Below, in pieces: positions 1 to 64,000 of a stretch of DNA of 64,000 nucleotides. Location: positions 124,001-188,000 of the forward strand of contig NZ_FOQT01000002.1 of NCBI RefSeq assembly GCF_900113805.1, given 5' to 3'. Position numbers and translations under genes: made by a program. Positions within the stretch are counted from its first letter, which is position 1, and each line of letters starts with the position of its first letter. The notes beneath the pieces were generated by a model. It was given only the letters and a program-made list of their open reading frames with translations, was not told the origin of the DNA and did no database searches. The DNA comes from Halpernia frigidisoli. Lineage in GTDB: Bacteria > Bacteroidota > Bacteroidia > Flavobacteriales > Weeksellaceae.

Positions 1-1
1 A

Positions 2-511
2 GGAATGGCGCAAAAATTACAGTTTGTGGTGACGGTTTTGCATAAGCCAAAGTTGCTAATTTTGGATGAACCTTTTTCAGGTTTTGATCCGGTAAATGCC
101 AATTTAATTAAGGATCAGATTATTAAATTAAAGGAACAAGGAACAACGATTATTCTTTCGACGCATAGAATGGAAAGTGTGCAGGAAATGTGTGATGCCG
201 TTGCTTTGGTAAATAATGCAAAAAAAATCATCGACGGAAAAGTCTTTGAAGTGAGGGAAAAATTTAAGAAAAATATTTTTGAAGTGACTATTTCTGAAGT
301 TAAAAGTGAGGCTTTTGAGAGTTTTAAAAATAAATATCAAATTCAGGATATTTTACATGAAAATGATTTGATTTCTTTTAATTTAAAGAGTGAAATTCCG
401 CAAAAAAATATTCTTTTGGATTTAATTAATTGTGGCACGATCCGCACTTACGACGAGAAAATCCCAAGTATGAATGAAGTTTTTATTAACGCCGTAAGTG
501 AAAAAAATTAA
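2..511 (+). CDS. ABC transporter ATP-binding protein (5' truncated by window edge)
   Basis: This is the C-terminal part of an ABC exporter ATPase; the coding frame runs off the left edge. The first visible residues (G-M-A-Q-K-L-Q) are the end of the LSGG signature. A Walker B of the form LLILDEPFSGFDP follows, then the H-loop (ILSTHR). A roughly 80-residue C-terminal extension resembles NatA-type ATPases. It would bind and hydrolyse ATP on the cytoplasmic face and power the permease encoded next. The downstream permease frame starts within a few bases of this stop, so the two form an operon. The substrate cannot be read from the sequence. NatA/NatB-type Na+ or drug exporters are the closest recognisable type. 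Confidence 0.9.
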   Translation, partial: GMAQKLQFVVTVLHKPKLLILDEPFSGFDPVNANLIKDQIIKLKEQGTTIILSTHRMESVQEMCDAVALVNNAKKIIDGKVFEVREKFKKNIFEVTISEVKSEAFESFKNKYQIQDILHENDLISFNLKSEIPQKNILLDLINCGTIRTYDEKIPSMNEVFINAVSEKN

Positions 512-515
512 GAAG

Positions 516-1832
516 ATGAACAATATTTTATTAATTACAAAACGGGAATATCTTACGCAAGTAAAGAAAAAATCATTCGTTGTTTTGACACTTTTGGCGC
601 CAATACTAATGATTGCTTTTGGGGCAACAATCGCTTTTATGTTTAAAGCCAACAAAACGAAATCTACTTTTGACGTGGTAGATAAAACTGGCATTTTTGC
701 GGAACATTTAAAATCAACAGATAATATTAATTATGTTTATGTCCCAGAAAGTGCGGAAAAATCTTTGGTTTCTGCCTTGAAAGATATGAAAGGAACGGAT
801 GGAATTTTGATTTTACCTAAACTTGAAAATAATGATTATGCAAAATTTGAGAGCGAAACGCAATTACTTTTAAATAATAAAATTGGTTTTGACACGAAAC
901 AGAACATCGCGTCTGATATTTCTGGTTTGATCAAAAAAGAGAAAATAAAAAACCTTGGGATTACTGAAATACAATTAACAAATCTGGATAAAAGTTTTGA
1001 GTTAAAAACGAAAAATCTGATCGATGATAATAAATCTGATTCTGATCTGACTTACGGTGTAAAATCCGGTTTAAGCATGCTTTTAATGTACGCCACTTTT
1101 ATGTTTATTTTAATTTACGGCGTTCGTGTAATGCGAAGCGTTTTAGAGGAAAAAAACAACCGCGTTGTTGAGATCATCATTTCTTCTGTGAAACCTTTTG
1201 AACTGATGATGGGGAAAATTATCGGTGTAACTTTAGTCGCACTCACTCAGTTTTCTGCCTGGATCACAATGGCGATAATTGGCGCGCTGTTTTTAAATAC
1301 TGGTTTTTCTGCTATAAAAGGGAAAATTCCTGGCGGTGAAGGTTCCGAAAGTATGATGGATAAATTTGATATTCAGCAAATTGCAACCCAAATTTCTCAC
1401 ACATTATTAGATTTGAATTATGGTTTAATAATCGGCGTTTTTATTATTTTCTTTTTGCTTGGTTATATTTTTTACAGTTCAATTTATGCCGCGATCGGTT
1501 CTGCAGTTGATAATGAAACGGAAACTTCACAGTTTACAATTTTCGCAATTTTACCTTTAACATTGGGAATGTACGGCAGTTTTTCAATTATGGGAAATCC
1601 GGATGGACCGATGGGATTTTGGTTGTCGATGATCCCTTTTACTTCGCCAGTTGCGATGATTGCAAGAATTCCGTTTGGCGTTCCGGCTTGGCAAATTATT
1701 TTATCGATCGCGATTTTATTGGCTACTACCCTTTCGATGGTTTATGTTGCGGCAAAAGTTTATAAAGTGGGGATTTTAATGTACGGAAATAAAGCCACGA
1801 TGAAGGAACTCTGGAAATGGGTGAGAACTTAG
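516..1832 (+). CDS. ABC-2 type transporter permease (NatB-like)
   Basis: This is the inner-membrane permease partner of the preceding ATPase. It has one N-terminal membrane helix after a short basic head, then a large extracytoplasmic domain (about residues 45-180). A block of about five helices fills the C-terminal half, including the EEKNNRVVEIIISSVKP segment typical of ABC-2 permeases. I chose the ATG at 516, which lies just downstream of AAGAAG, and not an in-frame GTG at 498 that overlaps the ATPase stop. The gene overlaps the next one by 16 bases. Family membership is firm; the exported substrate is unknown. Confidence 0.87.
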   Translation: MNNILLITKREYLTQVKKKSFVVLTLLAPILMIAFGATIAFMFKANKTKSTFDVVDKTGIFAEHLKSTDNINYVYVPESAEKSLVSALKDMKGTDGILILPKLENNDYAKFESETQLLLNNKIGFDTKQNIASDISGLIKKEKIKNLGITEIQLTNLDKSFELKTKNLIDDNKSDSDLTYGVKSGLSMLLMYATFMFILIYGVRVMRSVLEEKNNRVVEIIISSVKPFELMMGKIIGVTLVALTQFSAWITMAIIGALFLNTGFSAIKGKIPGGEGSESMMDKFDIQQIATQISHTLLDLNYGLIIGVFIIFFLLGYIFYSSIYAAIGSAVDNETETSQFTIFAILPLTLGMYGSFSIMGNPDGPMGFWLSMIPFTSPVAMIARIPFGVPAWQIILSIAILLATTLSMVYVAAKVYKVGILMYGNKATMKELWKWVRT

Positions 1833-2128
1833 ATAAAAATAAAAAATTGAATAGAAATAATTTCAGCAATAATTATTTAATAATTATTACACTTTATATA
1901 AGTATTAACTTATTAATCCTTTACAAATGGATTACATTTGATTACGATAATAATTATGCAGGTTCGTTGGCTACGCAATTATGGGGATTCAGTAATCTGA
2001 TAATAAATGGTGTATTCTTTCTCGGATTTATTATTGCGGCAATAATGATAAAACAAAAAAGAACTTTTTATTTTATAACTGCGTTCTTTGCTTTTATACC
2101 TATTGTAATATTATTTGTTACTGGATAA
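1817..2128 (+). CDS. Small three-helix membrane protein, unknown function
   Basis: A 103-residue protein starting inside the end of the permease gene, so probably translationally coupled to it. It has a hydrophilic, Asn/Lys-rich head of about 20 residues. Three hydrophobic segments follow (about 22-40, 52-75 and 80-101). I recognise no family. Its position as last gene of the operon, followed by a strong hairpin, suggests an accessory to the exporter, but that is inference from context only. Confidence 0.6.
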   Translation: MGENLDKNKKLNRNNFSNNYLIIITLYISINLLILYKWITFDYDNNYAGSLATQLWGFSNLIINGVFFLGFIIAAIMIKQKRTFYFITAFFAFIPIVILFVTG

Positions 2129-2133
2129 AAAAA

Positions 2134-2152
2134 CAACCTAAAATTTAGGTTG
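2134..2152. terminator. Bidirectional hairpin terminator
   Basis: A perfect 9-bp inverted repeat (CAACCTAAA / TTTAGGTTG) around a single base, with an A-run before it and T-rich sequence after it. It sits between the convergent exporter operon and the small secreted-protein gene, so it can serve both. Confidence 0.75.
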
Positions 2153-2180
2153 ATTTTTGATTTTAAATGTTTTGCAAAAA

Positions 2181-2498
2181 CTATTTAATTTCTTTTTTCA
2201 CGTAATCTTTTGTGTCTTTATAAGCATCAACAGTTGCATCTTTTGTATTCACTGCCGCTTTCTTCGTCCAATGTCCGGTATTTTTAGCAGCTTTTTTTGT
2301 CCATTTCGTGCTTTTTTTAACCCCTTTTTTAGTTGCTTTATAACCTTTTGTGGCAGTTTTACCTGTCCATTCAGCGCCATCAGAAACTGTGTTTCCTACA
2401 GCGTTTGCATCTTTTTTAACTTCTTGTTTTACAGTTTGTGCAGATAATCCTGCTGATAATAAAACTATTGCTGCTAATGATAATAATTTGGTTTTCAT
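2181..2498 (-). CDS. Small exported Lys/Ala-rich repeat protein
   Basis: A 105-residue protein with a clear signal peptide (MKTKLLSLAAIVLLSAGLSAQ, cleavage after SAQ). The mature part is highly basic and low in complexity. It has three related segments built on W-T-(G/K)-K followed by Ala/Thr/Lys, plus repeated A-x-N-T motifs. The composition recalls histone H1-like tails, but the signal peptide places it in the periplasm or outside the cell. I do not know its function. It is monocistronic and shares the 3' hairpin at 2134-2152. Confidence 0.7.
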   Translation of the reverse strand: MKTKLLSLAAIVLLSAGLSAQTVKQEVKKDANAVGNTVSDGAEWTGKTATKGYKATKKGVKKSTKWTKKAAKNTGHWTKKAAVNTKDATVDAYKDTKDYVKKEIK

Positions 2499-2637
2499 AA
2501 TTTCTAAATTTAATTTGATTCAAACAATCTTTTCAGAAATCAAGCCAAATCATTATAAAAAAAAATCTTAACTAACATTTAACCTTATCCATAAATTTTT
2601 CCAAAAAAAAAAATTAAACAAAAAATCAGTTCAATTA

Positions 2638-3408
2638 TTATTTTTTGAAAATATCCCGAATATATTCTCCGCCTTTATTTACCATTTCAATTACATAATT
2701 TCCATCTTCAAAATAGCCCAAAGTTTGCGTTCCATCTGCCAACAATACACGGAATACATCGTTTTTTGTCGATTTACTGAAAGTTGCATACGGAACCGAG
2801 CTCTTTGATTCAACTAAAATAAATTTATCATTACTAATATTTACCTTTTGCAAAGTTAAATTGCCGTTGGAAAAATTATTTGAAGCATTTATTTTAACTT
2901 TTTCTATAATCACAGGTTTCGGCAAATCTGTCTTTTGAACTACTTCTACAGATTTTTCAACAGGTAAAGTTTCATTTGAAATTGCTGAAATTTTAGTGGG
3001 TGTTGAAGCTGAAATACTTGCCATACTTTTCTCCAAAGATTCTTTAAAACCAATCTCAAAATCTTTTTCACTGGAAACGCCCTGTTGTGATAAAACGACC
3101 TTTTCATGGCAGTCTTTTGCTTCAAACGTAATTTTATTTTTTAAAAAATTACCAGTGTCGGATATATTAACTATTGCAACCTCGCACGGATTTTGTCTCA
3201 ATTCCTGCGGCCATTCATTCTGTTCACTTTGTATAACTGTGTAACCTTTCTTTTCAAGGCTTTTTACAACACTTGCATTTAATCCGTATTTGTTATTTTT
3301 AAAGTCTTTCAAATTTTTTGGAACATATACATATTTATAATCCGAAAATTGCTGTGCATTTCCAAAATTAAATACTAAAAAAAGCGCGATAAGAACAATA
3401 TTTTTCAT
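2638..3408 (-). CDS. Exported hypothetical protein
   Basis: A 256-residue protein with a signal peptide ending near NFGNAQ. The N-terminal domain (about 25-130) contains a KGYTVIQSEQNEWPQEL stretch and two cysteines (in NPCE and KDCHE) that could form a disulfide. A Ser/Thr/Val-rich linker (about 130-180) leads to a C-terminal beta-rich domain (about 180-256). I recognise no named family. Proteins of this layout are common as conserved hypothetical proteins in flavobacteria. It lies 29 bases downstream of the ABM-domain gene on the same strand and may be cotranscribed with it. Confidence 0.65.
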   Translation of the reverse strand: MKNIVLIALFLVFNFGNAQQFSDYKYVYVPKNLKDFKNNKYGLNASVVKSLEKKGYTVIQSEQNEWPQELRQNPCEVAIVNISDTGNFLKNKITFEAKDCHEKVVLSQQGVSSEKDFEIGFKESLEKSMASISASTPTKISAISNETLPVEKSVEVVQKTDLPKPVIIEKVKINASNNFSNGNLTLQKVNISNDKFILVESKSSVPYATFSKSTKNDVFRVLLADGTQTLGYFEDGNYVIEMVNKGGEYIRDIFKK

Positions 3409-3437
3409 AGTTTTTTAATTATAAGAAACTAAAAATT

Positions 3438-3731
3438 TTAGGATAATTTTGAACACTGGTGGATTTCAGGTTCCTGTAGAAAAAACGGAGCTGCTGTTGA
3501 CATTAAATTTTTTACTCCATCAGAATTCAGATGTACACTTAGATCTTCCTGACTTTCCCATTCTTCAATGGTGTAAAAGACTTTTTTGTCATTAAAGTCT
3601 TGAACTAATTCATAATTAAGGCATCCTTTCTCCTTTTTTGTATCAATGACCATCTTTTTTAAAAGGGAAATCACTTCCTCTAAATTTTCTTCTTTAAAAC
3701 GAAGATCTGCCACGACGTGAATTGTACTCAT
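3438..3731 (-). CDS. ABM-domain monooxygenase (putative quinol monooxygenase, YgiN type)
   Basis: A 97-residue single-domain protein of the dimeric alpha/beta-barrel ABM fold. Recognisable blocks are the N-terminal strand with VVADLRFK, the GCLNYELVQD turn near residue 37, and FYTIEEWESQEDLSVHL near residues 52-68. Family members are cofactor-free oxygenases or aldehyde/quinol-handling enzymes in the cytoplasm. The substrate cannot be assigned here. Length matches the family (about 95-105 residues). Confidence 0.8.
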   Translation of the reverse strand: MSTIHVVADLRFKEENLEEVISLLKKMVIDTKKEKGCLNYELVQDFNDKKVFYTIEEWESQEDLSVHLNSDGVKNLMSTAAPFFLQEPEIHQCSKLS

Positions 3732-3817
3732 AAATTTTATTTTTAAAAGATAAATATAGCAAAATCATTCAAAATAAACCCGCTTAAATTTTGAAGTTTA
3801 AATTTTAACAAAAAAAA

Positions 3818-3841
3818 AACCTAAATCAAATGATTTAGGTT
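3818..3841 (-). terminator. gldJ terminator hairpin
   Basis: Inverted repeat AACCTAAATCA / TGATTTAGGTT with A-run and T-run flanks, directly downstream of the gldJ stop on the minus strand. Confidence 0.8.
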
Positions 3842-3861
3842 TTATATACTTTTAAATGAAA

Positions 3862-5472
3862 TTATCTTTTAGATCTTCCTTTACTTTGAGATTTTGCATC
3901 CTGCGCAACGCGGAAACCAATCCATCCAAAAGATCTGGATTCATCTTTAAATCTTCTTTGACCAGGATCAAGCCAGTAAGCTGTATCTAGCCATGAACCA
4001 CCTTTCACTACACGAACTTCATCAGAAATTTTTGTAGTTCGGGAAACGGCATCTTTTTGAAGAATTACACGTCCTCTTGAGTCGACGATGAATTTTTTCT
4101 TATTACCATTGTACATACTGAAAGCGGCATTTGCACTGTCCTGCTCTTTTCCATAACCTGCATCTAAAGATGACTGAAAATCTCCATCTCTAAAATTTCT
4201 GTCGTCAGAAGTTGTCTCACGAGCATATTGTCCAGGTAAACCTTTGTAAACCAATCGGCCGTCTGAAAGTGTATCATATTTCACGGCATTGTCCTCAATT
4301 TTCTTAACACTTCCGTCTTCATTTCTCTCCACAGTTCTTGTCACATTTCCACGGAAATAATTGAAGTCACTTCCCTCTTCATCAATTATTGGTCTGTAAA
4401 CATCGGCAGTCCATTCGGAAACATTGCCAAACATTCCATAAATACCTAAATCATTTGAAGGAAACTGTTTAACGTCCGAAGTTGTAGGCGAACCATCATT
4501 TTTCCATCCAGGAACACCGGAATAATCACCTTGTCCCATCTTGAAATTTTCAAGATACATGCCACGGTTTTTTCCTTTTTTTCCTTTAATTTTATCAATT
4601 TGCGGCTCTTTTCCTTTAACTAGATTATATTCTCTATTTTTTTGCTGGCCTAAAGCTGCAAATTCCCATTCAACTTCAGTTGGTAATCTAAATTTTTCAA
4701 CTAAACCTGCAGATGCATTTTTATTTGCCGCAAGAATACGTGTATTTGTTGTTTTAATTCCTGTAGCTTTTTTAAGCTTATCTTTATTTAAAATTGCTTC
4801 AAGGTCTGCATCATTGCCTTTGTACTTATCCATATTGAAAGCGCTTGCACCAACATTATTAGCTTCGTTCGTATAATAATCTTTTGCTATAACACCTTTA
4901 TCAATTAATGCTTTTTCATTTGATCTTTCTGTTAACCAGTCGCAATATCTTGAAGCCTGCAACCATGTTACTCCAACAACAGGATAATAATCGTATTCCG
5001 GGGAACGGAAATAGGTTTCAGCAAAATCATTTCGGGATAATTTATTGTTCCAGACTAAGGTATCCGGCAAAGCTCCTTTATAAATTTCTTTGTAATTAGG
5101 ATCAGAAGGTGGAAAAACAAATTTTAACCAGGTAACGTATTCTCTGTATTCGTAATTGGTAATTTCAGTTTCACCCATGAAAAAAGCACTAACCTGCATT
5201 CTGCGTGGCGTATTATTCCAGTCGTGCATTACATCATCTTTTACCAAACCCATCGTAAAGGTACCGCCTTCAACATAAACCATCCCTGGCCAGCCTTTTT
5301 GTTTTTGCTGCTTCCCGGTAAAAAACCAACCTTTAGAGTCGTTTGGTTTCCAGCCTGTTTTACTTGTAAAACGTTTTGTTCCGCCGCCGTTTTTGGAATT
5401 GCCTCCGCCACAACTTGTGAGCATTAAAGCAGCGCATAATGTTAATAAAGAAAACAACTTGAGTTTGTTCAT
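3862..5472 (-). CDS. gldJ: GldJ, gliding-motility/T9SS lipoprotein with FGE-sulfatase fold
   Basis: Outer-membrane lipoprotein required in flavobacteria for gliding and for T9SS function. I start at the ATG at 5472, because the encoded signal peptide then ends in a clean lipobox (LMLTSC, Cys21). The longer frame to 5520 adds a non-signal-like extension. From about residue 65 the protein has the formylglycine-generating-enzyme/sulfatase fold: VEGGTFTMG, FFMGETEITNYEYREYV, YPVVGVTWLQASRYC, RLPTEVEWEFAA, GNVSEWTADVY, and VVKGGSW near the C-terminus. At 536 residues it is close to known GldJ and carries the insertions that distinguish it from GldK. It is divergent from porU-porV, the same arrangement as the Flavobacterium johnsoniae gldJ/porU/porV locus. 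It has its own 3' hairpin. Confidence 0.93.
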   Translation of the reverse strand: MNKLKLFSLLTLCAALMLTSCGGGNSKNGGGTKRFTSKTGWKPNDSKGWFFTGKQQKQKGWPGMVYVEGGTFTMGLVKDDVMHDWNNTPRRMQVSAFFMGETEITNYEYREYVTWLKFVFPPSDPNYKEIYKGALPDTLVWNNKLSRNDFAETYFRSPEYDYYPVVGVTWLQASRYCDWLTERSNEKALIDKGVIAKDYYTNEANNVGASAFNMDKYKGNDADLEAILNKDKLKKATGIKTTNTRILAANKNASAGLVEKFRLPTEVEWEFAALGQQKNREYNLVKGKEPQIDKIKGKKGKNRGMYLENFKMGQGDYSGVPGWKNDGSPTTSDVKQFPSNDLGIYGMFGNVSEWTADVYRPIIDEEGSDFNYFRGNVTRTVERNEDGSVKKIEDNAVKYDTLSDGRLVYKGLPGQYARETTSDDRNFRDGDFQSSLDAGYGKEQDSANAAFSMYNGNKKKFIVDSRGRVILQKDAVSRTTKISDEVRVVKGGSWLDTAYWLDPGQRRFKDESRSFGWIGFRVAQDAKSQSKGRSKR

Positions 5473-5628
5473 ACTAATGTTAAATATTTTCAGGATACAA
5501 AGAAAAAATAAAAATTCCAATTAACCAATTAATGATTTCAGTTTTTTGAAAAACGTGGTTAAATATATTTTTATTGTATCATATGATTATTTTAATTTTT
5601 TCGTTTAATTTGTAATTGATATACAATT

Positions 5629-8600
5629 ATGAAACGCAATTTACTATTTATTATTTTCTGCAGTCTTTTTTCTGCTGTAAATGCTCAAAATATCTCCTTA
5701 AAATGGGATGGCACAAAGAAAATCGATTATGGAACTGAAAGTAAAACCCTGCCCCATTTTTCCAATGATGGTTTTAATTTTGAAGAAGGAAATGTCATTA
5801 TAAGAGTTAATTTAAAATCCGCAGACCTTTTAAAGGCAGAAAATCTTCAGTGGGAAAAGATTTCTGAAAAAGATTTATTCGATATTTCTAAATATGAAGT
5901 AAAATCCGGAAATCATATTGATGTTAGTTCTTATTTAAATAATGGCGAGAATTATACTTCTGTAAGAATCGAAGCATTTAAAACAGAAAAAAATCAGATC
6001 TTCAGACTTGCCGGTTTTTCTTTGGTAAAAGATACTAAACCTCAAACACAAAATTTTACGCAGCGGGCCGGAACTACTAATAATCCACTTAAACAGGGAA
6101 ATTTTTATAAAATAAAAGTTGACAAATCAGGGATATTTAAGATCACAACCCAATTTTTACGTTCAAACGGAATTAATCCAGCAGATATTAATCCTAAAAA
6201 CTTTCGAATTTACGGTAATGGTGGTTTAATTTTACCGGAATATAACCGTGATAATTATTATAAATCTTTGCAGGAAGATGCTATTGAAGTTAGTGGCGAA
6301 AATGACGGCGTCTGGAATGACGGTGATTACGCATTGTTTTACGCACAAGGACCGGATGGCTTTAATTTATTCAAAGGCACCGTCGGTGATGCGACAAACC
6401 GGAGAACCGAGACACGCTCCGACAGAAGTCTTAACGTAAAAAACATTTATGAAAATGCTTCTTATTATTTTATCAATTTTGATACTGGTCCCGGTAAAAG
6501 AGTTCAGAGTTCGGATACTCCGCTTTCTGCAGACTTAATATCAACTTACGATGATTATCAGGTACTTAATGAAGAAAAAGTCAACCTATTAAAAATTGGA
6601 CGTGTTTTTTTAGGCGATTTTTTTAATAATAATAAATCAGTAACATTTACAACCAGGGTGCCACTTAAAGCAGATGATATTATCACTTATAAAACAGAAG
6701 TTGCACCCTATCAATTTCAGGGAAATTCAATTAAAATAAATATTAATAATCAAAATGAAAATAATTATTCTTTCGCACCTGGTGGTCAGGATTATATTTT
6801 TGCAGATTTTTTAGGAAATATCAGCGGTGTCACGGGAAATCAAATTACTTTTAATTATTCTCCAACGATAAGCTCTAATCCGAATGGTGTTGTATATCTA
6901 AATTATGCTGAAGTTTCTTACAAACAGGATCTTTTATTTAATGGTTCTCAGATGAACTTCAGATCATACGACATTGAGGAAAACAGCAATACTGATTATG
7001 GATTTTCACTTTCCGGCGCTTCCTCTGCCGAAGCCATTTGGGATGTTTCTGATGTTACAAATGCAAAAAAGAAAGTAAATAAAGCGTCCGGCGACAATTA
7101 CAATTTTGGTTACACCGCGGACAATTCAGGTTTTAATAATGAATTTGTTGCATTTAAAAACTCAGCTGCTTTCACTCCGGCTTTTGTTGGAAAAATCGCT
7201 CCACAAGATCTTTCCGGTCTTAGTAATATTGATTATTTAATTGTGACATCACCTGAAATGGTGGGACAAGCTCAGAGATTAGCTGATTACCATAAAAATA
7301 TTAATAATTACAATGCTGTTGTTGTAGATGCAACCAAGATCTACAATGAGTTTTCCAGTGGCAGCAAAGATATCACAGCAATAAGAGATTTCGTCACAAG
7401 ATTAAATTCTACCAACGGAAGTTTAAAATATTTGATGATTTTAGGAGATACTTCTTTTGATTATAAAGGGATTCTTTTTCCAGACTCAGATATCATTCCA
7501 AGTTACCAAAGTGAATATAGCCAAAGCTTTACCTCATCTTTTGTGACTGACTATTATTTTACTATGACCTCACCGCAAACTTCAAGTAATATCCAGGGTA
7601 TGCTTTCAGATCTTCCGGTTGGCAGGTTACCCGCAGCAAATGCAGCAGAAGCCAAATTACTAATTGATAAAACTTTAGCCTATTATAACCAGCTACCAAA
7701 TCAATCCACACCTTTCGGCGACTGGCGCATGAAACTTGATTTTGTAGTAGACGATGATCTTCAAAATGAGAGTCCGCCAAGTGGAATTGCTTTTCATACA
7801 GCAGCAGACAATGCCATTAAATTTAATTTTGAAGGTACTGCAAGTGATAAACCTGAATATAACGTCCGCAAATTATATCTTGACTCATACCCAGCGACAA
7901 ACTCTGCAGGTGGACAACGTTATCCACAGGTTAATCAGGCAATAAGCAGCGATGTAAGTAACAGTTTGTTTTTATTTTATTTCGGACATGGCGGTATTAA
8001 TGGCTGGTCGCAGGAGCGTGTTTTAACAAGTACTGAAGTAAAAAATTTTAATAACTATAATACAGTTTACAGCCGATTTCCTTTGGTTTCAACAATTACC
8101 TGTGAATTTACACTTTGGGATGATCCCTCCGCCAATTCGACCGGAGAACAGGTAATAAAATCTAAAACCGGAGGAGCTGCAACGATGATCACTTCCAGTC
8201 GCGCTGTTGGCGTGGATTATGGAATAAATTTTACCAGAACATTTGTAGATCAGGTTTTTAAACTTGACAATGATGATTTCAGAAGTTTGGGAACTGCTTT
8301 TTTAGAAGCAGAAAGAGTCACGGGACCAAATTCAAATCACCTAAAGGTAAATTTTCTGGGTGATCCTGCGATGAAACTTAGCAGACCAAAAAAACTCGTC
8401 ACTATAGAAACGATCGATTCTCCCGTTCCCGGACAATTGCGAGCGCTGGATTTCGTTACCATCACAGGAAAGGTAAATAAACCAGATGGTTCAATTGACA
8501 CCTTTTTCTCAGGAAGAATTTCCATTAACATTTATGATAAAAGATTAAATAAAAAAACACTGAATAATGATGGTTTTCTGTTGCCGATTCTCGACTATAC

Positions 8601-9519
8601 AGAAGAAGGAAGTCCGATCGTAAAAACTTCCGGCGAAGTTAAAAACGGTCTTTATACTGTGAAATTTTATGTTCCTAAAGATATCAATTACACTGTGGGA
8701 ACTGGTAGAATTTTAGCTTATGCCGACAACAAAAAATTCGATGTTTTTGTAAACCAGTCCTATCAGATCGGAGATATTAATCCAAATGGTTTAAATGATA
8801 CGACTCCGCCAGTTGTGCATTTGTTTATGAATAACACCAATTTTGCTGATGGTGGAATCACCAATCAAAATCCTACTCTTTTAGCTTGTGTAAATGACGA
8901 CACAGGAATAAATTCAACAGGATCTGGCATTGGTCACGATATTACTGTAATTCTTGACGGACAGGTAATTAACACAACTGTTCTGAACGATTTCTATTTT
9001 TCAGGTGAAGGAAATGGCTGCGTAAATGCAACTTTAGAAGATTTTCAAAAAGGAAATGTTTCTTATCCTTTTAGAAATTTAACACCGGGCGCACATCAGC
9101 TGGTATTTAAAGTTTGGGACATCAACAATAATTCGACTTCGCAAACGTTAAACTTTATAGTAAAAGACGAGACAGACCAAAATTTAGTTGTAAAAAGATT
9201 ACTAAACTGGCCAAATCCTTTTACAGACAAAACCTACATTCAGTTTGAGCATAATTGTAATGATGCTTTGGATGTAAATGCGCAGATATTCACTATAACA
9301 GGAAAATTAGTAAAAACAATTTCCACACAGGTGACGGCGGAGCCCTTCTTTCAGGGATTTAGAACGCCAAGAACGGCGATTGAATGGGATGGCAAAGATG
9401 ACTTCGGAGATACAGTTGCAAAAGGTGTTTATATTTTTAAAATATTCGCCCGCAGCCAAAATCAGGACAAGTGCAGAGGAAGCGCAACTGCTGTAGAAAA
9501 AATGGTATTATTAAAATAA
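5629..9519 (+). CDS. porU: PorU, type IX secretion C-terminal signal peptidase (gingipain-like C25)
   Basis: Cell-surface sortase/peptidase of the T9SS. It removes the C-terminal signal domain from cargo and transfers the cargo to the surface anchor. The 1296-residue protein has a signal peptide (cleavage near VNAQ), a long beta-rich N-terminal region and a C25-type catalytic domain (about 520-900). His787 in FGHGG and Cys825 in TITCEF match the family's catalytic dyad. Ig-like domains follow, then a C-terminal FlgD-like domain (LNWPNPFTDKT to the end). It is followed after 17 bases by porV, its partner in the attachment complex. The gene is complete and its length fits PorU. Confidence 0.93.
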   Translation: MKRNLLFIIFCSLFSAVNAQNISLKWDGTKKIDYGTESKTLPHFSNDGFNFEEGNVIIRVNLKSADLLKAENLQWEKISEKDLFDISKYEVKSGNHIDVSSYLNNGENYTSVRIEAFKTEKNQIFRLAGFSLVKDTKPQTQNFTQRAGTTNNPLKQGNFYKIKVDKSGIFKITTQFLRSNGINPADINPKNFRIYGNGGLILPEYNRDNYYKSLQEDAIEVSGENDGVWNDGDYALFYAQGPDGFNLFKGTVGDATNRRTETRSDRSLNVKNIYENASYYFINFDTGPGKRVQSSDTPLSADLISTYDDYQVLNEEKVNLLKIGRVFLGDFFNNNKSVTFTTRVPLKADDIITYKTEVAPYQFQGNSIKININNQNENNYSFAPGGQDYIFADFLGNISGVTGNQITFNYSPTISSNPNGVVYLNYAEVSYKQDLLFNGSQMNFRSYDIEENSNTDYGFSLSGASSAEAIWDVSDVTNAKKKVNKASGDNYNFGYTADNSGFNNEFVAFKNSAAFTPAFVGKIAPQDLSGLSNIDYLIVTSPEMVGQAQRLADYHKNINNYNAVVVDATKIYNEFSSGSKDITAIRDFVTRLNSTNGSLKYLMILGDTSFDYKGILFPDSDIIPSYQSEYSQSFTSSFVTDYYFTMTSPQTSSNIQGMLSDLPVGRLPAANAAEAKLLIDKTLAYYNQLPNQSTPFGDWRMKLDFVVDDDLQNESPPSGIAFHTAADNAIKFNFEGTASDKPEYNVRKLYLDSYPATNSAGGQRYPQVNQAISSDVSNSLFLFYFGHGGINGWSQERVLTSTEVKNFNNYNTVYSRFPLVSTITCEFTLWDDPSANSTGEQVIKSKTGGAATMITSSRAVGVDYGINFTRTFVDQVFKLDNDDFRSLGTAFLEAERVTGPNSNHLKVNFLGDPAMKLSRPKKLVTIETIDSPVPGQLRALDFVTITGKVNKPDGSIDTFFSGRISINIYDKRLNKKTLNNDGFLLPILDYTEEGSPIVKTSGEVKNGLYTVKFYVPKDINYTVGTGRILAYADNKKFDVFVNQSYQIGDINPNGLNDTTPPVVHLFMNNTNFADGGITNQNPTLLACVNDDTGINSTGSGIGHDITVILDGQVINTTVLNDFYFSGEGNGCVNATLEDFQKGNVSYPFRNLTPGAHQLVFKVWDINNNSTSQTLNFIVKDETDQNLVVKRLLNWPNPFTDKTYIQFEHNCNDALDVNAQIFTITGKLVKTISTQVTAEPFFQGFRTPRTAIEWDGKDDFGDTVAKGVYIFKIFARSQNQDKCRGSATAVEKMVLLK

Positions 9520-9536
9520 ATATAAAATAAACACTT

Positions 9537-10700
9537 ATGACGTTAGATAGAAAATTACTTTTGACCTTGGGTCTGGGTTTAAGCATAACCGCTTTTTCGC
9601 AGAATTTAGACCAGATAAGACCAGTGCTCACTGGCGCTCCATTTTTAAGGATTTCACCGGATGCAAGAGCAGGAGGAATGGGTGATCAGGGTGTTACTAC
9701 ATCTTCTGATGCTTTTTCCCAATTTTGGAATGCAGCAAAGTATCCTTTCAGCAGATCAACATCATCAGTTGGGGTAACTTACACGCCTTATTTAAGTAAA
9801 TTAACAAACGATGTTTTTTTACTTTACGGTTCATATCACCAGTTTTTAGGCGACGATGAGCGTTCTACAATTTCTGCAAGTTTATATTATTTTAATTTGG
9901 GTTCTGTGGATCTTACTAAATTGGTAGGTACAGAAGTCGTTTCCGAAGGAACTGCAAAACCAAACGAATTTTCATTTGATCTGGCTTACGGTTTAAAATT
10001 AACTGATAATTTCTCAATGGCTGTTACCGGTCGCTATATTCGATCGGATCTTTCGGGAGGTTTCAACTCAGATAACACTTTAAAACCTGCAAACTCTTTT
10101 GCTGTAGATGTTTCTGGCTATTTTTTAAGCAATAAAGGACAAAGTTTCGGCGATTACGAAGGTCAGGCAAGAGGTGGTTTTGCCATTCAAAATTTAGGAC
10201 CAAGACTGGATTATACGGGCGATGATCAATCCAGATCTTATCTTCCAACAACGGCAAGACTAGGTGCGGGTTACGATTTATACATCGATGATCAAAATAA
10301 AGTTGGTCTTAGTTTAGAAGCTTCAAAACTTTTAGTTCCCGGTCCGGAAATCACAGGTGCTGATATTGACGGAAATCCAATATATGATGTGCCAAATGTT
10401 GGAGTTATTCAGGGTGTTGGAAAATCTTTTAATAATAAAAAAAGCATGATGTTGAGCGGCGCTTTAGAATATACTTATGATAATGCTTTCTCTTTGCGCA
10501 CAGGATATTTTCACGAAAGTGCTGAGCAAGGTGGCAGACAATACGCGACAGTTGGTTTAGGTTTGTCTTATCAGGCTTTTGGTCTGGATCTGTCTTATCT
10601 TATCAATACTTCAAAAATAAATTCTGCTTTAGACAATACGTTGAGAGTTGGTTTGACGTGGACAATTGGTGAAGAAACATCAAACGCACAGGATTATTAA
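9537..10700 (+). CDS. porV: PorV (LptO), T9SS outer-membrane beta-barrel shuttle protein
   Basis: Outer-membrane barrel that takes cargo from the SprA translocon and carries it to PorU for processing. The 387-residue precursor has a signal peptide (cleavage near TAFSQ). The early PDARAGGMGDQGV motif is characteristic of PorV. Alternating amphipathic strands of a FadL-like barrel follow, ending in GLGLSYQAFGLDLSY and an aromatic-rich C-terminal strand. It is cotranscribed with porU (17-base gap) and closed by a strong terminator. Confidence 0.93.
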   Translation: MTLDRKLLLTLGLGLSITAFSQNLDQIRPVLTGAPFLRISPDARAGGMGDQGVTTSSDAFSQFWNAAKYPFSRSTSSVGVTYTPYLSKLTNDVFLLYGSYHQFLGDDERSTISASLYYFNLGSVDLTKLVGTEVVSEGTAKPNEFSFDLAYGLKLTDNFSMAVTGRYIRSDLSGGFNSDNTLKPANSFAVDVSGYFLSNKGQSFGDYEGQARGGFAIQNLGPRLDYTGDDQSRSYLPTTARLGAGYDLYIDDQNKVGLSLEASKLLVPGPEITGADIDGNPIYDVPNVGVIQGVGKSFNNKKSMMLSGALEYTYDNAFSLRTGYFHESAEQGGRQYATVGLGLSYQAFGLDLSYLINTSKINSALDNTLRVGLTWTIGEETSNAQDY

Positions 10701-10720
10701 TTAAAATTAATTCTACATTC

Positions 10721-10751
10721 AAAAAGAGCCTCATTAATTGAGGCTCTTTTT
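10721..10751 (+). terminator. porUV operon terminator
   Basis: Stem AAAAAGAGCCTCA / TGAGGCTCTTTTT with a 5-base loop, 21 bases after the porV stop. It is a textbook intrinsic terminator. Confidence 0.9.
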
Positions 10752-10789
10752 AGTTAAAGATGTTTAATTTTGCAAATAGATTTTACTCA

Positions 10790-13066
10790 ATGTCATATAC
10801 TTCAGATTTTAAAAGGTTTGTAACCAGCCAGTACATTTTCGCCGCAGTGAGAGTGACTTTGGCTGTTGTATTCCCGAGTATTATCATGGCTTATTTTGGC
10901 GTTTTAAAAGAATTTTTTTTATTTCCTCTTGCAACTGTTTTTGTAGGGCTTACCGATCAACCTGGCCCAATTATCAGACGCAGAAATTCGATGCTTTTGG
11001 CGGTGATTTGTTTTTTCATTGCTGCAACAGTCGCTAGTTTAGCAAAAGGAAATCCAGCTTTTATTTTTTTAGAACTTCTTATTTTTGGTTTTTTCTTCAG
11101 CATGATCGGGGTTTACGGACAACGCTTGTCGGCCGTTGGTGCGCTGACTTTAGTTGTTCTGGCGATTTTTGTTGATGGACATTTAACAGGAACAAATGTT
11201 TTAAAAAGTCTCACCATTTTTTTAGCCGGCAGTTTTTGGTTTGTTTTAATTTTTTTAATAGTTACCAGACTTCAGCCTTATAAATTGGCAAGCCAGCAAA
11301 TTGGTGAAAATTATATTTTATTAGGCGAATATTTAAAAATCCGTTCCCAACTTTATTTACCTGAACCAAATTATACCAGAATTTTTGATGAAATCATTTC
11401 TCATCAGATCAAAATAAAAAATTTACAGGAAGATACACGGGAAACCGTTTTCCGTACACGCGAGATCATCAAAGAATCTACCACCACAAGCCGTTTGCTG
11501 ATGTTGATGTTTCTCAATTCTATGGATCTTCATGAGAAACTAATGACCTCTGAAAGTGATTACAAAAAACTGCATCTGGACAGTCGCAACACAGAAGTTC
11601 TCACGGCGATGAATGTCTTTTTATTAAATCTTTCTGCAGAGATCACAAACATTGGAATTGATTTGCAATCCGGTGTTAAAGCAAAACCCATATCAAATAT
11701 CGACGGCGAGCTTGAAAAACTTTATACCGTTTACTATGACTATCGAAACAGGCAAATGTCTGCCGGTAATCTGGAAAATTTTATGCTTTTACGACAGATA
11801 TTAATGCGCATTACAGATTTGAGTTCCGAAATTAAAAGTATTTATAAAATTTTTTCGCAGGATATAAAACTGGCAAAAAGTCTGTCGTCCGGTTTAGATC
11901 TTCGTCAATTTCTAAACCCGGAAGAAAAAATAAATTTTAAGGTTTTTAGAAATAATTTAAGCCTAAAATCAATGCAGTTCCGCCACGCGATCCGCGTCAC
12001 ATTAGCTTTGCTTATCGGTTATGGCGTTACCAGATTTTCATTTTTCCCTGTTGGTCACGCGTACTGGGTTTTGATCACTATCATAACGATCATCAGGCCC
12101 AATTACAGCATTACAAAACACCGCAATTACGTTCGATTACTTGGAACCATTTCCGGCGCTTTGATCGCTTACATTATACTTTGGCAAATTTCAAATAATG
12201 TAATACTACTGTTTTTGTTGCTGACAAGTATGATCCTGGCTTTTAGTTTTCTTAAAGGTAAATATTTTTGGGCAGTATTTTTTATAACGATTTATGTTTT
12301 TTTATCTTTTAATTTTTTAAAACCCGGCAATGTAAATGTTATTTTTAAAGACCGTCTTTTTGATACATTTGTCGCCGGTATTATTGTTTACCTTGTTTCC
12401 TATTTTATTTTACCGGTTTGGGAACACACACAAAATATTGATCTGATGAAAACGGCTACTCAAGATAATATTAATTATTTTGAAGCTGTAATGAAAAATT
12501 TTGAAACAGAAAAAACAGAGGAAAGTACTCAGGATTATAAAATGAAAAGGAAGGCAGCAATGGTTTCTTTGGCAAATTTATCTGACAATTTTCAAAGAAT
12601 GCTTTCTGATCCAAAAAATCAACAAAAAAAGCTGGAAAAAGTACATCAGTTTGTGACAACTTCCCACCTATTCACAGCGTACAGCGCATCACTTTCCCAG
12701 TTTTTTAATGGCAAAAATTTAAAAAAATACCCACAGATCGATGCGGAAAAATGGACACAAAAAATAAAATCAGAACTTGAGAATTCCCTTAACATATTAA
12801 ATGATATTCCGCAAATTGACATAGAAAATGACTTGATCACACCTGAAAGCGAAATTGAAATTTTATTAAATAACAGAAAACTTGAACTTCAGGAAAACGA
12901 AAAGTTCGATCACCGCGATCCCAATAAAATTTCGCATTTAACGGAATTGAAAAATATCACAGAATTACTGGAATTAATGTCAGATGTCGCGCGTGAACAA
13001 AGAAAAGCGTTGGCGGGTTTTCAGACATTTATTGTTAAAAATCAATCGACGATCGTAAAACAATAA
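10790..13066 (+). CDS. FUSC-family inner-membrane protein (YccS/YhfK-like)
   Basis: A large inner-membrane protein with two hydrophobic bundles (about residues 15-165 and 400-540), each followed by a cytoplasmic helical region. This duplicated layout is that of the FUSC/YccS family, relatives of aromatic-acid efflux AaeB. The second bundle carries the GHAYWVLITIITIIRPNY segment typical of the family. I start at ATG 10790 and not at the in-frame ATG 10760, because a good Bacteroidota -7 box (TAATTTTG, 10765-10772) lies inside the longer frame. Its 3' end overlaps the convergent phosphopantetheinyl-transferase gene by 25 bases. The substrate is unknown. Confidence 0.82.
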   Translation: MSYTSDFKRFVTSQYIFAAVRVTLAVVFPSIIMAYFGVLKEFFLFPLATVFVGLTDQPGPIIRRRNSMLLAVICFFIAATVASLAKGNPAFIFLELLIFGFFFSMIGVYGQRLSAVGALTLVVLAIFVDGHLTGTNVLKSLTIFLAGSFWFVLIFLIVTRLQPYKLASQQIGENYILLGEYLKIRSQLYLPEPNYTRIFDEIISHQIKIKNLQEDTRETVFRTREIIKESTTTSRLLMLMFLNSMDLHEKLMTSESDYKKLHLDSRNTEVLTAMNVFLLNLSAEITNIGIDLQSGVKAKPISNIDGELEKLYTVYYDYRNRQMSAGNLENFMLLRQILMRITDLSSEIKSIYKIFSQDIKLAKSLSSGLDLRQFLNPEEKINFKVFRNNLSLKSMQFRHAIRVTLALLIGYGVTRFSFFPVGHAYWVLITIITIIRPNYSITKHRNYVRLLGTISGALIAYIILWQISNNVILLFLLLTSMILAFSFLKGKYFWAVFFITIYVFLSFNFLKPGNVNVIFKDRLFDTFVAGIIVYLVSYFILPVWEHTQNIDLMKTATQDNINYFEAVMKNFETEKTEESTQDYKMKRKAAMVSLANLSDNFQRMLSDPKNQQKKLEKVHQFVTTSHLFTAYSASLSQFFNGKNLKKYPQIDAEKWTQKIKSELENSLNILNDIPQIDIENDLITPESEIEILLNNRKLELQENEKFDHRDPNKISHLTELKNITELLELMSDVAREQRKALAGFQTFIVKNQSTIVKQ

Positions 13067-13653
13067 TCTTCAAAAAATTCAACCCGCGCTGAAAAATGGT
13101 CGCAATTATTTTCATCATAAACGCTGCAGTTTATTTTGTGTAGATTTTTTAGGTCAAATTCTTCTACTTTGTAATTCTGTTTTAAAGAAAAATAATTAGA
13201 ATGGTGAATTTTATACAAACTTTCTTTTACTGACCAGATTACTGTCAGATACTCTACTTTTTCCTTTTCCAGAAAGAAATTGGCTTCATTTGAGTAAATG
13301 AACTTATGCTCAATTCTTAGAATTTTTTCATTAAATTTTTCCATATCAATCCCAATTTTCTCCTTTGAAACCGCCACAGCTGCGAATGGAAAAGAATGTG
13401 TAATTGAAATAAAATGATCCTGCGGCGACAAATACGGCTCTCTATCTTTGTATAAAATTTTGTGGGTTGGCAAAAAACTTTTTAAAGCTTTTCTTACCAA
13501 AAGGGTTTCCAAAATTTTTGTAGGATGGTAATTTTTAATTTTCTCCAAATTTTCCACCTCTACAAGCTCATTTGCGTTTAGAATTTCATCATCAGAAAAC
13601 TTCCAGATAAGAATCGTCGCTTTTTCATCAGAAAAATCTTTATAAAATGGCAT
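13042..13653 (-). CDS. 4'-phosphopantetheinyl transferase superfamily protein
   Basis: This enzyme would transfer the phosphopantetheine arm of CoA to a serine of a carrier protein. The signature residues are present: G101-I-D103-x-E105 for metal and CoA binding, and W140-S-x-K143-E144-x3-K148. The ISITHS block precedes them. At 203 residues it is of the Sfp/HetI class, larger than AcpS. No polyketide or nonribosomal peptide genes are nearby, so its carrier-protein partner is not indicated. It overlaps the convergent FUSC gene by 25 bases at the 3' end. Confidence 0.85.
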   Translation of the reverse strand: MPFYKDFSDEKATILIWKFSDDEILNANELVEVENLEKIKNYHPTKILETLLVRKALKSFLPTHKILYKDREPYLSPQDHFISITHSFPFAAVAVSKEKIGIDMEKFNEKILRIEHKFIYSNEANFFLEKEKVEYLTVIWSVKESLYKIHHSNYFSLKQNYKVEEFDLKNLHKINCSVYDENNCDHFSARVEFFEDYCFTIVD

Positions 13654-13733
13654 AGAGAATAATTAATTTTAAATAATAAAAAATCTTACTTTAAAAAAAT
13701 ATTAAGTAAAATACTTTATTAAATCTCAGATAT

Positions 13734-13765
13734 TTTGGTTAAGAAAATTTTAGTTCGTAAATTTG
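13734..13765 (+). promoter_or_regulatory. Bacteroidota-type promoter of ahcY
   Basis: TTTG at 13734-13737 and TAAATTTG at 13758-13765, separated by 20 bases, match the -33/-7 consensus of the Bacteroidota primary sigma factor. The predicted start lies about 28 bases before the ahcY ATG. Confidence 0.6.
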
Positions 13766-13797
13766 CACAAAATTATTAATAAATAAATTAAACTTTT

Positions 13798-15114
13798 ATG
13801 AACGATACAAAAACAACTTACTTACCTTATAAAGTTAAAGATATTTCTTTAGCAGAATTTGGAAGAAAAGAAATCACTTTGGCTGAAGCAGAAATGCCAG
13901 GCTTAATGGCAATACGTGCAGAATACGGTCCATCTCAACCTTTGAAAGGTGCAAGAATCGCGGGTTGTCTTCACATGACTATTCAAACTGCAGTTTTAAT
14001 TGAAACTTTGGTTGCGCTTGGTGCAGATGTTACCTGGTCTTCATGTAATATTTTCTCCACGCAAGATCACGCAGCAGCAGCAATCGCAGCAGCAGGAATT
14101 CCTGTTTATGCCTGGAAAGGTTTATCAGAAGAAGAATTCAACTGGTGTATTGAGCAAACAGTATTTTTTGGCGAAGATAGAAAACCATTAAATATGATTC
14201 TTGACGATGGTGGAGATTTAACGAACCTGGTTTTTGATCATTACCCGGAATTAACTGCAGGAATAAAAGGACTTTCTGAAGAAACCACAACTGGCGTTCA
14301 CAGATTATATGAAAGAATGCAAAACGGAACTTTGGTAATGCCTGCGATCAACGTAAATGATTCAGTTACAAAATCAAAATTTGATAACAAATACGGTTGT
14401 AGAGAATCTGCGGTTGACGCGATCAGAAGAGCAACAGATTTAATGTTGGCTGGAAAAAGAGTTGTTGTTTGTGGATACGGTGACGTTGGAAAAGGAACTG
14501 CGGCTTCGTTTAAAGGTGCTGGTTCTATCGTAACTGTTACAGAAATTGACCCAATTTGTGCGCTACAAGCTGCAATGGACGGTTTTGAAGTTAAAAAATT
14601 AGATACCGTTGTTGCGACTGCAGATATCGTGATCACAACTACAGGGAATTACAATATCGTTCGTGGTGAGCATTTTGAAAAAATGAAAGATAAAGTGGTT
14701 GTTTGTAATATCGGCCATTTTGATAATGAACTGGATATGGCTTGGTTAAACGATAACTATGGTGATACCAAAAATGAAATCAAACCACAAGTTGATCTTT
14801 ATAACATCAACGGAAAAGATGTGATCATCTTAGCAGAAGGAAGATTGGTGAATTTAGGTTGCGCAACAGGTCACCCAAGTTTTGTGATGAGTAACTCTTT
14901 CGCAAACCAGACTTTAGCTCAGATCGAACTTTGGACAAACTCCGATGCTTACGAAAATCAGGTTTATATGTTGCCAAAACATTTAGATGAAAAAGTAGCA
15001 CAACTGCATTTAGCAAAATTAGGAATTGAGTTGGAAACTTTGTCTCCAGAGCAGGCTAAATATATTGGTGTAGAGGTTGAAGGACCTTACAAACCAGAAT
15101 ATTACAGATATTAA
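13798..15114 (+). CDS. ahcY: Adenosylhomocysteinase
   Basis: Cytoplasmic NAD-dependent enzyme that splits S-adenosylhomocysteine into adenosine and homocysteine, relieving product inhibition of methyltransferases. Diagnostic blocks are [15 protein letters not shown], the DDGGDLT substrate loop, [11 protein letters not shown], the NAD-binding [11 protein letters not shown], and the C-terminal [15 protein letters not shown] ending, which carries the NAD-contacting Lys/Tyr. The 438-residue length is typical of the bacterial form. It is monocistronic with a good promoter. No S-adenosylhomocysteine riboswitch was seen in the 144-base leader region. Confidence 0.97.
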
Positions 15115-15123
15115 TAGTTTTTT

Positions 15124-15225
15124 CAGGAGCTGATTCCTGCTGTCCGCTGTATCTTTTTTTATTGAAAAATTTTATAATTAGAAAAATTTTAGATAAAAAA
15201 AGGATGCCACTTCCATCAGGGCTAT
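15124..15225 (-). repeat. Intergenic structured element A (candidate ncRNA/repeat family)
   Basis: Read on the minus strand, the element begins with AGCCCTGATGGAAGTGG and a CATCC-T-run. An AT-rich hairpin arm follows, then an A-run and AGATACAGCGGACAGCAGG, closing with AATCAGCTCCT. CTGAT near the start can pair with ATCAG near the end, and the T-run pairs with the A-run to form an inner hairpin. It lies between ahcY and its strong terminator at 15248. Element B at 53176-53258 shares the same layout. I recall similar GGAAGTGG...ACAGCGGACAGC sequences between genes in many flavobacteria, but could not search for them here. Confidence 0.55.
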
Positions 15226-15247
15226 GAAAAGTCAGTTTACATAAAAA

Positions 15248-15271
15248 AATCCGTCTCAAATGAGGCGGATT
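15248..15271 (+). terminator. Terminator downstream of ahcY
   Basis: Stem AATCCGTCTC / GAGGCGGATT (one G-U type pair) with loop AAAT, A-run before it and eight or more T after it. Confidence 0.8.
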
Positions 15272-15312
15272 TTTTTTGTTCAGATATCAGTTAAATGTTG
15301 TAATTTCAAAAC

Positions 15313-16647
15313 ATGAAACCATTGTTAAACTTTATTTTGATCACTTTTTGTTCTTTCCTTTCGGGGCAGAATGAAGGCTTCAAATTGAGTGCGACAAATA
15401 AAATGGTTATTCCTTTTCAACTCATCAATAATTTGATATTTATTCCAGTTAGTATCAATGGCGTTGAGCTCACTTTCCTTTTAGATTCAGGAGTTCAGGA
15501 GAGTATTTTATTTAGTTTAGAAAATAAAGATGTCACTTTTAAAAATACAGAAAAAATCAAATTTTCAGGTTTGGGAGGAAATGTTGATTTATCTGGTTTA
15601 AAATCAATCAATAATGATTTTAAGATCGGCAAAAATTTTGAAGACAGATCACACACCATTTTTATAATTTTAAATGAAGAATTTAATTTTTCTTCCCACG
15701 TCGGCATTCCAGTGAACGGCATCATTGGCTATAATTTTTTTAAAAATGATCCGGTAGAAATTGATTACATCAAAAAGAAAATAACAATCTATAGCAACAA
15801 TAAAGCTTTTCAGAAAAGAGCAAAAAAGTATAAAAGTTTTGACATTTCTTTGGAAGATAAAAAACCATACATCAATGTTGATGTAAAATTAATCAGTGAA
15901 GCAAAAAATTCTAAAATGCTTTTAGATCTCGGAAACAGCGATGCGATCTGGCTTTTTCCAAAAATGATTGAAAATTTTTCTTACAATCGTCCAAATATTC
16001 AGGATTATCTGGGTCGCGGTTTTAATGGCGATATTTACGGCAAACGAAGCAGAATAAAAGAAATGTCAATAGGTGATTTTTCTTTTACAAAACCTTTAAC
16101 GGCGATGCCAGACGAATTGTCATTCCAACATTTAAAGATGGTTAAAAACAGAGTGGGTTCTGTCGGAAGCGATATTTTACGGCGGTTTAATGTTATTTTT
16201 GATTATCCCAATCAAAAAATTTATCTCAAAAAAAATAGAAATTTTGACGAGCCATTCCTCTTTAATATGAGTGGGCTGGATATTAAAAATGATGGCATGG
16301 AATGGGACAGCGATCTGGTTCGCGTAGAGACAAAAGAAGCAAATACAAATAACGGCAATGAAAAAATATACAGCGCCGTGAACGAGTTTCAGTATAAATT
16401 TACCTTAAAACCAATATATTCTGTAGCTGCTAGCAGAGAAAATTCACCAGGTTATAATTCGGGTATCAGAAAAGATGATGAAATTGTAAAAATTAATAAT
16501 AAAAAAGCCTCAACATTTACGCTTCAGCAAATTCTCGATCTGCTAAAATCTTCTGAAGGAAAGCAAATAAACATAGAAGTTCGGCGTAAATTTCAGATTT
16601 TAAGTTTTAAATTTACACTTGAGGATCCAATTCCCTACGAAAATTAA
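15313..16647 (+). CDS. Exported retropepsin-like aspartyl protease with PDZ domain
   Basis: A 444-residue protein with a signal peptide ending near FLSGQN. Two halves resemble pepsin/retropepsin lobes. The first has LLDSG with Asp58; the second has LLDLG with Asp205. A PDZ domain occupies about residues 350-430, with YSVAASRENSPGYNSGIRKDDEIVKINNK as the carboxylate-binding loop region. The second lobe has Leu where Thr or Ser is usual (D-L-G), so catalysis may rest on the first lobe or be altered. It would act in the periplasm or at the surface. It is followed 2 bases later by the next gene, which suggests cotranscription. Confidence 0.8.
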   Translation: MKPLLNFILITFCSFLSGQNEGFKLSATNKMVIPFQLINNLIFIPVSINGVELTFLLDSGVQESILFSLENKDVTFKNTEKIKFSGLGGNVDLSGLKSINNDFKIGKNFEDRSHTIFIILNEEFNFSSHVGIPVNGIIGYNFFKNDPVEIDYIKKKITIYSNNKAFQKRAKKYKSFDISLEDKKPYINVDVKLISEAKNSKMLLDLGNSDAIWLFPKMIENFSYNRPNIQDYLGRGFNGDIYGKRSRIKEMSIGDFSFTKPLTAMPDELSFQHLKMVKNRVGSVGSDILRRFNVIFDYPNQKIYLKKNRNFDEPFLFNMSGLDIKNDGMEWDSDLVRVETKEANTNNGNEKIYSAVNEFQYKFTLKPIYSVAASRENSPGYNSGIRKDDEIVKINNKKASTFTLQQILDLLKSSEGKQINIEVRRKFQILSFKFTLEDPIPYEN

Positions 16648-16649
16648 CA

Positions 16650-17189
16650 ATGGAACAAAGCACATTTGATCAGATCCGCACCCGTCCCAGATTTAAACTT
16701 TATACTGTTGTAGAAAAATCTGATTATACAGTGCATCTGAGAGATTTTTTAAAAGCACACGAAAGCGAGTTTGAAGGTAATATTAACCGGGAAACGGCTT
16801 TGATCAACGTTAAATCCAAGTATTACGAATACTGGAAGCCTTATGTCGCATTACGAACTGAATTTGACCAGGAAGAAAACAGCACGTGTATCCGTGGCGT
16901 TTTTGGACCGAGTTCTGCAGTTTGGACTTTTTTTATGTTTTTATTCTTTTTCTTAGGAATCGGCTGGATGCTTTGTATCACTCTTTTTTATGTTGCAAAA
17001 CAAATAAAACACGACGGTTTCGGATGGGCTTTTCCCACATCTATGATATTTCTTGGCTTAATTTTCCTCGTTTACATAGCTGGAAGAATTGGCCGGAAAA
17101 AAGGGAAAGAAGAAATGGAAAAACTGCGAAATTTTGTGGTGGAATCAACACTTCACCTTGAATCAAAAAGTACTACTTCTGAGCTATAA
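16650..17189 (+). CDS. Two-helix membrane protein, unknown function
   Basis: A 179-residue protein starting 2 bases after the protease gene, so probably in the same transcript. The N-terminal 85 residues are soluble (RTRPRFKLYTVVEKSDYTVHL onwards). Two membrane helices follow (about 89-113 and 126-147). A basic KKGKEEMEK stretch and a Ser/Thr-rich tail end the protein. I recognise no named family. The 3' end overlaps the convergent L,D-transpeptidase gene by 17 bases. Confidence 0.65.
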   Translation: MEQSTFDQIRTRPRFKLYTVVEKSDYTVHLRDFLKAHESEFEGNINRETALINVKSKYYEYWKPYVALRTEFDQEENSTCIRGVFGPSSAVWTFFMFLFFFLGIGWMLCITLFYVAKQIKHDGFGWAFPTSMIFLGLIFLVYIAGRIGRKKGKEEMEKLRNFVVESTLHLESKSTTSEL

Positions 17190-18123
17190 CTACCTCTTCC
17201 CTATTTTTTTGTTCAGCTAGAATTTTATCAATTTCGGGTTGTATGTTTTTTGACATTACAGTTTCTGACAAATAATTTGCCATTGAATTTTGAACTAGTT
17301 TCCTCCACGGTTTTTGCTGTCCCCAATTAAAATCACCGTTCACGATTACCGGTGTTCCATTTGCCTTAAGTTTTCCTTCTGATAAAATCCACTGATCCGC
17401 AAAACTATACATCCATTCTGCATCTTTGCTAAGTAATCTCAAACAGGAATGCGATGCTGGATATCCCGGCAAATCATATTCGTGCCATCCAATTCCCAAT
17501 TGATTAGCAATGTTGACATTAAATGGCAACTTCCAGTCAGAATCTACCGTGCTTGTTGCTATTTTTGATTTCCAGTTCGCAAAATGAAGTCCGGTTGCCG
17601 TCTTCGCCGCTTTTTTACCCATACTTGTTGGTCCCCATTTTTTTAGTTCACCATTTTCATAAACCGCAAAAGCCTGAATTGGATAGGAAAAATAAACAAA
17701 CTTTTTCACATCTTTCAATAGTGCAATCTGCACCGGAAAAGGACTGTAATCTAAAAAATTGTCTGAAATTTTATTTGGAATTATTAAAGTATCCGCGCGC
17801 CACGAATTTTTTGCATCTAATCTATTTAAAGCTAAAATTGTATAACGTTCGTTCTCAGAATATTGCTTTTTAAAAGCAGACATTGCAGAATCTTTCTTTT
17901 TTGCAGGAAAAATAAAAGAAGAATATTGAATTTTTGATTTGGACAAAGAATCTTCTTTGTTGATATTTCTGACTTGTTTTGCAGCTTCCACAGGCGTGGA
18001 AGTGTTTGATGATGTTTCTTTTTTTATATCTTTTTTACATTGAATGGCTAATAGAAAAAGAAAAGCAAGTGCAAAAATGTTTAGAAATTTATTTGATCTA
18101 AAGTTCATGGATAAGTTTTTCAC
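17173..18123 (-). CDS. L,D-transpeptidase (YkuD) lipoprotein
   Basis: Lipoprotein with a lipobox ending at Cys29 (LLAIQC), a Ser/Thr-rich linker and a YkuD catalytic domain (about 135-255). The signature HEYDLPGYPASHSCLRL gives His214, a histidine at 225 and catalytic Cys227 followed by Leu-Arg. Such enzymes crosslink peptidoglycan or attach proteins to it using a tetrapeptide donor. The usual SxGCxR appears here as SHSCLR, so Ser replaces the Gly before the cysteine. An alternative start at Met6 (18108) would still leave a full signal peptide. It is a single gene. Confidence 0.85.
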   Translation of the reverse strand: MKNLSMNFRSNKFLNIFALAFLFLLAIQCKKDIKKETSSNTSTPVEAAKQVRNINKEDSLSKSKIQYSSFIFPAKKKDSAMSAFKKQYSENERYTILALNRLDAKNSWRADTLIIPNKISDNFLDYSPFPVQIALLKDVKKFVYFSYPIQAFAVYENGELKKWGPTSMGKKAAKTATGLHFANWKSKIATSTVDSDWKLPFNVNIANQLGIGWHEYDLPGYPASHSCLRLLSKDAEWMYSFADQWILSEGKLKANGTPVIVNGDFNWGQQKPWRKLVQNSMANYLSETVMSKNIQPEIDKILAEQKNREEVVIAQK

Positions 18124-18267
18124 TCAATTTCAAAAAGAGTACCAAAAATTAAAAATTTTAAGATTTCTTTAACGTTTAAATTAATTAATATAAATCTTCT
18201 AAACTTTAAATCTTCTTTAACTCAATAAAAAAATGGAAGTCCGTATATTTACAAAAATCAAAAAAAT

Positions 18268-19710
18268 ATGGATATCTCTCAACTTGAACCAAAAATAATC
18301 TGGAAAAATTTTGCCGCTTTAAACAGCGTTCCGCGACCTTCAAAAAAAGAAGAACGTGTGATTGCTTTCATGAAAAAATTCGGTGAAGATTTAAACTTAG
18401 AAACGAAAGTTGATGAAGTTGGAAATGTCATAATCAGAAAACCCGCCACTTCAGGAATGGAAAATCGCAAACCAATCGTGATGCAAGGTCATCTCGACAT
18501 GGTTTGCCAAAAAAACAACGATGTTGATTTTGATTTTGAAACCCAAGGCATTCAAATGGAAGTTCAAGGTGATTGGCTGAAAGCAAAAGGCACAACTCTA
18601 GGCGCAGATAATGGTTTGGGAGTTGCGGCGATTATGTCGGTTTTAGAAAGTAAAGATCTTGCTCATCCTGCTTTGGAAGCACTTTTTACGATAGATGAAG
18701 AAACCGGAATGACTGGTGCGATTGGTTTAAAACCTCACGAACTTCATGGCGAAATTATGCTAAATCTTGATACCGAAGAAGATGACGAGATCGATATCGG
18801 TTGCGCTGGTGGAATTGATATTACCGCTTCTCAAACTTATAATTTAGAAGATTCTCACGGACAAATAGTAAAAATTACCGTGAAAGGTTTACAAGGCGGA
18901 CATTCTGGAATGGACATCATTAAAGGTTTTGGAAACGCAAATGTGATCTTGGGAAGGCTATTATTTTTAGGTTTAGATGAAAATATTCAACTGATTTCCA
19001 TTGATGGCGGCGGTTTGAGAAACGCCATTCCGCGTGAAGCAAATGCAGTTTTTTCTGTTGAAAATTCTGCTGAATTTATTGAAAAAGCCAATGAATTGAA
19101 ATCGGAAATTTTAGAAGAATTTGCCACAATTGAAAAAGATCTGCAAATTAATATTGAAAGTTCAACTATACATGAAAAAGCAATTTCAGAAGAAGATTCC
19201 AAAAAAGTAATTTTTGCTTTAAATGCCACGCAAAACGGTGTTTACAGAATGTCGCCAGACGTAAAAGATCTGGTAGAAACTTCTAATAACATTGCAAGAG
19301 TTGAATTAAAAAAGGGTGATTTGAAAATCTTAAATCTTTCGCGTTCTTCTGTCGAATCCAATAAAACTGCTGTTTCAAACCAATTAAAATCTGTTTTTGA
19401 ATTAGCTGGAATGAAAGTAGAATTCGGTGGTTCTTATCCTGGTTGGAAACCAAAACCTGGCGCAGAAATTATCACCATAATGACAGAAATTTACAAGAAA
19501 CAATTTGGAGAAACTCCTTCCGTTGTGGCTTGTCACGCAGGTTTAGAATGTGGAATAATCGGTGCCAATTATCCAGAAATGGAAATGGTTTCTTTTGGAC
19601 CAACAATTCGTGGCGCGCATTCGCCAGACGAAAGAGCGAGCATTTCTTCTACTCAAAAATTCTGGGGATTTTTGAAGGAAATTTTAGCGAATATTCCGGA
19701 GAAAAAATAA
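18268..19710 (+). CDS. pepD: Aminoacyl-histidine dipeptidase (M20 family)
   Basis: Cytoplasmic Zn-dependent dipeptidase of the PepD type, which cleaves Xaa-His and other dipeptides. Metal-binding motifs are VMQGHLDMVCQ (His75, Asp77), TTLGADNGLG (bridging Asp) and DEETGMTGA (catalytic Glu), plus LNLDTEEDDE. The lid domain occupies about residues 200-390. The C-terminal His sits in IRGAHSPDE. At 480 residues it matches the family. A TATATTTA box at 18244-18251 may be its -7 element. It is monocistronic with a terminator. Confidence 0.94.
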   Translation: MDISQLEPKIIWKNFAALNSVPRPSKKEERVIAFMKKFGEDLNLETKVDEVGNVIIRKPATSGMENRKPIVMQGHLDMVCQKNNDVDFDFETQGIQMEVQGDWLKAKGTTLGADNGLGVAAIMSVLESKDLAHPALEALFTIDEETGMTGAIGLKPHELHGEIMLNLDTEEDDEIDIGCAGGIDITASQTYNLEDSHGQIVKITVKGLQGGHSGMDIIKGFGNANVILGRLLFLGLDENIQLISIDGGGLRNAIPREANAVFSVENSAEFIEKANELKSEILEEFATIEKDLQINIESSTIHEKAISEEDSKKVIFALNATQNGVYRMSPDVKDLVETSNNIARVELKKGDLKILNLSRSSVESNKTAVSNQLKSVFELAGMKVEFGGSYPGWKPKPGAEIITIMTEIYKKQFGETPSVVACHAGLECGIIGANYPEMEMVSFGPTIRGAHSPDERASISSTQKFWGFLKEILANIPEKK

Positions 19711-19723
19711 GACTTATTTAAAA

Positions 19724-19753
19724 AAACATCTCATTGTCAAAAGTGAGATGTTT
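19724..19753 (+). terminator. pepD terminator
   Basis: Stem AAACATCTCA / TGAGATGTTT with a 10-base loop followed by CTTTTT. Confidence 0.8.
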
Positions 19754-19943
19754 CTTTTTGGGGCAGATTCAAAAGACAGTTAATCTAATAGTTAGTTTTA
19801 AATATAATGTGAGAATCTTCTTGAAAATTATAAAGGTATAATCTTAAATTTCAATTATCAGATTTGTGATAAAGCACATCTACTATTCAGTATTTTTGTA
19901 TAGTTTAATTATACATATAAATAATTTATCTGTAAACTAAAAA

Positions 19944-20533
19944 ATGAACTACAAAGAAATAAATATGTACGATAAACTTTTTAGACAACTTGAAGAAAAA
20001 ATTGTTTTGACTGAAAAGGAAAAGGAAGTTATTCCCAGCTTTTTTGACACCAAAATATTACGAAAAAGAGAATATTTATGTCTCGAAGGCGATTATTGCA
20101 AAAATCTGGCTTTTGTATCAAGAGGTGCTTTAAAATCTTACACCATTGATGATAAAGGACAAGAACTATTAGTTTGCTGGCTTGGGAAGGTTGGTCGGTT
20201 TCAGATTTTAAAAGTTTTATCTGTGATGAAAAGGCGATACTTTTCATCGATGCTATTGAAGATAGTGAAGTGCTTTTGATATCGCATTCCAATTACGAAC
20301 AGCTTTTAACGCAAGTTCCTTCTATGGAGCGCTATTTTAGAATTTTATATCAAAATAGTTTAGTTACAAAAGACAGAAGATTGATAAGTTCTAACACCTA
20401 CACTGCCGAAGAAAAATATCTGCATTTAATAAAAATATATCCCTTTATATCACAGCGCATTCCACAGAACCTAATTGCCTCTTATCTGGGTCTAACGCCT
20501 GAAACCATAAGCAGAATTAAAAAAAACTTATAG
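19944..20533 (+). pseudogene. Crp/Fnr-family transcription regulator, frameshifted
   Basis: The N-terminal cyclic-nucleotide-type sensor half reads in one frame up to about GQELLV near 20172. The rest (AWEGWSVSDFKSF onward, then the HTH) reads in a different frame from about 20180. Together they make one normal regulator of about 195 residues with a single missing base near 20172-20182. No slippery heptamer is present there, so programmed frameshifting is unlikely. The HTH recognition helix reads GLTPETISRIKK. The E-x-x-S-R positions match those of Fnr that read TTGAT half-sites, and two such dyads follow just downstream. The gene is either decayed or carries a sequencing error. The only start with any support is ATG 19944; Met8 is possible. 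Confidence 0.82.
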
Positions 20534-20540
20534 GATAGGA

Positions 20541-20606
20541 TTGATTTAATCAAAATTATTTCTTGATCCATATCAATGCACAGCTATTGCGCTTTATGTA
20601 ATTTTG
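20541..20606 (+). promoter_or_regulatory. Fnr-like boxes and -7 element upstream of the SDR-like gene
   Basis: Two inverted repeats lie in this gap: TTGATTTAATCAA (20541-20553) and TTGATCCATATCAA (20563-20576). The second is an exact TTGAT-N4-ATCAA Fnr consensus. A perfect -7 box, TAATTTTG, is at 20599-20606, but no TTG lies at the -33 spacing. Taking the start about 12 bases after the first T of the -7 box puts the second dyad at about -41, the class II activator position. Confidence 0.6.
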
Positions 20607-20636
20607 TCTTAAAGTTAGAAACAAAAAAAGTTAATT

Positions 20637-21707
20637 ATGGAAAACATAGCATTAATAGTTGGAGCAAGCGGTATTTCCGGAAACAATCTTGCTAAAGAAC
20701 TAATTGAAAATAATTGGACAACTTATGGTATTACGCGTAACTCTGAAGTCGAACTTAAAGGACTAAAAAATATAAAAGCGGATCTGCTTGACACTGAATC
20801 GCTGGAAAAAGCCCTAAAAGATATAAATCCAACTCATGTATTTTTTACAGCTTGGATGAAAAAAGATACGGAAGCAGAAAATATTGAAGTGAATGGCAGA
20901 ATGGTACGAAATATACTTGAAGTATTGTCACCAAAAAAATCTGTACGTCACGTTGCATTGGTCACTGGATTGAAACATTATTTGGGTCCTTTCGAAAATT
21001 ACGTTAAAGCAGGATTTACACCTGAAACACCAGTTAGAACAGAGCATCCAAGACTTGCATTAAATAATTTTTATTATGCACAGGAAGACGAGATTTTTGA
21101 TGCGGCAAAACGTGATGGTTTCACCTGGAGTATTCACCGCGCGCACACTATGATTGGACATGCTGTTGGAAATCTAATGAATATGGGAACAACTTTAGCT
21201 GTTTACGCTACTATTTGTAAAGAAAACGGCACACCTTTCACTTGGCCAGGTTCAGAAGCGCAATGGAACGGAATATCTGATGTAATAGACGCTCATATTT
21301 TAGCTAAACAATTTCTTTGGGCTGCAACTACACCTGAGGCTGCAAATGAAGCATTCAATATTGTCAATGGCGATATATTTCGTTGGAGTTGATTGTGGAA
21401 ACAGATTGCTGAATATTTCGGTGTAGAATATCAAGGATATGCTGAAAATAATAAAAGTTTAGAAGAACTGATGAAAGGTGATGAAGACAAATGGCAAAAG
21501 ATTGCAGACAAATATGAATTGGCAGAACCAAAATTAGATAGATTGGCTTCACCTTGGCATACCGACCTTGATTTAGGAAGACCTATCGAAGTGATGACAA
21601 ACATGTCTAAGAATCGAAAATTAGGTTTTAAAGAATATCAGGATACGAGAGAATCATTCTTTAGATTATTCGACGAGCTAAAAGAGCAAAAAATTATTCC
21701 GGACTAA
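20637..21707 (+). pseudogene. SDR-family NAD(P)-dependent reductase (PRISE-like), in-frame TGA
   Basis: An atypical SDR related to progesterone 5-beta-reductase/iridoid-synthase-like enzymes. The N-terminal GASGISGNNLA is the NAD(P)-binding loop. A catalytic-region AQEDEIF segment, NGDIFRWS and a C-terminal helical part follow. Codon 252 (21390-21392) is TGA, and the same frame continues without break for another 104 codons (LWKQIAEYFGVEYQG onward). Relatives have a tryptophan-rich RW-x-W-L-W stretch at this point, so TGG to TGA is the simplest cause. The protein as read would stop at 251 of 356 residues and lose its C-terminal substrate-binding part. It lies 103 bases after the broken regulator. 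Confidence 0.8.
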
Positions 21708-21724
21708 TTCAAAATATATAAAAT

Positions 21725-21754
21725 AAAAATTCAGCAAATTATTGCTGAATTTTT
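21725..21754. terminator. Bidirectional hairpin terminator
   Basis: Stem AAAAATTCAGCAA / TTGCTGAATTTTT with loop ATTA. It lies between the reductase pseudogene and the convergent HxlR gene. Confidence 0.85.
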
Positions 21755-21802
21755 TTTGCTAAATCGCGAAGTTTAAAATTTAAATTAAAGAAATTTATAG
21801 CA

Positions 21803-22237
21803 TTAAGTCACAATTTTCTGCACTTGGATGTCTTTTTTTAATTCTTTCATTTTTGATTTTATATATTCATCTTTATTTTTCCTTGCGCTCTTTATCATCG
21901 TTTTTATTTCAGTAGGAATTTCAAAGTATTTTTCTGACCACAAATAAACTTCTACCAAAACAGGCACTAAATCTATCGCTTTTGGCGTGAGTTGATAAAG
22001 CACTTTCGCTTTACTTTCTGGATGTTCCAATTTTAAAATTAACTCGTTTTCTTCTAAATTTTGTAGCCTCGAAGCCAAAATATTAGTTGCTATTTTTTCA
22101 TCGGATTTTAGAAAATCACCATAAGTATTTTTATTAAAGAAAATCAGATCTCTTATAATTAGCAAAGACCATTTATCACCAAAAATATCTAATGAGCCAC
22201 TCAAAGGGCAAATTGAACGCTTTTTTAATTCTTTCAT
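21803..22237 (-). CDS. HxlR-family winged-helix transcription regulator
   Basis: A 144-residue DNA-binding protein with the full HxlR pattern. There is a cysteine close to the N-terminus (RSICPLSGSLDIFGDKWSLL), the wing region and a C-terminal dimer helix. HxlR-type regulators commonly sense aldehydes or oxidants through the N-terminal cysteine (here Cys9) and control a divergent gene. Here the divergent neighbour is an SDR 111 bases away. Two identical ACTTGCAA half-sites lie on that gene's promoter. The C-terminal tail is unusually lysine-rich. Confidence 0.9.
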   Translation of the reverse strand: MKELKKRSICPLSGSLDIFGDKWSLLIIRDLIFFNKNTYGDFLKSDEKIATNILASRLQNLEENELILKLEHPESKAKVLYQLTPKAIDLVPVLVEVYLWSEKYFEIPTEIKTMIKSARKNKDEYIKSKMKELKKDIQVQKIVT

Positions 22238-22268
22238 TTATATTTTTAAAAATAATTTTAAAAAAACC

Positions 22269-22309
22269 ACTTGCAAATCAAAACTAATTATATACATTTG
22301 TACTTGCAA
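22269..22309 (+). promoter_or_regulatory. SDR promoter with paired ACTTGCAA operator candidates
   Basis: The -33 TTG (22271-22273) and -7 TACATTTG (22293-22300) are 19 bases apart, a near-ideal Bacteroidota promoter for the SDR at 22349. Two exact ACTTGCAA copies sit at 22269-22276 (over the -33) and 22302-22309 (just after the -7). They are 33 bases apart, about three helical turns, as expected for binding by a dimeric repressor. Confidence 0.6.
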
Positions 22310-22348
22310 TTTGAAAGCAAATTTACAAATTTAAAATTAAATTAAAAA

Positions 22349-23116
22349 ATGGAAATAAAAAACAAAACAATATTAATAACTGGTGGTGGTTCTGGTATTG
22401 GCTTAGAAGCCGTGAAACAATTTATTGAAAACGGTTGTAAAGTAATTATTACCGGTAGAAGTCAAAACAAATTAGATGCTGCTAAAAAATTATATCCATC
22501 AATTAATGTGTTTAATAGTGATGTTTCCAATGAAGAAGACAGTGCAATTTTACTAAAAAAAGTAGAAAAATTGGGTGGAATTGATATTTTGTATAACAAT
22601 GCAGGAATTATTACCAAGCCTAAAAATTTTGGAATTGCCGATGAATTTCATTTTAAAAACGCAGAATCTGAAATAAGCATTAATTATTTAGGCGTGATCC
22701 GAATGAATAATTTGTTTATGGAAATGCTGAAAACCAAAAAAGAAAGTGCAATTATCAATACGGCTTCTATTTTGAGTTATGTTCCGCTAAATACTGCGCC
22801 AACTTATTCTGCTTCAAAAGCGGCGATCCGTTTTTACACCGACGCATTGCGCAGTCATTTGCAAATTTTGAAAACCAATGTTAAAGTATTTGAACTTTCT
22901 CCGCCAGTTGTTGCAACTGCAATGGCAGATGGTATAAATGCAAAATCTATCACGCCCGAAAAATTGGTAAATGCTCTTGTAAAAGGTATAAAAAATAACA
23001 CCTACAAAATTCGAGTTGGTGATACAAAAAGCATTTATTTTTTAAACCGATTTTTTCCAAATATCGCCTGGAATTTAATAAATGGAAAAGACAATGAAAA
23101 GCAATTGCAAAATTAG
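22349..23116 (+). CDS. Short-chain dehydrogenase/reductase (DltE-like)
   Basis: A classical SDR of 255 residues. The NAD(P)-binding TGGGSGIG is near residue 11, NNAG near residue 87, and the catalytic triad is Ser (NTASIL), Tyr (YSASKAA) and the Lys four residues on. The overall pattern resembles DltE/YciK-like oxidoreductases; the substrate is unknown. It is divergent from an HxlR regulator, which suggests induction by a reactive carbonyl or quinone compound, but that is inference. The C-terminus ends cleanly just before the convergent helicase gene. Confidence 0.9.
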   Translation: MEIKNKTILITGGGSGIGLEAVKQFIENGCKVIITGRSQNKLDAAKKLYPSINVFNSDVSNEEDSAILLKKVEKLGGIDILYNNAGIITKPKNFGIADEFHFKNAESEISINYLGVIRMNNLFMEMLKTKKESAIINTASILSYVPLNTAPTYSASKAAIRFYTDALRSHLQILKTNVKVFELSPPVVATAMADGINAKSITPEKLVNALVKGIKNNTYKIRVGDTKSIYFLNRFFPNIAWNLINGKDNEKQLQN

Positions 23117-23147
23117 AATTTCAAAATTAAAGGACTATTTTTAAACT

Positions 23148-25481
23148 CTAAATCTTCGTCAACTTCGCAAATTTCAAAATTAAATTTTTCTCACCTTCGT
23201 GCTGAAAAATCACTTTTGCTTTAATATTATTGGGATCTGTTCCATCTAAAAACTGAACTTCGCCCACACCAAAACGATCGTGGCGAACTCTGTCACCCAC
23301 TTCAATATCTTGCGAAGAACTTCCACTTGGATTGATAATTTTTGCGGTTGCAACAGGTTTTAAATTTTTTGGAATTATCGTTGGTTCGTCTCTCTCCAAA
23401 GATTTTTTTGGTTCTTTCTTTTTAAAAAACCGCGTTTCTCCCATCGGTGCTTCGTCAAAAATATTAGATTTTAAACCGGAATGATTCATAAATCTGCTTT
23501 CCAGCGCTGGATTTATCAATTCCAAATATTCAGAATCTACTTCACTCAAAAATCTCGAAGGTTCCGCATCGGTAATTTTCCCCCATTGAAAACGGGAAAT
23601 CGCATAACTAAAAAATGCTCTTTTTTCCGCTCTCGTTAAAGCCACGTAAAATAACCGGCGTTCTTCTTCCAATTCTTCACGTGTTGAACTGCTCATAAAA
23701 CTTGGAAACAAATTTTCTTCCAAACCAACCAAATGAACAACCGGAAATTCTAAACCTTTGGATAAATGGATCGTCATTAAAGATACTTTCGGCGTATTAT
23801 CGTCTTTTTTGTCTTTTTGCGTATCGGCAGAAAGTGCGATATTTTCCAGGAAATTAGACAAACTTGAATCGCCATCTTCCACTTGCTGTTGCTCATCAAT
23901 AAAGCCTTGCATGGAATTCATCAATTCCTGAATATTTTCTACACGCGAAATTCCTTCCGGCGTTTGATCGTCCTTTAAAGTTTTAATTAAACCACTTCTT
24001 TTCGCCACTTCCATCGCAACAGTATAAGCATTTTCATCTTTCAGCATCACTTGAAAGGCTTTTATCATAGCCCAAAAATCGGCAAGTTTCGTGATAATGC
24101 CATTGTTTAATTGTAAAGTTGGTGCAAATTGTCCGAGATTACCTAAAACTTGCGAAACCGTAATGTTTTGAGAATCTGCAAAGACAATCAGCTTATTTTG
24201 TGTGCTTTCACCGATGCCACGCGCCGGAAAATTGATAACTCTAAATAAAGCTTCCGCATCATTTTCATTAACCAAAAGTCTTAGATATGCGACCAAATCT
24301 TTAACTTCCTTTCTTTGGTAAAAACTTAAACCGCCATAAACTCTGTACGGAATATTTTTTTTGCGAAGTGAATCTTCAAAAGCACGCGTTTGGGAATTGG
24401 TTCGGTATAAAATAGCAAACTGATCAAAATTCATTTGCTCAGAATTGTGAAGTTGCCAAATATTTGACGCCACAAAAGCCGCCTCATCAGCATCTGAAAG
24501 ACTTCTGTACACTTTTATTTTTTCACCAACTTCATTTTCACTGAACACATTTTTCTTAAATTGCTGTAAATTTTTACCAATAACAACATTTGCAGCGTTC
24601 ACAATATTTTGTGTTGAACGATAGTTTTGTTCCAAAGAAACTGTGACAGCGTCTGGATAATCTTTTTTAAAGTTTAAAATATTTAAAATATTTGCCCCAC
24701 GAAAAGAGTAAATAGATTGTGCATCATCACCAACAACGCAAATATTTTCAAATTTTGAAGCCAGTGCTTTTACAATTAAATATTGAGAATGATTGGTATC
24801 CTGGTACTCATCAACCAAAATGTAGCGAAATCGATCTTGGTATTTTGCCAAAACTTCCGGAAATCTGGTTAACAATTCGTTCGTTCTTAAAAGCAAATCA
24901 TCAAAATCCATTGCGCCATTTTTAAAACAGGCTTCAACGTATTTTTGATAAATTAAACCAATGTGTTTTTGATTGGCTCGTTCGTCATTTTCAATTAATT
25001 CCGGATTATTGAAATAGGCTTTTACGGTAATTAAATTATTTTTATACTGAGAAATTCTACCTAAAACTTTCTTCGCTTTATAAAGGTCGCCGTCAATATT
25101 TAATTCTTTAATGACTTTTTTTAAAACATTAACGGAATCCTGAGAATCGTAAATCGTAAAATTTGAAGGGAAACCAATGTAATGGGCTTCACTTCTTAGA
25201 ATTCTTGCAAAAACCGAGTGAAAAGTTCCCATCCAAAGACTTTTGGCTTCACTCTGTCCGACCACTTTTGCAACACGGTCTTTCATTTCTTTTGCCGCTT
25301 TATTGGTAAATGTGAGCGCAAGAATATGAAAAGGATCAATAAGATTTGTGATAAGATGCGCAATTCGCATGGTGAGAACACGGGTTTTACCCGAACCTGC
25401 GCCTGCGAGAACCATCAAAGGTCCTTCAATTGTAGTTACAGCCTCAAGTTGTGGTTCATTTAAACCTTGAAGATAATCCAT
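23148..25481 (-). CDS. UvrD/PcrA-type ATP-dependent DNA helicase
   Basis: Superfamily 1A 3'-5' helicase for DNA repair and replication-fork maintenance. The 777-residue protein has the Q-motif LNEPQLEAV, Walker A AGAGSGKT (residues 26-33), and VDEYQDTN as motif II. QSIYSFRGA is motif III, and LEQNYRS, TIHLSKGLEFPVV and VALTRAEKR follow. The C-terminal part has a Tudor-like DRVRHDRFGVGEVQFL element (about 725-775), as in PcrA, which binds RNA polymerase. A -7-like box (CAAAAATA on the plus strand, 25505-25512) lies at the right distance upstream. It could be called uvrD or pcrA; the two are not separable from sequence alone. Confidence 0.93.
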   Translation of the reverse strand: MDYLQGLNEPQLEAVTTIEGPLMVLAGAGSGKTRVLTMRIAHLITNLIDPFHILALTFTNKAAKEMKDRVAKVVGQSEAKSLWMGTFHSVFARILRSEAHYIGFPSNFTIYDSQDSVNVLKKVIKELNIDGDLYKAKKVLGRISQYKNNLITVKAYFNNPELIENDERANQKHIGLIYQKYVEACFKNGAMDFDDLLLRTNELLTRFPEVLAKYQDRFRYILVDEYQDTNHSQYLIVKALASKFENICVVGDDAQSIYSFRGANILNILNFKKDYPDAVTVSLEQNYRSTQNIVNAANVVIGKNLQQFKKNVFSENEVGEKIKVYRSLSDADEAAFVASNIWQLHNSEQMNFDQFAILYRTNSQTRAFEDSLRKKNIPYRVYGGLSFYQRKEVKDLVAYLRLLVNENDAEALFRVINFPARGIGESTQNKLIVFADSQNITVSQVLGNLGQFAPTLQLNNGIITKLADFWAMIKAFQVMLKDENAYTVAMEVAKRSGLIKTLKDDQTPEGISRVENIQELMNSMQGFIDEQQQVEDGDSSLSNFLENIALSADTQKDKKDDNTPKVSLMTIHLSKGLEFPVVHLVGLEENLFPSFMSSSTREELEEERRLFYVALTRAEKRAFFSYAISRFQWGKITDAEPSRFLSEVDSEYLELINPALESRFMNHSGLKSNIFDEAPMGETRFFKKKEPKKSLERDEPTIIPKNLKPVATAKIINPSGSSSQDIEVGDRVRHDRFGVGEVQFLDGTDPNNIKAKVIFQHEGEKNLILKFAKLTKI

Positions 25482-25679
25482 TAAATTTTAAAATTTTAGA
25501 ATAACAAAAATACGGAAATTAGATTTGGTTTTCAGGTCTAAACTTTGGTTTTAGTTTTTTGAATTTTAGAATAATATTCTAATTTTACTAAATAATAATA
25601 TTTTAATTAGTAAGAAATATTATCTTTATAAATTATTAAGTAAAATAATCTTCTTTCTGAAAAAAACTCTACAAAATCC

Positions 25680-26537
25680 ATGGAAAACGAAACAAAACCT
25701 GAAGATAAAGATCAAGAAAATTTTCAGAAAGATTTAGAACAAAAATCTACGGAAATAGATGGCGTTGATGGTTACAAAGATATTCTAAGCCGCGTCATAA
25801 AAGAAGGTGAAGAGATTTTTGAAATTAAGAGTCAAGCATTGACGCTTAGTGCTGTTATTGCCGGGCTTGAAATCGGTTTTAGCTATTTACTTATGTGTAC
25901 GCTTTTCACGCTACTTGCAGGCAAATTATCAGAAAATTCTATTTTTAAACTATTTTCATTTGTATATCCTTTGGGATTTATTTTTGTAATTCTTGGGAAA
26001 TCAGCATTATTTACAGAGCAAACTTCGGTTTTAACATTGCCGGTGTTAAATGGTCAGCGGAAAATATCTGGACTTTTACGAATCTGGGGTTTAGTGATAG
26101 CAGGTAATATGGTTGGCGGTATTTTATTTGTTCTTTTTATCGGAATGCTTGCGCCACGTTTAAATTTATTTACTCATGAAACAATGGCAACTATTGGAGC
26201 TCACGTGGCTCATCACGATTCATTGACCCTTTTCTTAAGTGCGATTGTCGCAGGATGGCTAATGGGTTTATTAAACTGGTTGCTAAATAGTACTACCAAT
26301 TCATTTACCAGAATTTTGCTGATAGTTATTATCACGGGCGTTATAGGTTTTGGCGGTTTTCACCATAGTATCGTGGGAAATATCGAGGTTTTTGGTGGTT
26401 TACTTTACTCTGATTCTGTTAATATTTCAGATTATCTTCTCTTTTTGGTTTTAGCCTTAGTTGGAAACAGTATTGGTGGCGGAATTGTTGTTGGACTCTT
26501 TAAATACCGCATTTTTCAGTCCAATTATGGAGGATAA
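25680..26537 (+). CDS. Formate/nitrite transporter (FNT) family channel
   Basis: A 285-residue inner-membrane protein of the pentameric aquaporin-like FNT fold. A hydrophilic, acidic N-terminal tail of about 50 residues precedes six membrane helices. Family features visible are the GKSALFTEQT segment after helix 2, the GNMVGGILF repeat in helix 3 and the central histidine region FGGFHHSIVGN in helix 5. Substrates of relatives are formate, nitrite or hydrosulfide; no neighbouring enzyme decides between them. The next gene starts 46 bases later on the same strand. Confidence 0.87.
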   Translation: MENETKPEDKDQENFQKDLEQKSTEIDGVDGYKDILSRVIKEGEEIFEIKSQALTLSAVIAGLEIGFSYLLMCTLFTLLAGKLSENSIFKLFSFVYPLGFIFVILGKSALFTEQTSVLTLPVLNGQRKISGLLRIWGLVIAGNMVGGILFVLFIGMLAPRLNLFTHETMATIGAHVAHHDSLTLFLSAIVAGWLMGLLNWLLNSTTNSFTRILLIVIITGVIGFGGFHHSIVGNIEVFGGLLYSDSVNISDYLLFLVLALVGNSIGGGIVVGLFKYRIFQSNYGG

Positions 26538-26582
26538 AAGCCTTTCTTAGATCTTGTTTTGATATAAAATACAGGAACATAA

Positions 26583-27473
26583 ATGAAAAAAATTATCGAC
26601 AATTTTCTATCGGAAGCTTTTAGAGAAACTCTTGAGCGTGTCATTATTTGGATAGCAATTTTAAGTTTTTTACTACATTTACTCCTGATTTTTCTATTGA
26701 ATGAAAATATTATTCAACTAAATTCGAAACTTACAGTAAATCCAATTTCTGCTATCTACACGCCTTTTTCATTCATTTTGGTTTATGAAGTTTTTCTGCT
26801 TGTATTTTATCTTCCGCGTTCTATTTCCAGCTACATTGGCAAACAATATGAAATTATTACTTTGATAGTAATAAGGAGAATATTTAAAGATATCGGCTAT
26901 ATGAAACTGTCAGACGATTGGTTTAAATTAGGACATGATCTTCAAATAACCTACGATCTTGCAACCGCAGTAATTTTATTCTTTTTAATACAGAAATTTT
27001 ACAAAAATTTAGAAAAGAAAGAAACATCAGGAATCGTAAAAATAATGGAAGATATTGCGAAGAAACGGATGGATAAATTTATACAGTTTAAAAAAACAAT
27101 CGCTGCTTTTTTAGTACCCGTAGTGATTATACTGGCGTTTTATTCGCTAATAAACTGGTTGATTACCTGCGGAAAAACAGATTTGGGCGACGTGGCGAAT
27201 TTTAAAAATATCAACAATATATTCTTCGAAGATTTTTTCATTCTCCTGATCATTATTGACGTTATATTACTTCTATTTTCTTTCTTTTACTCTGATAGTT
27301 TTCATAAAATAATAAGAAACTCTGGTTTTGTAATTTCTACTATTTTAATAAAATTATCTTTTTCAGTGGAAGGCGCTATTAATAACGCATTGATACTTGG
27401 AGCAGTAATTTTTGGATTTTTAATTCTTATTATCCACAATTCTTATAAATCCGCTACGGAATATGATTTGTAA
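26583..27473 (+). CDS. Multi-pass membrane protein, unknown function
   Basis: A 296-residue protein with about seven hydrophobic segments (about 20-40, 55-78, 118-135, 171-190, 212-235, 245-262 and 265-287). Two soluble stretches are rich in Lys. A short VYEVFLLVFYLPRSISSYIGKQYEII stretch lies after the second helix, followed by RRIFKDIGYMKL. I do not recognise a named family. It lies 46 bases after the FNT channel and is preceded by AGGAAC, so cotranscription is likely. A partner role to the channel is only a suggestion from context. Confidence 0.6.
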   Translation: MKKIIDNFLSEAFRETLERVIIWIAILSFLLHLLLIFLLNENIIQLNSKLTVNPISAIYTPFSFILVYEVFLLVFYLPRSISSYIGKQYEIITLIVIRRIFKDIGYMKLSDDWFKLGHDLQITYDLATAVILFFLIQKFYKNLEKKETSGIVKIMEDIAKKRMDKFIQFKKTIAAFLVPVVIILAFYSLINWLITCGKTDLGDVANFKNINNIFFEDFFILLIIIDVILLLFSFFYSDSFHKIIRNSGFVISTILIKLSFSVEGAINNALILGAVIFGFLILIIHNSYKSATEYDL

Positions 27474-27569
27474 ATCAAATTAAATTTCGTCTGAATTTTT
27501 ATGGGAGTCTTTCGTTAAGGCACAACAATTGTAATCAATTTTTAATTAAATCTAATTTAAAAATCTGCT

Positions 27570-27824
27570 ATGGAAAATATTTTATCAGTTGAAGATCAAA
27601 ATTTTTTAGAAAATATTTATAAAAACTTTGGTGTTCAAAATATAATCTGCGATGAAAGTGGATTAAATTTCTTAGAAAACTCCTCGCCATTTGGTTTTTC
27701 ATCAAACGAAAGTAGCTTGAACTATCTTACCCAAATATTTAAGAAATTAAAATACAGAATGGACTCCAACTTCAGAATGGAATTTTATTCTGCAGGTTTT
27801 AATATTGCAGTTTTAAGAAATTAA
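27570..27824 (+). CDS. Small acidic hypothetical protein
   Basis: An 84-residue soluble protein, rich in Asn, Phe and Ser, with no signal peptide or membrane helix. Visible features are VEDQNFLENIYKNFG near the start and a C-terminal MEFYSAGFNIAVLRN. I recognise no family. It stands alone, 96 bases after the membrane protein and 12 bases from the end of the convergent phosphate transporter gene. It has codon use like its neighbours, so it is probably real. Confidence 0.5.
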   Translation: MENILSVEDQNFLENIYKNFGVQNIICDESGLNFLENSSPFGFSSNESSLNYLTQIFKKLKYRMDSNFRMEFYSAGFNIAVLRN

Positions 27825-27836
27825 AATTGAATTATT

Positions 27837-28979
27837 TTAAGAAAAAAAACTGATAACAAGATAAGTCAATCCCGCTACAATCGCACTGATTGGAATCGTT
27901 AAAATCCAGGCCCAAAGCAGCTGAACTGTAATTCCCCATCTTACCGCCGAAACTCTTTTCGTTAATCCAACACCAATAATCGAACCTGTGATAGTATGTG
28001 TTGTAGAAACCGGAATTGCCAATCTGTCTGTTAAAAACAAGGTAATTGCTCCGGCTGTTTCAGCAGCAACACCTTCAAGTGAAGTTACTTTCGTAATTCT
28101 TGTTCCCATCGTTTTCACGATTTTCCATCCACCACTCATTGTTCCCAAACCTATCGCTAAGAAAGAAACCAAAGGCACCCAATAGTAATGTTGAGCAAAA
28201 TAGTTGAATCGATCTGCAGGTAAAATTGCAAGATAAACCGGATCCGCAATCATCGTAACATGGTAATAAATAAAGGCCGCACCAATGATTCCCATTACTT
28301 TTTGTGCATCATTTAAACCATGACCTAAACTTAAAGCCGCACTTGAAACCAACTGTAATTTTTTGAATATTTTCTCGGCTTTGTGCGGATTTGTCTTTTT
28401 AAAAGAATTTACAATTATTAAAGTAATGATAATTGAAATGATCATCCCGATAAGAGGAGCCATAAATATGAAAAGAAAAATAGGAATTACTTTGCTGTAT
28501 TTCACAACGTTTTGTGTAAATAACTGTTTAAAAGTTTCTATCGAATGCTGCCAAAGCGAAAACTCTGGATTAGTTATTCCTATCTGGTGATAATCTAACA
28601 TAAAAGCGTGCATTAAAGCAGCACCTAAAAATCCACCGATAAGCGTATGTGAGGAAGATGAAGGAATTCCGAACCACCAGGTCAATAAATTCCAGGCAAT
28701 TGCAGCAATTAAACCGGAAAATATCACTTCCAGATTAATGAAATTTTCATTTACCGTTTTAGCGATCGTATTTCCAATAGAAAATTCGCCAATCACGTAA
28801 TAGGCAAGAAAAAAAGCAGCAAAATTCCAAAGTGCGGCCCATAAGACTGCCTGAAAAGGCGTTAAAACTTTAGTAGAAACGATTGTTGCAATAGAATTTG
28901 CAGCATCATGAAAACCATTTATAAAATCAAAAATTATTGCTAAAACAATGATTACTATAAGAAGTATTGGAAGATCCAT
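27837..28979 (-). CDS. Inorganic phosphate transporter, PiT family
   Basis: Low-affinity phosphate/cation symporter of 380 residues with about ten membrane helices. The two inverted PiT signature repeats are clear: FDFINGFHDAANSIATIVSTKVLTP near the N-terminus, and SHGLNDAQK-type GHGLNDAQKVMGI with STTHTITGSIIGVG in the second half. A soluble loop lies between them. The upstream DUF47 gene ends 28 bases before it on the same strand, a very common pairing in which the PhoU-like protein regulates the transporter. Confidence 0.92.
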   Translation of the reverse strand: MDLPILLIVIIVLAIIFDFINGFHDAANSIATIVSTKVLTPFQAVLWAALWNFAAFFLAYYVIGEFSIGNTIAKTVNENFINLEVIFSGLIAAIAWNLLTWWFGIPSSSSHTLIGGFLGAALMHAFMLDYHQIGITNPEFSLWQHSIETFKQLFTQNVVKYSKVIPIFLFIFMAPLIGMIISIIITLIIVNSFKKTNPHKAEKIFKKLQLVSSAALSLGHGLNDAQKVMGIIGAAFIYYHVTMIADPVYLAILPADRFNYFAQHYYWVPLVSFLAIGLGTMSGGWKIVKTMGTRITKVTSLEGVAAETAGAITLFLTDRLAIPVSTTHTITGSIIGVGLTKRVSAVRWGITVQLLWAWILTIPISAIVAGLTYLVISFFS

Positions 28980-29007
28980 TCAAAAAAATTTGAGTTAAAA
29001 AAGCTTT

Positions 29008-29646
29008 TTAAGCGTATTTTATTAAAATATTGTCAATAGTATTTGCAACATCTTCTGCTTTGTCCGTCACAATTTCCAAGTAATCTAAAACAGATTTTAC
29101 TTTGATAATATTAATAGGATCATTGGTTTCAAAAAGCTTCACAATCGCCTGACTTAGAACATCATCCGCAATATTTTCAATACTGTTGATCTTTATGCAA
29201 GCTTCTTTTACAACTCCAGGATTTTTAAAACCATCCAGATTCACAACTGCTTTCTGCACTTCTAAACAGGCTTTGTAGATAAGCAAAGAAAACTCAGAAT
29301 AAGCGGCAGTCTGCGGGCTTTTATAAAGATAAATATATTTTGCTGAAGCGTAAATATAATCTGCAATATCATCTAAACCGCTTGTCAGCATGTTGATATC
29401 TTCTCTGTCAAAAGGCGTAATGAAATTTTCGCCTAACTGTACAAAAATTTCGTGCGTAAGATCATCCAGTTTATGCTCATAATCACTCATTCTTTTCAAT
29501 AAAGAATCGTCATTTAAATCAAATTCCATCATTCCGTCATGAAATTCTTTTGACATTTCGACTAAATTATCCGCAACTTTATTAAACAAAACAAAGAAAA
29601 CTTTATCTTTTGGTTGAAAAGCACGAAAAATATTTCCTATTCCCAT
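29008..29646 (-). CDS. DUF47 family protein (PhoU-like regulator of Pit)
   Basis: A 212-residue all-helical cytoplasmic protein. Family motifs seen are the early FFVLFNKVADNLVEM, HKLDDLTHEIF-type region (DYEHKLDDLTHEIFVQL), the metal-binding TPFDREDINML at about residue 77, and SVLDYLEIVTDKAEDVANTIDNI at the C-terminus. DUF47 proteins are two-repeat relatives of PhoU that accompany PiT transporters. It is the first gene of the two-gene operon. Confidence 0.92.
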   Translation of the reverse strand: MGIGNIFRAFQPKDKVFFVLFNKVADNLVEMSKEFHDGMMEFDLNDDSLLKRMSDYEHKLDDLTHEIFVQLGENFITPFDREDINMLTSGLDDIADYIYASAKYIYLYKSPQTAAYSEFSLLIYKACLEVQKAVVNLDGFKNPGVVKEACIKINSIENIADDVLSQAIVKLFETNDPINIIKVKSVLDYLEIVTDKAEDVANTIDNILIKYA

Positions 29647-29801
29647 TTCTGTAATTTTTGTGGTGCAAATATCTTTATTTAAAAATTCATAACAACTATT
29701 GCGAAATTAATTTTTGTTAATAATAGGAATTTTTTTTCCACAATTTTATTAAAACTAAATCCTTTGATTTAATTATTTAAAACAAATTTTGACAAAAAAA
29801 A

Positions 29802-29824
29802 ATCCAATAAAATAATTATTGGAT
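29802..29824 (-). terminator. DEAD-box helicase terminator
   Basis: Stem ATCCAATAA / TTATTGGAT with a 5-base loop, flanked by A-run and T-run, 25 bases beyond the stop of the minus-strand helicase gene. Confidence 0.75.
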
Positions 29825-29848
29825 CTTTTTTTAAATATTTGCTAATTT

Positions 29849-31627
29849 CTAAGATTTACCTGCTACTTCTGCACGCGCCTCTTTTCCTTTAAATTTCTGA
29901 GTTTCCATTCCTTTTAGAACGGTATCTTTAAATGATTTTTCTACTTCAAAGAAAGAGAATTTTTCCAGAATTTCAATATTACCAACATCTGCTTTTTTGC
30001 GAGAACCTTCTGTGGCTTTATTAATAATATCTAAAACATCCATCTTTTTCAAATTATCTCTTTTTCCAAGATTAAAGAAAAATCTTACCATATCTTCATT
30101 ATTTCTGGCCGGACGTCTCTCTCTACTTTCATTTCTGTCCCCGCCTCTATCATTGGAAAAACGATCATTTCTTGGTCTGTCAAAATCTCTGCCTCTGTCA
30201 TTTCCACGATCTCTACCTCTATCATTTCCGCGGTCTCTATCTCTACCGCGATCACTTCCTCTGTCACGGTCACGACCTCTGTCATCTCTTCCATTGTCAC
30301 GACTCAATTTCTGATCAGCCATGTCATTTTTATCTTTGTAAAAAAGAGCAAGATCTTTTAATTGAAGTTGAAGCATTTGGTGAGCCAATTCTTCTTTCGT
30401 GAATTTTGATAAATCAGGAATTAAACTGTCATCAAAGGTGAAAACATTAACGTGTTCTGTAAATAATTTTTCAAAAACACCGCCAACTTGGGCTTTAATA
30501 ATTTCTTCACCGGTTGGTACCATTTTCTCAACGATATCAATTTTGGTAACAGATTTTATTTGTTTTAATTTTCTACTTTCTTCAGGTTTAATTAAAGACA
30601 TTGAAATACCATCTTTCCCTGCACGACCTGTTCTTCCACTTCTGTGAACAAAAACTTCTGGATCATCTGGTAAAGAAAAGTGAATAACGTGAGTTAAAGA
30701 ATCTACATCTAAACCACGCGCTGCAACGTCAGTCGCAACTAAAATATCAATATTTTTTAAACGGAATTTTTTCATCACCGTATCTCTTTGCGCTTGCGAA
30801 AGATCGCCGTGAAGTGCGTCTGCGGCGTAACCGTTTTGCATTAAAAAATCTGCAATTTCCTGCGTTTCCATTCTGGTTCTACAGAAAATAATAGAATATT
30901 GATTTGGATTAAAATCAATTAATCTTTTTAAAGCCTCTTTTTTGTGTCTGTAACCAACCACATAAAATTCATGCTTGATATTTTTCTTAACCTCATTTAT
31001 ATGACCAACAGTAATTTTGTGCGGTTTATTTAAATAATTTTTAGAAATTCTTTCTACCTCTTTATTCATGGTAGCAGAAAAAAGAAAAGTTTGTTTTATA
31101 GAAGGTGTTTCGCTTAAAATTGTAGCTAAATCTTCTTTAAAACCCATGGAAAGCATTTCATCTGCTTCATCCAAAACCAAATATTGGATTTCGGAAAAAT
31201 CAAGTGCTTTTCTGTTAATTAAATCAATTACACGACCTGGCGTTCCCACAATAACCTGTGGTTTATCACGCAAAGAACGTATTTGATCTGAAATACTACT
31301 TCCACCATAAACCGCAGTGGTTTTGATGTTTTGTTTGTATTTTGAGTAATTTTTAATGTCTTTCGTAATCTGAAGACATAATTCTCTAGTCGGACAAAGA
31401 ACCAAGAACTGGATTTTGCGACTTGCATCATCAATCATATCCAAAACAGGCAATGAGAATGCTGCAGTCTTTCCTGTCCCGGTTTGCGCAAGTGCGATCA
31501 GATCTCTGTCGTCTGAAAGTATAAAAGGAATAGACTGTTTTTGGATTTCCGTTGGAGTTTCAAACCCCATTTCACCAATCGCCTGTAAGATTTCAGGGCT
31601 TAAATTGGATTCTGTAAATAAATTCAT
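29849..31627 (-). CDS. DEAD-box RNA helicase (DeaD/CsdA-like) with RD/RG-rich tail
   Basis: ATP-dependent RNA helicase used in ribosome assembly and cold adaptation. Core motifs are Q-motif GFETPTEIQ, AQTGTGKT (47-54), PTRELCLQ, DEAD (153-156), SATM and HRSGRTGRAGKDG. Residues about 440-510 are a low-complexity run of R-G, R-D, R-N and D-R units, typical of RNA-binding disordered tails. Residues about 515-590 resemble the DbpA/CsdA RRM-like RNA-binding domain. A -7-like box (CAAAGGTA on the plus strand, 31648-31655) lies just upstream. The RD-rich stretch is a coding repeat and not a CRISPR array. Confidence 0.92.
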   Translation of the reverse strand: MNLFTESNLSPEILQAIGEMGFETPTEIQKQSIPFILSDDRDLIALAQTGTGKTAAFSLPVLDMIDDASRKIQFLVLCPTRELCLQITKDIKNYSKYKQNIKTTAVYGGSSISDQIRSLRDKPQVIVGTPGRVIDLINRKALDFSEIQYLVLDEADEMLSMGFKEDLATILSETPSIKQTFLFSATMNKEVERISKNYLNKPHKITVGHINEVKKNIKHEFYVVGYRHKKEALKRLIDFNPNQYSIIFCRTRMETQEIADFLMQNGYAADALHGDLSQAQRDTVMKKFRLKNIDILVATDVAARGLDVDSLTHVIHFSLPDDPEVFVHRSGRTGRAGKDGISMSLIKPEESRKLKQIKSVTKIDIVEKMVPTGEEIIKAQVGGVFEKLFTEHVNVFTFDDSLIPDLSKFTKEELAHQMLQLQLKDLALFYKDKNDMADQKLSRDNGRDDRGRDRDRGSDRGRDRDRGNDRGRDRGNDRGRDFDRPRNDRFSNDRGGDRNESRERRPARNNEDMVRFFFNLGKRDNLKKMDVLDIINKATEGSRKKADVGNIEILEKFSFFEVEKSFKDTVLKGMETQKFKGKEARAEVAGKS

Positions 31628-31732
31628 TAAGTATATATAATATTTTGCAAAGGTACAATTTTTATAATGATAATTTTAATGAGGTTTTATTAAAGTTTCG
31701 TTAATCCTAATTCATATTAAAGTTGCAGCTAA

Positions 31733-31765
31733 TTTGAGATTTAATCACTAAAATTCATAAATTTG
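31733..31765 (+). promoter_or_regulatory. Promoter of the DUF2461 gene
   Basis: TTTG at 31733-31736 and TAAATTTG at 31758-31765 are separated by 21 bases, a good match to the Bacteroidota -33/-7 consensus. The predicted start is about 14 bases before the ATG. Confidence 0.55.
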
Positions 31766-31783
31766 AAGTATAAATTTTAAATA

Positions 31784-32467
31784 ATGCCACACGCAATTTC
31801 AAAAAATACTTTAAAATTTCTAAAAGAATTAGCCGAAAACAATAACCGGGAATGGTTTAATGAAAATAAAGATCTTTATTTGGAAGCGCAGGAAAATGTT
31901 TTGCAATTTTTAGAAAAACTAATTGAAGATATTTCGGAATTTGATGAAGAGATTTTAAAAATTTCTGCTAAAAAGGCTTTGTTCAGGATTTACCGCGATG
32001 TTCGATTTTCATTAGATAAATCGCCGTACAAAAATCATTTCGGTGCAGGTTTAGGCTTTGGAAAAGGTGGAAAGACTTCTGGTTTTTATTTACATATCGA
32101 ACCAGGAAATTCTTTTATTGCGGGCGGCGTTTATATGCCGGAAAAAGAACTTTTAAAGAAAATCAGAACGAATGTAAGTGAAAATCCGGATGAGTTTTTA
32201 AAAATAATTAATGATAAAAACTTCAAAAAAACTTTTTCAGATTTATCACAAGAAGATAAGTTAAAAAGAATTCCCCAAGGTTTTGAAAAAGAAAACCCGA
32301 TGGAAGATTATTTAAAACTAAAAAGTTTCGTGGTAAGATATTCTTTAAAAGACAAGGATTTAATGGAAACTTCCGGCCCGGAAAAAATCGCTGAAATCTG
32401 CAAAGCAATAAAACCTTTAAATGATTTTATAGAGAAATCAATTAATAAAAATGGCGAAAAAATGTAA
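31784..32467 (+). CDS. DUF2461 domain-containing protein
   Basis: A 227-residue cytoplasmic protein of the DUF2461/TIGR02453 family. The pattern is FLKELAENNNREWFNENKDLY at the start, KKALFRIYRDVRFSLDKSPYKNHFGAGL in the middle, then YLHIEPGNSFIAGGVYMPE. The function of the family is not known. Length is as expected. It is a single gene with its own promoter and a long hairpin after it. Confidence 0.88.
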   Translation: MPHAISKNTLKFLKELAENNNREWFNENKDLYLEAQENVLQFLEKLIEDISEFDEEILKISAKKALFRIYRDVRFSLDKSPYKNHFGAGLGFGKGGKTSGFYLHIEPGNSFIAGGVYMPEKELLKKIRTNVSENPDEFLKIINDKNFKKTFSDLSQEDKLKRIPQGFEKENPMEDYLKLKSFVVRYSLKDKDLMETSGPEKIAEICKAIKPLNDFIEKSINKNGEKM

Positions 32468-32472
32468 AATTT

Positions 32473-32515
32473 AAACCACAAAGTCACAAAGAAAATCTCT
32501 GTGACTTTGTGGTTT
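32473..32515. terminator. Long bidirectional hairpin terminator
   Basis: A perfect 16-bp stem (AAACCACAAAGTCACA and its complement) with an 11-base loop and T-run, between DUF2461 and the convergent thioredoxin gene. The AACCACAAAGTCACAAAG wording recalls a motif often found between flavobacterial genes, so it may also be a dispersed repeat. Confidence 0.85.
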
Positions 32516-32526
32516 TTTTTATTTGA

Positions 32527-33045
32527 TTACATTTTAGTTAAATTATCAATCGTTTTTTGAATCTCAGGATCTTGCGGAACGATCGCATAATATTTTGCAA
32601 TTTTTCCTTTTTGATTGATTACCATATATCGCGGAATCCAGTTTAAATCAATGTAGTTATTAAATTCATTTTTCCAACCGTCAGCAAACCAATAATTTTC
32701 GCTGCCTGAAATTTTGTGTTTAACAATTCCGTTTTTCCACGAGTCTTCTTTTCTGTCTAATGACAAATAAATAAAATCAATATCCGGATTTTTTTCTTTT
32801 AGTTTTTCCGCTTCCGGCATCGCTTTTACGCAATCACCACACCAGCTTGCCCATAAATCTACAAGCACAATTTTTCCTTTATGCTTTGCCAAAATTTTAG
32901 ACATTGTTGTTTTCTTTCCATCTTGCATTGTGATCGTTTGAGCCAATGCTTCTTTGGAAAAACCAGTTTTCAACACTTTTGGAACTTCTTGTCCAAAAGT
33001 AATTCCTGAAATTAAAACCAATAATATTAATGCGTATTTTTTCAT
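32527..33045 (-). CDS. Exported TlpA-like thioredoxin-fold protein
   Basis: A 172-residue periplasmic thiol-disulfide protein with a signal peptide (cleavage near ITFGQ). The active site is W-A-S-W-C69-G-D-C72. The cis-proline loop is in NWIPRYMVINQKG. The CGDC pair differs from the CGPC of thioredoxin and suggests an altered redox potential, as in other TlpA/ResA types. The gene starts 2 bases after the stop of the amylase gene, so the two are cotranscribed. It may keep secreted or outer-membrane proteins reduced. Confidence 0.88.
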   Translation of the reverse strand: MKKYALILLVLISGITFGQEVPKVLKTGFSKEALAQTITMQDGKKTTMSKILAKHKGKIVLVDLWASWCGDCVKAMPEAEKLKEKNPDIDFIYLSLDRKEDSWKNGIVKHKISGSENYWFADGWKNEFNNYIDLNWIPRYMVINQKGKIAKYYAIVPQDPEIQKTIDNLTKM

Positions 33046-33047
33046 TT

Positions 33048-34670
33048 TTAAATTTTCTCAAGCAAAACTACAGAAAATTCCGTGTCCAGATCAACCTTTC
33101 CATCTATCACAACCATTGTTTTTTTTGAATAAAAGTCACGCAATTCAGTTCCGTTTGAAAAAACCGAACTTACATCAATTATTTTATCTCCACTTTTTAA
33201 TTCCAAACCAATAACCACTTTATCATCTTTTAAAATTCTCGAAAAATAATATGGTGAATTTGAGATCATTTTATGAAAACCCGCCCCAATTGCCGGATGA
33301 GTTGCTCTAAATTTTCCTAAAATTTGGTAATATTTCAGCAATTTTTGAGTTTCCAGATTATTTTTTTCATCATCCCAGTTCATATTTGAACGCAAATTAG
33401 CATCGCCTTCTGCCCCTTTTATTTCCAATGGTCTTGCACTTTCATCACCATAATAAATTTGAGAAACGCCGGGCGAAAGCAATAATTTTGTGGCGGATTC
33501 GTAAGTTCGTGTTCTGTTTTTATCGAAAGGCGAACCGTCGTCATGAGAAGTCAGATAATTTAAAACGCTTTTTCCTTTTAAATCTGAATGTAACAATCGG
33601 TCATAATTTGAAAATATTTCTTCATAAGGTCTATTTGCATCGCCTTTAAAATCAAAATTAATTAAAGAATGAAAACCATTGTCAAAAAAATTCACCTTTT
33701 TATCACCGTAATCGTAAAGTTGTTTTTGCGAAATTCCGTAGCCATAAACTTCCCCAACTGTGTAAAAAGTTGAATTATCTAAAACTTTTGACGGATTATT
33801 TTTTCTAAATTCATCAAGTGCATCCTGACAAACTTTCTGAAAATCTTTCCAGACATCTGTATTTGTATGTTTCGCTGTGTCAATTCTGTAACCATCGATT
33901 CCATCTTCTCTCACATAATCGGAAAGCCATTTCATAATGTAATATTTCGGCGCTCTTGGATACCCGGTTTTTGCAAAAAAAGCATCCAAAGATTTCATTT
34001 CAGAATCATATCTTCCTTCTTTTTTCCATTTATCAGTCAGCATTTTTGGTAATTCCACTGGCGAATTATCTTCCGTTTTTATGTCCGGCAAATTGTCAAC
34101 TAAAGTACAGGCAGTTGTCATTAAATAAGAATCATAAGTACATTTCGGCGAAGTTCGCACCCAATCATTAGAATAAACCGCATCTTCGTTTGTAACTGGA
34201 CCGGTGTGATTAATCACGGCATCCAAAACAATTCGGATTCCTTTTTTATGTGCTTTTTCGACTAGTTCTTTCAACTCTTTTTTTGTTCCAAAATTAGGAT
34301 CTAAAGCAGACCAATCTTTTGCCCAATAACCGTGAAAAGCGAAAGTTCTACCAGTTCCTTCATCTGTATAACCATGAATTTGTTCTACAATTGGCGTCAT
34401 CCAAATAGCATTAATTCCCAAATCTGAAAAATAATTCTCATCAATTTTTTGGATAATACCACGTAGATCTCCACCTTCAAAACCTCTTAAAACCGCGGCT
34501 TTTTCAGTTCTGTTAAAATTGACATCATTTGATTTATCACCATTTTTAAAACGATCCGTCATTAAAAAATAGAGATTTGCGCCATCCCAATTGAAAGATT
34601 GTTTTGGTTTCGTTAAGGTTTTACAAGAACTTAAAATCGCAAGAAGAGCAATTAATATCAGTTTTTTCAT
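33048..34670 (-). CDS. Secreted alpha-amylase-family lipoprotein (GH13)
   Basis: A 540-residue lipoprotein with Cys16 in the lipobox (AILSSC), then a GH13 TIM barrel. Catalytic regions are region I DAVINHTG (about 150-157), nucleophile Asp264 in GYRID, acid/base Glu307 in GEVYG, and Asp377 in LTSHDDGSPF. An aromatic GYWAKDW stretch and a GDANLRSNMNW loop suggest an oligosaccharide-binding cleft. A C-terminal all-beta domain covers about 455-540. It would hydrolyse alpha-1,4-glucans at the cell surface or in the periplasm. It is the upstream member of a two-gene operon with the thioredoxin-like gene. Confidence 0.9.
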   Translation of the reverse strand: MKKLILIALLAILSSCKTLTKPKQSFNWDGANLYFLMTDRFKNGDKSNDVNFNRTEKAAVLRGFEGGDLRGIIQKIDENYFSDLGINAIWMTPIVEQIHGYTDEGTGRTFAFHGYWAKDWSALDPNFGTKKELKELVEKAHKKGIRIVLDAVINHTGPVTNEDAVYSNDWVRTSPKCTYDSYLMTTACTLVDNLPDIKTEDNSPVELPKMLTDKWKKEGRYDSEMKSLDAFFAKTGYPRAPKYYIMKWLSDYVREDGIDGYRIDTAKHTNTDVWKDFQKVCQDALDEFRKNNPSKVLDNSTFYTVGEVYGYGISQKQLYDYGDKKVNFFDNGFHSLINFDFKGDANRPYEEIFSNYDRLLHSDLKGKSVLNYLTSHDDGSPFDKNRTRTYESATKLLLSPGVSQIYYGDESARPLEIKGAEGDANLRSNMNWDDEKNNLETQKLLKYYQILGKFRATHPAIGAGFHKMISNSPYYFSRILKDDKVVIGLELKSGDKIIDVSSVFSNGTELRDFYSKKTMVVIDGKVDLDTEFSVVLLEKI

Positions 34671-34787
34671 AATTAGATTTAAAAAGTGAAAGTTAATTAT
34701 AAATCCTTAAATCTTTAAATCAAAAAGTTTAAAATTTAATTTTAACATTACTTTAACATTTTATATATTTGTCGTTAAATTCAGTTT

Positions 34788-35591
34788 ATGTCTTTATATG
34801 CAAGACTTGCCGAGCAGCTACAATTCATCTCCCCAGCTTTTTATAAAAGTCGGTATTTTAAAAAAATTGACGGTTTAAATTCTGCCAACTTAATCTTCAG
34901 AAATGTTGAGCTAGAAATGCTTTGGCTAAAAAATCATTTAAAAAAAGACGCTGTTTTTTTTGATATTGGTTGTAATGTTGGAAGTTATTTGAGGTTGGTT
35001 GAAAATATTTTAAAATCAGAAAATATTTATGCTTTTGAACCTAATCAAAGACTTTTTAAAAGATTAGAACGTTTGTTTCCAAAAGTAAATTTGTTTTCAA
35101 TTGCGCTTTCTGACGAAAATACGACAGCAGAATTTAAAGTTCCAGTTATTAATGGACAAGAAAAAAATTCTCGTGGCACTTTGATAACCGATTTTTCCGA
35201 AAATAACGAAGAAAGATTTATTACTGAAAAGGTAAAAGTCCAAACTTTAGATTCCTGGATTTTAGATAAAAATATTTCTAAAATTGACCTTATAAAAATT
35301 GATGTCGAAGGAAACGAAATGAAAACTTTGCGAGGCGCGAAGGAAGTAATTTCTAATTTTAAACCAATTTTATTAGTAGAAATGGAACAAAGACACCACG
35401 AAGAAAATTTAAAAAATTTAGTAAAAGAAATTCATGATTGGGGATATTCTGCAAATTATTTAAACAGGAAAACTTTTAAACTTGAACCAATTTCAGACGA
35501 CATTTATTTAAGTCAGAAAAACGCTGAAATTGAAGATAAAACTGGCTATATCAACAATTTTATTTTCATCTCAAATTCGGCAAAAATATGA
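34788..35591 (+). CDS. FkbM family methyltransferase
   Basis: A 267-residue S-adenosylmethionine-dependent methyltransferase. The SAM motif is FDIGCNVGSYLRL (about 58-70), followed by YAFEPNQRLFKRL. The family-specific IDLIKIDVEGNEMKTLRGA lies near residues 163-182, then ILLVEMEQRHHEE. FkbM enzymes commonly O-methylate sugars or glycans. It overlaps the following flippase by 4 bases, so it belongs to a surface-glycan module. A TATATTTG -7-like box lies at 34764-34771, but no good -33 was found. Confidence 0.9.
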   Translation: MSLYARLAEQLQFISPAFYKSRYFKKIDGLNSANLIFRNVELEMLWLKNHLKKDAVFFDIGCNVGSYLRLVENILKSENIYAFEPNQRLFKRLERLFPKVNLFSIALSDENTTAEFKVPVINGQEKNSRGTLITDFSENNEERFITEKVKVQTLDSWILDKNISKIDLIKIDVEGNEMKTLRGAKEVISNFKPILLVEMEQRHHEENLKNLVKEIHDWGYSANYLNRKTFKLEPISDDIYLSQKNAEIEDKTGYINNFIFISNSAKI

Positions 35592-37066
35592 GTGTGATTG
35601 CCAGACAAGGATTTAAATATTCCATAATCGGATATTTGGGTTTCCTTTTGGGAACACTTTCCGCGATTTTCATTTTTCCGTACAACATGGAATTTTATGG
35701 AAAACTGCGCTACATTATGCCAATGGCAGAAATTATTTTGCCAATCGTCGTTTTCGGATTATCTTATTCCAACGTAAAATTTTTCTTCTCGACAAAAAAT
35801 GACAACAAGCATCAAAACCTTCTATCACTAAGTTTGATTGCAGTTTGCATTAATTTCTTAATATTTATAGCCGGCTTTTTTATTGCGGCTTATTTCTTCC
35901 CTGAATTAAAAGTGACGCAACTTTGGAAAATGAAAATGATGATCTTACCTTTGGTTTTGGTTCTCGGTTTAAGCACAGTTTTCAACAAATATATTTCGAA
36001 TTTTAAGCGAATAGTAGTTCCTAATATTTTAGATAATGTCTTACCTAAAATTGCTAATCTAGGCGCATTTTTCTTGTTTTTCTTTTTGGCATTTCCAGAA
36101 AAAATAGCGCTTTTTTTCTTTTTTGGAATGTTTGTTTTGGGATTAATTGCTTATTACATTTACACCAATAAACTTGAAAAGTTTACGCCGAATTTCTCAA
36201 CTAGTTATTTTAAAAAAGATAAATTATACAAACAGATTTTCAATTATAGTTTCTACGGTTTTTTAGGGAATATCGGAACATATATCGCCTTAAGAATTGA
36301 TAATGTGATGATTGGTGATTATTTAGGATTTCAGGAAAACGGTGTTTATAGCACTTTATTGGCTATTATTTCGTTGATTAGTATTCCTTCAATGGGTTTG
36401 TACGCAATTTCTGCACCTTTGATAAATAAACATTTAGAATTGAAAGAATACGAAGAATTGGATGTTTTTCATAAAAAAACTTCACTCACTTTATTTTTTT
36501 TAGGTTTGGTATTATTTTCATGTATTTGCGTTGGATTTCCCTTTCTCACAAGTCTTATGAAGAATGGCGAACTTTTGAAACAAGCAGAACCTGTGATCTG
36601 GATCTTAGGAATATCAATGCTTTTTGATTTGGCAACAGGTTTTAACGGTTACGTGATTTCGCTCTCAAAATTCTACAAATTTTCAACCTTTGTAATGGTA
36701 ATTTTGGCTGTGGTCACAATTGCTTTAAATCTTTACTTTATTAAAAATACCAATTTAGGATTAATGGGAATTGCTTTGGCAACTGGGATTTCGTTAACTT
36801 TATACAACATAATTAAAATCATATTTAATTATGTTAAATTTAAAGTTCAGCCTTTCACCATCGAAATGATTTACGCCTCAATCATTGGCAGTTTAGGAAT
36901 TACAGTTGCCGTAATGCTTCCGGATTTCAAAAGCAATCTGATCAACTTATTTTATAAACCAGCATTTGTTTTAATATTATTTTTAGTAGGAAATCACTTT
37001 TTGAAGATTTTTCCTTTAGAAAAATATTTAAATAAAGAATTTATAAAAAGTATTTTCAAGTTTTAA
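35588..37066 (+). CDS. Polysaccharide biosynthesis flippase (Wzx/MATE-like)
   Basis: A 492-residue inner-membrane protein with about 12-14 hydrophobic segments. The early GYLGFLLGTLSAIFIFPYNMEFYGKLRY and the mid-protein GFLGNIGTYIALRIDNVMIGDYLG are typical of the polysaccharide-transport branch of the MOP superfamily, which flips lipid-linked glycans. It is translationally coupled to the FkbM gene upstream (ATGA overlap). It meets the convergent glycosyltransferase gene with a 4-base overlap. The transported glycan is unknown. Confidence 0.88.
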   Translation: MSVIARQGFKYSIIGYLGFLLGTLSAIFIFPYNMEFYGKLRYIMPMAEIILPIVVFGLSYSNVKFFFSTKNDNKHQNLLSLSLIAVCINFLIFIAGFFIAAYFFPELKVTQLWKMKMMILPLVLVLGLSTVFNKYISNFKRIVVPNILDNVLPKIANLGAFFLFFFLAFPEKIALFFFFGMFVLGLIAYYIYTNKLEKFTPNFSTSYFKKDKLYKQIFNYSFYGFLGNIGTYIALRIDNVMIGDYLGFQENGVYSTLLAIISLISIPSMGLYAISAPLINKHLELKEYEELDVFHKKTSLTLFFLGLVLFSCICVGFPFLTSLMKNGELLKQAEPVIWILGISMLFDLATGFNGYVISLSKFYKFSTFVMVILAVVTIALNLYFIKNTNLGLMGIALATGISLTLYNIIKIIFNYVKFKVQPFTIEMIYASIIGSLGITVAVMLPDFKSNLINLFYKPAFVLILFLVGNHFLKIFPLEKYLNKEFIKSIFKF

Positions 37067-38112
37067 AGTAAAGATTTTAAAACACTCTCTAAATCTGTCC
37101 GGACCTTTTCTTTGTTAAAATTTTCCTGAAAATCAAAGGTGTTTTTATGCTTTAAACTTAATATTTGACTTTCAAAATCTTCATTTTCTTTGATGATAAA
37201 AGGTTTTGAAGTTTGATAATGTTTCGGGAAAATAGCGGTTTTTCCATATTTTATGGCGTCACCAATATTTCCCGACATCTTAGTTTTGCCGTAAATTTCT
37301 TCCTGACTAAAAAATTCGGTTTTTTCCTGAATTGGACACCAAAGAAAATTCGCAGAATTCATATTTTTATCAAATTCTTCCTGCGAAACTTTCTCCTTAA
37401 AATATTTTAAACTAATATTTTTCGGTAATTTCTTTTCTAAATCTTTGATCCAATTCAACTCTTTTCCTTTCGCTTTTCCTAGAAAAATAAATTTAAAAAT
37501 TGAGTTAGTTTTTAATTCAGAAATAATTTTAATTATTTTAAAATAATCCCGTCTTTCCTGCGAAACACTTCCGGGAATTACGATTATTTGTTCTGTATTT
37601 TCAATTTCATTTTCATTAAATTTATTAAAAAATAAAGGCAAAAATTTAAATTTATTTTCGACTAAACTTTCATCTAAAACTAATAAATGATTGGCTTTCT
37701 CAAAAATTTCCGGCGCAGAAAGCAAACCTTCTTTTATTAACAATTTTAAACGGTATTGAAAGTCCTGTTTAAAAACATTTTTAAATAAATTGAATTTTGA
37801 AATTTTACAAAAGTTTAAATTATGGCAAATTACCGTGCAATTATAATTTTCAACAATTTTTAAATAAACATTAAAATTTCGGTGAACCGTTCCGATAATA
37901 ATTAATTCATAATTTACTTCGGAAAGTTGCTTTAATATTTGAAAAGAAGAACTTTCAAATACCGACTGATTTTCCTTCAAATTTAACTGCAATAATATCT
38001 TTTCAGAAAAATAAAGATCAACTTGAAATTCTTTGGAACTTTGAATCAATTCCATAAAATTTCCTGCAATTTCTGCATGCGTGTCCAATTCTATGTAAGC
38101 GATTTTTGTCAA
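37063..38112 (-). CDS. Putative glycosyltransferase (GT-B-like), divergent
   Basis: A 349-residue cytoplasmic protein. The second half has a GT-B-like layout: IIVIPGSVSQERRDYFKII, FIFLGKAKG, and EIYGKTKMSGNIGDAIKYGKTAIFPKHYQ, where a Gly-rich, acidic donor-binding site would be. The N-terminal half lacks a signal peptide and carries only weak similarity to glycosyltransferases. It overlaps the upstream GT2 gene by 4 bases (ATGA) and is probably translated with it. I am fairly sure of the fold from context and layout, not of the substrate. Confidence 0.6.
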   Translation of the reverse strand: MTKIAYIELDTHAEIAGNFMELIQSSKEFQVDLYFSEKILLQLNLKENQSVFESSSFQILKQLSEVNYELIIIGTVHRNFNVYLKIVENYNCTVICHNLNFCKISKFNLFKNVFKQDFQYRLKLLIKEGLLSAPEIFEKANHLLVLDESLVENKFKFLPLFFNKFNENEIENTEQIIVIPGSVSQERRDYFKIIKIISELKTNSIFKFIFLGKAKGKELNWIKDLEKKLPKNISLKYFKEKVSQEEFDKNMNSANFLWCPIQEKTEFFSQEEIYGKTKMSGNIGDAIKYGKTAIFPKHYQTSKPFIIKENEDFESQILSLKHKNTFDFQENFNKEKVRTDLESVLKSLL

Positions 38113-38951
38113 TTTCTTATGTTTTTCAACATTTGTTTCCAGCGCAAATCACGAATGTATTTAATTTCATTTTTGCTTAAAACACGTTCATTTTTTTGAC
38201 TTAAAAAAGATTTTACCGTAATTAAAAACTCAGAAAATGATTTATTTTTAAATGAAGATTTAGCGGAAGAAATCAACATTAAAGGAAAGTTTAAACCAAT
38301 ATTATAAAAATATTCACCCAGTTTTTTCGCCTTTTGATTTTTATATTTAAATGCTGTTGGTCGCAAATGTTTTACCAATAAATCTTTAATTGTAATAACT
38401 TCCCAATTGTGCATTTTAGCAAGCATGACATCAATATTGTCCCAACCAAGAACAGCGCGAATTCCGTTCATATCTTCAAAACAATGTTTTCTGTAAGATT
38501 TTATGGGACCACGAACGTGGTTTTTTGAAGATAAATTTTCGAAGATCCATTCGCCGTTTTTCTCAATATAAACCAAACCTGAAACCATTCCGGCTTTTTG
38601 ATTTTGCTCATAAATTTTGTTTATTTTGTCCAAATAATTTTCGGGGAAAATAATATCTGCGTCAAATTTACAGATAACATCAAAATCTTTTAAACCAATT
38701 TCATTTAAACCTTTATAAAAAGTTTGCACTACTTTCGCGCCAGGTTCATGAGATGATAATTTTAAATTATAGATTTTAAATTTTAGATTTTGGGAAATGA
38801 AATGCTCAACGATTTCTTGTGTTTTGTCGGTTGAACCATCATTTACAACAACGCACTCAAAATCCTGAAAACTTTGTTTTTGCAAAGAATCCAGACAAGA
38901 AAAGATAAATTCTTCTTCGTTGTGCGCGGGAATGATGATTAGGAATTTCAT
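38109..38951 (-). CDS. Family 2 glycosyltransferase (GT-A)
   Basis: A 280-residue glycosyltransferase. I start at ATG 38951 because MKFLIIIPAHNEEEFI is the beginning of the GT2 fold. The longer frame to 38999 adds a basic tail overlapping the toxin gene. Motifs are PAHNEEEF, DFECVVVNDGSTDKTQ (nucleotide binding) and CKFDADIIFPENYL (metal-binding D-x-D). GYRKHCFEDMNGIRAVLGWDNIDVML covers the acceptor and catalytic region. It overlaps the next glycosyltransferase by 4 bases and lies just downstream of a toxin-antitoxin pair. Confidence 0.9.
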   Translation of the reverse strand: MKFLIIIPAHNEEEFIFSCLDSLQKQSFQDFECVVVNDGSTDKTQEIVEHFISQNLKFKIYNLKLSSHEPGAKVVQTFYKGLNEIGLKDFDVICKFDADIIFPENYLDKINKIYEQNQKAGMVSGLVYIEKNGEWIFENLSSKNHVRGPIKSYRKHCFEDMNGIRAVLGWDNIDVMLAKMHNWEVITIKDLLVKHLRPTAFKYKNQKAKKLGEYFYNIGLNFPLMLISSAKSSFKNKSFSEFLITVKSFLSQKNERVLSKNEIKYIRDLRWKQMLKNIRN

Positions 38952-38956
38952 TGGAA

Positions 38957-39274
38957 TTATTCTGACAAATTTTCCAATTTTTCTGGATCTTGACGACAAT
39001 CAAAAACATCGTAAATTCTTATCAATTCTTCTGATTCGACTTTGTAAATGATTTTGTAGTTTTTATGAACCAAATATCTGAAATCTTCGTTTCTAACTTC
39101 TAAAAGTAATTCCTTTTGACCCATCAAAGAATGATTTTTTAAGGAAATAGATTTTGAAATTATACCATCAACTATTTTTTGCGCAACTTTTTTGTTCGCT
39201 CTTTTATAAAAATAATCAAAAATATCATCTAATTTATTTTCAGCAAATTGTGACCAAACTACATTTGGATTCAT
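38957..39274 (-). CDS. ParE/RelE-family toxin of a type II toxin-antitoxin pair
   Basis: A 105-residue protein with the compact RelE/ParE fold. It has an N-terminal helical pair (VVWSQFAENKLDDIFDYF) and a strand region with EVRNEDFRYLVHKNYKIIYKVESEELIRIYDVFDCRQDP. The VWSQFAENKLDDIFDYFYKRA opening and RYLVHKNYKIIYK are characteristic. It would target DNA gyrase (ParE) or ribosome-bound mRNA (RelE); the sequence does not decide between them. Its ATG overlaps the antitoxin stop by 4 bases. It lies between polA and the glycan genes. Confidence 0.85.
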   Translation of the reverse strand: MNPNVVWSQFAENKLDDIFDYFYKRANKKVAQKIVDGIISKSISLKNHSLMGQKELLLEVRNEDFRYLVHKNYKIIYKVESEELIRIYDVFDCRQDPEKLENLSE

Positions 39275-39504
39275 TTTTTATATTTTTCTAATAAATCTTC
39301 TGCAACAATAAATCTTCCTTCTGCAAAATCTTTTTCAGATTGCTCTATTCTCTCCACGTATTCTCTCTGAGTCATCGGAATTATTTTTTCTTCGGAAATT
39401 GTTTTACTAAAAAATAGTTCTAAATTTTCCAGCAAAAATTCATCTTTTAGATCCAATATTCTTTTGGCTAAATTTATTTTTCTTATGTTGATATCTATTT
39501 CCAT
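39271..39504 (-). CDS. Antitoxin of the ParE/RelE pair
   Basis: A 77-residue protein. The N-terminal half (DINIRKINLAKRILDLKDEFLLENL) would form the dimerisation and DNA-binding part. The acidic C-terminal half, with YVERIEQSEKDFAEGRFIVAEDLLEKYKK, fits the toxin-binding tail seen in many Bacteroidota antitoxins. It is the first gene of the pair, as usual, and overlaps the toxin start by 4 bases. The annotation rests partly on this context. Confidence 0.82.
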   Translation of the reverse strand: MEIDINIRKINLAKRILDLKDEFLLENLELFFSKTISEEKIIPMTQREYVERIEQSEKDFAEGRFIVAEDLLEKYKK

Positions 39505-39534
39505 TTTTAGATTCTTTTAACAAATGTAATAATT

Positions 39535-42351
39535 TTAATGCGCTTCTAACCAATTCTTACCCTCGCCAACTTCCACCAAAAGCGGCACTTCAGTTTTTAC
39601 CGCGTTTTCCATTTCCTGTTTGATAATTTCTTTCGCGGTTTCTACCTCATCATCTGGCGATTCAAATAAAAGTTCATCATGAACCTGCAAAAGCATCTTT
39701 GTTTTCAGATTTTTTTCGGCAAATTTTTGGTCAATATTTATCATTGCAATTTTTATAATATCTGCCGCACTTCCCTGAATTGGCGCATTCACAGCATTTC
39801 TTTCAGCGTGACCTTTTACCACAAAATTTCCGGAATTTATATCTTTCAAATGTCGCCGTCTGCCTAAAAGGGTTTCTACAAAACCATTTTCACGGGCTTT
39901 TTCAACTTGCTCTTTCATGTATTCTTTGAGCCGCGGATAAGTTTCAAAATAAGCCTCGATCATTGCTTTACTTTCAGCGCGCGAAAGTCCGGTTTGCTCG
40001 CTTAAACCAAAAGCAGAAACGCCGTAAATAATTCCAAAATTAACCGTTTTCGCTTGTGAACGCTGTAATTTCGTCACCTCATTTAAAGGAATATTAAATA
40101 ATTTTGCCGCGGTCGAAGCATGAATGTCTTCATTGTTTTGAAAGGCTTTCATCATTTCCGTCTCTTTGGAAATCTCTGCGATCAAACGCAATTCTATCTG
40201 AGAATAATCCGCAGAAATGATTTTTTTTCCTTTGGCAGAAACAAATGCTCCACGGATTTGTTGCCCACGTAAAGTTCGGATCGGGATATTTTGCAGGTTT
40301 GGATTAATGCTCGATAATCTTCCCGTCGCAGCAACAGTTTGCGCAAATGTTGTGTGAACGCGGTTATCGTTTTTGTCAAGTTGCAAAGGCAACGCATCTA
40401 CATAAGTTGATTTCAGTTTTTGATAAGTTCTGTATTCTAAAATATGTTTGATGATTTCATTTTCAAATGAAAGTTTTTGCAAAATATCTTCGCCCGTTGC
40501 GTATTGACCGGTTTTTGTCTTTTTTGCTTTCGGATCGAGTTTCATTTTATCGAATAAAACTTCACCCAATTGTTTCGGGGAATTCATATTAAATTCTTCA
40601 CCGGACAAACTGAAAATTTCTTTTTCAAGAGCTGCCAAATCATTTTCCAGATCTTTACTTTCTTTCGCAAGCCATTCCTCATCGAGAGCAACACCTTCCA
40701 GTTCCATTTTAGCCAAAACTTTTAGCAAAGGAATTTCTATCTGATAAAAGACATTTTCGAGTTTTTCTTTTTTTAATTGAGGTTCAAAAAGTTGGTATAA
40801 TTGAAATGTAATATCTGCATTTTCCCCTGCAAAATCGGTTTGTACTTTTAAATCTAAATCCCTGAAATTACTTTGGCTTTTTCCTTTTCCAACCAATGAT
40901 TCTAAAGTGACCGGTTTATAATTTAAAAACATTTCTGCTAAATAATCGCTTCCGTGTCTTCCATCGGGATTTAATAAATAATGCGCGATCATGGTATCAA
41001 AAAAGTTTCCTTTTAAATCAAAACCATAATTTTTTAAGATTTTAAAATCAAATTTAAGATCGTGGGAAATTTTTAAAACGTCTTCTTTTTCAAAAAACGG
41101 TCTGAAAATTTCTAAAGTTTTTACCGCTTCTTCCCTATTTTCTGAAATCGGAATATAATAAGCCAAACCGTTTTTATAGGAAAAACTGAGCGCAATTAAT
41201 TCCGCAATCATCGCATCATCGCTTGAAGTTATGGCTTCAAAAGCAACCGCTTTTTGTTTTATTAAATTTTGAACCAAAAAATATTGTGCTTTCGGTCCGG
41301 AAATATTTTGATATAAATTATCTTTTTCCGCTATACTTGATTTTGTAGAAGTCGCCTGATCTAATTCTTCAAAATTGGCAAAAAGATCTAATTGTCCGCT
41401 AGTATTTTGAACTTTTTTAACTTCTTTTTCGGAAAAATTTTCTACCTGAACTTCAGGATTTTCTTTAAAAGCGCGGTACAATCTTTCATACAACTGGCGG
41501 AATTCTATTTCCTCAAAAATAATTTTTGCGGCTTCAAAATCGGGTTCATCTAAAGTGTAATTTTCGTAATGGAAATCAATTGGCGCATCGCACAAAATGG
41601 TCGCTAACTTTTTAGACAAGATCCCGCGCTCAGCAGAATTTTCTATTTTTTCTTTAATTTTTCCGGTAAGTTGGCTCGTGTTTGCCAAAAGATTTTCGAT
41701 GCTACCATATTCCTTTAAAAATTTCTTCGCCGTTTTTTCGCCAACGCCTTCTAAACCGGGAATATTATCAACGGCATCGCCCATCATTGCAAGGAAATCA
41801 ATAACTTGTTTTGGATCTTCAACTTCAAATTTTGCTTTTACTTCTTCGATTCCTAAAATCTCAATTTCACTGCCTTTCATGCTTGGCTTGTAAATCTTGA
41901 TATTTTCTGTCACTAATTGCGCAAAATCTTTATCCGGCGTTACCATAAAAACCTGGTAACCTAATTTTTCCGCTTTACAGGCAATCGTTCCGATGACATC
42001 ATCGGCTTCATAACCTGCAACGCCCAAACTCGGAATGTGCATCGCTTCCAAAATCTTGTGAATGTAGGGAATCGCGACTTTTATCGCATCCGGCGTTTCA
42101 CTTCTATTGGCTTTGTATTCAGCAAAATCTGCAGTTCTGACAGTTGCCTCTCCCACATCAAAAACGACGGCTAAATGACCCGGTTTTTCCCGGCGAATTA
42201 ATTCAATCAAAGAATTTGTAAAACCGAAGATCGCAGAAGTATCCATTCCTTTGCTGGTCATTCTCGGACTGCGAATTAAGGCGTAATAACCACGAAAAAT
42301 CATTGCGTAAGCATCAATTAAATAAAGTCTTTTGTCGGTAGAATCTGTCAT
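39535..42351 (-). CDS. polA: DNA polymerase I
   Basis: A 938-residue repair and Okazaki-fragment polymerase. It has a 5'-3' exonuclease (about 1-290; LYLIDAYAMIFRGYYA, GYEADDVIG, ITPDKDFAQLV-type VTPDKDF), a 3'-5' exonuclease-like domain (about 350-530; KISHDLKFDFKIL and FDTMIAHYLLNPD) and a family A polymerase domain. Polymerase motif A is ISADYSQIELRLIAEIS, the O-helix RSQAKTVNFGIIYGVSAFGL, and motif C LQVHDELLFE. All key residues appear present. A TATCTTTG -7-like box on the minus strand (42356-42363) ends only a few bases before the ATG, suggesting a very short leader. Confidence 0.97.
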   Translation of the reverse strand: MTDSTDKRLYLIDAYAMIFRGYYALIRSPRMTSKGMDTSAIFGFTNSLIELIRREKPGHLAVVFDVGEATVRTADFAEYKANRSETPDAIKVAIPYIHKILEAMHIPSLGVAGYEADDVIGTIACKAEKLGYQVFMVTPDKDFAQLVTENIKIYKPSMKGSEIEILGIEEVKAKFEVEDPKQVIDFLAMMGDAVDNIPGLEGVGEKTAKKFLKEYGSIENLLANTSQLTGKIKEKIENSAERGILSKKLATILCDAPIDFHYENYTLDEPDFEAAKIIFEEIEFRQLYERLYRAFKENPEVQVENFSEKEVKKVQNTSGQLDLFANFEELDQATSTKSSIAEKDNLYQNISGPKAQYFLVQNLIKQKAVAFEAITSSDDAMIAELIALSFSYKNGLAYYIPISENREEAVKTLEIFRPFFEKEDVLKISHDLKFDFKILKNYGFDLKGNFFDTMIAHYLLNPDGRHGSDYLAEMFLNYKPVTLESLVGKGKSQSNFRDLDLKVQTDFAGENADITFQLYQLFEPQLKKEKLENVFYQIEIPLLKVLAKMELEGVALDEEWLAKESKDLENDLAALEKEIFSLSGEEFNMNSPKQLGEVLFDKMKLDPKAKKTKTGQYATGEDILQKLSFENEIIKHILEYRTYQKLKSTYVDALPLQLDKNDNRVHTTFAQTVAATGRLSSINPNLQNIPIRTLRGQQIRGAFVSAKGKKIISADYSQIELRLIAEISKETEMMKAFQNNEDIHASTAAKLFNIPLNEVTKLQRSQAKTVNFGIIYGVSAFGLSEQTGLSRAESKAMIEAYFETYPRLKEYMKEQVEKARENGFVETLLGRRRHLKDINSGNFVVKGHAERNAVNAPIQGSAADIIKIAMINIDQKFAEKNLKTKMLLQVHDELLFESPDDEVETAKEIIKQEMENAVKTEVPLLVEVGEGKNWLEAH

Positions 42352-42468
42352 AAAGCAAAGATAAAGATTTTAGGTTAAGGTTGAGATTTAGGTTTAATTT
42401 TACTTAAAAGTTTTCACTTTGAAGGACCTTAATTTATTCGTTTAATTTTACTTTTCGAAAATATTTAA

Positions 42469-42942
42469 ATGGCAACAATTCATTTATCAACTGAAATTCA
42501 CTCTACAATTGAGGTTTGTTTTGATTTATCAAGAAGTATCGACTTACACAAAATGTCAACTGTTAAAACAAATGAAGAAGCCATCGCCGGAAAGACTTCA
42601 GGTTTAATAGGAATGGATGAATGGGTAACCTGGGAAGCAAAACATTTAGGTTTTAAGCAAAAATTAACTTCGAAAATAACGGCTTTTGAAAGTCCAAACT
42701 ATTTTAAGGATGAACAATTAAAAGGAATTTTTAAAACTTTTCAACACCAGCATATTTTTAAACAAGAAGATGGATTTGTAATCATGGAAGATATTTTAAT
42801 TTTCTCTTCACCTTTTGGAATTGTCGGAAAACTATTTGACAAAATATTTTTAAAATCCTACTTAACTAAATTTTTAAAAGAAAGAAATTCCATCATTAAA
42901 ATTTTCGCCGAAAGTGAGGAATGGAAAACCGTTTTAAAGTAA
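42469..42942 (+). CDS. SRPBCC (START-like) family protein
   Basis: A 157-residue protein of the Bet v1/START-like fold, in which a hydrophobic cavity can bind a ligand. Visible features are the N-terminal strand TIHLSTEIHSTIEVCFDLSRSIDLH, WEAKHLGFKQKLTSKITAFESP, FQHQHIFKQEDGFVIMEDILIFSSPFG, and a long C-terminal helix. This sub-family is often annotated as a cell-division-inhibitor-like protein, but its ligand is unknown. It begins a run of three genes on one strand (gap 32 bases to the kinase-like gene). Confidence 0.85.
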   Translation: MATIHLSTEIHSTIEVCFDLSRSIDLHKMSTVKTNEEAIAGKTSGLIGMDEWVTWEAKHLGFKQKLTSKITAFESPNYFKDEQLKGIFKTFQHQHIFKQEDGFVIMEDILIFSSPFGIVGKLFDKIFLKSYLTKFLKERNSIIKIFAESEEWKTVLK

Positions 42943-42974
42943 AAAACTAAATCAAAAATCGTATTTTTACACAA

Positions 42975-43763
42975 ATGATTTCCACAGATTTAAATTTACG
43001 AACCGTAATTGTAACGCGCTATATTTTGCCTTTGCGCGAAGGCGGCTCGTTGCCGGCTTTGGCGGAAGCAGATGATGATTTTAAATATGTTTTAAAATTT
43101 CGTGGTTCGGGACATGGCACAAAAATGCTCATTTCAGAATTAATTGGCGGTGAACTGGCAAGATTTTTAGGTTTAAAGATGCCTGAATTGGTGTTTGCAA
43201 ATCTGGACGAAAATTTTGGCAGAACTGAAGCAGACGAAGAAATACAGGATTTATTGAAAGGAAGTACAGGTTTAAATTTAGCGATGCATTTTCTTTCTGG
43301 ATCGATTAATTTTGATCCAAATGTGATGGAAGTTGATCCGGAAACTGCTTCAAAAATTGTTTGGTTGGACGCGTTTTTAACAAACATCGACCGTACTTTT
43401 CGCAATACTAATATGCTCATCTGGAACCGTGAATTATGGTTGATTGATTTTGGCGCATCATTATATTTTCACCATTCCTGGGATGGTTGGGAAGAAAAAG
43501 CGAAAACACCTTTTCCATTAATTAAAGACCACGTTTTACTGGAAAAAGCAACTGAATTAAAGAAAATCGATAAAGAATTTAAATCAAAAATAACAATAGA
43601 AGTTCTAACTTCAATTGTGAATTTAATTCCTGATGAATGGCTTCAATGGCGAGATACGGAACTTTCGCCAAATGAAATTAGAAAAGTTTATATTGAATTT
43701 TTAAGCATTCGGCTAGAGAATTCTGAAATATTTGTAAAAGCGGCGGAAGATGCAAGAGTTTAA
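42975..43763 (+). CDS. HipA-like kinase family protein
   Basis: A 262-residue, compact relative of HipA, which is a Ser/Thr kinase that targets tRNA synthetases. Kinase-type features are an ATP-site Lys41 in YVLKFRGSGHGTK, a catalytic loop N137-x-D139-R140-x3-N144, and D158-F-G160. The protein lacks the separate N-terminal subdomain of full HipA. It overlaps the next gene, DUF3037, by 14 bases. No HipB-like repressor is adjacent, so it is not a standard HipBA module. I infer kinase activity from the motifs; the target is unknown. Confidence 0.82.
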   Translation: MISTDLNLRTVIVTRYILPLREGGSLPALAEADDDFKYVLKFRGSGHGTKMLISELIGGELARFLGLKMPELVFANLDENFGRTEADEEIQDLLKGSTGLNLAMHFLSGSINFDPNVMEVDPETASKIVWLDAFLTNIDRTFRNTNMLIWNRELWLIDFGASLYFHHSWDGWEEKAKTPFPLIKDHVLLEKATELKKIDKEFKSKITIEVLTSIVNLIPDEWLQWRDTELSPNEIRKVYIEFLSIRLENSEIFVKAAEDARV

Positions 43764-44133
43764 ACTTTATGAATACGCTGTGATTCGCGCTTTGCCAAAA
43801 GTGGAGCGTGAGGAATTCTTTAATGTTGGATTGATTTTATTCAGCAAAAAAGAAAAATACATTCACGCGGATTATTTTTTAGATAAAGAGAAATTGAAAT
43901 GTTTTTTTTCAGAAGAGAATTTGGAAGATCTTGAAACGAATTTAAAATCATTTTTAAATATTGCAAAAGGTGAAAAATGTGGTGGAAAGATTTCAATTTT
44001 AGAAATTCCTGAACGTTTTCGCTGGTTGAATGCTGTTAGAAGTTCTTGTATTCAAACTTCGCGACCTCATGTTGGTTTAAGTAAAGATTTAGATAAAACT
44101 TTTGAGAGATTATTTGAAGAAATGGTAAAATAA
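43750..44133 (+). CDS. DUF3037 domain-containing protein
   Basis: A 127-residue cytoplasmic protein of the DUF3037 family. Its opening YEYAVIRALPKVEREEFFNVGLILF is typical, as is the FRWLNAVRSSCIQTSRPHVGL block. The family has no known function. I recall that DUF3037 genes often sit directly beside a HipA-like kinase gene, as here with a 14-base overlap. The pair is therefore probably one functional unit. It is followed by a shared hairpin terminator. Confidence 0.87.
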   Translation: MQEFKLYEYAVIRALPKVEREEFFNVGLILFSKKEKYIHADYFLDKEKLKCFFSEENLEDLETNLKSFLNIAKGEKCGGKISILEIPERFRWLNAVRSSCIQTSRPHVGLSKDLDKTFERLFEEMVK

Positions 44134-44141
44134 GAACATAA

Positions 44142-44172
44142 AAAAAGCACCATTTTTAAAACAGTGCTTTTT
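44142..44172. terminator. Bidirectional hairpin terminator
   Basis: Stem AAAAAGCAC / GTGCTTTTT with a 13-base loop, between DUF3037 and the convergent 54-residue lipoprotein gene. Confidence 0.75.
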
Positions 44173-44177
44173 ATTTT

Positions 44178-44342
44178 TTATTTTTTTGCTCTTCCAAACA
44201 GCCAAACTATCAGTCCGATGACAGCAACTACTGCTATAACGCCAAACCACATTCCGGTTTTAAAGATATCTCCAATTACTTCGCAGCTTTGTAAACTGAA
44301 CATCGCAATTGCCATTAAACTTAATAATGTAAACTTTTTCAT
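44178..44342 (-). CDS. Small lipoprotein with one membrane helix (54 aa)
   Basis: A short gene, easily missed. The protein is MKKFTLLSLMAIAMFSLQSC, then EVIGDIFKTGMWFGVI and a hydrophobic helix ending in WLFGRAKK. Cys20 follows a good lipobox (L-Q-S-C), and one more membrane helix covers about residues 32-49. I recall similar 50-60-residue proteins in many Bacteroidota, sometimes mislabelled as phosphatidate cytidylyltransferase. The start is ATG at 44340-44342 on the minus strand. It is a single gene with a hairpin after it. The function is unknown. Confidence 0.8.
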   Translation of the reverse strand: MKKFTLLSLMAIAMFSLQSCEVIGDIFKTGMWFGVIAVVAVIGLIVWLFGRAKK

Positions 44343-44429
44343 AGTATTATTTTTTGATTTTAATATTTGTTAAAAGATTTTAACAAATAACTTGCCATTT
44401 CAAAAAAGTCTTAAAAAAAACTTAATTAA

Positions 44430-44759
44430 TTATGGATAAGGTGCTACAATGACTTCTAAACCATCAAGTTGAGAATTGATATGAATCTGGCAACCTAAAC
44501 GGCTATTTTCCTGCACATGATAAGCTTCCCCAAGCATTGCATCTTCTTCAGCGTCCATTTCTGGTAAATCAAAATCATTTTCTACATAAACCTGACAAGA
44601 AGCGCACATCGCCATTCCGCCACAAACTCCTACAGTTCCTTCTTCTGCGATTTCGTAGGAACGGATCACTTCCATTAAATTCATTGACATATCAGTTGGA
44701 ACCACCACTTCGTGAAGTTCGCCGTTTCTGTCTGTAATTTTTATATTAATGTCCTGCAT
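44430..44759 (-). CDS. [2Fe-2S] ferredoxin (adrenodoxin type)
   Basis: A 109-residue electron carrier. The cluster ligands are Cys46, Cys52, Cys55 and Cys90 (C-x5-C-x2-C-x34-C), the adrenodoxin/Isc-ferredoxin pattern, with CGGMAMCASC around the first three. The following acidic segment DLPEMDAEEDAML is the typical partner-binding helix. It lies 25 bases downstream of the ferredoxin reductase gene on the same strand, so the two form an electron-transfer pair. Confidence 0.9.
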   Translation of the reverse strand: MQDINIKITDRNGELHEVVVPTDMSMNLMEVIRSYEIAEEGTVGVCGGMAMCASCQVYVENDFDLPEMDAEEDAMLGEAYHVQENSRLGCQIHINSQLDGLEVIVAPYP

Positions 44760-44784
44760 TTTTTATTAATAGTTGAAAATAAAA

Positions 44785-45837
44785 TTAATCGATTTTCATA
44801 ACAACAGCTTTCTCGGCTTCTTTTCTGGTTCCGTCAAAACCGTCAACTCCACTTACCGTAGTATATTTTAATACGTATTTTTTGCCCGGATTAATTCGGT
44901 TATAGACGCTTTGACACATCATTGTCGCTTCATGAAAACCGCAAAGAATTAACTTTAATTTTCCAGGATAAGTGTTGACATCACCAATAGCATAAATACC
45001 GTCGATATTGGTTTGATAATCTAAGGCGTTGTTTACTTTAATGGCGTTTTTTTCAATATCTAAACCCCAGTTTGCGATTGCTCCCAGTTTTGGCGTTAAA
45101 CCAAAAAGCGCAATAAAAAAGTCGGTATCTATATCTAAAATCTCATCATTGGATTTTATGGAAAGTCCGGTAATATGAGAATCACCTTTTAAAGCTACAA
45201 CTTCGGCTGGTGTAATTAACTTGATTTTTCCAGCATCTTTTAAAGCCTGAACTTTTTCTACTGAGTCAAGTGCGCCACGAAATTCATTTCTCCTATGTAT
45301 TAAAGTCACTTCACTCGCAACGTCAGATAAAAATATTGCCCAATCTAAGGCAGAATCGCCTCCACCAGCAATTACGATTTTTTTATTTCTAAAATGTTCC
45401 GGTTCTTTTACAAAATATTCTACACCGTTTTCTTCAAATTTTTCAATATTTTCTAAAAGTGGTTTTCTTGGTTCAAAAGTTCCCAAACCACCGGCAATTG
45501 CAACAGCTTTAGCATGATGAACTGTTCCCTTATTAGTTGTAACCTCGAATGTGCCGTCTTCCAGTTTATTTATTGTTTCAGCTGTTTCGCCTAAAGTAAA
45601 ACCCGGTTGAAATTGTTTGATTTGCTCCATTAAATTATCTACCAATTCACCTGCATTTACAGTAGGATAACCTGGAATATCAAAAATAGGTTTCTTTGGA
45701 TAAAGTTCAGTTAATTGACCGCCAGGTTGTGGAAGTGCATCTATTAAATGGCATTTCATCTTTAGTAAACCTGCCTCAAAAACTGCAAATAAGCCTGTTG
45801 GACCCGCTCCAATTATTAATAAATCTGTGGTAATCAT
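44785..45837 (-). CDS. Ferredoxin--NADP reductase (thioredoxin-reductase-like type)
   Basis: A 350-residue flavoprotein of the YumC-like ferredoxin-NADP+ reductase type. It has an FAD-binding LLIIGAGPTGLFAVFEAG at the N-terminus, DALPQPGGQLTELYPKK and a second NADPH-binding VIAGGGDSALDWA near residue 155. GIYAIGDVNTYPGKLKLILCGFHEA closes the FAD site. No CxxC redox pair is present, which separates it from true thioredoxin reductase. It is upstream of the ferredoxin gene in a two-gene operon. Confidence 0.9.
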   Translation of the reverse strand: MITTDLLIIGAGPTGLFAVFEAGLLKMKCHLIDALPQPGGQLTELYPKKPIFDIPGYPTVNAGELVDNLMEQIKQFQPGFTLGETAETINKLEDGTFEVTTNKGTVHHAKAVAIAGGLGTFEPRKPLLENIEKFEENGVEYFVKEPEHFRNKKIVIAGGGDSALDWAIFLSDVASEVTLIHRRNEFRGALDSVEKVQALKDAGKIKLITPAEVVALKGDSHITGLSIKSNDEILDIDTDFFIALFGLTPKLGAIANWGLDIEKNAIKVNNALDYQTNIDGIYAIGDVNTYPGKLKLILCGFHEATMMCQSVYNRINPGKKYVLKYTTVSGVDGFDGTRKEAEKAVVMKID

Positions 45838-45994
45838 TTAGTAGTATATTAAACTGAAAAATATATTTGCAAATTTACTAAATTTTAAAGGAAAGCCCGC
45901 TGACAAATGTCAGCCAAAAAATCCAGTTTTTGCAACCGTTCTGCAGAATTAAATGGGTGTTTAAATTTGGCAGTGTATTTGTAAAACTTAGACT

Positions 45995-46765
45995 ATGAAA
46001 AAGATTTTGACGATTTTTACATTCCTTTTGTTTGTGGTAAATTCTGCCCAAGTAGACAATATCATTTCCGGTGAACAATTGAACTATAGGATACATTACG
46101 GCTTTCTGAATGCAGGAACCGCAAGTTTAACCTCATTGCAAACAACTTACAAAGGCGTTCCACATTATTATGTAAAAGGTGTTGGAAAAACTACTGGCGC
46201 AGTTCGGGTTTTCTTTCCAACAAACGATTTGTATGAAAGTTTTATAAATATTTCTACTGGTTTACCAAGTTTCTATGTTCGAAATGTTAAAGAAGGTGGA
46301 TATACGCAACATTTTGAAAGTGTCTTTAATCATCAAAATCAAACTGTAATTTTAACAGATAAAAAAACGCCTGCAAACGGTTCAAAAGTAATTAAAACTG
46401 TAAAAGGCGTACAGGACATGTTATCTTCTTTTTACTATTTAAGAAGTTTAGATTCTATAATGCTTAAACCTGGCGCTATTATTAAAATTAATATCTGGAT
46501 CGATAAAGAGATTTTTCCATTTCAGTTAAAAGTAGTTGCAGCCGAGAATGTTAAAACAAAATTTGGCACTATAAACTGTTTAAAAATTTTACCGTCAGTC
46601 ATAAGCGGACGTGTTTTTAAAACTGATGAAAGTGTCACGATGTGGATCACAAATGATAAAAACCACTTACCAATTGCGGTAAAAGCCGATCTTGCGGTTG
46701 GCTCTTTGAAAGCTGACATTGATAGTTTTAAAAATGTAAAGTATCCATTAAATTTTTCTAAGTAA
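45995..46765 (+). CDS. DUF3108 domain-containing exported protein
   Basis: A 256-residue protein with a signal peptide (cleavage near VNSAQ). The DUF3108 pattern is seen: GEQLNYRIHYGFLNAGTASL at the start, VRVFFPTNDLYESFINI, VQDMLSSFYYLRSLD and a C-terminal MWITNDKNHLPIAVKADLAVGSLKADIDSF. Family members are beta-rich periplasmic proteins of unknown role. It lies just before two DUF5916 genes on the same strand, 98 bases away, with a separate promoter between them. Confidence 0.87.
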   Translation: MKKILTIFTFLLFVVNSAQVDNIISGEQLNYRIHYGFLNAGTASLTSLQTTYKGVPHYYVKGVGKTTGAVRVFFPTNDLYESFINISTGLPSFYVRNVKEGGYTQHFESVFNHQNQTVILTDKKTPANGSKVIKTVKGVQDMLSSFYYLRSLDSIMLKPGAIIKINIWIDKEIFPFQLKVVAAENVKTKFGTINCLKILPSVISGRVFKTDESVTMWITNDKNHLPIAVKADLAVGSLKADIDSFKNVKYPLNFSK

Positions 46766-46826
46766 TTCCTTTTAAATACTGACAAAAAAGCTGATATTTG
46801 CTGTGTTTTTTCAAGTAAATAACGAA

Positions 46827-46859
46827 TTTGCTTCAAAAAAGTGTCGTTATTTAATTTTG
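46827..46859 (+). promoter_or_regulatory. Promoter of the first DUF5916 gene, nearly leaderless
   Basis: TTTG (46827-46830) and TAATTTTG (46852-46859) are 21 bases apart. The ATG follows the -7 box after only 4 bases, so the predicted transcript start falls at or next to the start codon. Confidence 0.5.
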
Positions 46860-46863
46860 AGGA

Positions 46864-49275
46864 ATGAAATTTCTTACAATCCTGATTTTTTATTTTTTTT
46901 GCAGTATTGTTTTTGGTCAAAAAACAGCGCAAGATAGTATCGCAAGAAAAATTTTAAATACCGTAAAAACTACATCTTCGCCTAAAATTGATGGTATTTT
47001 AGATGATGAAGTTTGGAAAAATGCTCCAGTAGCAAATAATTTTATTCAAAAAGATCCTGAGAACGGAAAACCTGAAGATCCGGCGTTTCGCACAGAAGTC
47101 AAAATTTTATATGATGATACGGGCATTTATTTTGGCATAAAACTTTATGATCCAGAGCCCGCAAAGATTTCAAAAGAACTTACAGAGCGTGATAATATCG
47201 GAAATGATGATTATTTTAATATTTTAATCAACGGCTACAACGATAAGCAACAAAGTCTGGAATTTTTTCTAATGCCGACCGGTGTTCAGTTTGACGCCAA
47301 ATTAAATCTGGACGGAACAGAAGATGCAAACTGGAGCGCAGTTTGGTACAGTGCCGCAAAAATTAGCAACGATGGCTGGTCTATAGAAATGAAAATTCCG
47401 TATTCTGAGCTTCGTTTTCCAAAAAAAGATATCCAGCAATGGGGTATTAATTTTATCAGATATATTCGTAGAACAAAAGTAAAAACATCGTGGAATTTTA
47501 TTGACAACAAAAAAGGTGGAACGACTCTTTATGACGGCGTACTGAACGGAATTGGAAATATTAAAACGCCCGTTCGACTGTCTTTTCTACCCTATTTTTC
47601 TACTTATATAAGCAGATTTGACGGTGCAAACTCAGCGAGAATTAACGGCGGAATGGACGTAAAATACGGCATCAACGAAGCTTTTACGCTGGATACCACT
47701 TTGATTCCAGATTTTGGACAAACTGCTTTTGACGACAACACTCTAAATCTTGGTCCTTTCGAACAACAATTCACGGAGAAACGTTCATTTTTTACTGAAG
47801 GAACAGAACTTTTCAGCAAAGGCAATCTTTTTTATTCCCGGCGTGTGGGTGATTACCCTTCGAGAAGTCCTGATCTGGGAGCTGATGAATCTTTAGTCGA
47901 TAACATTCAAAAAGTGAAACTTTACAATGCGACTAAAATTTCCGGGAGAACAAACAAAGGTCTCGGAATCGGCTTTTTTAATGCTTTAACGGAAAAAAAT
48001 AAAGTAGAAATTAAAAATGAGTTGAACGGAAATATCCGTCAGGAAATTATCGAGCCGATAGCCAACTACAATGTTTTGGTTTTAGATCAACGATTTAATG
48101 GAAATTCCTCGGTCAGTTTTATCAACACCAATGTAATGCGCGCCGGAAATTTTCGGGATGCCAACGCAACGGCTTTTTTGCTGGATGTAAAAGATAAAAA
48201 AAATAAATATAAACTTTCGGGCGGCTTCAAAGGTAGTTTAGTTAATGAATATTCTAAAATTTTTGGAACAGACATCACTGCAGGAATTAGTAAAATTTTT
48301 GGAAAAAGCAGATATGGTCTATCAGGTGAAGCTATTTCAAAAAATTATAATATTGACGATCTTGGATACACAGGCGAAACGAATTTTATAAATGCCCATG
48401 CAAACTATGGTTACAGACTTTTGCAACCAAATAAAAATTTTAACAGTATTTTCTGGAATATCGATATTAATTATGCCCGAAGAATTGATACAGATCTTTT
48501 TAAAGCCTTCACTTTTCACACAGATTTCTCACTTTTAAATAAGAAATTTGAAACTTTTGGTGGCGGTTTATTAAGCGAACCTTTTGGTACAAATGACCTT
48601 TACGAGCCAAGAACTTTTGGCAAATACTTATTTATTGGCGGTTACGTTAATCCTTTTCTTTATTTCAGCTCAGATAACCGAAAGAAATTCACCTATTACG
48701 CTTCGGTTGATTATTATATTTATTTTCAGAAAGAAATTGAAAGAATTAACACTGAACTTGATCTCGGTTACCGGCTTTCAGATTATTTTAGCGTTGATTA
48801 TATCGGCAATTATAACATCAGTAATTATGAAAAAGGATTTGTCGCCAATCAAAATTCCAATATAATTATCGGCACGCGCGACCGTTCAACCGTTATCAAC
48901 AGTATTTCGTCAAAATATACTTTAAATAACAGAATGTCTTTTACTTTTAGTCTGCGCTATTATTATTCTGAAGTTAATTACAGGAAATTTGGAACTTTGC
49001 AAAATGACGGTTCAGTTTCTGATACAAATAATTTTAAGGCAAATAACCAAACTTATAATTCCTTTAATGTCGATTTGCGGTATTCATGGTGGTTTGCGCC
49101 GGGAAGTCAAATTACTCTACTTTATCAAAACGCAGCGCAAGATTATTTAAATTATTCCAGAATTAATTTTAGAAATAATTTCAGGAATTTATTTAATGAT
49201 CCGATGAGCAATACTTTAAGTTTAAAATTAACTTATTTCATCGATTATAATTCAGTGAGAAATATTTTAAAATAA
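46864..49275 (+). CDS. DUF5916 outer-membrane protein with CBM9-like domain, copy 1
   Basis: An 803-residue exported protein (signal peptide ending near VFGQK). An N-terminal CBM9-like beta-sandwich covers about 40-230, with PKIDGILDDEVW, EVKILYDDTGIYFGIKLYDPEP and WSIEMKIPYSELRFP. A long C-terminal region, rich in alternating aromatic strands and ending in a tyrosine-rich strand (TLSLKLTYFIDYN), looks like an outer-membrane barrel. DUF5916 proteins are common in Bacteroidota and of unknown function. A closely similar copy follows after 85 bases. Confidence 0.88.
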   Translation: MKFLTILIFYFFCSIVFGQKTAQDSIARKILNTVKTTSSPKIDGILDDEVWKNAPVANNFIQKDPENGKPEDPAFRTEVKILYDDTGIYFGIKLYDPEPAKISKELTERDNIGNDDYFNILINGYNDKQQSLEFFLMPTGVQFDAKLNLDGTEDANWSAVWYSAAKISNDGWSIEMKIPYSELRFPKKDIQQWGINFIRYIRRTKVKTSWNFIDNKKGGTTLYDGVLNGIGNIKTPVRLSFLPYFSTYISRFDGANSARINGGMDVKYGINEAFTLDTTLIPDFGQTAFDDNTLNLGPFEQQFTEKRSFFTEGTELFSKGNLFYSRRVGDYPSRSPDLGADESLVDNIQKVKLYNATKISGRTNKGLGIGFFNALTEKNKVEIKNELNGNIRQEIIEPIANYNVLVLDQRFNGNSSVSFINTNVMRAGNFRDANATAFLLDVKDKKNKYKLSGGFKGSLVNEYSKIFGTDITAGISKIFGKSRYGLSGEAISKNYNIDDLGYTGETNFINAHANYGYRLLQPNKNFNSIFWNIDINYARRIDTDLFKAFTFHTDFSLLNKKFETFGGGLLSEPFGTNDLYEPRTFGKYLFIGGYVNPFLYFSSDNRKKFTYYASVDYYIYFQKEIERINTELDLGYRLSDYFSVDYIGNYNISNYEKGFVANQNSNIIIGTRDRSTVINSISSKYTLNNRMSFTFSLRYYYSEVNYRKFGTLQNDGSVSDTNNFKANNQTYNSFNVDLRYSWWFAPGSQITLLYQNAAQDYLNYSRINFRNNFRNLFNDPMSNTLSLKLTYFIDYNSVRNILK

Positions 49276-49360
49276 AGTAACCAAAAACTTTTTTTCTAAG
49301 TAATTTTCTTTTGAATGTAACACTTCCATATGTTAGGTTGTCTTATTTTAAAACCAAACC

Positions 49361-51775
49361 ATGAGACTTTGTTACCTGATCTTTTTCTTTATTTTTTGCC
49401 AGTTTACTTTTGCTCAAAAAAAGGACAATGACAGTATTTTCCGAAAAGAAATTTCTGCAGTTAAAACTTCTCAGGCACCAAAAATTGACGGTATTTTAGA
49501 TGATGAAGTCTGGCAAAATGTTCCTGTCGCAAAAAACTTCGTAGAATTTCAACCGGAGAACGGAAAAGCGGAAGCACCGGAATTTCGGACAGAAGTGAAA
49601 ATTCTATACGATGATACGGCTTTATACATCAGCGCGATGATGTTTGATCCCGAACCTTCTAAAATTGCAAAAGAATTAGTGGAACGTGACAATATCGGGA
49701 ATGATGACTTTTTTGATTTTTTAATAAATGGTTACAACGATAAACAGCAAAGTTTAGAATTTATCGTTATGCCAAGCGGCGTGCAATTCGATGCAAAACT
49801 GACCAATGATAACGAAGACGAAAACTGGAGCGCAGTTTGGTTCAGTGCCGCAAAAATAACGGAAAATGGCTGGAATGTCGAAATGAAAATTCCGTTTTCT
49901 GAATTGCGTTTTCCAAAAAAAGACATTCAAAAATGGGGAATGAACTTTATCCGTTTTACCAGAAGAAATAAAGTGAAAACAACATGGAATTTTGTTGACA
50001 ACAAGAAAAATTCTCTGCTTCTCTTTGATGGTGTTTTAAACGGTATCGAAAACATAAATACGCCGGTGAGATTATCTTTTCTACCCTATTTCTCCACCTA
50101 TTTAAATAATTACGACAGCAAGACAACAGCAAGCGTAAATGGCGGGATGGACGTAAAATATGGGATTACGGACGCTTTTACCCTGGACACAACTTTAATT
50201 CCTGATTTTGGACAAACTGCTTTTGATGATAATGTTTTAAATCTTGGTCCTTTCGCACAACAGTTTACAGAAAAAAGGTCTTTTTTTACAGAAGGGACAG
50301 AATTATTTAACAAAGGAAATCTTTTTTATTCCCGTCGTGTAGGCGATTTTCCTTCCAGAAATCCAAACTTAAGCGATGATGAAAGTTTGGTAGAAAACGT
50401 GCAAAAAGTTAAACTTTTAAACGCAACAAAAATTTCAGGAAGAACAAACAAAGGTTTAGGAATTGGTTTTTTTAACGGAATTACAAAAAAAACCGACATC
50501 AATATTATAAATAATGTGACGGGACAATTGCGGACGGAAACTTTAGAACCTCTTGCAAATTATAATGTGATCGTTTTAGATCAGCGTTTTAATGGAAATT
50601 CTTCGGTATCTTTTGTAAACACAAACGTGACGCGCGCCGGCGATTTTCGCGATGCAAATGTTACCGCTATTTTAGCAAATTTAACGGACAAAAAAAACAG
50701 ATATAATATTTACGGCAATGTGAAAGGCAGTTACGTAAAGGATAACAGCAAAATATTTGGAACGGACATTTCCGCCGGTGCGGGGAAAATATTTGGAAAA
50801 AGTCGCTATTATCTAGATTTTGAATCTATTTCAAAAAACTATAATATTGATGATCTCGGCTACACAGGTCCGACAAATTATTATAATTTTCACGGTTATT
50901 ACGGCTATCATATGTTGCAGCCTAACGAAAGTTATAACAATGTCAACTGGAATAACAATGTAAATTACGCCCGTAGAATTGACACAGATCTTTTTAAAGT
51001 TTTAGATTATCAAAGTAATCTTAGTTTACAGGATAAAAAATTTCGGAATTACACTTTAGGATTGCACGTTTATCCAATCGGTGAAAATGATATTTATGAA
51101 CCGCGGACTTTCGGGAAATATCTTTTTATCCCTGCAAGCATCAATCCTTATATTTATTTTAACTCTGACAACCGTAAAAAATTAACCTATAATTTCGCCA
51201 TTGATTATTACATGTACGATCAAACCGCAAGAAACAGAATGTATAACGAACTTGGTTTTAGTTACCGATTTTCCGATCATTTTTCCCTTGGATACGATGG
51301 TTCCTCAGATATCAGTAATCAGGAAAAAGGATTTGCGGGCAATCAAAATTCTAATATTTATATAGGAACCAGAAACAGAAATACTTACACAAACGGTCTT
51401 ACTTCAAAATATACTTTGAGCAACACGATGTCTTTTAACTTTAGTCTGCGTCATTATTACACAGAAGTTAATTACAAAAATTTTGGAATTTTACAGGAAA
51501 ATGGACGTGTTTCTGATGTTGGCAATTATAAAAGAAACAACCAAACTTACAATTCCTGGAATGTTGATCTGCGTTATTCGTGGTATTTTGCGCCCGGAAG
51601 TCAGCTTACTTTGCTTTACCAGAATGCGGTTCAAAATAATTTAGATTATTCGGGCATCAGATTTAGAAATAATTTTAAAAATCTTTTTGACGAACCTGTC
51701 AACAATACTTTAAGTTTAAAAATTACTTATTTTATTGATTACAACTCGGTAAAACATCTTTTAAGAAAAGGCTAA
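49361..51775 (+). CDS. DUF5916 outer-membrane protein with CBM9-like domain, copy 2
   Basis: An 804-residue paralogue of the preceding protein with the same layout: signal peptide ending near FTFAQK, CBM9-like domain (about 40-230) and predicted barrel. The blocks PDFGQTAFDDN, QQFTEKRSFFTEGTELF, VLDQRFNGNSSVSF and NKGLGIGFFN occur in both copies. The barrel strands around residues 530-660 have diverged most. This is a tandem duplication followed by divergence. I found no separate strong promoter in the 85-base gap, so it may be cotranscribed. Confidence 0.88.
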   Translation: MRLCYLIFFFIFCQFTFAQKKDNDSIFRKEISAVKTSQAPKIDGILDDEVWQNVPVAKNFVEFQPENGKAEAPEFRTEVKILYDDTALYISAMMFDPEPSKIAKELVERDNIGNDDFFDFLINGYNDKQQSLEFIVMPSGVQFDAKLTNDNEDENWSAVWFSAAKITENGWNVEMKIPFSELRFPKKDIQKWGMNFIRFTRRNKVKTTWNFVDNKKNSLLLFDGVLNGIENINTPVRLSFLPYFSTYLNNYDSKTTASVNGGMDVKYGITDAFTLDTTLIPDFGQTAFDDNVLNLGPFAQQFTEKRSFFTEGTELFNKGNLFYSRRVGDFPSRNPNLSDDESLVENVQKVKLLNATKISGRTNKGLGIGFFNGITKKTDINIINNVTGQLRTETLEPLANYNVIVLDQRFNGNSSVSFVNTNVTRAGDFRDANVTAILANLTDKKNRYNIYGNVKGSYVKDNSKIFGTDISAGAGKIFGKSRYYLDFESISKNYNIDDLGYTGPTNYYNFHGYYGYHMLQPNESYNNVNWNNNVNYARRIDTDLFKVLDYQSNLSLQDKKFRNYTLGLHVYPIGENDIYEPRTFGKYLFIPASINPYIYFNSDNRKKLTYNFAIDYYMYDQTARNRMYNELGFSYRFSDHFSLGYDGSSDISNQEKGFAGNQNSNIYIGTRNRNTYTNGLTSKYTLSNTMSFNFSLRHYYTEVNYKNFGILQENGRVSDVGNYKRNNQTYNSWNVDLRYSWYFAPGSQLTLLYQNAVQNNLDYSGIRFRNNFKNLFDEPVNNTLSLKITYFIDYNSVKHLLRKG

Positions 51776-51796
51776 AATAAAAATTGAGCTGAAATT

Positions 51797-52042
51797 TTAA
51801 GTCAACTCAATTATTTCTTCTATTTTTAAATTTTCAAAATGTAAATCATCCTTTAGAGAGAAAATAAACAAGTCATTCCGTTTATTTTCTCCACCAATTA
51901 AAGCGTCGGAAGGCACAATATTTTTAAGATTGTAAACTTCTAATTTTGAATTTATTTCTAAATTTAAATTTTCTGACTTTAATAATCGACCAAGAATATA
52001 ACCGTTTTTATATTTAAATTCAATTTTAAAAATGATTTTCAC
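51797..52042 (-). CDS. Small hypothetical protein
   Basis: An 81-residue soluble protein, beta-strand and Lys/Glu/Ile-rich (IIFKIEFKYKNGYILGRLLKSENLNLEINSKLEVYNLKNI). I recognise no family. It lies 42 bases downstream of fabH on the same strand and may be cotranscribed. Its stop is 21 bases from the end of the convergent DUF5916 gene, with an inverted repeat AATTGAG / CTCAATT (51782-51812) spanning the junction. Confidence 0.5.
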   Translation of the reverse strand: MKIIFKIEFKYKNGYILGRLLKSENLNLEINSKLEVYNLKNIVPSDALIGGENKRNDLFIFSLKDDLHFENLKIEEIIELT

Positions 52043-52084
52043 AAAAACAGTTTTTCTTTAAATTTTAATTAAAATATTCGTTTT

Positions 52085-53107
52085 TTAATATTCAAATAAA
52101 ATACTTCCCCAGGTAAAACCGCTGCCAAAAGCTGATAAACAAATAAGATCACCACGTTTTACTTTGCCCTGTTCCACTGCTTCGCTTAAAGCCAAAGGAA
52201 TTGAAGCCGCGGTTGTATTGCCGTATTTTTGAATATTATTAAATACTTTTTCTTCAGGTAAATTTAATTTTTTCTGTACAAACTGCGCAATTCTCAAATT
52301 TGCCTGATGTGGAATAAACATATCAAGATCTTCAAGGGTTTTTCCGGCTTTATCTAAAACTTCCATTATAGTTTCAGGAAAACGGGTTACAGCATGTTTA
52401 AAAACAAAATTACCGTTCATTATCGGATAAATTTCTTCCGGCGTTACAACTCCGGGTTCTAAAATAGTTCGGTCACTCCAGCCAAATTTGGAACCTGGAA
52501 ATTTTGTACAAAGTTCTTCAGCGTATTTTCCCTCGGAATGTAAATTTGTTGCTAAAATTCCCTGTCTTTTTTCATCGTTTGAGGCTGATAAAATTACAGC
52601 TCCGGCGCCATCACCAAAAATAACGGAAACACCTCGTCCGGCATCAGAAAAATCCAAACCAAAAGAATGAACTTCTGCACCGATCACTAAAATATTTTTA
52701 TACTCTCCTGATTTAATGAAAGCATTTGCTACACTCATCGCATAAACAAATCCTGAACATTGATTTCTAACATCCAATGCACCGATCGTGTCACAACCCA
52801 ACATTTCCTGAACTAAAACTCCACAACCTGGAAAAAAATAATCCGGACTTAATGTGGCGAAAATGATAAAATCAAGATCTTTTGCGCTTAAATCTGCATT
52901 TTTAAGAGCACTTTCTGAAGCTTTAAAACCTAAAAATGCAGTGGTTTCTTCGGCATCATTTCTATTTTTTCGGTGTCGTCTTTCTTTAATTCCTGTTCTT
53001 TCGGTGATCCACTCATCATTTGTGGTCATCAATTTTGAAAGATCATCATTTGTGACAATATTTTCCGGTACATAATGTCCGATACCGGCAATTATACTTT
53101 TAGGCAT
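52085..53107 (-). CDS. fabH: 3-oxoacyl-ACP synthase III (KAS III)
   Basis: A 340-residue enzyme that condenses an acyl-CoA primer with malonyl-ACP to start fatty-acid synthesis. The catalytic triad is Cys117 (RNQCSGF), His267 (IPHQAN) and Asn297 (YGNTTA). I start at ATG 53107 (MPKSIIAGIGHYVPEN, the usual KAS III opening). A longer in-frame reading to 53215 would take in intergenic element B and is not supported. The gene stands apart from other fatty-acid genes. Flavobacteria make many branched fatty acids and often have more than one fabH, so this may be one of several. Confidence 0.93.
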   Translation of the reverse strand: MPKSIIAGIGHYVPENIVTNDDLSKLMTTNDEWITERTGIKERRHRKNRNDAEETTAFLGFKASESALKNADLSAKDLDFIIFATLSPDYFFPGCGVLVQEMLGCDTIGALDVRNQCSGFVYAMSVANAFIKSGEYKNILVIGAEVHSFGLDFSDAGRGVSVIFGDGAGAVILSASNDEKRQGILATNLHSEGKYAEELCTKFPGSKFGWSDRTILEPGVVTPEEIYPIMNGNFVFKHAVTRFPETIMEVLDKAGKTLEDLDMFIPHQANLRIAQFVQKKLNLPEEKVFNNIQKYGNTTAASIPLALSEAVEQGKVKRGDLICLSAFGSGFTWGSILFEY

Positions 53108-53175
53108 TTTTTTTATTTGTGTAAAAATAAGAAAATCTAAATTAATTATGACAAACATAATTGATTGCGACCAAC

Positions 53176-53258
53176 TGCAGCCCGACCTGAGTGGAGCTCT
53201 TTTTGTGAGGCGCAAAGCCGAACAAAAAAGCAGGAACGGAGGGCGGAAAAAGCTGCCA
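53176..53258 (+). repeat. Intergenic structured element B (candidate ncRNA/repeat family)
   Basis: The element opens with GCAGCCCGACCTGAGTGGAG, then CTCTTTTTGT, a GGC-GCAAA-GCC hairpin and ACAAAAAAGCAGG. It ends with AACGGAGGGCGG and AAAAAGCTGCC. The outer GCAGC (53177-53181) pairs with GCTGC (53252-53256), and the T-run pairs with the A-run to extend the inner hairpin. It is much richer in GC than its surroundings. The order of parts matches element A at 15124-15225: AGCCC-GA, a GAGTGG or GAAGTGG block, T-run hairpin A-run, a GC-G block, and AGCT near the end. Confidence 0.6.
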
Positions 53259-53390
53259 TAAAAAATAAAAAACGACTTTTCTAGGAAATCAAATGCTTCC
53301 GAAATTATATAATCAACAGGTTTCGGGTAAAGTAATTAATTGTGAAAAAAATATCCTTTTAAAAAGAGATTTTTACATTAAATTTGTGAA

Positions 53391-54290
53391 ATGGCGATAG
53401 AAATTTTCCTTAAAAATGAACACTGTGAGTGGATTGACGTAGTTGCACCAACTGCAGAAGACCTAAAATTTATCCACGAGCGTTATTCCATAAATCATTT
53501 GCTTTTAGAAGATACAATTGATGCCAACCACCTTCCTAAATTTGAAAAAGTAGATGAAGTCATGTTTTATCTGATGCGCGAAAATACGGAACTTGAGCGC
53601 ACGAACCTGAGCAGCATTAGTGATGTAAGTACAAAACTTGGAGTTTTCATTTTTGAAAAAACCATTATCACAATTCACCGCATGAAAAACCGAAGCATTC
53701 AGGAAACAAAGGTAGAAGCCGAAAAAAAGGCTGAAGCAATTCGAAAAGAGGATATTGCACTTCTTTTAGGAATGAAAGTGCTTAAATCTTATGACAGCGA
53801 AGGCAGCCATCTACTGGATGTTTTAGATAAAATGGAAGACCAGATCTTTCTTAAAAATGCACACGACAGCAACCAGATCCGGAGACTTTACAAAATAAAA
53901 AGAAAGGCTGGACTTAATACCAGAATTTTAAATATTTCTACTTCGTGGGTTGAAAAATTTAGTTTACTTAATTTGATTGATTCTGAAATCGTTGATTTAA
54001 AGGACAAACATAAAGACGTAATTGCAGATTTTGACCATTTAAATTCGCAGGTTACCAATTTAATTTCCATGTTCATCGCGCTTTCCGATCAAAAAGCGAA
54101 TCAGGTTATGAAACTTTTGGCCATATTTTCGGTTTATTTTTTACCGATCACATTTATCGCCGGCGTTTATGGAATGAACTTCGATTTTATGCCGGAACTG
54201 CATTTAAAACATGGTTATTTTTACGTCTTAGGTTTAATGTTGACAATTGAGATCACCATTTTTATTTATATGCGTAGAAAAAAATGGTAG
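53391..54290 (+). CDS. corA: CorA-family magnesium transporter
   Basis: A 299-residue divalent-cation channel. It has a cytoplasmic N-terminal funnel domain and a long stalk helix (about 150-235). The two C-terminal membrane helices (about 240-258 and 270-292) are joined by the signature Y-G-M-N (GMN 261-263), then FDFMPEL, where MPEL stands for the usual loop. The basic end MRRKKW fits the family. A TAAATTTG -7-like box (53379-53386) lies 4 bases before the ATG. No close neighbour is on the same strand. Confidence 0.93.
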   Translation: MAIEIFLKNEHCEWIDVVAPTAEDLKFIHERYSINHLLLEDTIDANHLPKFEKVDEVMFYLMRENTELERTNLSSISDVSTKLGVFIFEKTIITIHRMKNRSIQETKVEAEKKAEAIRKEDIALLLGMKVLKSYDSEGSHLLDVLDKMEDQIFLKNAHDSNQIRRLYKIKRKAGLNTRILNISTSWVEKFSLLNLIDSEIVDLKDKHKDVIADFDHLNSQVTNLISMFIALSDQKANQVMKLLAIFSVYFLPITFIAGVYGMNFDFMPELHLKHGYFYVLGLMLTIEITIFIYMRRKKW

Positions 54291-54302
54291 AAATGTAAAT
54301 TT

Positions 54303-55364
54303 TTATTTAAAACGCTTCAAGTCGATTTCTTCTAAAAGCGGTTTATCTTTTTCTATAAAATCAAAAAGATCTTTAGCGAAGAAGTTTCCATTTAAAATAC
54401 CGCGAGCTCCAAGACCGTTAAAAACGTAAAGATCTTCATGTTTTTCATGTCGGCCGATAATTGGTCTTCTGTCCGCGACGGTGGGTCTAAATGCGAAATT
54501 GACATCTGTGATTTCATATTGATGTTCATAGAAATCTTCCAGAGAACTTTTTAAATCTTCGACAGAATTTTCATTTATTTCATTTTCCAAATGATCGCGG
54601 TCATGCGTGCCGCCGTAATAATATTGATCTTCTGACATTGGAAAAAGGAAATATTTTTTCTTAAATGTTTTATTTTCCAAAGATCTAGAGAGTTTCAAAT
54701 TAAGCTGATGACCTTTATTCGGAATTAAAGGAATATTATTAAAAAAAGGATTGTTTTTTACTGCCATTCCTTCGGCAAAAACAATATTTTTAAATTTAAA
54801 TTTTTGGTAAATATTTCTTTCTACATCCAATTCTTCATATTTAAAAAATTCCTCTATTAAATGGTTATTTTCAAGTAAATAAAGGAAAAAATCTTTAAAA
54901 AAATCTTCAACATTTAGACGTCCGGATTGCATAACTTCGCCTGTTTGAAAAGGATTTTTTACCATTTCCAGAGATTCGAAATCTGCGTGGAGGAAAGATT
55001 CCAAATCTGCACGCATGCTTTTTTTCGCCCAAACTTCACGTTCAGTTTCTTCATGCAAAATCCGGTGAATTGGTTCGTTGATCCAGTAATTTTTTCCCGT
55101 GTAAATCGAAATTTCCTGTAAAGTTTTTTGGAGTGCATCTAGCTGCTCCTGCGCTAACCAAAATCTCGTAAAACGCTTTAAAACCAAAGGATTAATAATA
55201 CCGGCAGAAATATGAGAAGCACTTTTTACACCACCAGAAAACAAAATGAATGTTTTGTTATTTTTAATTAATTGGTGAGCGAAAAATAAGGCACCATAAC
55301 CGTCGCCAACAATTATATAATCAACGTTTTTAATTTGATCCGGTGAATTTATTTGTGAAGTCAT
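54303..55364 (-). CDS. FAD-dependent oxidoreductase (DAO family)
   Basis: A 353-residue flavoprotein of the glycine-oxidase/D-amino-acid-oxidase type. The FAD-binding loop at the N-terminus is unusual, VGDGYGALFFAHQL (GxGxxG kept as G-D-G-Y-G-A). SASHISAGIINPLVLKRF is the second FAD-contact block. The C-terminal FRPTVADRRPIIGRHEKHEDLYVFNGLGARG is typical. The substrate is an amine or amino acid in relatives; it is not decided here. Its start is 99 bases beyond the gldN gene end and it has a separate reading direction context, so it is probably a single gene. Confidence 0.85.
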   Translation of the reverse strand: MTSQINSPDQIKNVDYIIVGDGYGALFFAHQLIKNNKTFILFSGGVKSASHISAGIINPLVLKRFTRFWLAQEQLDALQKTLQEISIYTGKNYWINEPIHRILHEETEREVWAKKSMRADLESFLHADFESLEMVKNPFQTGEVMQSGRLNVEDFFKDFFLYLLENNHLIEEFFKYEELDVERNIYQKFKFKNIVFAEGMAVKNNPFFNNIPLIPNKGHQLNLKLSRSLENKTFKKKYFLFPMSEDQYYYGGTHDRDHLENEINENSVEDLKSSLEDFYEHQYEITDVNFAFRPTVADRRPIIGRHEKHEDLYVFNGLGARGILNGNFFAKDLFDFIEKDKPLLEEIDLKRFK

Positions 55365-55413
55365 AAAAAATAGAAATTGCCAAAATTAATTTTGAAAAAA
55401 AAAATTAAAATAA

Positions 55414-55443
55414 AAAAACCTGAGCAAAGATACTCAGGTTTTT
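55414..55443 (-). terminator. gldKLMN operon terminator
   Basis: Stem AAAAACCTGAG / CTCAGGTTTTT with an 8-base loop, 20 bases after the gldN stop on the minus strand. Confidence 0.85.
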
Positions 55444-55463
55444 GTTAAATAATTTTACTTGGT

Positions 55464-56552
55464 TTAATAAGACCACATATCATTTTCCATTTGCAGGATC
55501 TGATTTTTTATACGGTCACTTTCATCCAATTGCGCCTGCGCGTCTTTTGGAATATAATCTTTAATAACTCCTGTTCCCAAACCATTATCAACTTTGTAGA
55601 TAATTGAGGAGAATCTTCTCGCATTTAAAACATCATCGTAACTAACGTTTGTAGATAAATTCTTACTATTAAATACAATATTATTAGCTAAAACTTTACG
55701 AGCATCCGGATAATATACCCAGAAAAGGTCGATTAATTCGTCTTTAGAAGCTAAGGGTTGACCGTCCGGACCATACTGTCCCATTGTTGAAGGATCCTGA
55801 CCCATTGCACAAATCCCAAGAAGGCGATATTTCATTTCACCATCTCTCTTGTTGATGTACCACATACCTTTTATTTTTAAAACCTTAACATTTTCAGTTT
55901 TGGTTTCGTAAACATTTGTATATTCTTTTTTCTCTTCATCAGTAAGTTTACCATTTTGATTGATCAAATCAGTTCCAGCGTCAGTAATTACAGCGTTTCT
56001 CGTACGGGCTGCAATTGCATCTGGACTTAATCTCGTTGTAAACAATTCATCATCATAAACTTCTTTGATTTCTCCATTATTAACCGCATCTAATAAAATT
56101 TGGTACAAAGATTTATTTTGAGAAACAAGACCGTCTTCATTATGATAAAAAGGCTGATTTAGCTTTTCATTCATATCTAGAACTTCCCAGGTCAACATAC
56201 TTTTTAGAACGTCCTTATCTTCAATAAAGCCATACTTTAAAGGTTCTGTTTTAGTGGAAACCATAGAATCACCTTGCTTCATCATTCCCAATTCTCTATA
56301 TTTTCTAAATGATTCCGGAGATTTAGCATTCAGAATTGACATTGAGTTAACAGGCTCTTCAGGAACATCAGCAACAGTGGGAGTTGAAGCTTCTGCGGCA
56401 GCGGCTGCCTCAACAGCAGCAGTGTCCGCTCCAGTTTCTACCTTAGGTTGAACAGCTTTCGTGGTCTTTGCTTTACGTTTAGTGGTTTTTCTTTTTTGTG
56501 CATTTAAACCAAGAAAACCAAAAGCTAAAAGCAGAAATAATATCTTTCTCAT
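55464..56552 (-). CDS. gldN: GldN, T9SS periplasmic ring component
   Basis: A 362-residue periplasmic protein that forms, with GldK, the ring beneath the outer membrane in the T9SS. It has a signal peptide (cleavage near GLNAQ), then a basic Lys/Arg/Thr stretch and an Ala/Glu-rich linker (about 40-65). A conserved GldN domain follows (about 70-362), with VLTWEVLDMNEKLNQPFYHNEDG-like text and LFWVYYPDARKVLANNIVFN near residue 265. The linker is longer than the usual GldN N-terminus. It is the last gene of gldK-L-M-N. Confidence 0.93.
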   Translation of the reverse strand: MRKILFLLLAFGFLGLNAQKRKTTKRKAKTTKAVQPKVETGADTAAVEAAAAAEASTPTVADVPEEPVNSMSILNAKSPESFRKYRELGMMKQGDSMVSTKTEPLKYGFIEDKDVLKSMLTWEVLDMNEKLNQPFYHNEDGLVSQNKSLYQILLDAVNNGEIKEVYDDELFTTRLSPDAIAARTRNAVITDAGTDLINQNGKLTDEEKKEYTNVYETKTENVKVLKIKGMWYINKRDGEMKYRLLGICAMGQDPSTMGQYGPDGQPLASKDELIDLFWVYYPDARKVLANNIVFNSKNLSTNVSYDDVLNARRFSSIIYKVDNGLGTGVIKDYIPKDAQAQLDESDRIKNQILQMENDMWSY

Positions 56553-56588
56553 TTTTATAGAAAATTATCTTTTTTTAATTAAACGCAA

Positions 56589-58148
56589 TTATTGAACGTT
56601 TATTACAATAGGCGGAATTTGTTTTAAAACCTGATTTCCTAAACCTGTTGCAGTTGCAGAAATATTGTAAATATAAGCAACATCTCCATTTCTTAAATTC
56701 TTTGTCAAAGCAGCTACACCTGAAAGTGAATTTCCGTTTACTAACAACGCAGCTCTACCAGGAACTTTAAACATAAAACTGTTTACCGAAAAGCTTACAG
56801 GGAAGTCAAAATCAGGCATCACAGCGCTAACTTTTTGATTCGCGATTGAACTTGCAGGCATCGAAACTACAGATTTACCTTGAACCTCACCTACTGGTGG
56901 TGGTACACTTTTAATTCTGAAAGGAAATGCCTGAGATATTGTCGCCCCTTTCGAATCTTTACCTGAAATAGTTAAAGTTACAGTTGCGCCACCTCCAGGC
57001 GTTACTACCCACTTACCTCTACCACCACTTACAGAAGCGCCTGGCGCAGATAGCGAAAGTCCGCCTGTGTCTGCTCCCAACACTGAACCCGTTATTGGAT
57101 TTGGTAAACCACGGTATAAAACATTCATTTTATCTGCAGAAAGTAAAGCACCTTTTTGAGCTACTAATTCATTCACACCGTTTACGACATTATATATTTG
57201 ACTGTATGGTAAATCGTGTACAACACCTCTTTTGTCCGAAAAAGAAATTTTACCTGCAAAAGTTTTCTGTCCAGCGGAACTTGTATTTAAATTTGTAATA
57301 CCCTGACCGTTTGTTACGGTTAAACCTGGCATAGATAATCCCGGAACCGAATTGGAATAATTACCAATAGAAACTTTAGCAACTGCAGTTTCGCCCTGAA
57401 CAACCTGTGTTGGTGCAGAAACGATCGCCTGATACGCATCAAATTTAATATCAGCATCAATTTTTTCCTGTAGCATTAGTGATAAAGCGTCTGCCTGAAT
57501 ACCTCTTACTGAAGACTGAATAACTTCCATATTTGACAAAGCAGCAATTAACGGCTGATTGTAAAATTTATATTGAATCCAGTTTTTTCCTTTAATTTTC
57601 GAAGGTAAAACTGTAATCATTTGTGCGTTCGCTCTTTGCACAACGCTACTCATGTTTTTATTACCTCCAAAAGTTTGGTTTACAAAAGTTCTAAATTCAT
57701 TTATTTGATTTTGTACTTCTTTTGCTTTATTAGAAGGTGAATTTTCATCGCCGTCTGCAAAAAACATTTTAGTGGAAGGTTCTGTATTATTTAAAGAGGT
57801 AAAATTCTCTTCAACATTTAAATTTGGATCAAATTCTGCCTGTTTAATAAGTTCTCCTTTAATCCCATCTAAGTTGCTAACCAAGATATCAGCTTTAGCT
57901 TTTAGACTTTCATAATTTTGTAAAGGAACCTGAAAATTTTCCGGAGAACTTTCGGCTTTTGCCTTTAAAGTACGCTCAAAAATACCATTGTTATTTTGAG
58001 TTAATGTTCGTGTATCCTGTAATGATTGATTTGTATCCTGATAAGATCTGATGATGTCCTGATCGATCGTCATTGCAAGCATTGCAATGAAAACCAGATA
58101 CATCAGGTTGATCATCTTCTGACGAGGTGTTTGTTTTCCTTGAGCCAT
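56589..58148 (-). CDS. gldM: GldM, T9SS/gliding motor periplasmic shaft
   Basis: A 519-residue single-pass inner-membrane protein whose dimer passes through the GldL ring and spans the periplasm. The N-terminus is MAQGKQTPRQKMINLMYLVF, with Arg9 at the position known to be important in Flavobacterium GldM. The membrane helix covers about 12-28. The periplasmic part (about 30-519) is made of four domains, with a helical D1 (about 35-220) and beta-rich D2-D4. It is 36 bases upstream of gldN and 46 bases downstream of gldL. Confidence 0.95.
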   Translation of the reverse strand: MAQGKQTPRQKMINLMYLVFIAMLAMTIDQDIIRSYQDTNQSLQDTRTLTQNNNGIFERTLKAKAESSPENFQVPLQNYESLKAKADILVSNLDGIKGELIKQAEFDPNLNVEENFTSLNNTEPSTKMFFADGDENSPSNKAKEVQNQINEFRTFVNQTFGGNKNMSSVVQRANAQMITVLPSKIKGKNWIQYKFYNQPLIAALSNMEVIQSSVRGIQADALSLMLQEKIDADIKFDAYQAIVSAPTQVVQGETAVAKVSIGNYSNSVPGLSMPGLTVTNGQGITNLNTSSAGQKTFAGKISFSDKRGVVHDLPYSQIYNVVNGVNELVAQKGALLSADKMNVLYRGLPNPITGSVLGADTGGLSLSAPGASVSGGRGKWVVTPGGGATVTLTISGKDSKGATISQAFPFRIKSVPPPVGEVQGKSVVSMPASSIANQKVSAVMPDFDFPVSFSVNSFMFKVPGRAALLVNGNSLSGVAALTKNLRNGDVAYIYNISATATGLGNQVLKQIPPIVINVQ

Positions 58149-58194
58149 TTAAATAAAGTTTTGTTATACGTTAGTAATTAAAATTAAAGAAAAA

Positions 58195-58869
58195 CTAAGC
58201 TTTCATTGCGTTTAACATACCGCCGTAAACTCTATTAAGATTACTTAAATTAGAAGTAAGACCCTGTAATTCTGTATTGAAATTTTCAGAGTGTTGCGCA
58301 GATTTCTGCATATCTTCTACATATTTTTTGCTGTATTCTGATTGCGTTCTTCCATGCTCTAATTGAAGTGCATAAAGTGCATTCATACTTTCTAAGTGTG
58401 AGGAAGCTAAAACCAATTGGTCATTATATTTTTGAGTAGAAGCTGAAACATCAACTGTTTCATTAATTTTTTGAACAGAATCTGAAAATTTATCCAATCC
58501 TGATTTTAATCTTTCAAATAAAGACACATCTAAATTAGCATCTGCTAACATTTTATCTAATTTATCAGAAAGTGAAACATTTAAATCATCTGAAGCGAAA
58601 GCTACAGTTTTGCGCGGAACAGCTACTGCATTTGCATCCAATAATTCCGGGTAAACATTTTCCCAGGCGTAAGATTCTTCTGAACGTGGCGCGTCAAACG
58701 CAAAAATAATAAAGATAATAGCTTCAGTTATAAGACCAATTGCCAAAGTAACATTTCCCGTTAGTGGCCCTAAATGCCAGTGGGTCATTTTGAATAATGC
58801 TCCAAGGATTACGATTGCTGCACCGATAGAATAAATAAAATTGTAAACACCTTCTTTAGATTTAAACAT
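58195..58869 (-). CDS. gldL: GldL, T9SS/gliding proton-driven motor subunit
   Basis: A 224-residue inner-membrane protein that forms the pentameric ring around the GldM helices and uses the proton gradient. There are two membrane helices (about 9-27 and 38-58). Lys27 (LFKMTHW) and Glu49 (GLITEAI) stand at positions known to matter for proton coupling in F. johnsoniae GldL. Asp59 replaces the second acidic position. The remainder (about 65-224) is a cytoplasmic coiled-coil-rich tail. The order gldK-L-M-N is standard. Confidence 0.95.
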   Translation of the reverse strand: MFKSKEGVYNFIYSIGAAIVILGALFKMTHWHLGPLTGNVTLAIGLITEAIIFIIFAFDAPRSEESYAWENVYPELLDANAVAVPRKTVAFASDDLNVSLSDKLDKMLADANLDVSLFERLKSGLDKFSDSVQKINETVDVSASTQKYNDQLVLASSHLESMNALYALQLEHGRTQSEYSKKYVEDMQKSAQHSENFNTELQGLTSNLSNLNRVYGGMLNAMKA

Positions 58870-58899
58870 GCTTTTATAAGTTTTTTTTGTTAAGTTTTA

Positions 58900-60333
58900 T
58901 TAATTAGTTTTTTTTCTGTATTTCGCTGTTCCTTCGGGAATATCTTGCACGGTTCTAAACCCGATGTAACTTCTTGCAGAATCTTTTCTTTCCCAATCTC
59001 TGTAACCTGTCATCAAAAGATAAGAAACATCTTTCCAGGAACCTCCGCGAACCGTTTTCTTCACATCTCTGTAAGCCTGATTAGACAAATACGGATTTAA
59101 AGTTGATGAAAACTGGTAAGTTGAGTTGCTGTAAGGTGATTCTGTCCATTCTGAAACATTGCCGGCCATATCAAAAAGTCCGAAATTGTTTTTAGGAAAT
59201 GATTTTACAGGAGCTGTGTAAGTATAACCTTGTTTGGAAGCTTTTCCGTCTTCGTTTTCGATATAATTACCACGTTTTGGTTTAAAATTAGCCAAATAAC
59301 ATCCTCTATCATCTTGCAAATACGGGCCTCCCCAAGGATAAGTTGCATTTTCGATGCCACCTTTCGCTGCGTATTCCCACTCAGCTTCTGTTGGTAAACG
59401 AAATGCCATTGGTTTTTGCTTTTTCTTTTTTAAACTTTCGTTGTAATCCGATTTTAATTTGGATTTAAAATTACAGTAAGCTCTTGCCTGATCCCAAGTT
59501 ACACCAACAACAGGATAATTTTTGTAAGCATTATGCCAAAAATATCCATCATATAAAGGTTCATTGTAAGCATAGTTAAAATCTTTAACCCAAACTGTAG
59601 TATCAGGATAAACTGCGATACTTTCTTTCTTTAAATATTGAGTTCCTCTGCCTTTATCTTTCACAGCAGCTTCAACATCTTCCCACTGGTAAGAATATTT
59701 TAGTTTATTAGCGTCAATAACTCTCTCATTATTGATTCTTTTAGCTGGTGGCAAGTACATTGATTCCATTACTTCTGCATATTTTGCATCTGGGTAACTT
59801 GAAGTATTGTAAGTTAAAGGAACTGTCCAGTCTAATCTCTTAGATTCATCATAACCGTCTCTTCCGCCTTTTTCTTCCAGATATTGTTGGTATGGTGTTG
59901 CTTCTCCGCCAGCTTTTTTAGCTAAATAAGCGTAATCAGCGATTCCCGTTCCGTTACCATCTGATCCGCCGTCACCTGCTGCTTCTGCAAGCAAACTTCT
60001 GGCGATAGAATCTTTAACATAATTTATGAAAACTCTGTATTCTGAATTAGTAATTTCAGTTTCGTCCATAAAAAAGGAAGAAACTGTTACGGTTTTAAGC
60101 GGCGCTTTTTCAGGCGAATTGGTAAAATCCTGATCTGCCATACCCATTACGAATGAACCTGCAGAAATTGCAACCATTCCGTAAGGTCTTTCAGCAACGA
60201 AACTTTTAGATTTTTCACGGGAAACAAGTTCACCTTTCGTTTTCGAACCAGGCTTTTCGGCACGGGAACTTCCTCCTTTGCCACAGGAAATTATTAAGCT
60301 TGTAGTTAATAGTAAAAGAAATACTCTTTTCAT
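58900..60333 (-). CDS. gldK: GldK, T9SS ring lipoprotein with FGE-sulfatase fold
   Basis: A 477-residue lipoprotein of the periplasmic T9SS ring. The start at 60333 gives a clean lipobox (LIISC, Cys17). The longer in-frame reading to 60381 adds a tail without signal character. FGE-type motifs are VAISAGSFVMGMAD, FFMDETEITNSEYRVF, YPVVGVTWDQARAYC, RLPTEAEWEYAAKGG, GNVSEWTESPY, and VRGGSW. It is a paralogue of GldJ in this same window. It is the first gene of gldK-L-M-N and lies 109 bases after glmS. Confidence 0.95.
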   Translation of the reverse strand: MKRVFLLLLTTSLIISCGKGGSSRAEKPGSKTKGELVSREKSKSFVAERPYGMVAISAGSFVMGMADQDFTNSPEKAPLKTVTVSSFFMDETEITNSEYRVFINYVKDSIARSLLAEAAGDGGSDGNGTGIADYAYLAKKAGGEATPYQQYLEEKGGRDGYDESKRLDWTVPLTYNTSSYPDAKYAEVMESMYLPPAKRINNERVIDANKLKYSYQWEDVEAAVKDKGRGTQYLKKESIAVYPDTTVWVKDFNYAYNEPLYDGYFWHNAYKNYPVVGVTWDQARAYCNFKSKLKSDYNESLKKKKQKPMAFRLPTEAEWEYAAKGGIENATYPWGGPYLQDDRGCYLANFKPKRGNYIENEDGKASKQGYTYTAPVKSFPKNNFGLFDMAGNVSEWTESPYSNSTYQFSSTLNPYLSNQAYRDVKKTVRGGSWKDVSYLLMTGYRDWERKDSARSYIGFRTVQDIPEGTAKYRKKTN

Positions 60334-60442
60334 GCTATTCTTTGAAATTAAGCGGTAAATATATAATTTTTTTAAAAACAATTTAGATTTTTTTAAGAGA
60401 AACGGGAAAAACTATTTAATATTTTATAATAATATTATTATT

Positions 60443-62296
60443 TTATTCAACTGTTACAGATTTTGCCAAATTTCTTGGTTGATCTACATTTGCACCTCTC
60501 TTCACAGCAATATAATAAGCCAATAATTGCAATGGAACAGAAGCTATGATTGGAGAAAAACATTCTGAAGTTTCCGGGAATTCAATTACATAATCCGCAA
60601 GATTCGCAACCTGAACATCACCTTTATTTACTAACGCAATTACTTTCCCTTTTCTTGCCTTGATCTCCTGAACATTACTAACAACTTTGTCATAATGACC
60701 TTGTTTTGGTGCAATAATAACGATCGGCATGTTTTCGTCTATCAACGCAATCGGTCCGTGTTTCATTTCTGCGGCTGGATATCCTTCTGCATGAATGTAA
60801 GAAATTTCTTTTAATTTTAAAGCGCCTTCTAATGCTGCAGGGAAATTATAACCTCTTCCCAGATAAAGAAAATTCTGAGCGTCAACAAAATCTTTTGCAA
60901 TTTCCTTCACAAGATCATGAGTTGTAGATAAAACCTCTTCCACTTTTTTAGGTAAAGCATCAAGTTCTGTAATTAATCTCATAAATTCTACATTGCTCAA
61001 ATTACCATTATGTTTACCTAATTTTAAGGCAATTAATGATAAAATTGTCAACTGAGAAGTAAAAGCTTTCGTGGATGCAACACCGATTTCAGGCCCAGCA
61101 TGTGTATATGAACCTGCATCTGTAAATCTAGAAATAGAGGAATCAACCACATTACAAATACCAAAAACAAATGCTCCTTTTTCTTTAGCGAGCTTTATCG
61201 CAGCCATTGTATCTGCCGTTTCACCAGACTGAGAAATCGCAATAACAACATCTTTATTAGTTACAATAGGATTTCTGTAGCGAAATTCTGATGCGTATTC
61301 TACCTCAACAGGAATTCTTGCAAATTCTTCAATTAAATATTCGCCGATCAAACCAGCATGCCAGGAAGTTCCGCAGGCGATGATGATAATTCTTTCTGCT
61401 TTTGTAAGACGTTCTAAATTATCCCATATCCCGGCCATTTTAATGATACCTTCGTCAACAAGCAATCTTCCTCTTAACGTATCGTGGATTGATTTTGGCT
61501 GCTCAAAAATTTCTTTTAGCATAAAATGCTCGTAACCTCCTTTTTCAATTTGCTCTAAACTCAATTTTAACTCCTGAATGGCAGGTGTGATTTTAACATT
61601 ATCCTTGATATTTCTAATATCAACACCATTTTCCAAAGAGATTGTAGCCATGTGACCTTCCTCCAAATAAACAGCTTCTTTCGTAAATTCTACAAAAGGT
61701 GACGCATCGGAAGCAATGAAAAACTCACCATCTCCCAAACCAATCGCCAAAGGAGATCCTAATCTTCCCACGACCAAAACACCTGGATAATCTTCATGCA
61801 TTACCGTAATTGCGTAAGCGCCATAAACTTCATTTAATGAATATCTTACCGCAGTAGGAAAATCAAGAGAAGAATCATTTGCCATGAAATATTCGATCAG
61901 GTTCACTAAAACTTCCGTGTCAGTTTCTGATTTAAATGTATAACCTTTACCCAGCAACATGGTTTTTATAGTATCGTAGTTTTCTATGATACCGTTGTGA
62001 ACCAAAGCTATTTTTTGATTATTAGAGCTGTGTGGATGAGAATTATTGTCACTTGGTACGCCGTGAGTTGCCCATCTTGTGTGACCCATTCCCGTATGTG
62101 AAATACCTTTTAAATCACCAGAAATTTTAACAAGATCTTCAACTTTGCCTTTTGTTTTAGCTGTGTGAAGTTTTTTTTGTTCATCTTCAACAACTATACC
62201 CGCACTGTCGTATCCTCTATATTCAAGCCTTCTAAGACCGTTGATAACGATATTATATGAGTCCTGAAAACCTGTGTAACCTACTATTCCACACAT
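60443..62296 (-). CDS. glmS: Glutamine--fructose-6-phosphate aminotransferase (isomerizing)
   Basis: A 617-residue cytoplasmic enzyme that makes glucosamine-6-phosphate, the first step toward UDP-GlcNAc, peptidoglycan and lipopolysaccharide. The N-terminal glutaminase has Cys2 as the nucleophile (MCGIVGYTG) with GHTRWATHG. Two SIS domains follow (about 290-440 and 460-600), with CGTSWHAG, SQSGETADT and the C-terminal EFPETSECFSPI and KRGANVDQPRNLAKSVTVE. All expected motifs are present. It lies 13 bases downstream of the DUF4270 gene and probably shares its transcript. Confidence 0.97.
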   Translation of the reverse strand: MCGIVGYTGFQDSYNIVINGLRRLEYRGYDSAGIVVEDEQKKLHTAKTKGKVEDLVKISGDLKGISHTGMGHTRWATHGVPSDNNSHPHSSNNQKIALVHNGIIENYDTIKTMLLGKGYTFKSETDTEVLVNLIEYFMANDSSLDFPTAVRYSLNEVYGAYAITVMHEDYPGVLVVGRLGSPLAIGLGDGEFFIASDASPFVEFTKEAVYLEEGHMATISLENGVDIRNIKDNVKITPAIQELKLSLEQIEKGGYEHFMLKEIFEQPKSIHDTLRGRLLVDEGIIKMAGIWDNLERLTKAERIIIIACGTSWHAGLIGEYLIEEFARIPVEVEYASEFRYRNPIVTNKDVVIAISQSGETADTMAAIKLAKEKGAFVFGICNVVDSSISRFTDAGSYTHAGPEIGVASTKAFTSQLTILSLIALKLGKHNGNLSNVEFMRLITELDALPKKVEEVLSTTHDLVKEIAKDFVDAQNFLYLGRGYNFPAALEGALKLKEISYIHAEGYPAAEMKHGPIALIDENMPIVIIAPKQGHYDKVVSNVQEIKARKGKVIALVNKGDVQVANLADYVIEFPETSECFSPIIASVPLQLLAYYIAVKRGANVDQPRNLAKSVTVE

Positions 62297-62309
62297 ATTA
62301 TTCTATTTT

Positions 62310-63899
62310 TTATTGTTTTGATGTATATATTATTCTTAACTGTGCGCGCTTGTCTGAAGCAGGATCAGATCCCACTAAAACTACAGCGTTTGGTGTGTAA
62401 GCACGATCATTGAAATTTTGACCGTAAGGTAAAAACTGTGGATAAAGTATGGGTGCTAAACCAACGTATTGTCCAGAAGATAAATCTCTTAGATAATCAC
62501 CTACATTTAAAATAAGGTCTTTATTCGGTGCGCCGGTCTCAATGATATCTTTTACAGTTTTTGTAAGATCAATATCATAATATGCAGGATTTGAATAGAG
62601 ATTATTCACTGTGAACACACTGAAATTAGGATTTGAAGAATACGTTGAAAATTCTTTTAGAAAAGTCCCCACATCTTTTTGCTGAATTAAAAATCTTTTG
62701 GGTTTTTTAAAATTATTAGTCCAGGATGCATCCGTGTATAACCTTATCTTGGCAGACAAAATACCAGCTTTCTGATTTAAATATAAATTTCTGAGTGATG
62801 TGATAGTTAAATCTGGAATTTTTAAACCAATACCAGGTCCTCCCATTCCCTGTGGAAATAATTTTTTATCACCAAATAGAGGATTTGAAGTTGCCAAAGC
62901 ACTTGCAACGGCAGTTCCGCTTCTGTTATAATCCACTTTTTGGTAATGAACATTGTTCGCACCCAAGTCTAGAGAAACAGTACTCTGAGGTCTGGTAGTT
63001 GTACCGCCTGCAACAAGATCATTTTTATAATAGATCTGTAGTGTAATTTCGTTTGGATTAAATTTAAATAAATAACCATCATTTTCTGCTACGGATATTT
63101 TTAAACCTTTAAAATATCTAATAAATGTTGAAACATCACCTAACTCCGAAGATCCGGATTTAGCTACAATTTTACTTTGAAAAAAAGCTGCATCTAAAGG
63201 AATTCTTAATGAAGCAGTTCGGTCAACCAAAACAGAGTTATCACTGTTCTTTTTAATATTCACGGAAGTAATATCTCCGTTAAATACTTTTGAACCGATC
63301 AGCGCGCCTTCTGCAAAATTCATATTAGAAAAAAGTTTAGTCTGATTTGATCCCATAAAATCATTTACCTCATTGACATTGATCGTAAGATTTGTTTTAC
63401 CTCCAATCTTTGTTCTTCCATATTTCAAACTAATTGGATAAGTGTTGACGACCTTTGTAGAAAGTACATTTCCATCTGGATAATTAAAACTTGTATTTGT
63501 TGTAGTTTTAATAGAATCTGCGGAAAATTGAGGTTTAATGGTAACAATGACAGAATCAACTGTAGCATTTGTTCCAAAAGTAAGAGGATAAGTTGGCAGT
63601 CTTAACTGCGTAAAATAGGAAGATTTCTGAACGCCAAATTGTGGGACATTAAATGCACCAAGAACAACTGAATCCAACACTTTGCTAGCACCAATTTGAA
63701 ACCCATCTGTTCTTACCGTGTCATTATGAGAAATATTATAGGCTGTAAGATCATTTAAAACCACGCCATCCTGTGCCGCTCCGGGCTGAAAAAATTGCGC
63801 ACCGAGATTATCAGCGTCAGATTCACAATTTATAAGCAACAGACTGCCCATAATTGCAAATAATGAAATCTGCAACAGTCTTTGAATTTTTTTAGTCAT
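62310..63899 (-). CDS. DUF4270 family outer-membrane lipoprotein
   Basis: A 529-residue exported lipoprotein with a lipobox ending at Cys25 (SLLLINC), followed by ESDADNLGAQFF. The mature part is beta-rich with repeated strand-turn units and a C-terminal PNAVVLVGSDPASDKRAQLRIIYT block typical of DUF4270. The function of the family is unknown. DUF4270 genes commonly sit directly upstream of glmS in flavobacteria, as here (13-base gap). The gene starts 14 bases after the end of a partial upstream gene. Confidence 0.88.
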   Translation of the reverse strand: MTKKIQRLLQISLFAIMGSLLLINCESDADNLGAQFFQPGAAQDGVVLNDLTAYNISHNDTVRTDGFQIGASKVLDSVVLGAFNVPQFGVQKSSYFTQLRLPTYPLTFGTNATVDSVIVTIKPQFSADSIKTTTNTSFNYPDGNVLSTKVVNTYPISLKYGRTKIGGKTNLTINVNEVNDFMGSNQTKLFSNMNFAEGALIGSKVFNGDITSVNIKKNSDNSVLVDRTASLRIPLDAAFFQSKIVAKSGSSELGDVSTFIRYFKGLKISVAENDGYLFKFNPNEITLQIYYKNDLVAGGTTTRPQSTVSLDLGANNVHYQKVDYNRSGTAVASALATSNPLFGDKKLFPQGMGGPGIGLKIPDLTITSLRNLYLNQKAGILSAKIRLYTDASWTNNFKKPKRFLIQQKDVGTFLKEFSTYSSNPNFSVFTVNNLYSNPAYYDIDLTKTVKDIIETGAPNKDLILNVGDYLRDLSSGQYVGLAPILYPQFLPYGQNFNDRAYTPNAVVLVGSDPASDKRAQLRIIYTSKQ

Positions 63900-63913
63900 T
63901 TATTTAAATTCTA

Positions 63914-64000
63914 TTAGTAAATTTTATTGAAAGAATCAGAGCCTAAATATTCTGATTTTTGAACGGTTGTAGAGTTAAATTTCTCATCAAGGTCACCCTC
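63914..64000 (-). CDS. C-terminal fragment of an upstream gene (cut by window edge)
   Basis: An open frame enters from the right edge and ends at a TAA at 63914-63916. The last 28 residues contain EKFNSTTVQKSEYLGSDSF. The 14-base distance to DUF4270 suggests one operon. In related flavobacteria a glycogen/starch-synthase-like gene often stands in this place, but the fragment is too short to confirm it. Confidence 0.5.
   Translation of the reverse strand, partial: EGDLDEKFNSTTVQKSEYLGSDSFNKIY

Follow-up and report, generated by a model that had tools for sequence, protein, structure and literature searches.

The intergenic element between fabH and corA (element B) belongs to Rfam family RF01705, known as Flavo-1, whose copies are shown in one species pair to be held in place by purifying selection on both arms. 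The near-unchanged arms found at 20 orthologous sites are new, and constitute a direct sign that the copies function where they stand. Element B is quite possibly a selectively maintained single-stranded DNA hairpin, bound by a putative structure-specific chromosomal protein; we infer both the protein binding and DNA, rather than RNA, as the folded molecule. While the RF01705 family is already known, the B subfamily, largely missed by Rfam, and the constraint on the arms in place are newly described.

Flavo-1 dates from 2010, when it was proposed as a structured RNA candidate. The parts of the literature examined give no role for it, and Rfam places RF01705 among the small RNA genes. The entries y, n, n used by Weinberg et al. 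reportedly stand for RNA yes, cis-regulatory no and switch no. Those are the entries given for Flavo-1, in Bacteroidetes, in the 2010 table (PMC2864571), and a passage of a further paper places Flavo-1 among the abundant sRNA families (PMC9029176). In titles and the beginnings of abstracts from the open-licence literature (Flavo-1, RF01705, Flavobacteria intergenic repeats, Chryseobacterium REP), the features described below are unreported.

Element B and the Flavo-1 family

The features of the window, the whole stretch of 64,000 nucleotides analysed, that bear on element B are the following.

15129-15227, minus strand: element A, an ordinary Flavo-1 element scoring 68.6 bits, over the cut-off (RF01705 match)
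about 15249-15277: canonical intrinsic terminator beyond element A, in the direction of the upstream gene (terminator scan)
52085-53107, minus strand: fabH (ACP_syn_III), with its ATG start at 53107 (open reading frame and domain match)
53177-53256, plus strand: element B, a Flavo-1-like hairpin of the B subfamily (matches to RF01705 and to the B model R1)
53177-53181, plus strand: 5' strand of the outer stem, GCAGC, partner of GCTGC at 53252-53256 (sequence; the pairs covary)
53182-53199, plus strand: left arm CCG-A-CC-TGA-GT-GGA-GCT-C, short helices separated by internal loops of the GA type (sequence, fold, covariation)
53200-53228, plus strand: T-run/A-run arm and apex, with TTTTTGT, a GA/GA mismatch, GGC-GCAAA-GCC and ACAAAAA (sequence, fold)
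53200-53206, plus strand: TTTTTGT (sequence)
53209-53219, plus strand: inner GGC-GCAAA-GCC (sequence)
53222-53228, plus strand: ACAAAAA (sequence)
53229-53246, plus strand: right arm AGC-AGGA-AC-GGA-GG-G-CGG (sequence, fold, covariation)
53252-53256, plus strand: 3' strand of the outer stem, GCTGC (sequence, covariation)
53379-53386, plus strand: TAAATTTG, which fits the box TAnnTTTG (sequence)
53391-54290, plus strand: corA (PF01544), divergent partner of fabH (open reading frame and domain match)

From the outside in, element B begins with the GCAGC/GCTGC stem and its bulge of 5 nt, followed by CCG/CGG and CC/GG, which are separated by an A·G mismatch; a TGA/GGA loop then leads to GT/AC and a GGA/AGGA loop to GCT/AGC, after which come TTTTTGT/ACAAAAA, a GA/GA step and GGC-GCAAA-GCC. 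All the blocks named in the initial annotation (GCAGC/GCTGC ends, both arms, TTTTTGT..ACAAAAA and the inner hairpin) are present, and the GC-richness that it had noted is confirmed (55%, against 22.5% and 27.5% in the nearest element-free windows, 53080-53159 and 53280-53359). The plus strand folds as one long hairpin of -31.2 kcal/mol (z -2.0, equalled by 7 of 200 shuffles); the complement strand gives a z of -0.7 (54 of 200). The false N-terminal extension of fabH is also real: the longest frame begins within the element, with the TTG at 53215. Translation from the ATG at 53107 yields a protein with the ACP_syn_III domains.

Upstream of corA, TAAATTTG fits TAnnTTTG, the Bacteroidetes -7 box. 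As this box ends 4 nt before corA and element B, between the divergent genes, lies 122 nt upstream of it, the element is unlikely to be within the corA leader. A RAGATH-30 match at 53121-53174 was rejected as due to chance (17.6 bits against a cut-off of 59.5).

Using cmscan, element B matches RF01705 at 53175-53253 on the plus strand, over the full length of the model (positions 1-76), and has its full-length hairpin consensus with GA-type internal loops, at a score of 33.4 bits that is below the gathering score of 42 bits. The dedicated B model, R1, built from 26 copies including this one, gives 95.1 bits at 53175-53259 on the plus strand. Element B was therefore rightly described as a second, GC-richer member of the intergenic family of element A, both of which match RF01705. 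Membership of one family accounts for the common block order of the two elements, whose arm sequences differ.

Within the window alone, the motif GAGTGGAGCTC has one exact match, and with at most one mismatch it is not beyond chance, as 20 of 100 shuffles also have at least one match. The whole genome analysed here (3.02 Mb) holds 18 exact places; when at most one mismatch is allowed, visual inspection identifies 27 of the best 30 places as B elements, the exceptions being L021, L027 and L029. The R1 search yielded at least 84 B-type copies genome-wide at 48.9 bits or more, the next score being 39.1; this is a lower bound, with 150 of 3827 candidates scored. Recurrence, without which the notion of an intergenic family would fall, is thereby established. 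RF01705 itself finds at least 117 places above its cut-off (150 of 1056 candidates scored), and the two lists, which overlap by eye at 23 places, together make up at least about 178 distinct places. By eye, 23 of the at least 84 B-type copies exceed the RF01705 cut-off, and among 20 loci picked by the GAGTGGAGCTC motif a single B element reaches it. This shows that much of the B subfamily in this genome is missed by the Rfam cut-off.

Across B-type copies, the outer stem covaries, the internal loops are of GA/GNA type and the apices vary. The copies alternate between GCAGC/GCTGC and GCGCC/GGCGC in the outer stem, between CC/GG and CT/AG, between an A·G mismatch and G·A, and between GCTC/GAGC and either ACTC/GAGT or AATC/GATT. 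They have the same strand, the full-length architecture, the CCG-A-NN-NGA-NN-GGA left arm and the matching right arm of the Rfam family, and differ from it by the covarying outer stem, by helices richer in G+C and by being mostly below the cut-off or unlisted. Because some copies combine a B outer part with an A inner part (L036:2004-2082 and L056:1874-1952), A and B belong to one family. The A-type copies of this genome (L031-L060, contig C3) share a 3' hairpin GCAR..YTGC ending in TTGCTTCTAAAA and an A-rich 5' flank, and the full A element may thus be about 150 nt long, beyond the Rfam model.

Folding strand and constraint at orthologous sites

Covariation is pronounced in both types. The 34 distinct B rows have 99.7% of their 669 cells paired, with 71 double-sided and 2 one-sided changes; their covariation score of 0.328 exceeds that of shuffles (0.130) and of slid controls (at most 0.066). 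In the outer stem, pairs 5-174 and 6-173 of alignment A4 have changed on both sides in 10 of the 34 rows. The 39 A rows give 98.8% of 659 cells paired (139 double-sided and 9 one-sided changes). Both alignments, whose fitting to the models favours pairing, beat 500 of 500 shuffles for cells paired and covariation score, as well as every slid control. Mispairs over the 1328 cells comprise 12 G·T on the modelled strand, 2 A·C and 8 GG, TT or AA. The excess of G·T over A·C identifies the strand modelled by Rfam as the folding strand: the structure is under selection, and one strand folds. A symmetric cruciform is discarded on the same ratio of 12 to 2 (about 0.013, two-sided), which means that a single strand matters.

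Of 70 inner regions, 16 contain a GNA triloop hairpin, where simple shuffles give 2.2, the copies being related rather than independent; 7 contain a GNRA loop, where shuffles give 1.2. GCGAAGC is a classic stable DNA hairpin, weaker as RNA. Short hairpins of the GNA kind are described as extraordinarily stable in DNA or RNA (PMC10527192). G·T wobbles make up 12 of 1328 cells (0.9%) in the elements, against 24 of 256 (9.4%) in 12 tRNAs taken from the fetched sequence. As the acceptor and T stems of these tRNAs show 53 double-sided and 7 one-sided changes, not clearly unlike the A type (139 to 9), the argument for DNA rests on the wobble share and this small tRNA control.

Constraint in place was measured by comparing 400 kb of one genome, G271, with 400 kb of a close relative, G265, using element models trained on another genus. 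For 22 of the 23 G271 elements, an element is present at the orthologous place in G265. The 26 G265 elements divide into 22 with a G271 counterpart, two without and two with a flank that was not found. Over 20 orthologous pairs, 2 of 850 arm positions differ, compared with 90 of 635 in the loop centre and 7 of 240 among the loop bases adjoining the arms. Of the ten-base stretches flanking the arms, the left one shows 30 differences in 198 positions and the right one 8 in 200. In the 15 pairs with a flank divergence under 15%, there are 2 changes in 638 arm positions, 60 in 663 loop positions and 149 in 2322 flank positions (arms vs flanks, p about 6e-14). Apices are swapped in 3 of the 20 pairs (loop differences of 25/50 at X88094, 20/43 at X213220 and 12/35 at X95097). 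The contrast is independent of these, since it persists after their removal (arms 1/724, loops 40/747, flanks 255/2627).

The arms are quiet in every context sampled: 1 change in 422 positions for copies opposed to codirectional genes (10 pairs), 0 in 130 for those in the same direction (3 pairs), 1 in 168 between convergent genes (4 pairs) and 0 in 130 between divergent genes (3 pairs). Flank divergence in these groups is 10 to 14%, with one divergent pair at only 2/160. Three of the 23 G271 elements were dropped: the counterpart of X308472 is interrupted by an insert, the arms of X35748 were not segmented, and X105493 has been replaced (arms 13/42; the arm total including it is 15/892). Copies decayed in both species escape this test, and only X308472 of G271 has no intact counterpart. 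Arms that are nearly unchanged in place suggest a functional component, not junk in decay. Copying between elements does occur, with apices swapped and arms intact; alone, it cannot explain fixed arms where the orthologous apex has diverged. In nine A-type G271/G265 pairs, the 3' hairpin and 5' flank extension of the A element is under no strong constraint.

Element sites turn over, both between genera, as seen from presence or absence in the gaps of this genome and G271, and among the elements of the close relatives G265 and G271. In 16 gaps of contig C3, neither genome has an element in 13, both have one in 2, and only G271 has one in 1. None of 5 further comparable loci of this genome has a model match in G271, where the counterpart of L011 holds a diverged hairpin. 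At polymorphic sites, no exact insertion borders could be read. One G271 gap (X2:12847-13105, L182), whose counterpart here is a B element, contains a diverged hairpin, GGAGCTCTTTTTCTG..CAGAAAAAAGAGACTGCCCG, missed by both models and possibly a third class.

Genomic context and competing explanations

Over 1.9 Mb of three genomes, 86 of 87 elements lie between genes when frames under 160 aa mostly covering an element are discarded; without this rule, 3 of 30 elements lie inside short frames (86, 133 and 94 aa). The single in-gene element is at the start of a 1433-aa frame, which may be a start miscall. Gap types, observed vs expected, are 13 vs 21.8 divergent, 11 vs 9.0 convergent and 62 vs 55.2 codirectional. 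As to a preference for 3' ends or divergent genes, the check suggested in the initial annotation, every gap type is occupied, divergent ones below expectation, and in this genome the copies opposed to codirectional genes lie close to the preceding stop codon. In codirectional gaps, the folding strand is opposed to the genes 42:20 in the three genomes and 23:8 at further loci of this genome (treated by the same rule for short frames; 2 of these 45 loci were excluded, one of them lying at an edge and the other inside a frame). The total of 65:28 (p 1.6e-4) indicates that the folding strand is mostly not the mRNA strand. A count of 20 codirectional copies shows no orientation bias (9 same, 11 opposed); it becomes visible with these 93 copies (28 vs 65). 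The 35 opposed codirectional copies of this genome lie at a median distance of 32 nt from the preceding stop and 92 nt from the following start, 30 of them nearer the stop, and the 17 same-direction copies are placed symmetrically. No clear replication-strand bias appears in the C3 stretch (14 plus and 16 minus copies, with mostly negative skew) or in three G271 stretches, where orientations are mixed, and the C3 skew gives no sign of clustering near the origin or terminus. Gene neighbours in the 322-402 kb region are presumably ordinary, judging from their first 60 residues.

For a single-stranded DNA hairpin, the duplex would be opened by replication, repair or supercoiling, the strand with the GA/GNA loops would then fold, and the folded hairpin would be bound by a putative structure-specific chromosomal protein. 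DNA is likelier than RNA because the folding strand is mostly antisense, is also found between divergent promoters and rarely contains wobbles; wobble share and context argue for this indirectly. The wider proposal that each genome carries well over 100 such sites, selected in any orientation and context and read by this putative protein for chromosome organisation, replication or repair, is more doubtful. If it were true, the Rfam label 'small RNA' would be wrong. The question of Flavo-1 function becomes a search for the partner binding a defined hairpin. The comparison of the two relatives argues against a role in mRNA and against a decaying parasite; the orientation bias and the closeness to stop codons could, for their part, reflect a role in 3' untranslated regions.

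That the family is a non-coding RNA, as in Rfam, with the GA strand transcribed from its own promoter or as antisense, is rather unlikely. Covariation and GNA/GA loops confined to one strand, and the tolerance of G·T above A·C, are what such an RNA would display, and several 5' transcribed regions of F. psychrophilum coincide with Flavo-1 matches (PMC9723704). Against this, no TAnnTTTG-like promoter stands at a fixed upstream place in 34 B and 39 A flanks (by eye), the orientation is mostly opposed to genes, the arms are constrained in every context sampled, and wobbles are ten times rarer than in the 12 tRNAs. Many Flavo-1 matches also fall outside the newly defined transcribed regions, others being sense or antisense to them, which is why the passages of that transcriptome study dealing with Flavo-1 draw no function for it (PMC9723704). 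Such a result fits a single-stranded DNA hairpin.

A 3'-end device, acting in the mRNA as the complement of the folding strand to stabilise the transcript at its 3' end or to terminate it in place of an intrinsic terminator, seems improbable. The family resembles intrinsic terminators in forming a stable hairpin often shortly after a stop codon, as the median of 32 nt and the 30 of 35 opposed copies nearer the stop illustrate. Of 20 gaps with opposed B copies, 2 have a canonical terminator before the element and none has one within the 150 nt that follow it, compared with 29 of 81 control gaps, and 2 of 5 orthologous G271 gaps (L004, L016) have, by eye, a canonical terminator at the place of the element. 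Since canonical terminators are rarer near opposed B copies, a 3'-end role may apply to some of them. The B hairpin is nevertheless unlike intrinsic terminators: its complement has no regular U-run after the hairpin (by eye), none of the 20 opposed B elements with 20 nt added has a U-run directly after the hairpin in the direction of the upstream gene, and copies occur in divergent gaps too. A simple terminator scan of opposed A elements is mixed, with 6 of 15 passing, and a separate terminator exists in 6 of 15 opposed A gaps. Moreover, the folding strand runs with the genes in 28 of the 93 codirectional copies, and for copies that sit, like element B, between divergent promoters, the arms are unchanged in all 3 pairs compared.

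A REP/REPIN-like miniature mobile element, copied as single-stranded DNA and conserved through recent copying or conversion, has a similarly small chance of being the answer. The family shares with REP/REPIN sequences an intergenic, multicopy nature, inverted arms around a variable spacer and compensatory changes (PMC3116915, PMC2817692). Presence varies between genera and for 2 of 26 G265 elements with respect to the close relative, apices are swapped while arms stay intact, and the element is reversed upstream of corA in G267 and G273. No associated Y1 transposase was found, in contrast to REP/REPIN systems with their cognate RAYT, and B copies lack the GTAG/GTGG head given for REP elements (PMC2817692). 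Mobilisation by a RAYT is rejected: the sole Y1_Tnp match in the genome lies in a broken frame with its own, different palindrome, and four genomes at the scored maximum of Flavo-1 matches (G096, G064, G143, G153) have no Y1 match. The sharing of 22 of 23 G271 sites with G265, and arms constrained at orthologous sites even where the apex has diverged, also speak against this reading. The transposase remnant (L061:1100-2070, contig C7) is a frame-shifted REP-associated tyrosine transposase ringed by several copies of the palindrome GCTGCCGCACGATTGCATCGTGTGGTCA and its variants.

Distribution, the corA site and neighbouring repeats

RF01705 matches at E 0.001 or better occur in 58 of 196 genomes of the order, and B model matches at 1e-8 in 31 of 196, with at most 22 candidates scored per genome. 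Of these 31, 21 belong to four genera of the family of the window and 10 to one other genus, with 1 to 3 B-model matches each among the candidates scored. A blastn search of plasmid and phage collections with one B and one A query gave no match, a weak result given the low sensitivity of this method for a short-armed hairpin.

In G196, the sole further genome of the genus searched, the fabH/corA site is without element, and a weak G196 match (L117:3779, 18.1 bits) was excluded. In a related genus (g4), corA was located in 22 of 23 genomes; the 360 nt upstream, inspected by eye, contain an element in the same orientation in 16 genomes, in the opposite orientation in 2 (G267 and G273) and none in 4. 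Of these 16, three carry about 50 nt inserted into the left arm, and in one the right arm is damaged. The insert, TATTTTTTATTT..GAATCGATGAACCA..CGTTAGGT, splits the left arm in L081, L126 and L130, and the right arm of a copy in the genome analysed here (L020:1469-1635) holds a similar one. The inner part at the corA site is of A type in G271, G265 and G269 and of B type in G261, with similar flanks. The outer stem is GCAAC/GTTGC instead of GCAGC/GCTGC in G264, G110 and G262; as the apices also differ there from those of other copies, replacement by another copy is possible. Compensation in place at the outer stems of X95097 and of the corA site was discounted for the same reason.

Other elements share some of the gaps. 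A SAM riboswitch (L009:1218-1323, minus strand, 78.3 bits) lies in the same gap as a B element. Two inverted A-type elements (L106:15290-15380 and 15489-15603) stand about 110 nt apart between convergent genes. Downstream of three A-type elements (L036, L097, L107), the palindrome GATTGCTTCGTTCCTCGCAATGAC represents another repeat family sharing the same gaps.
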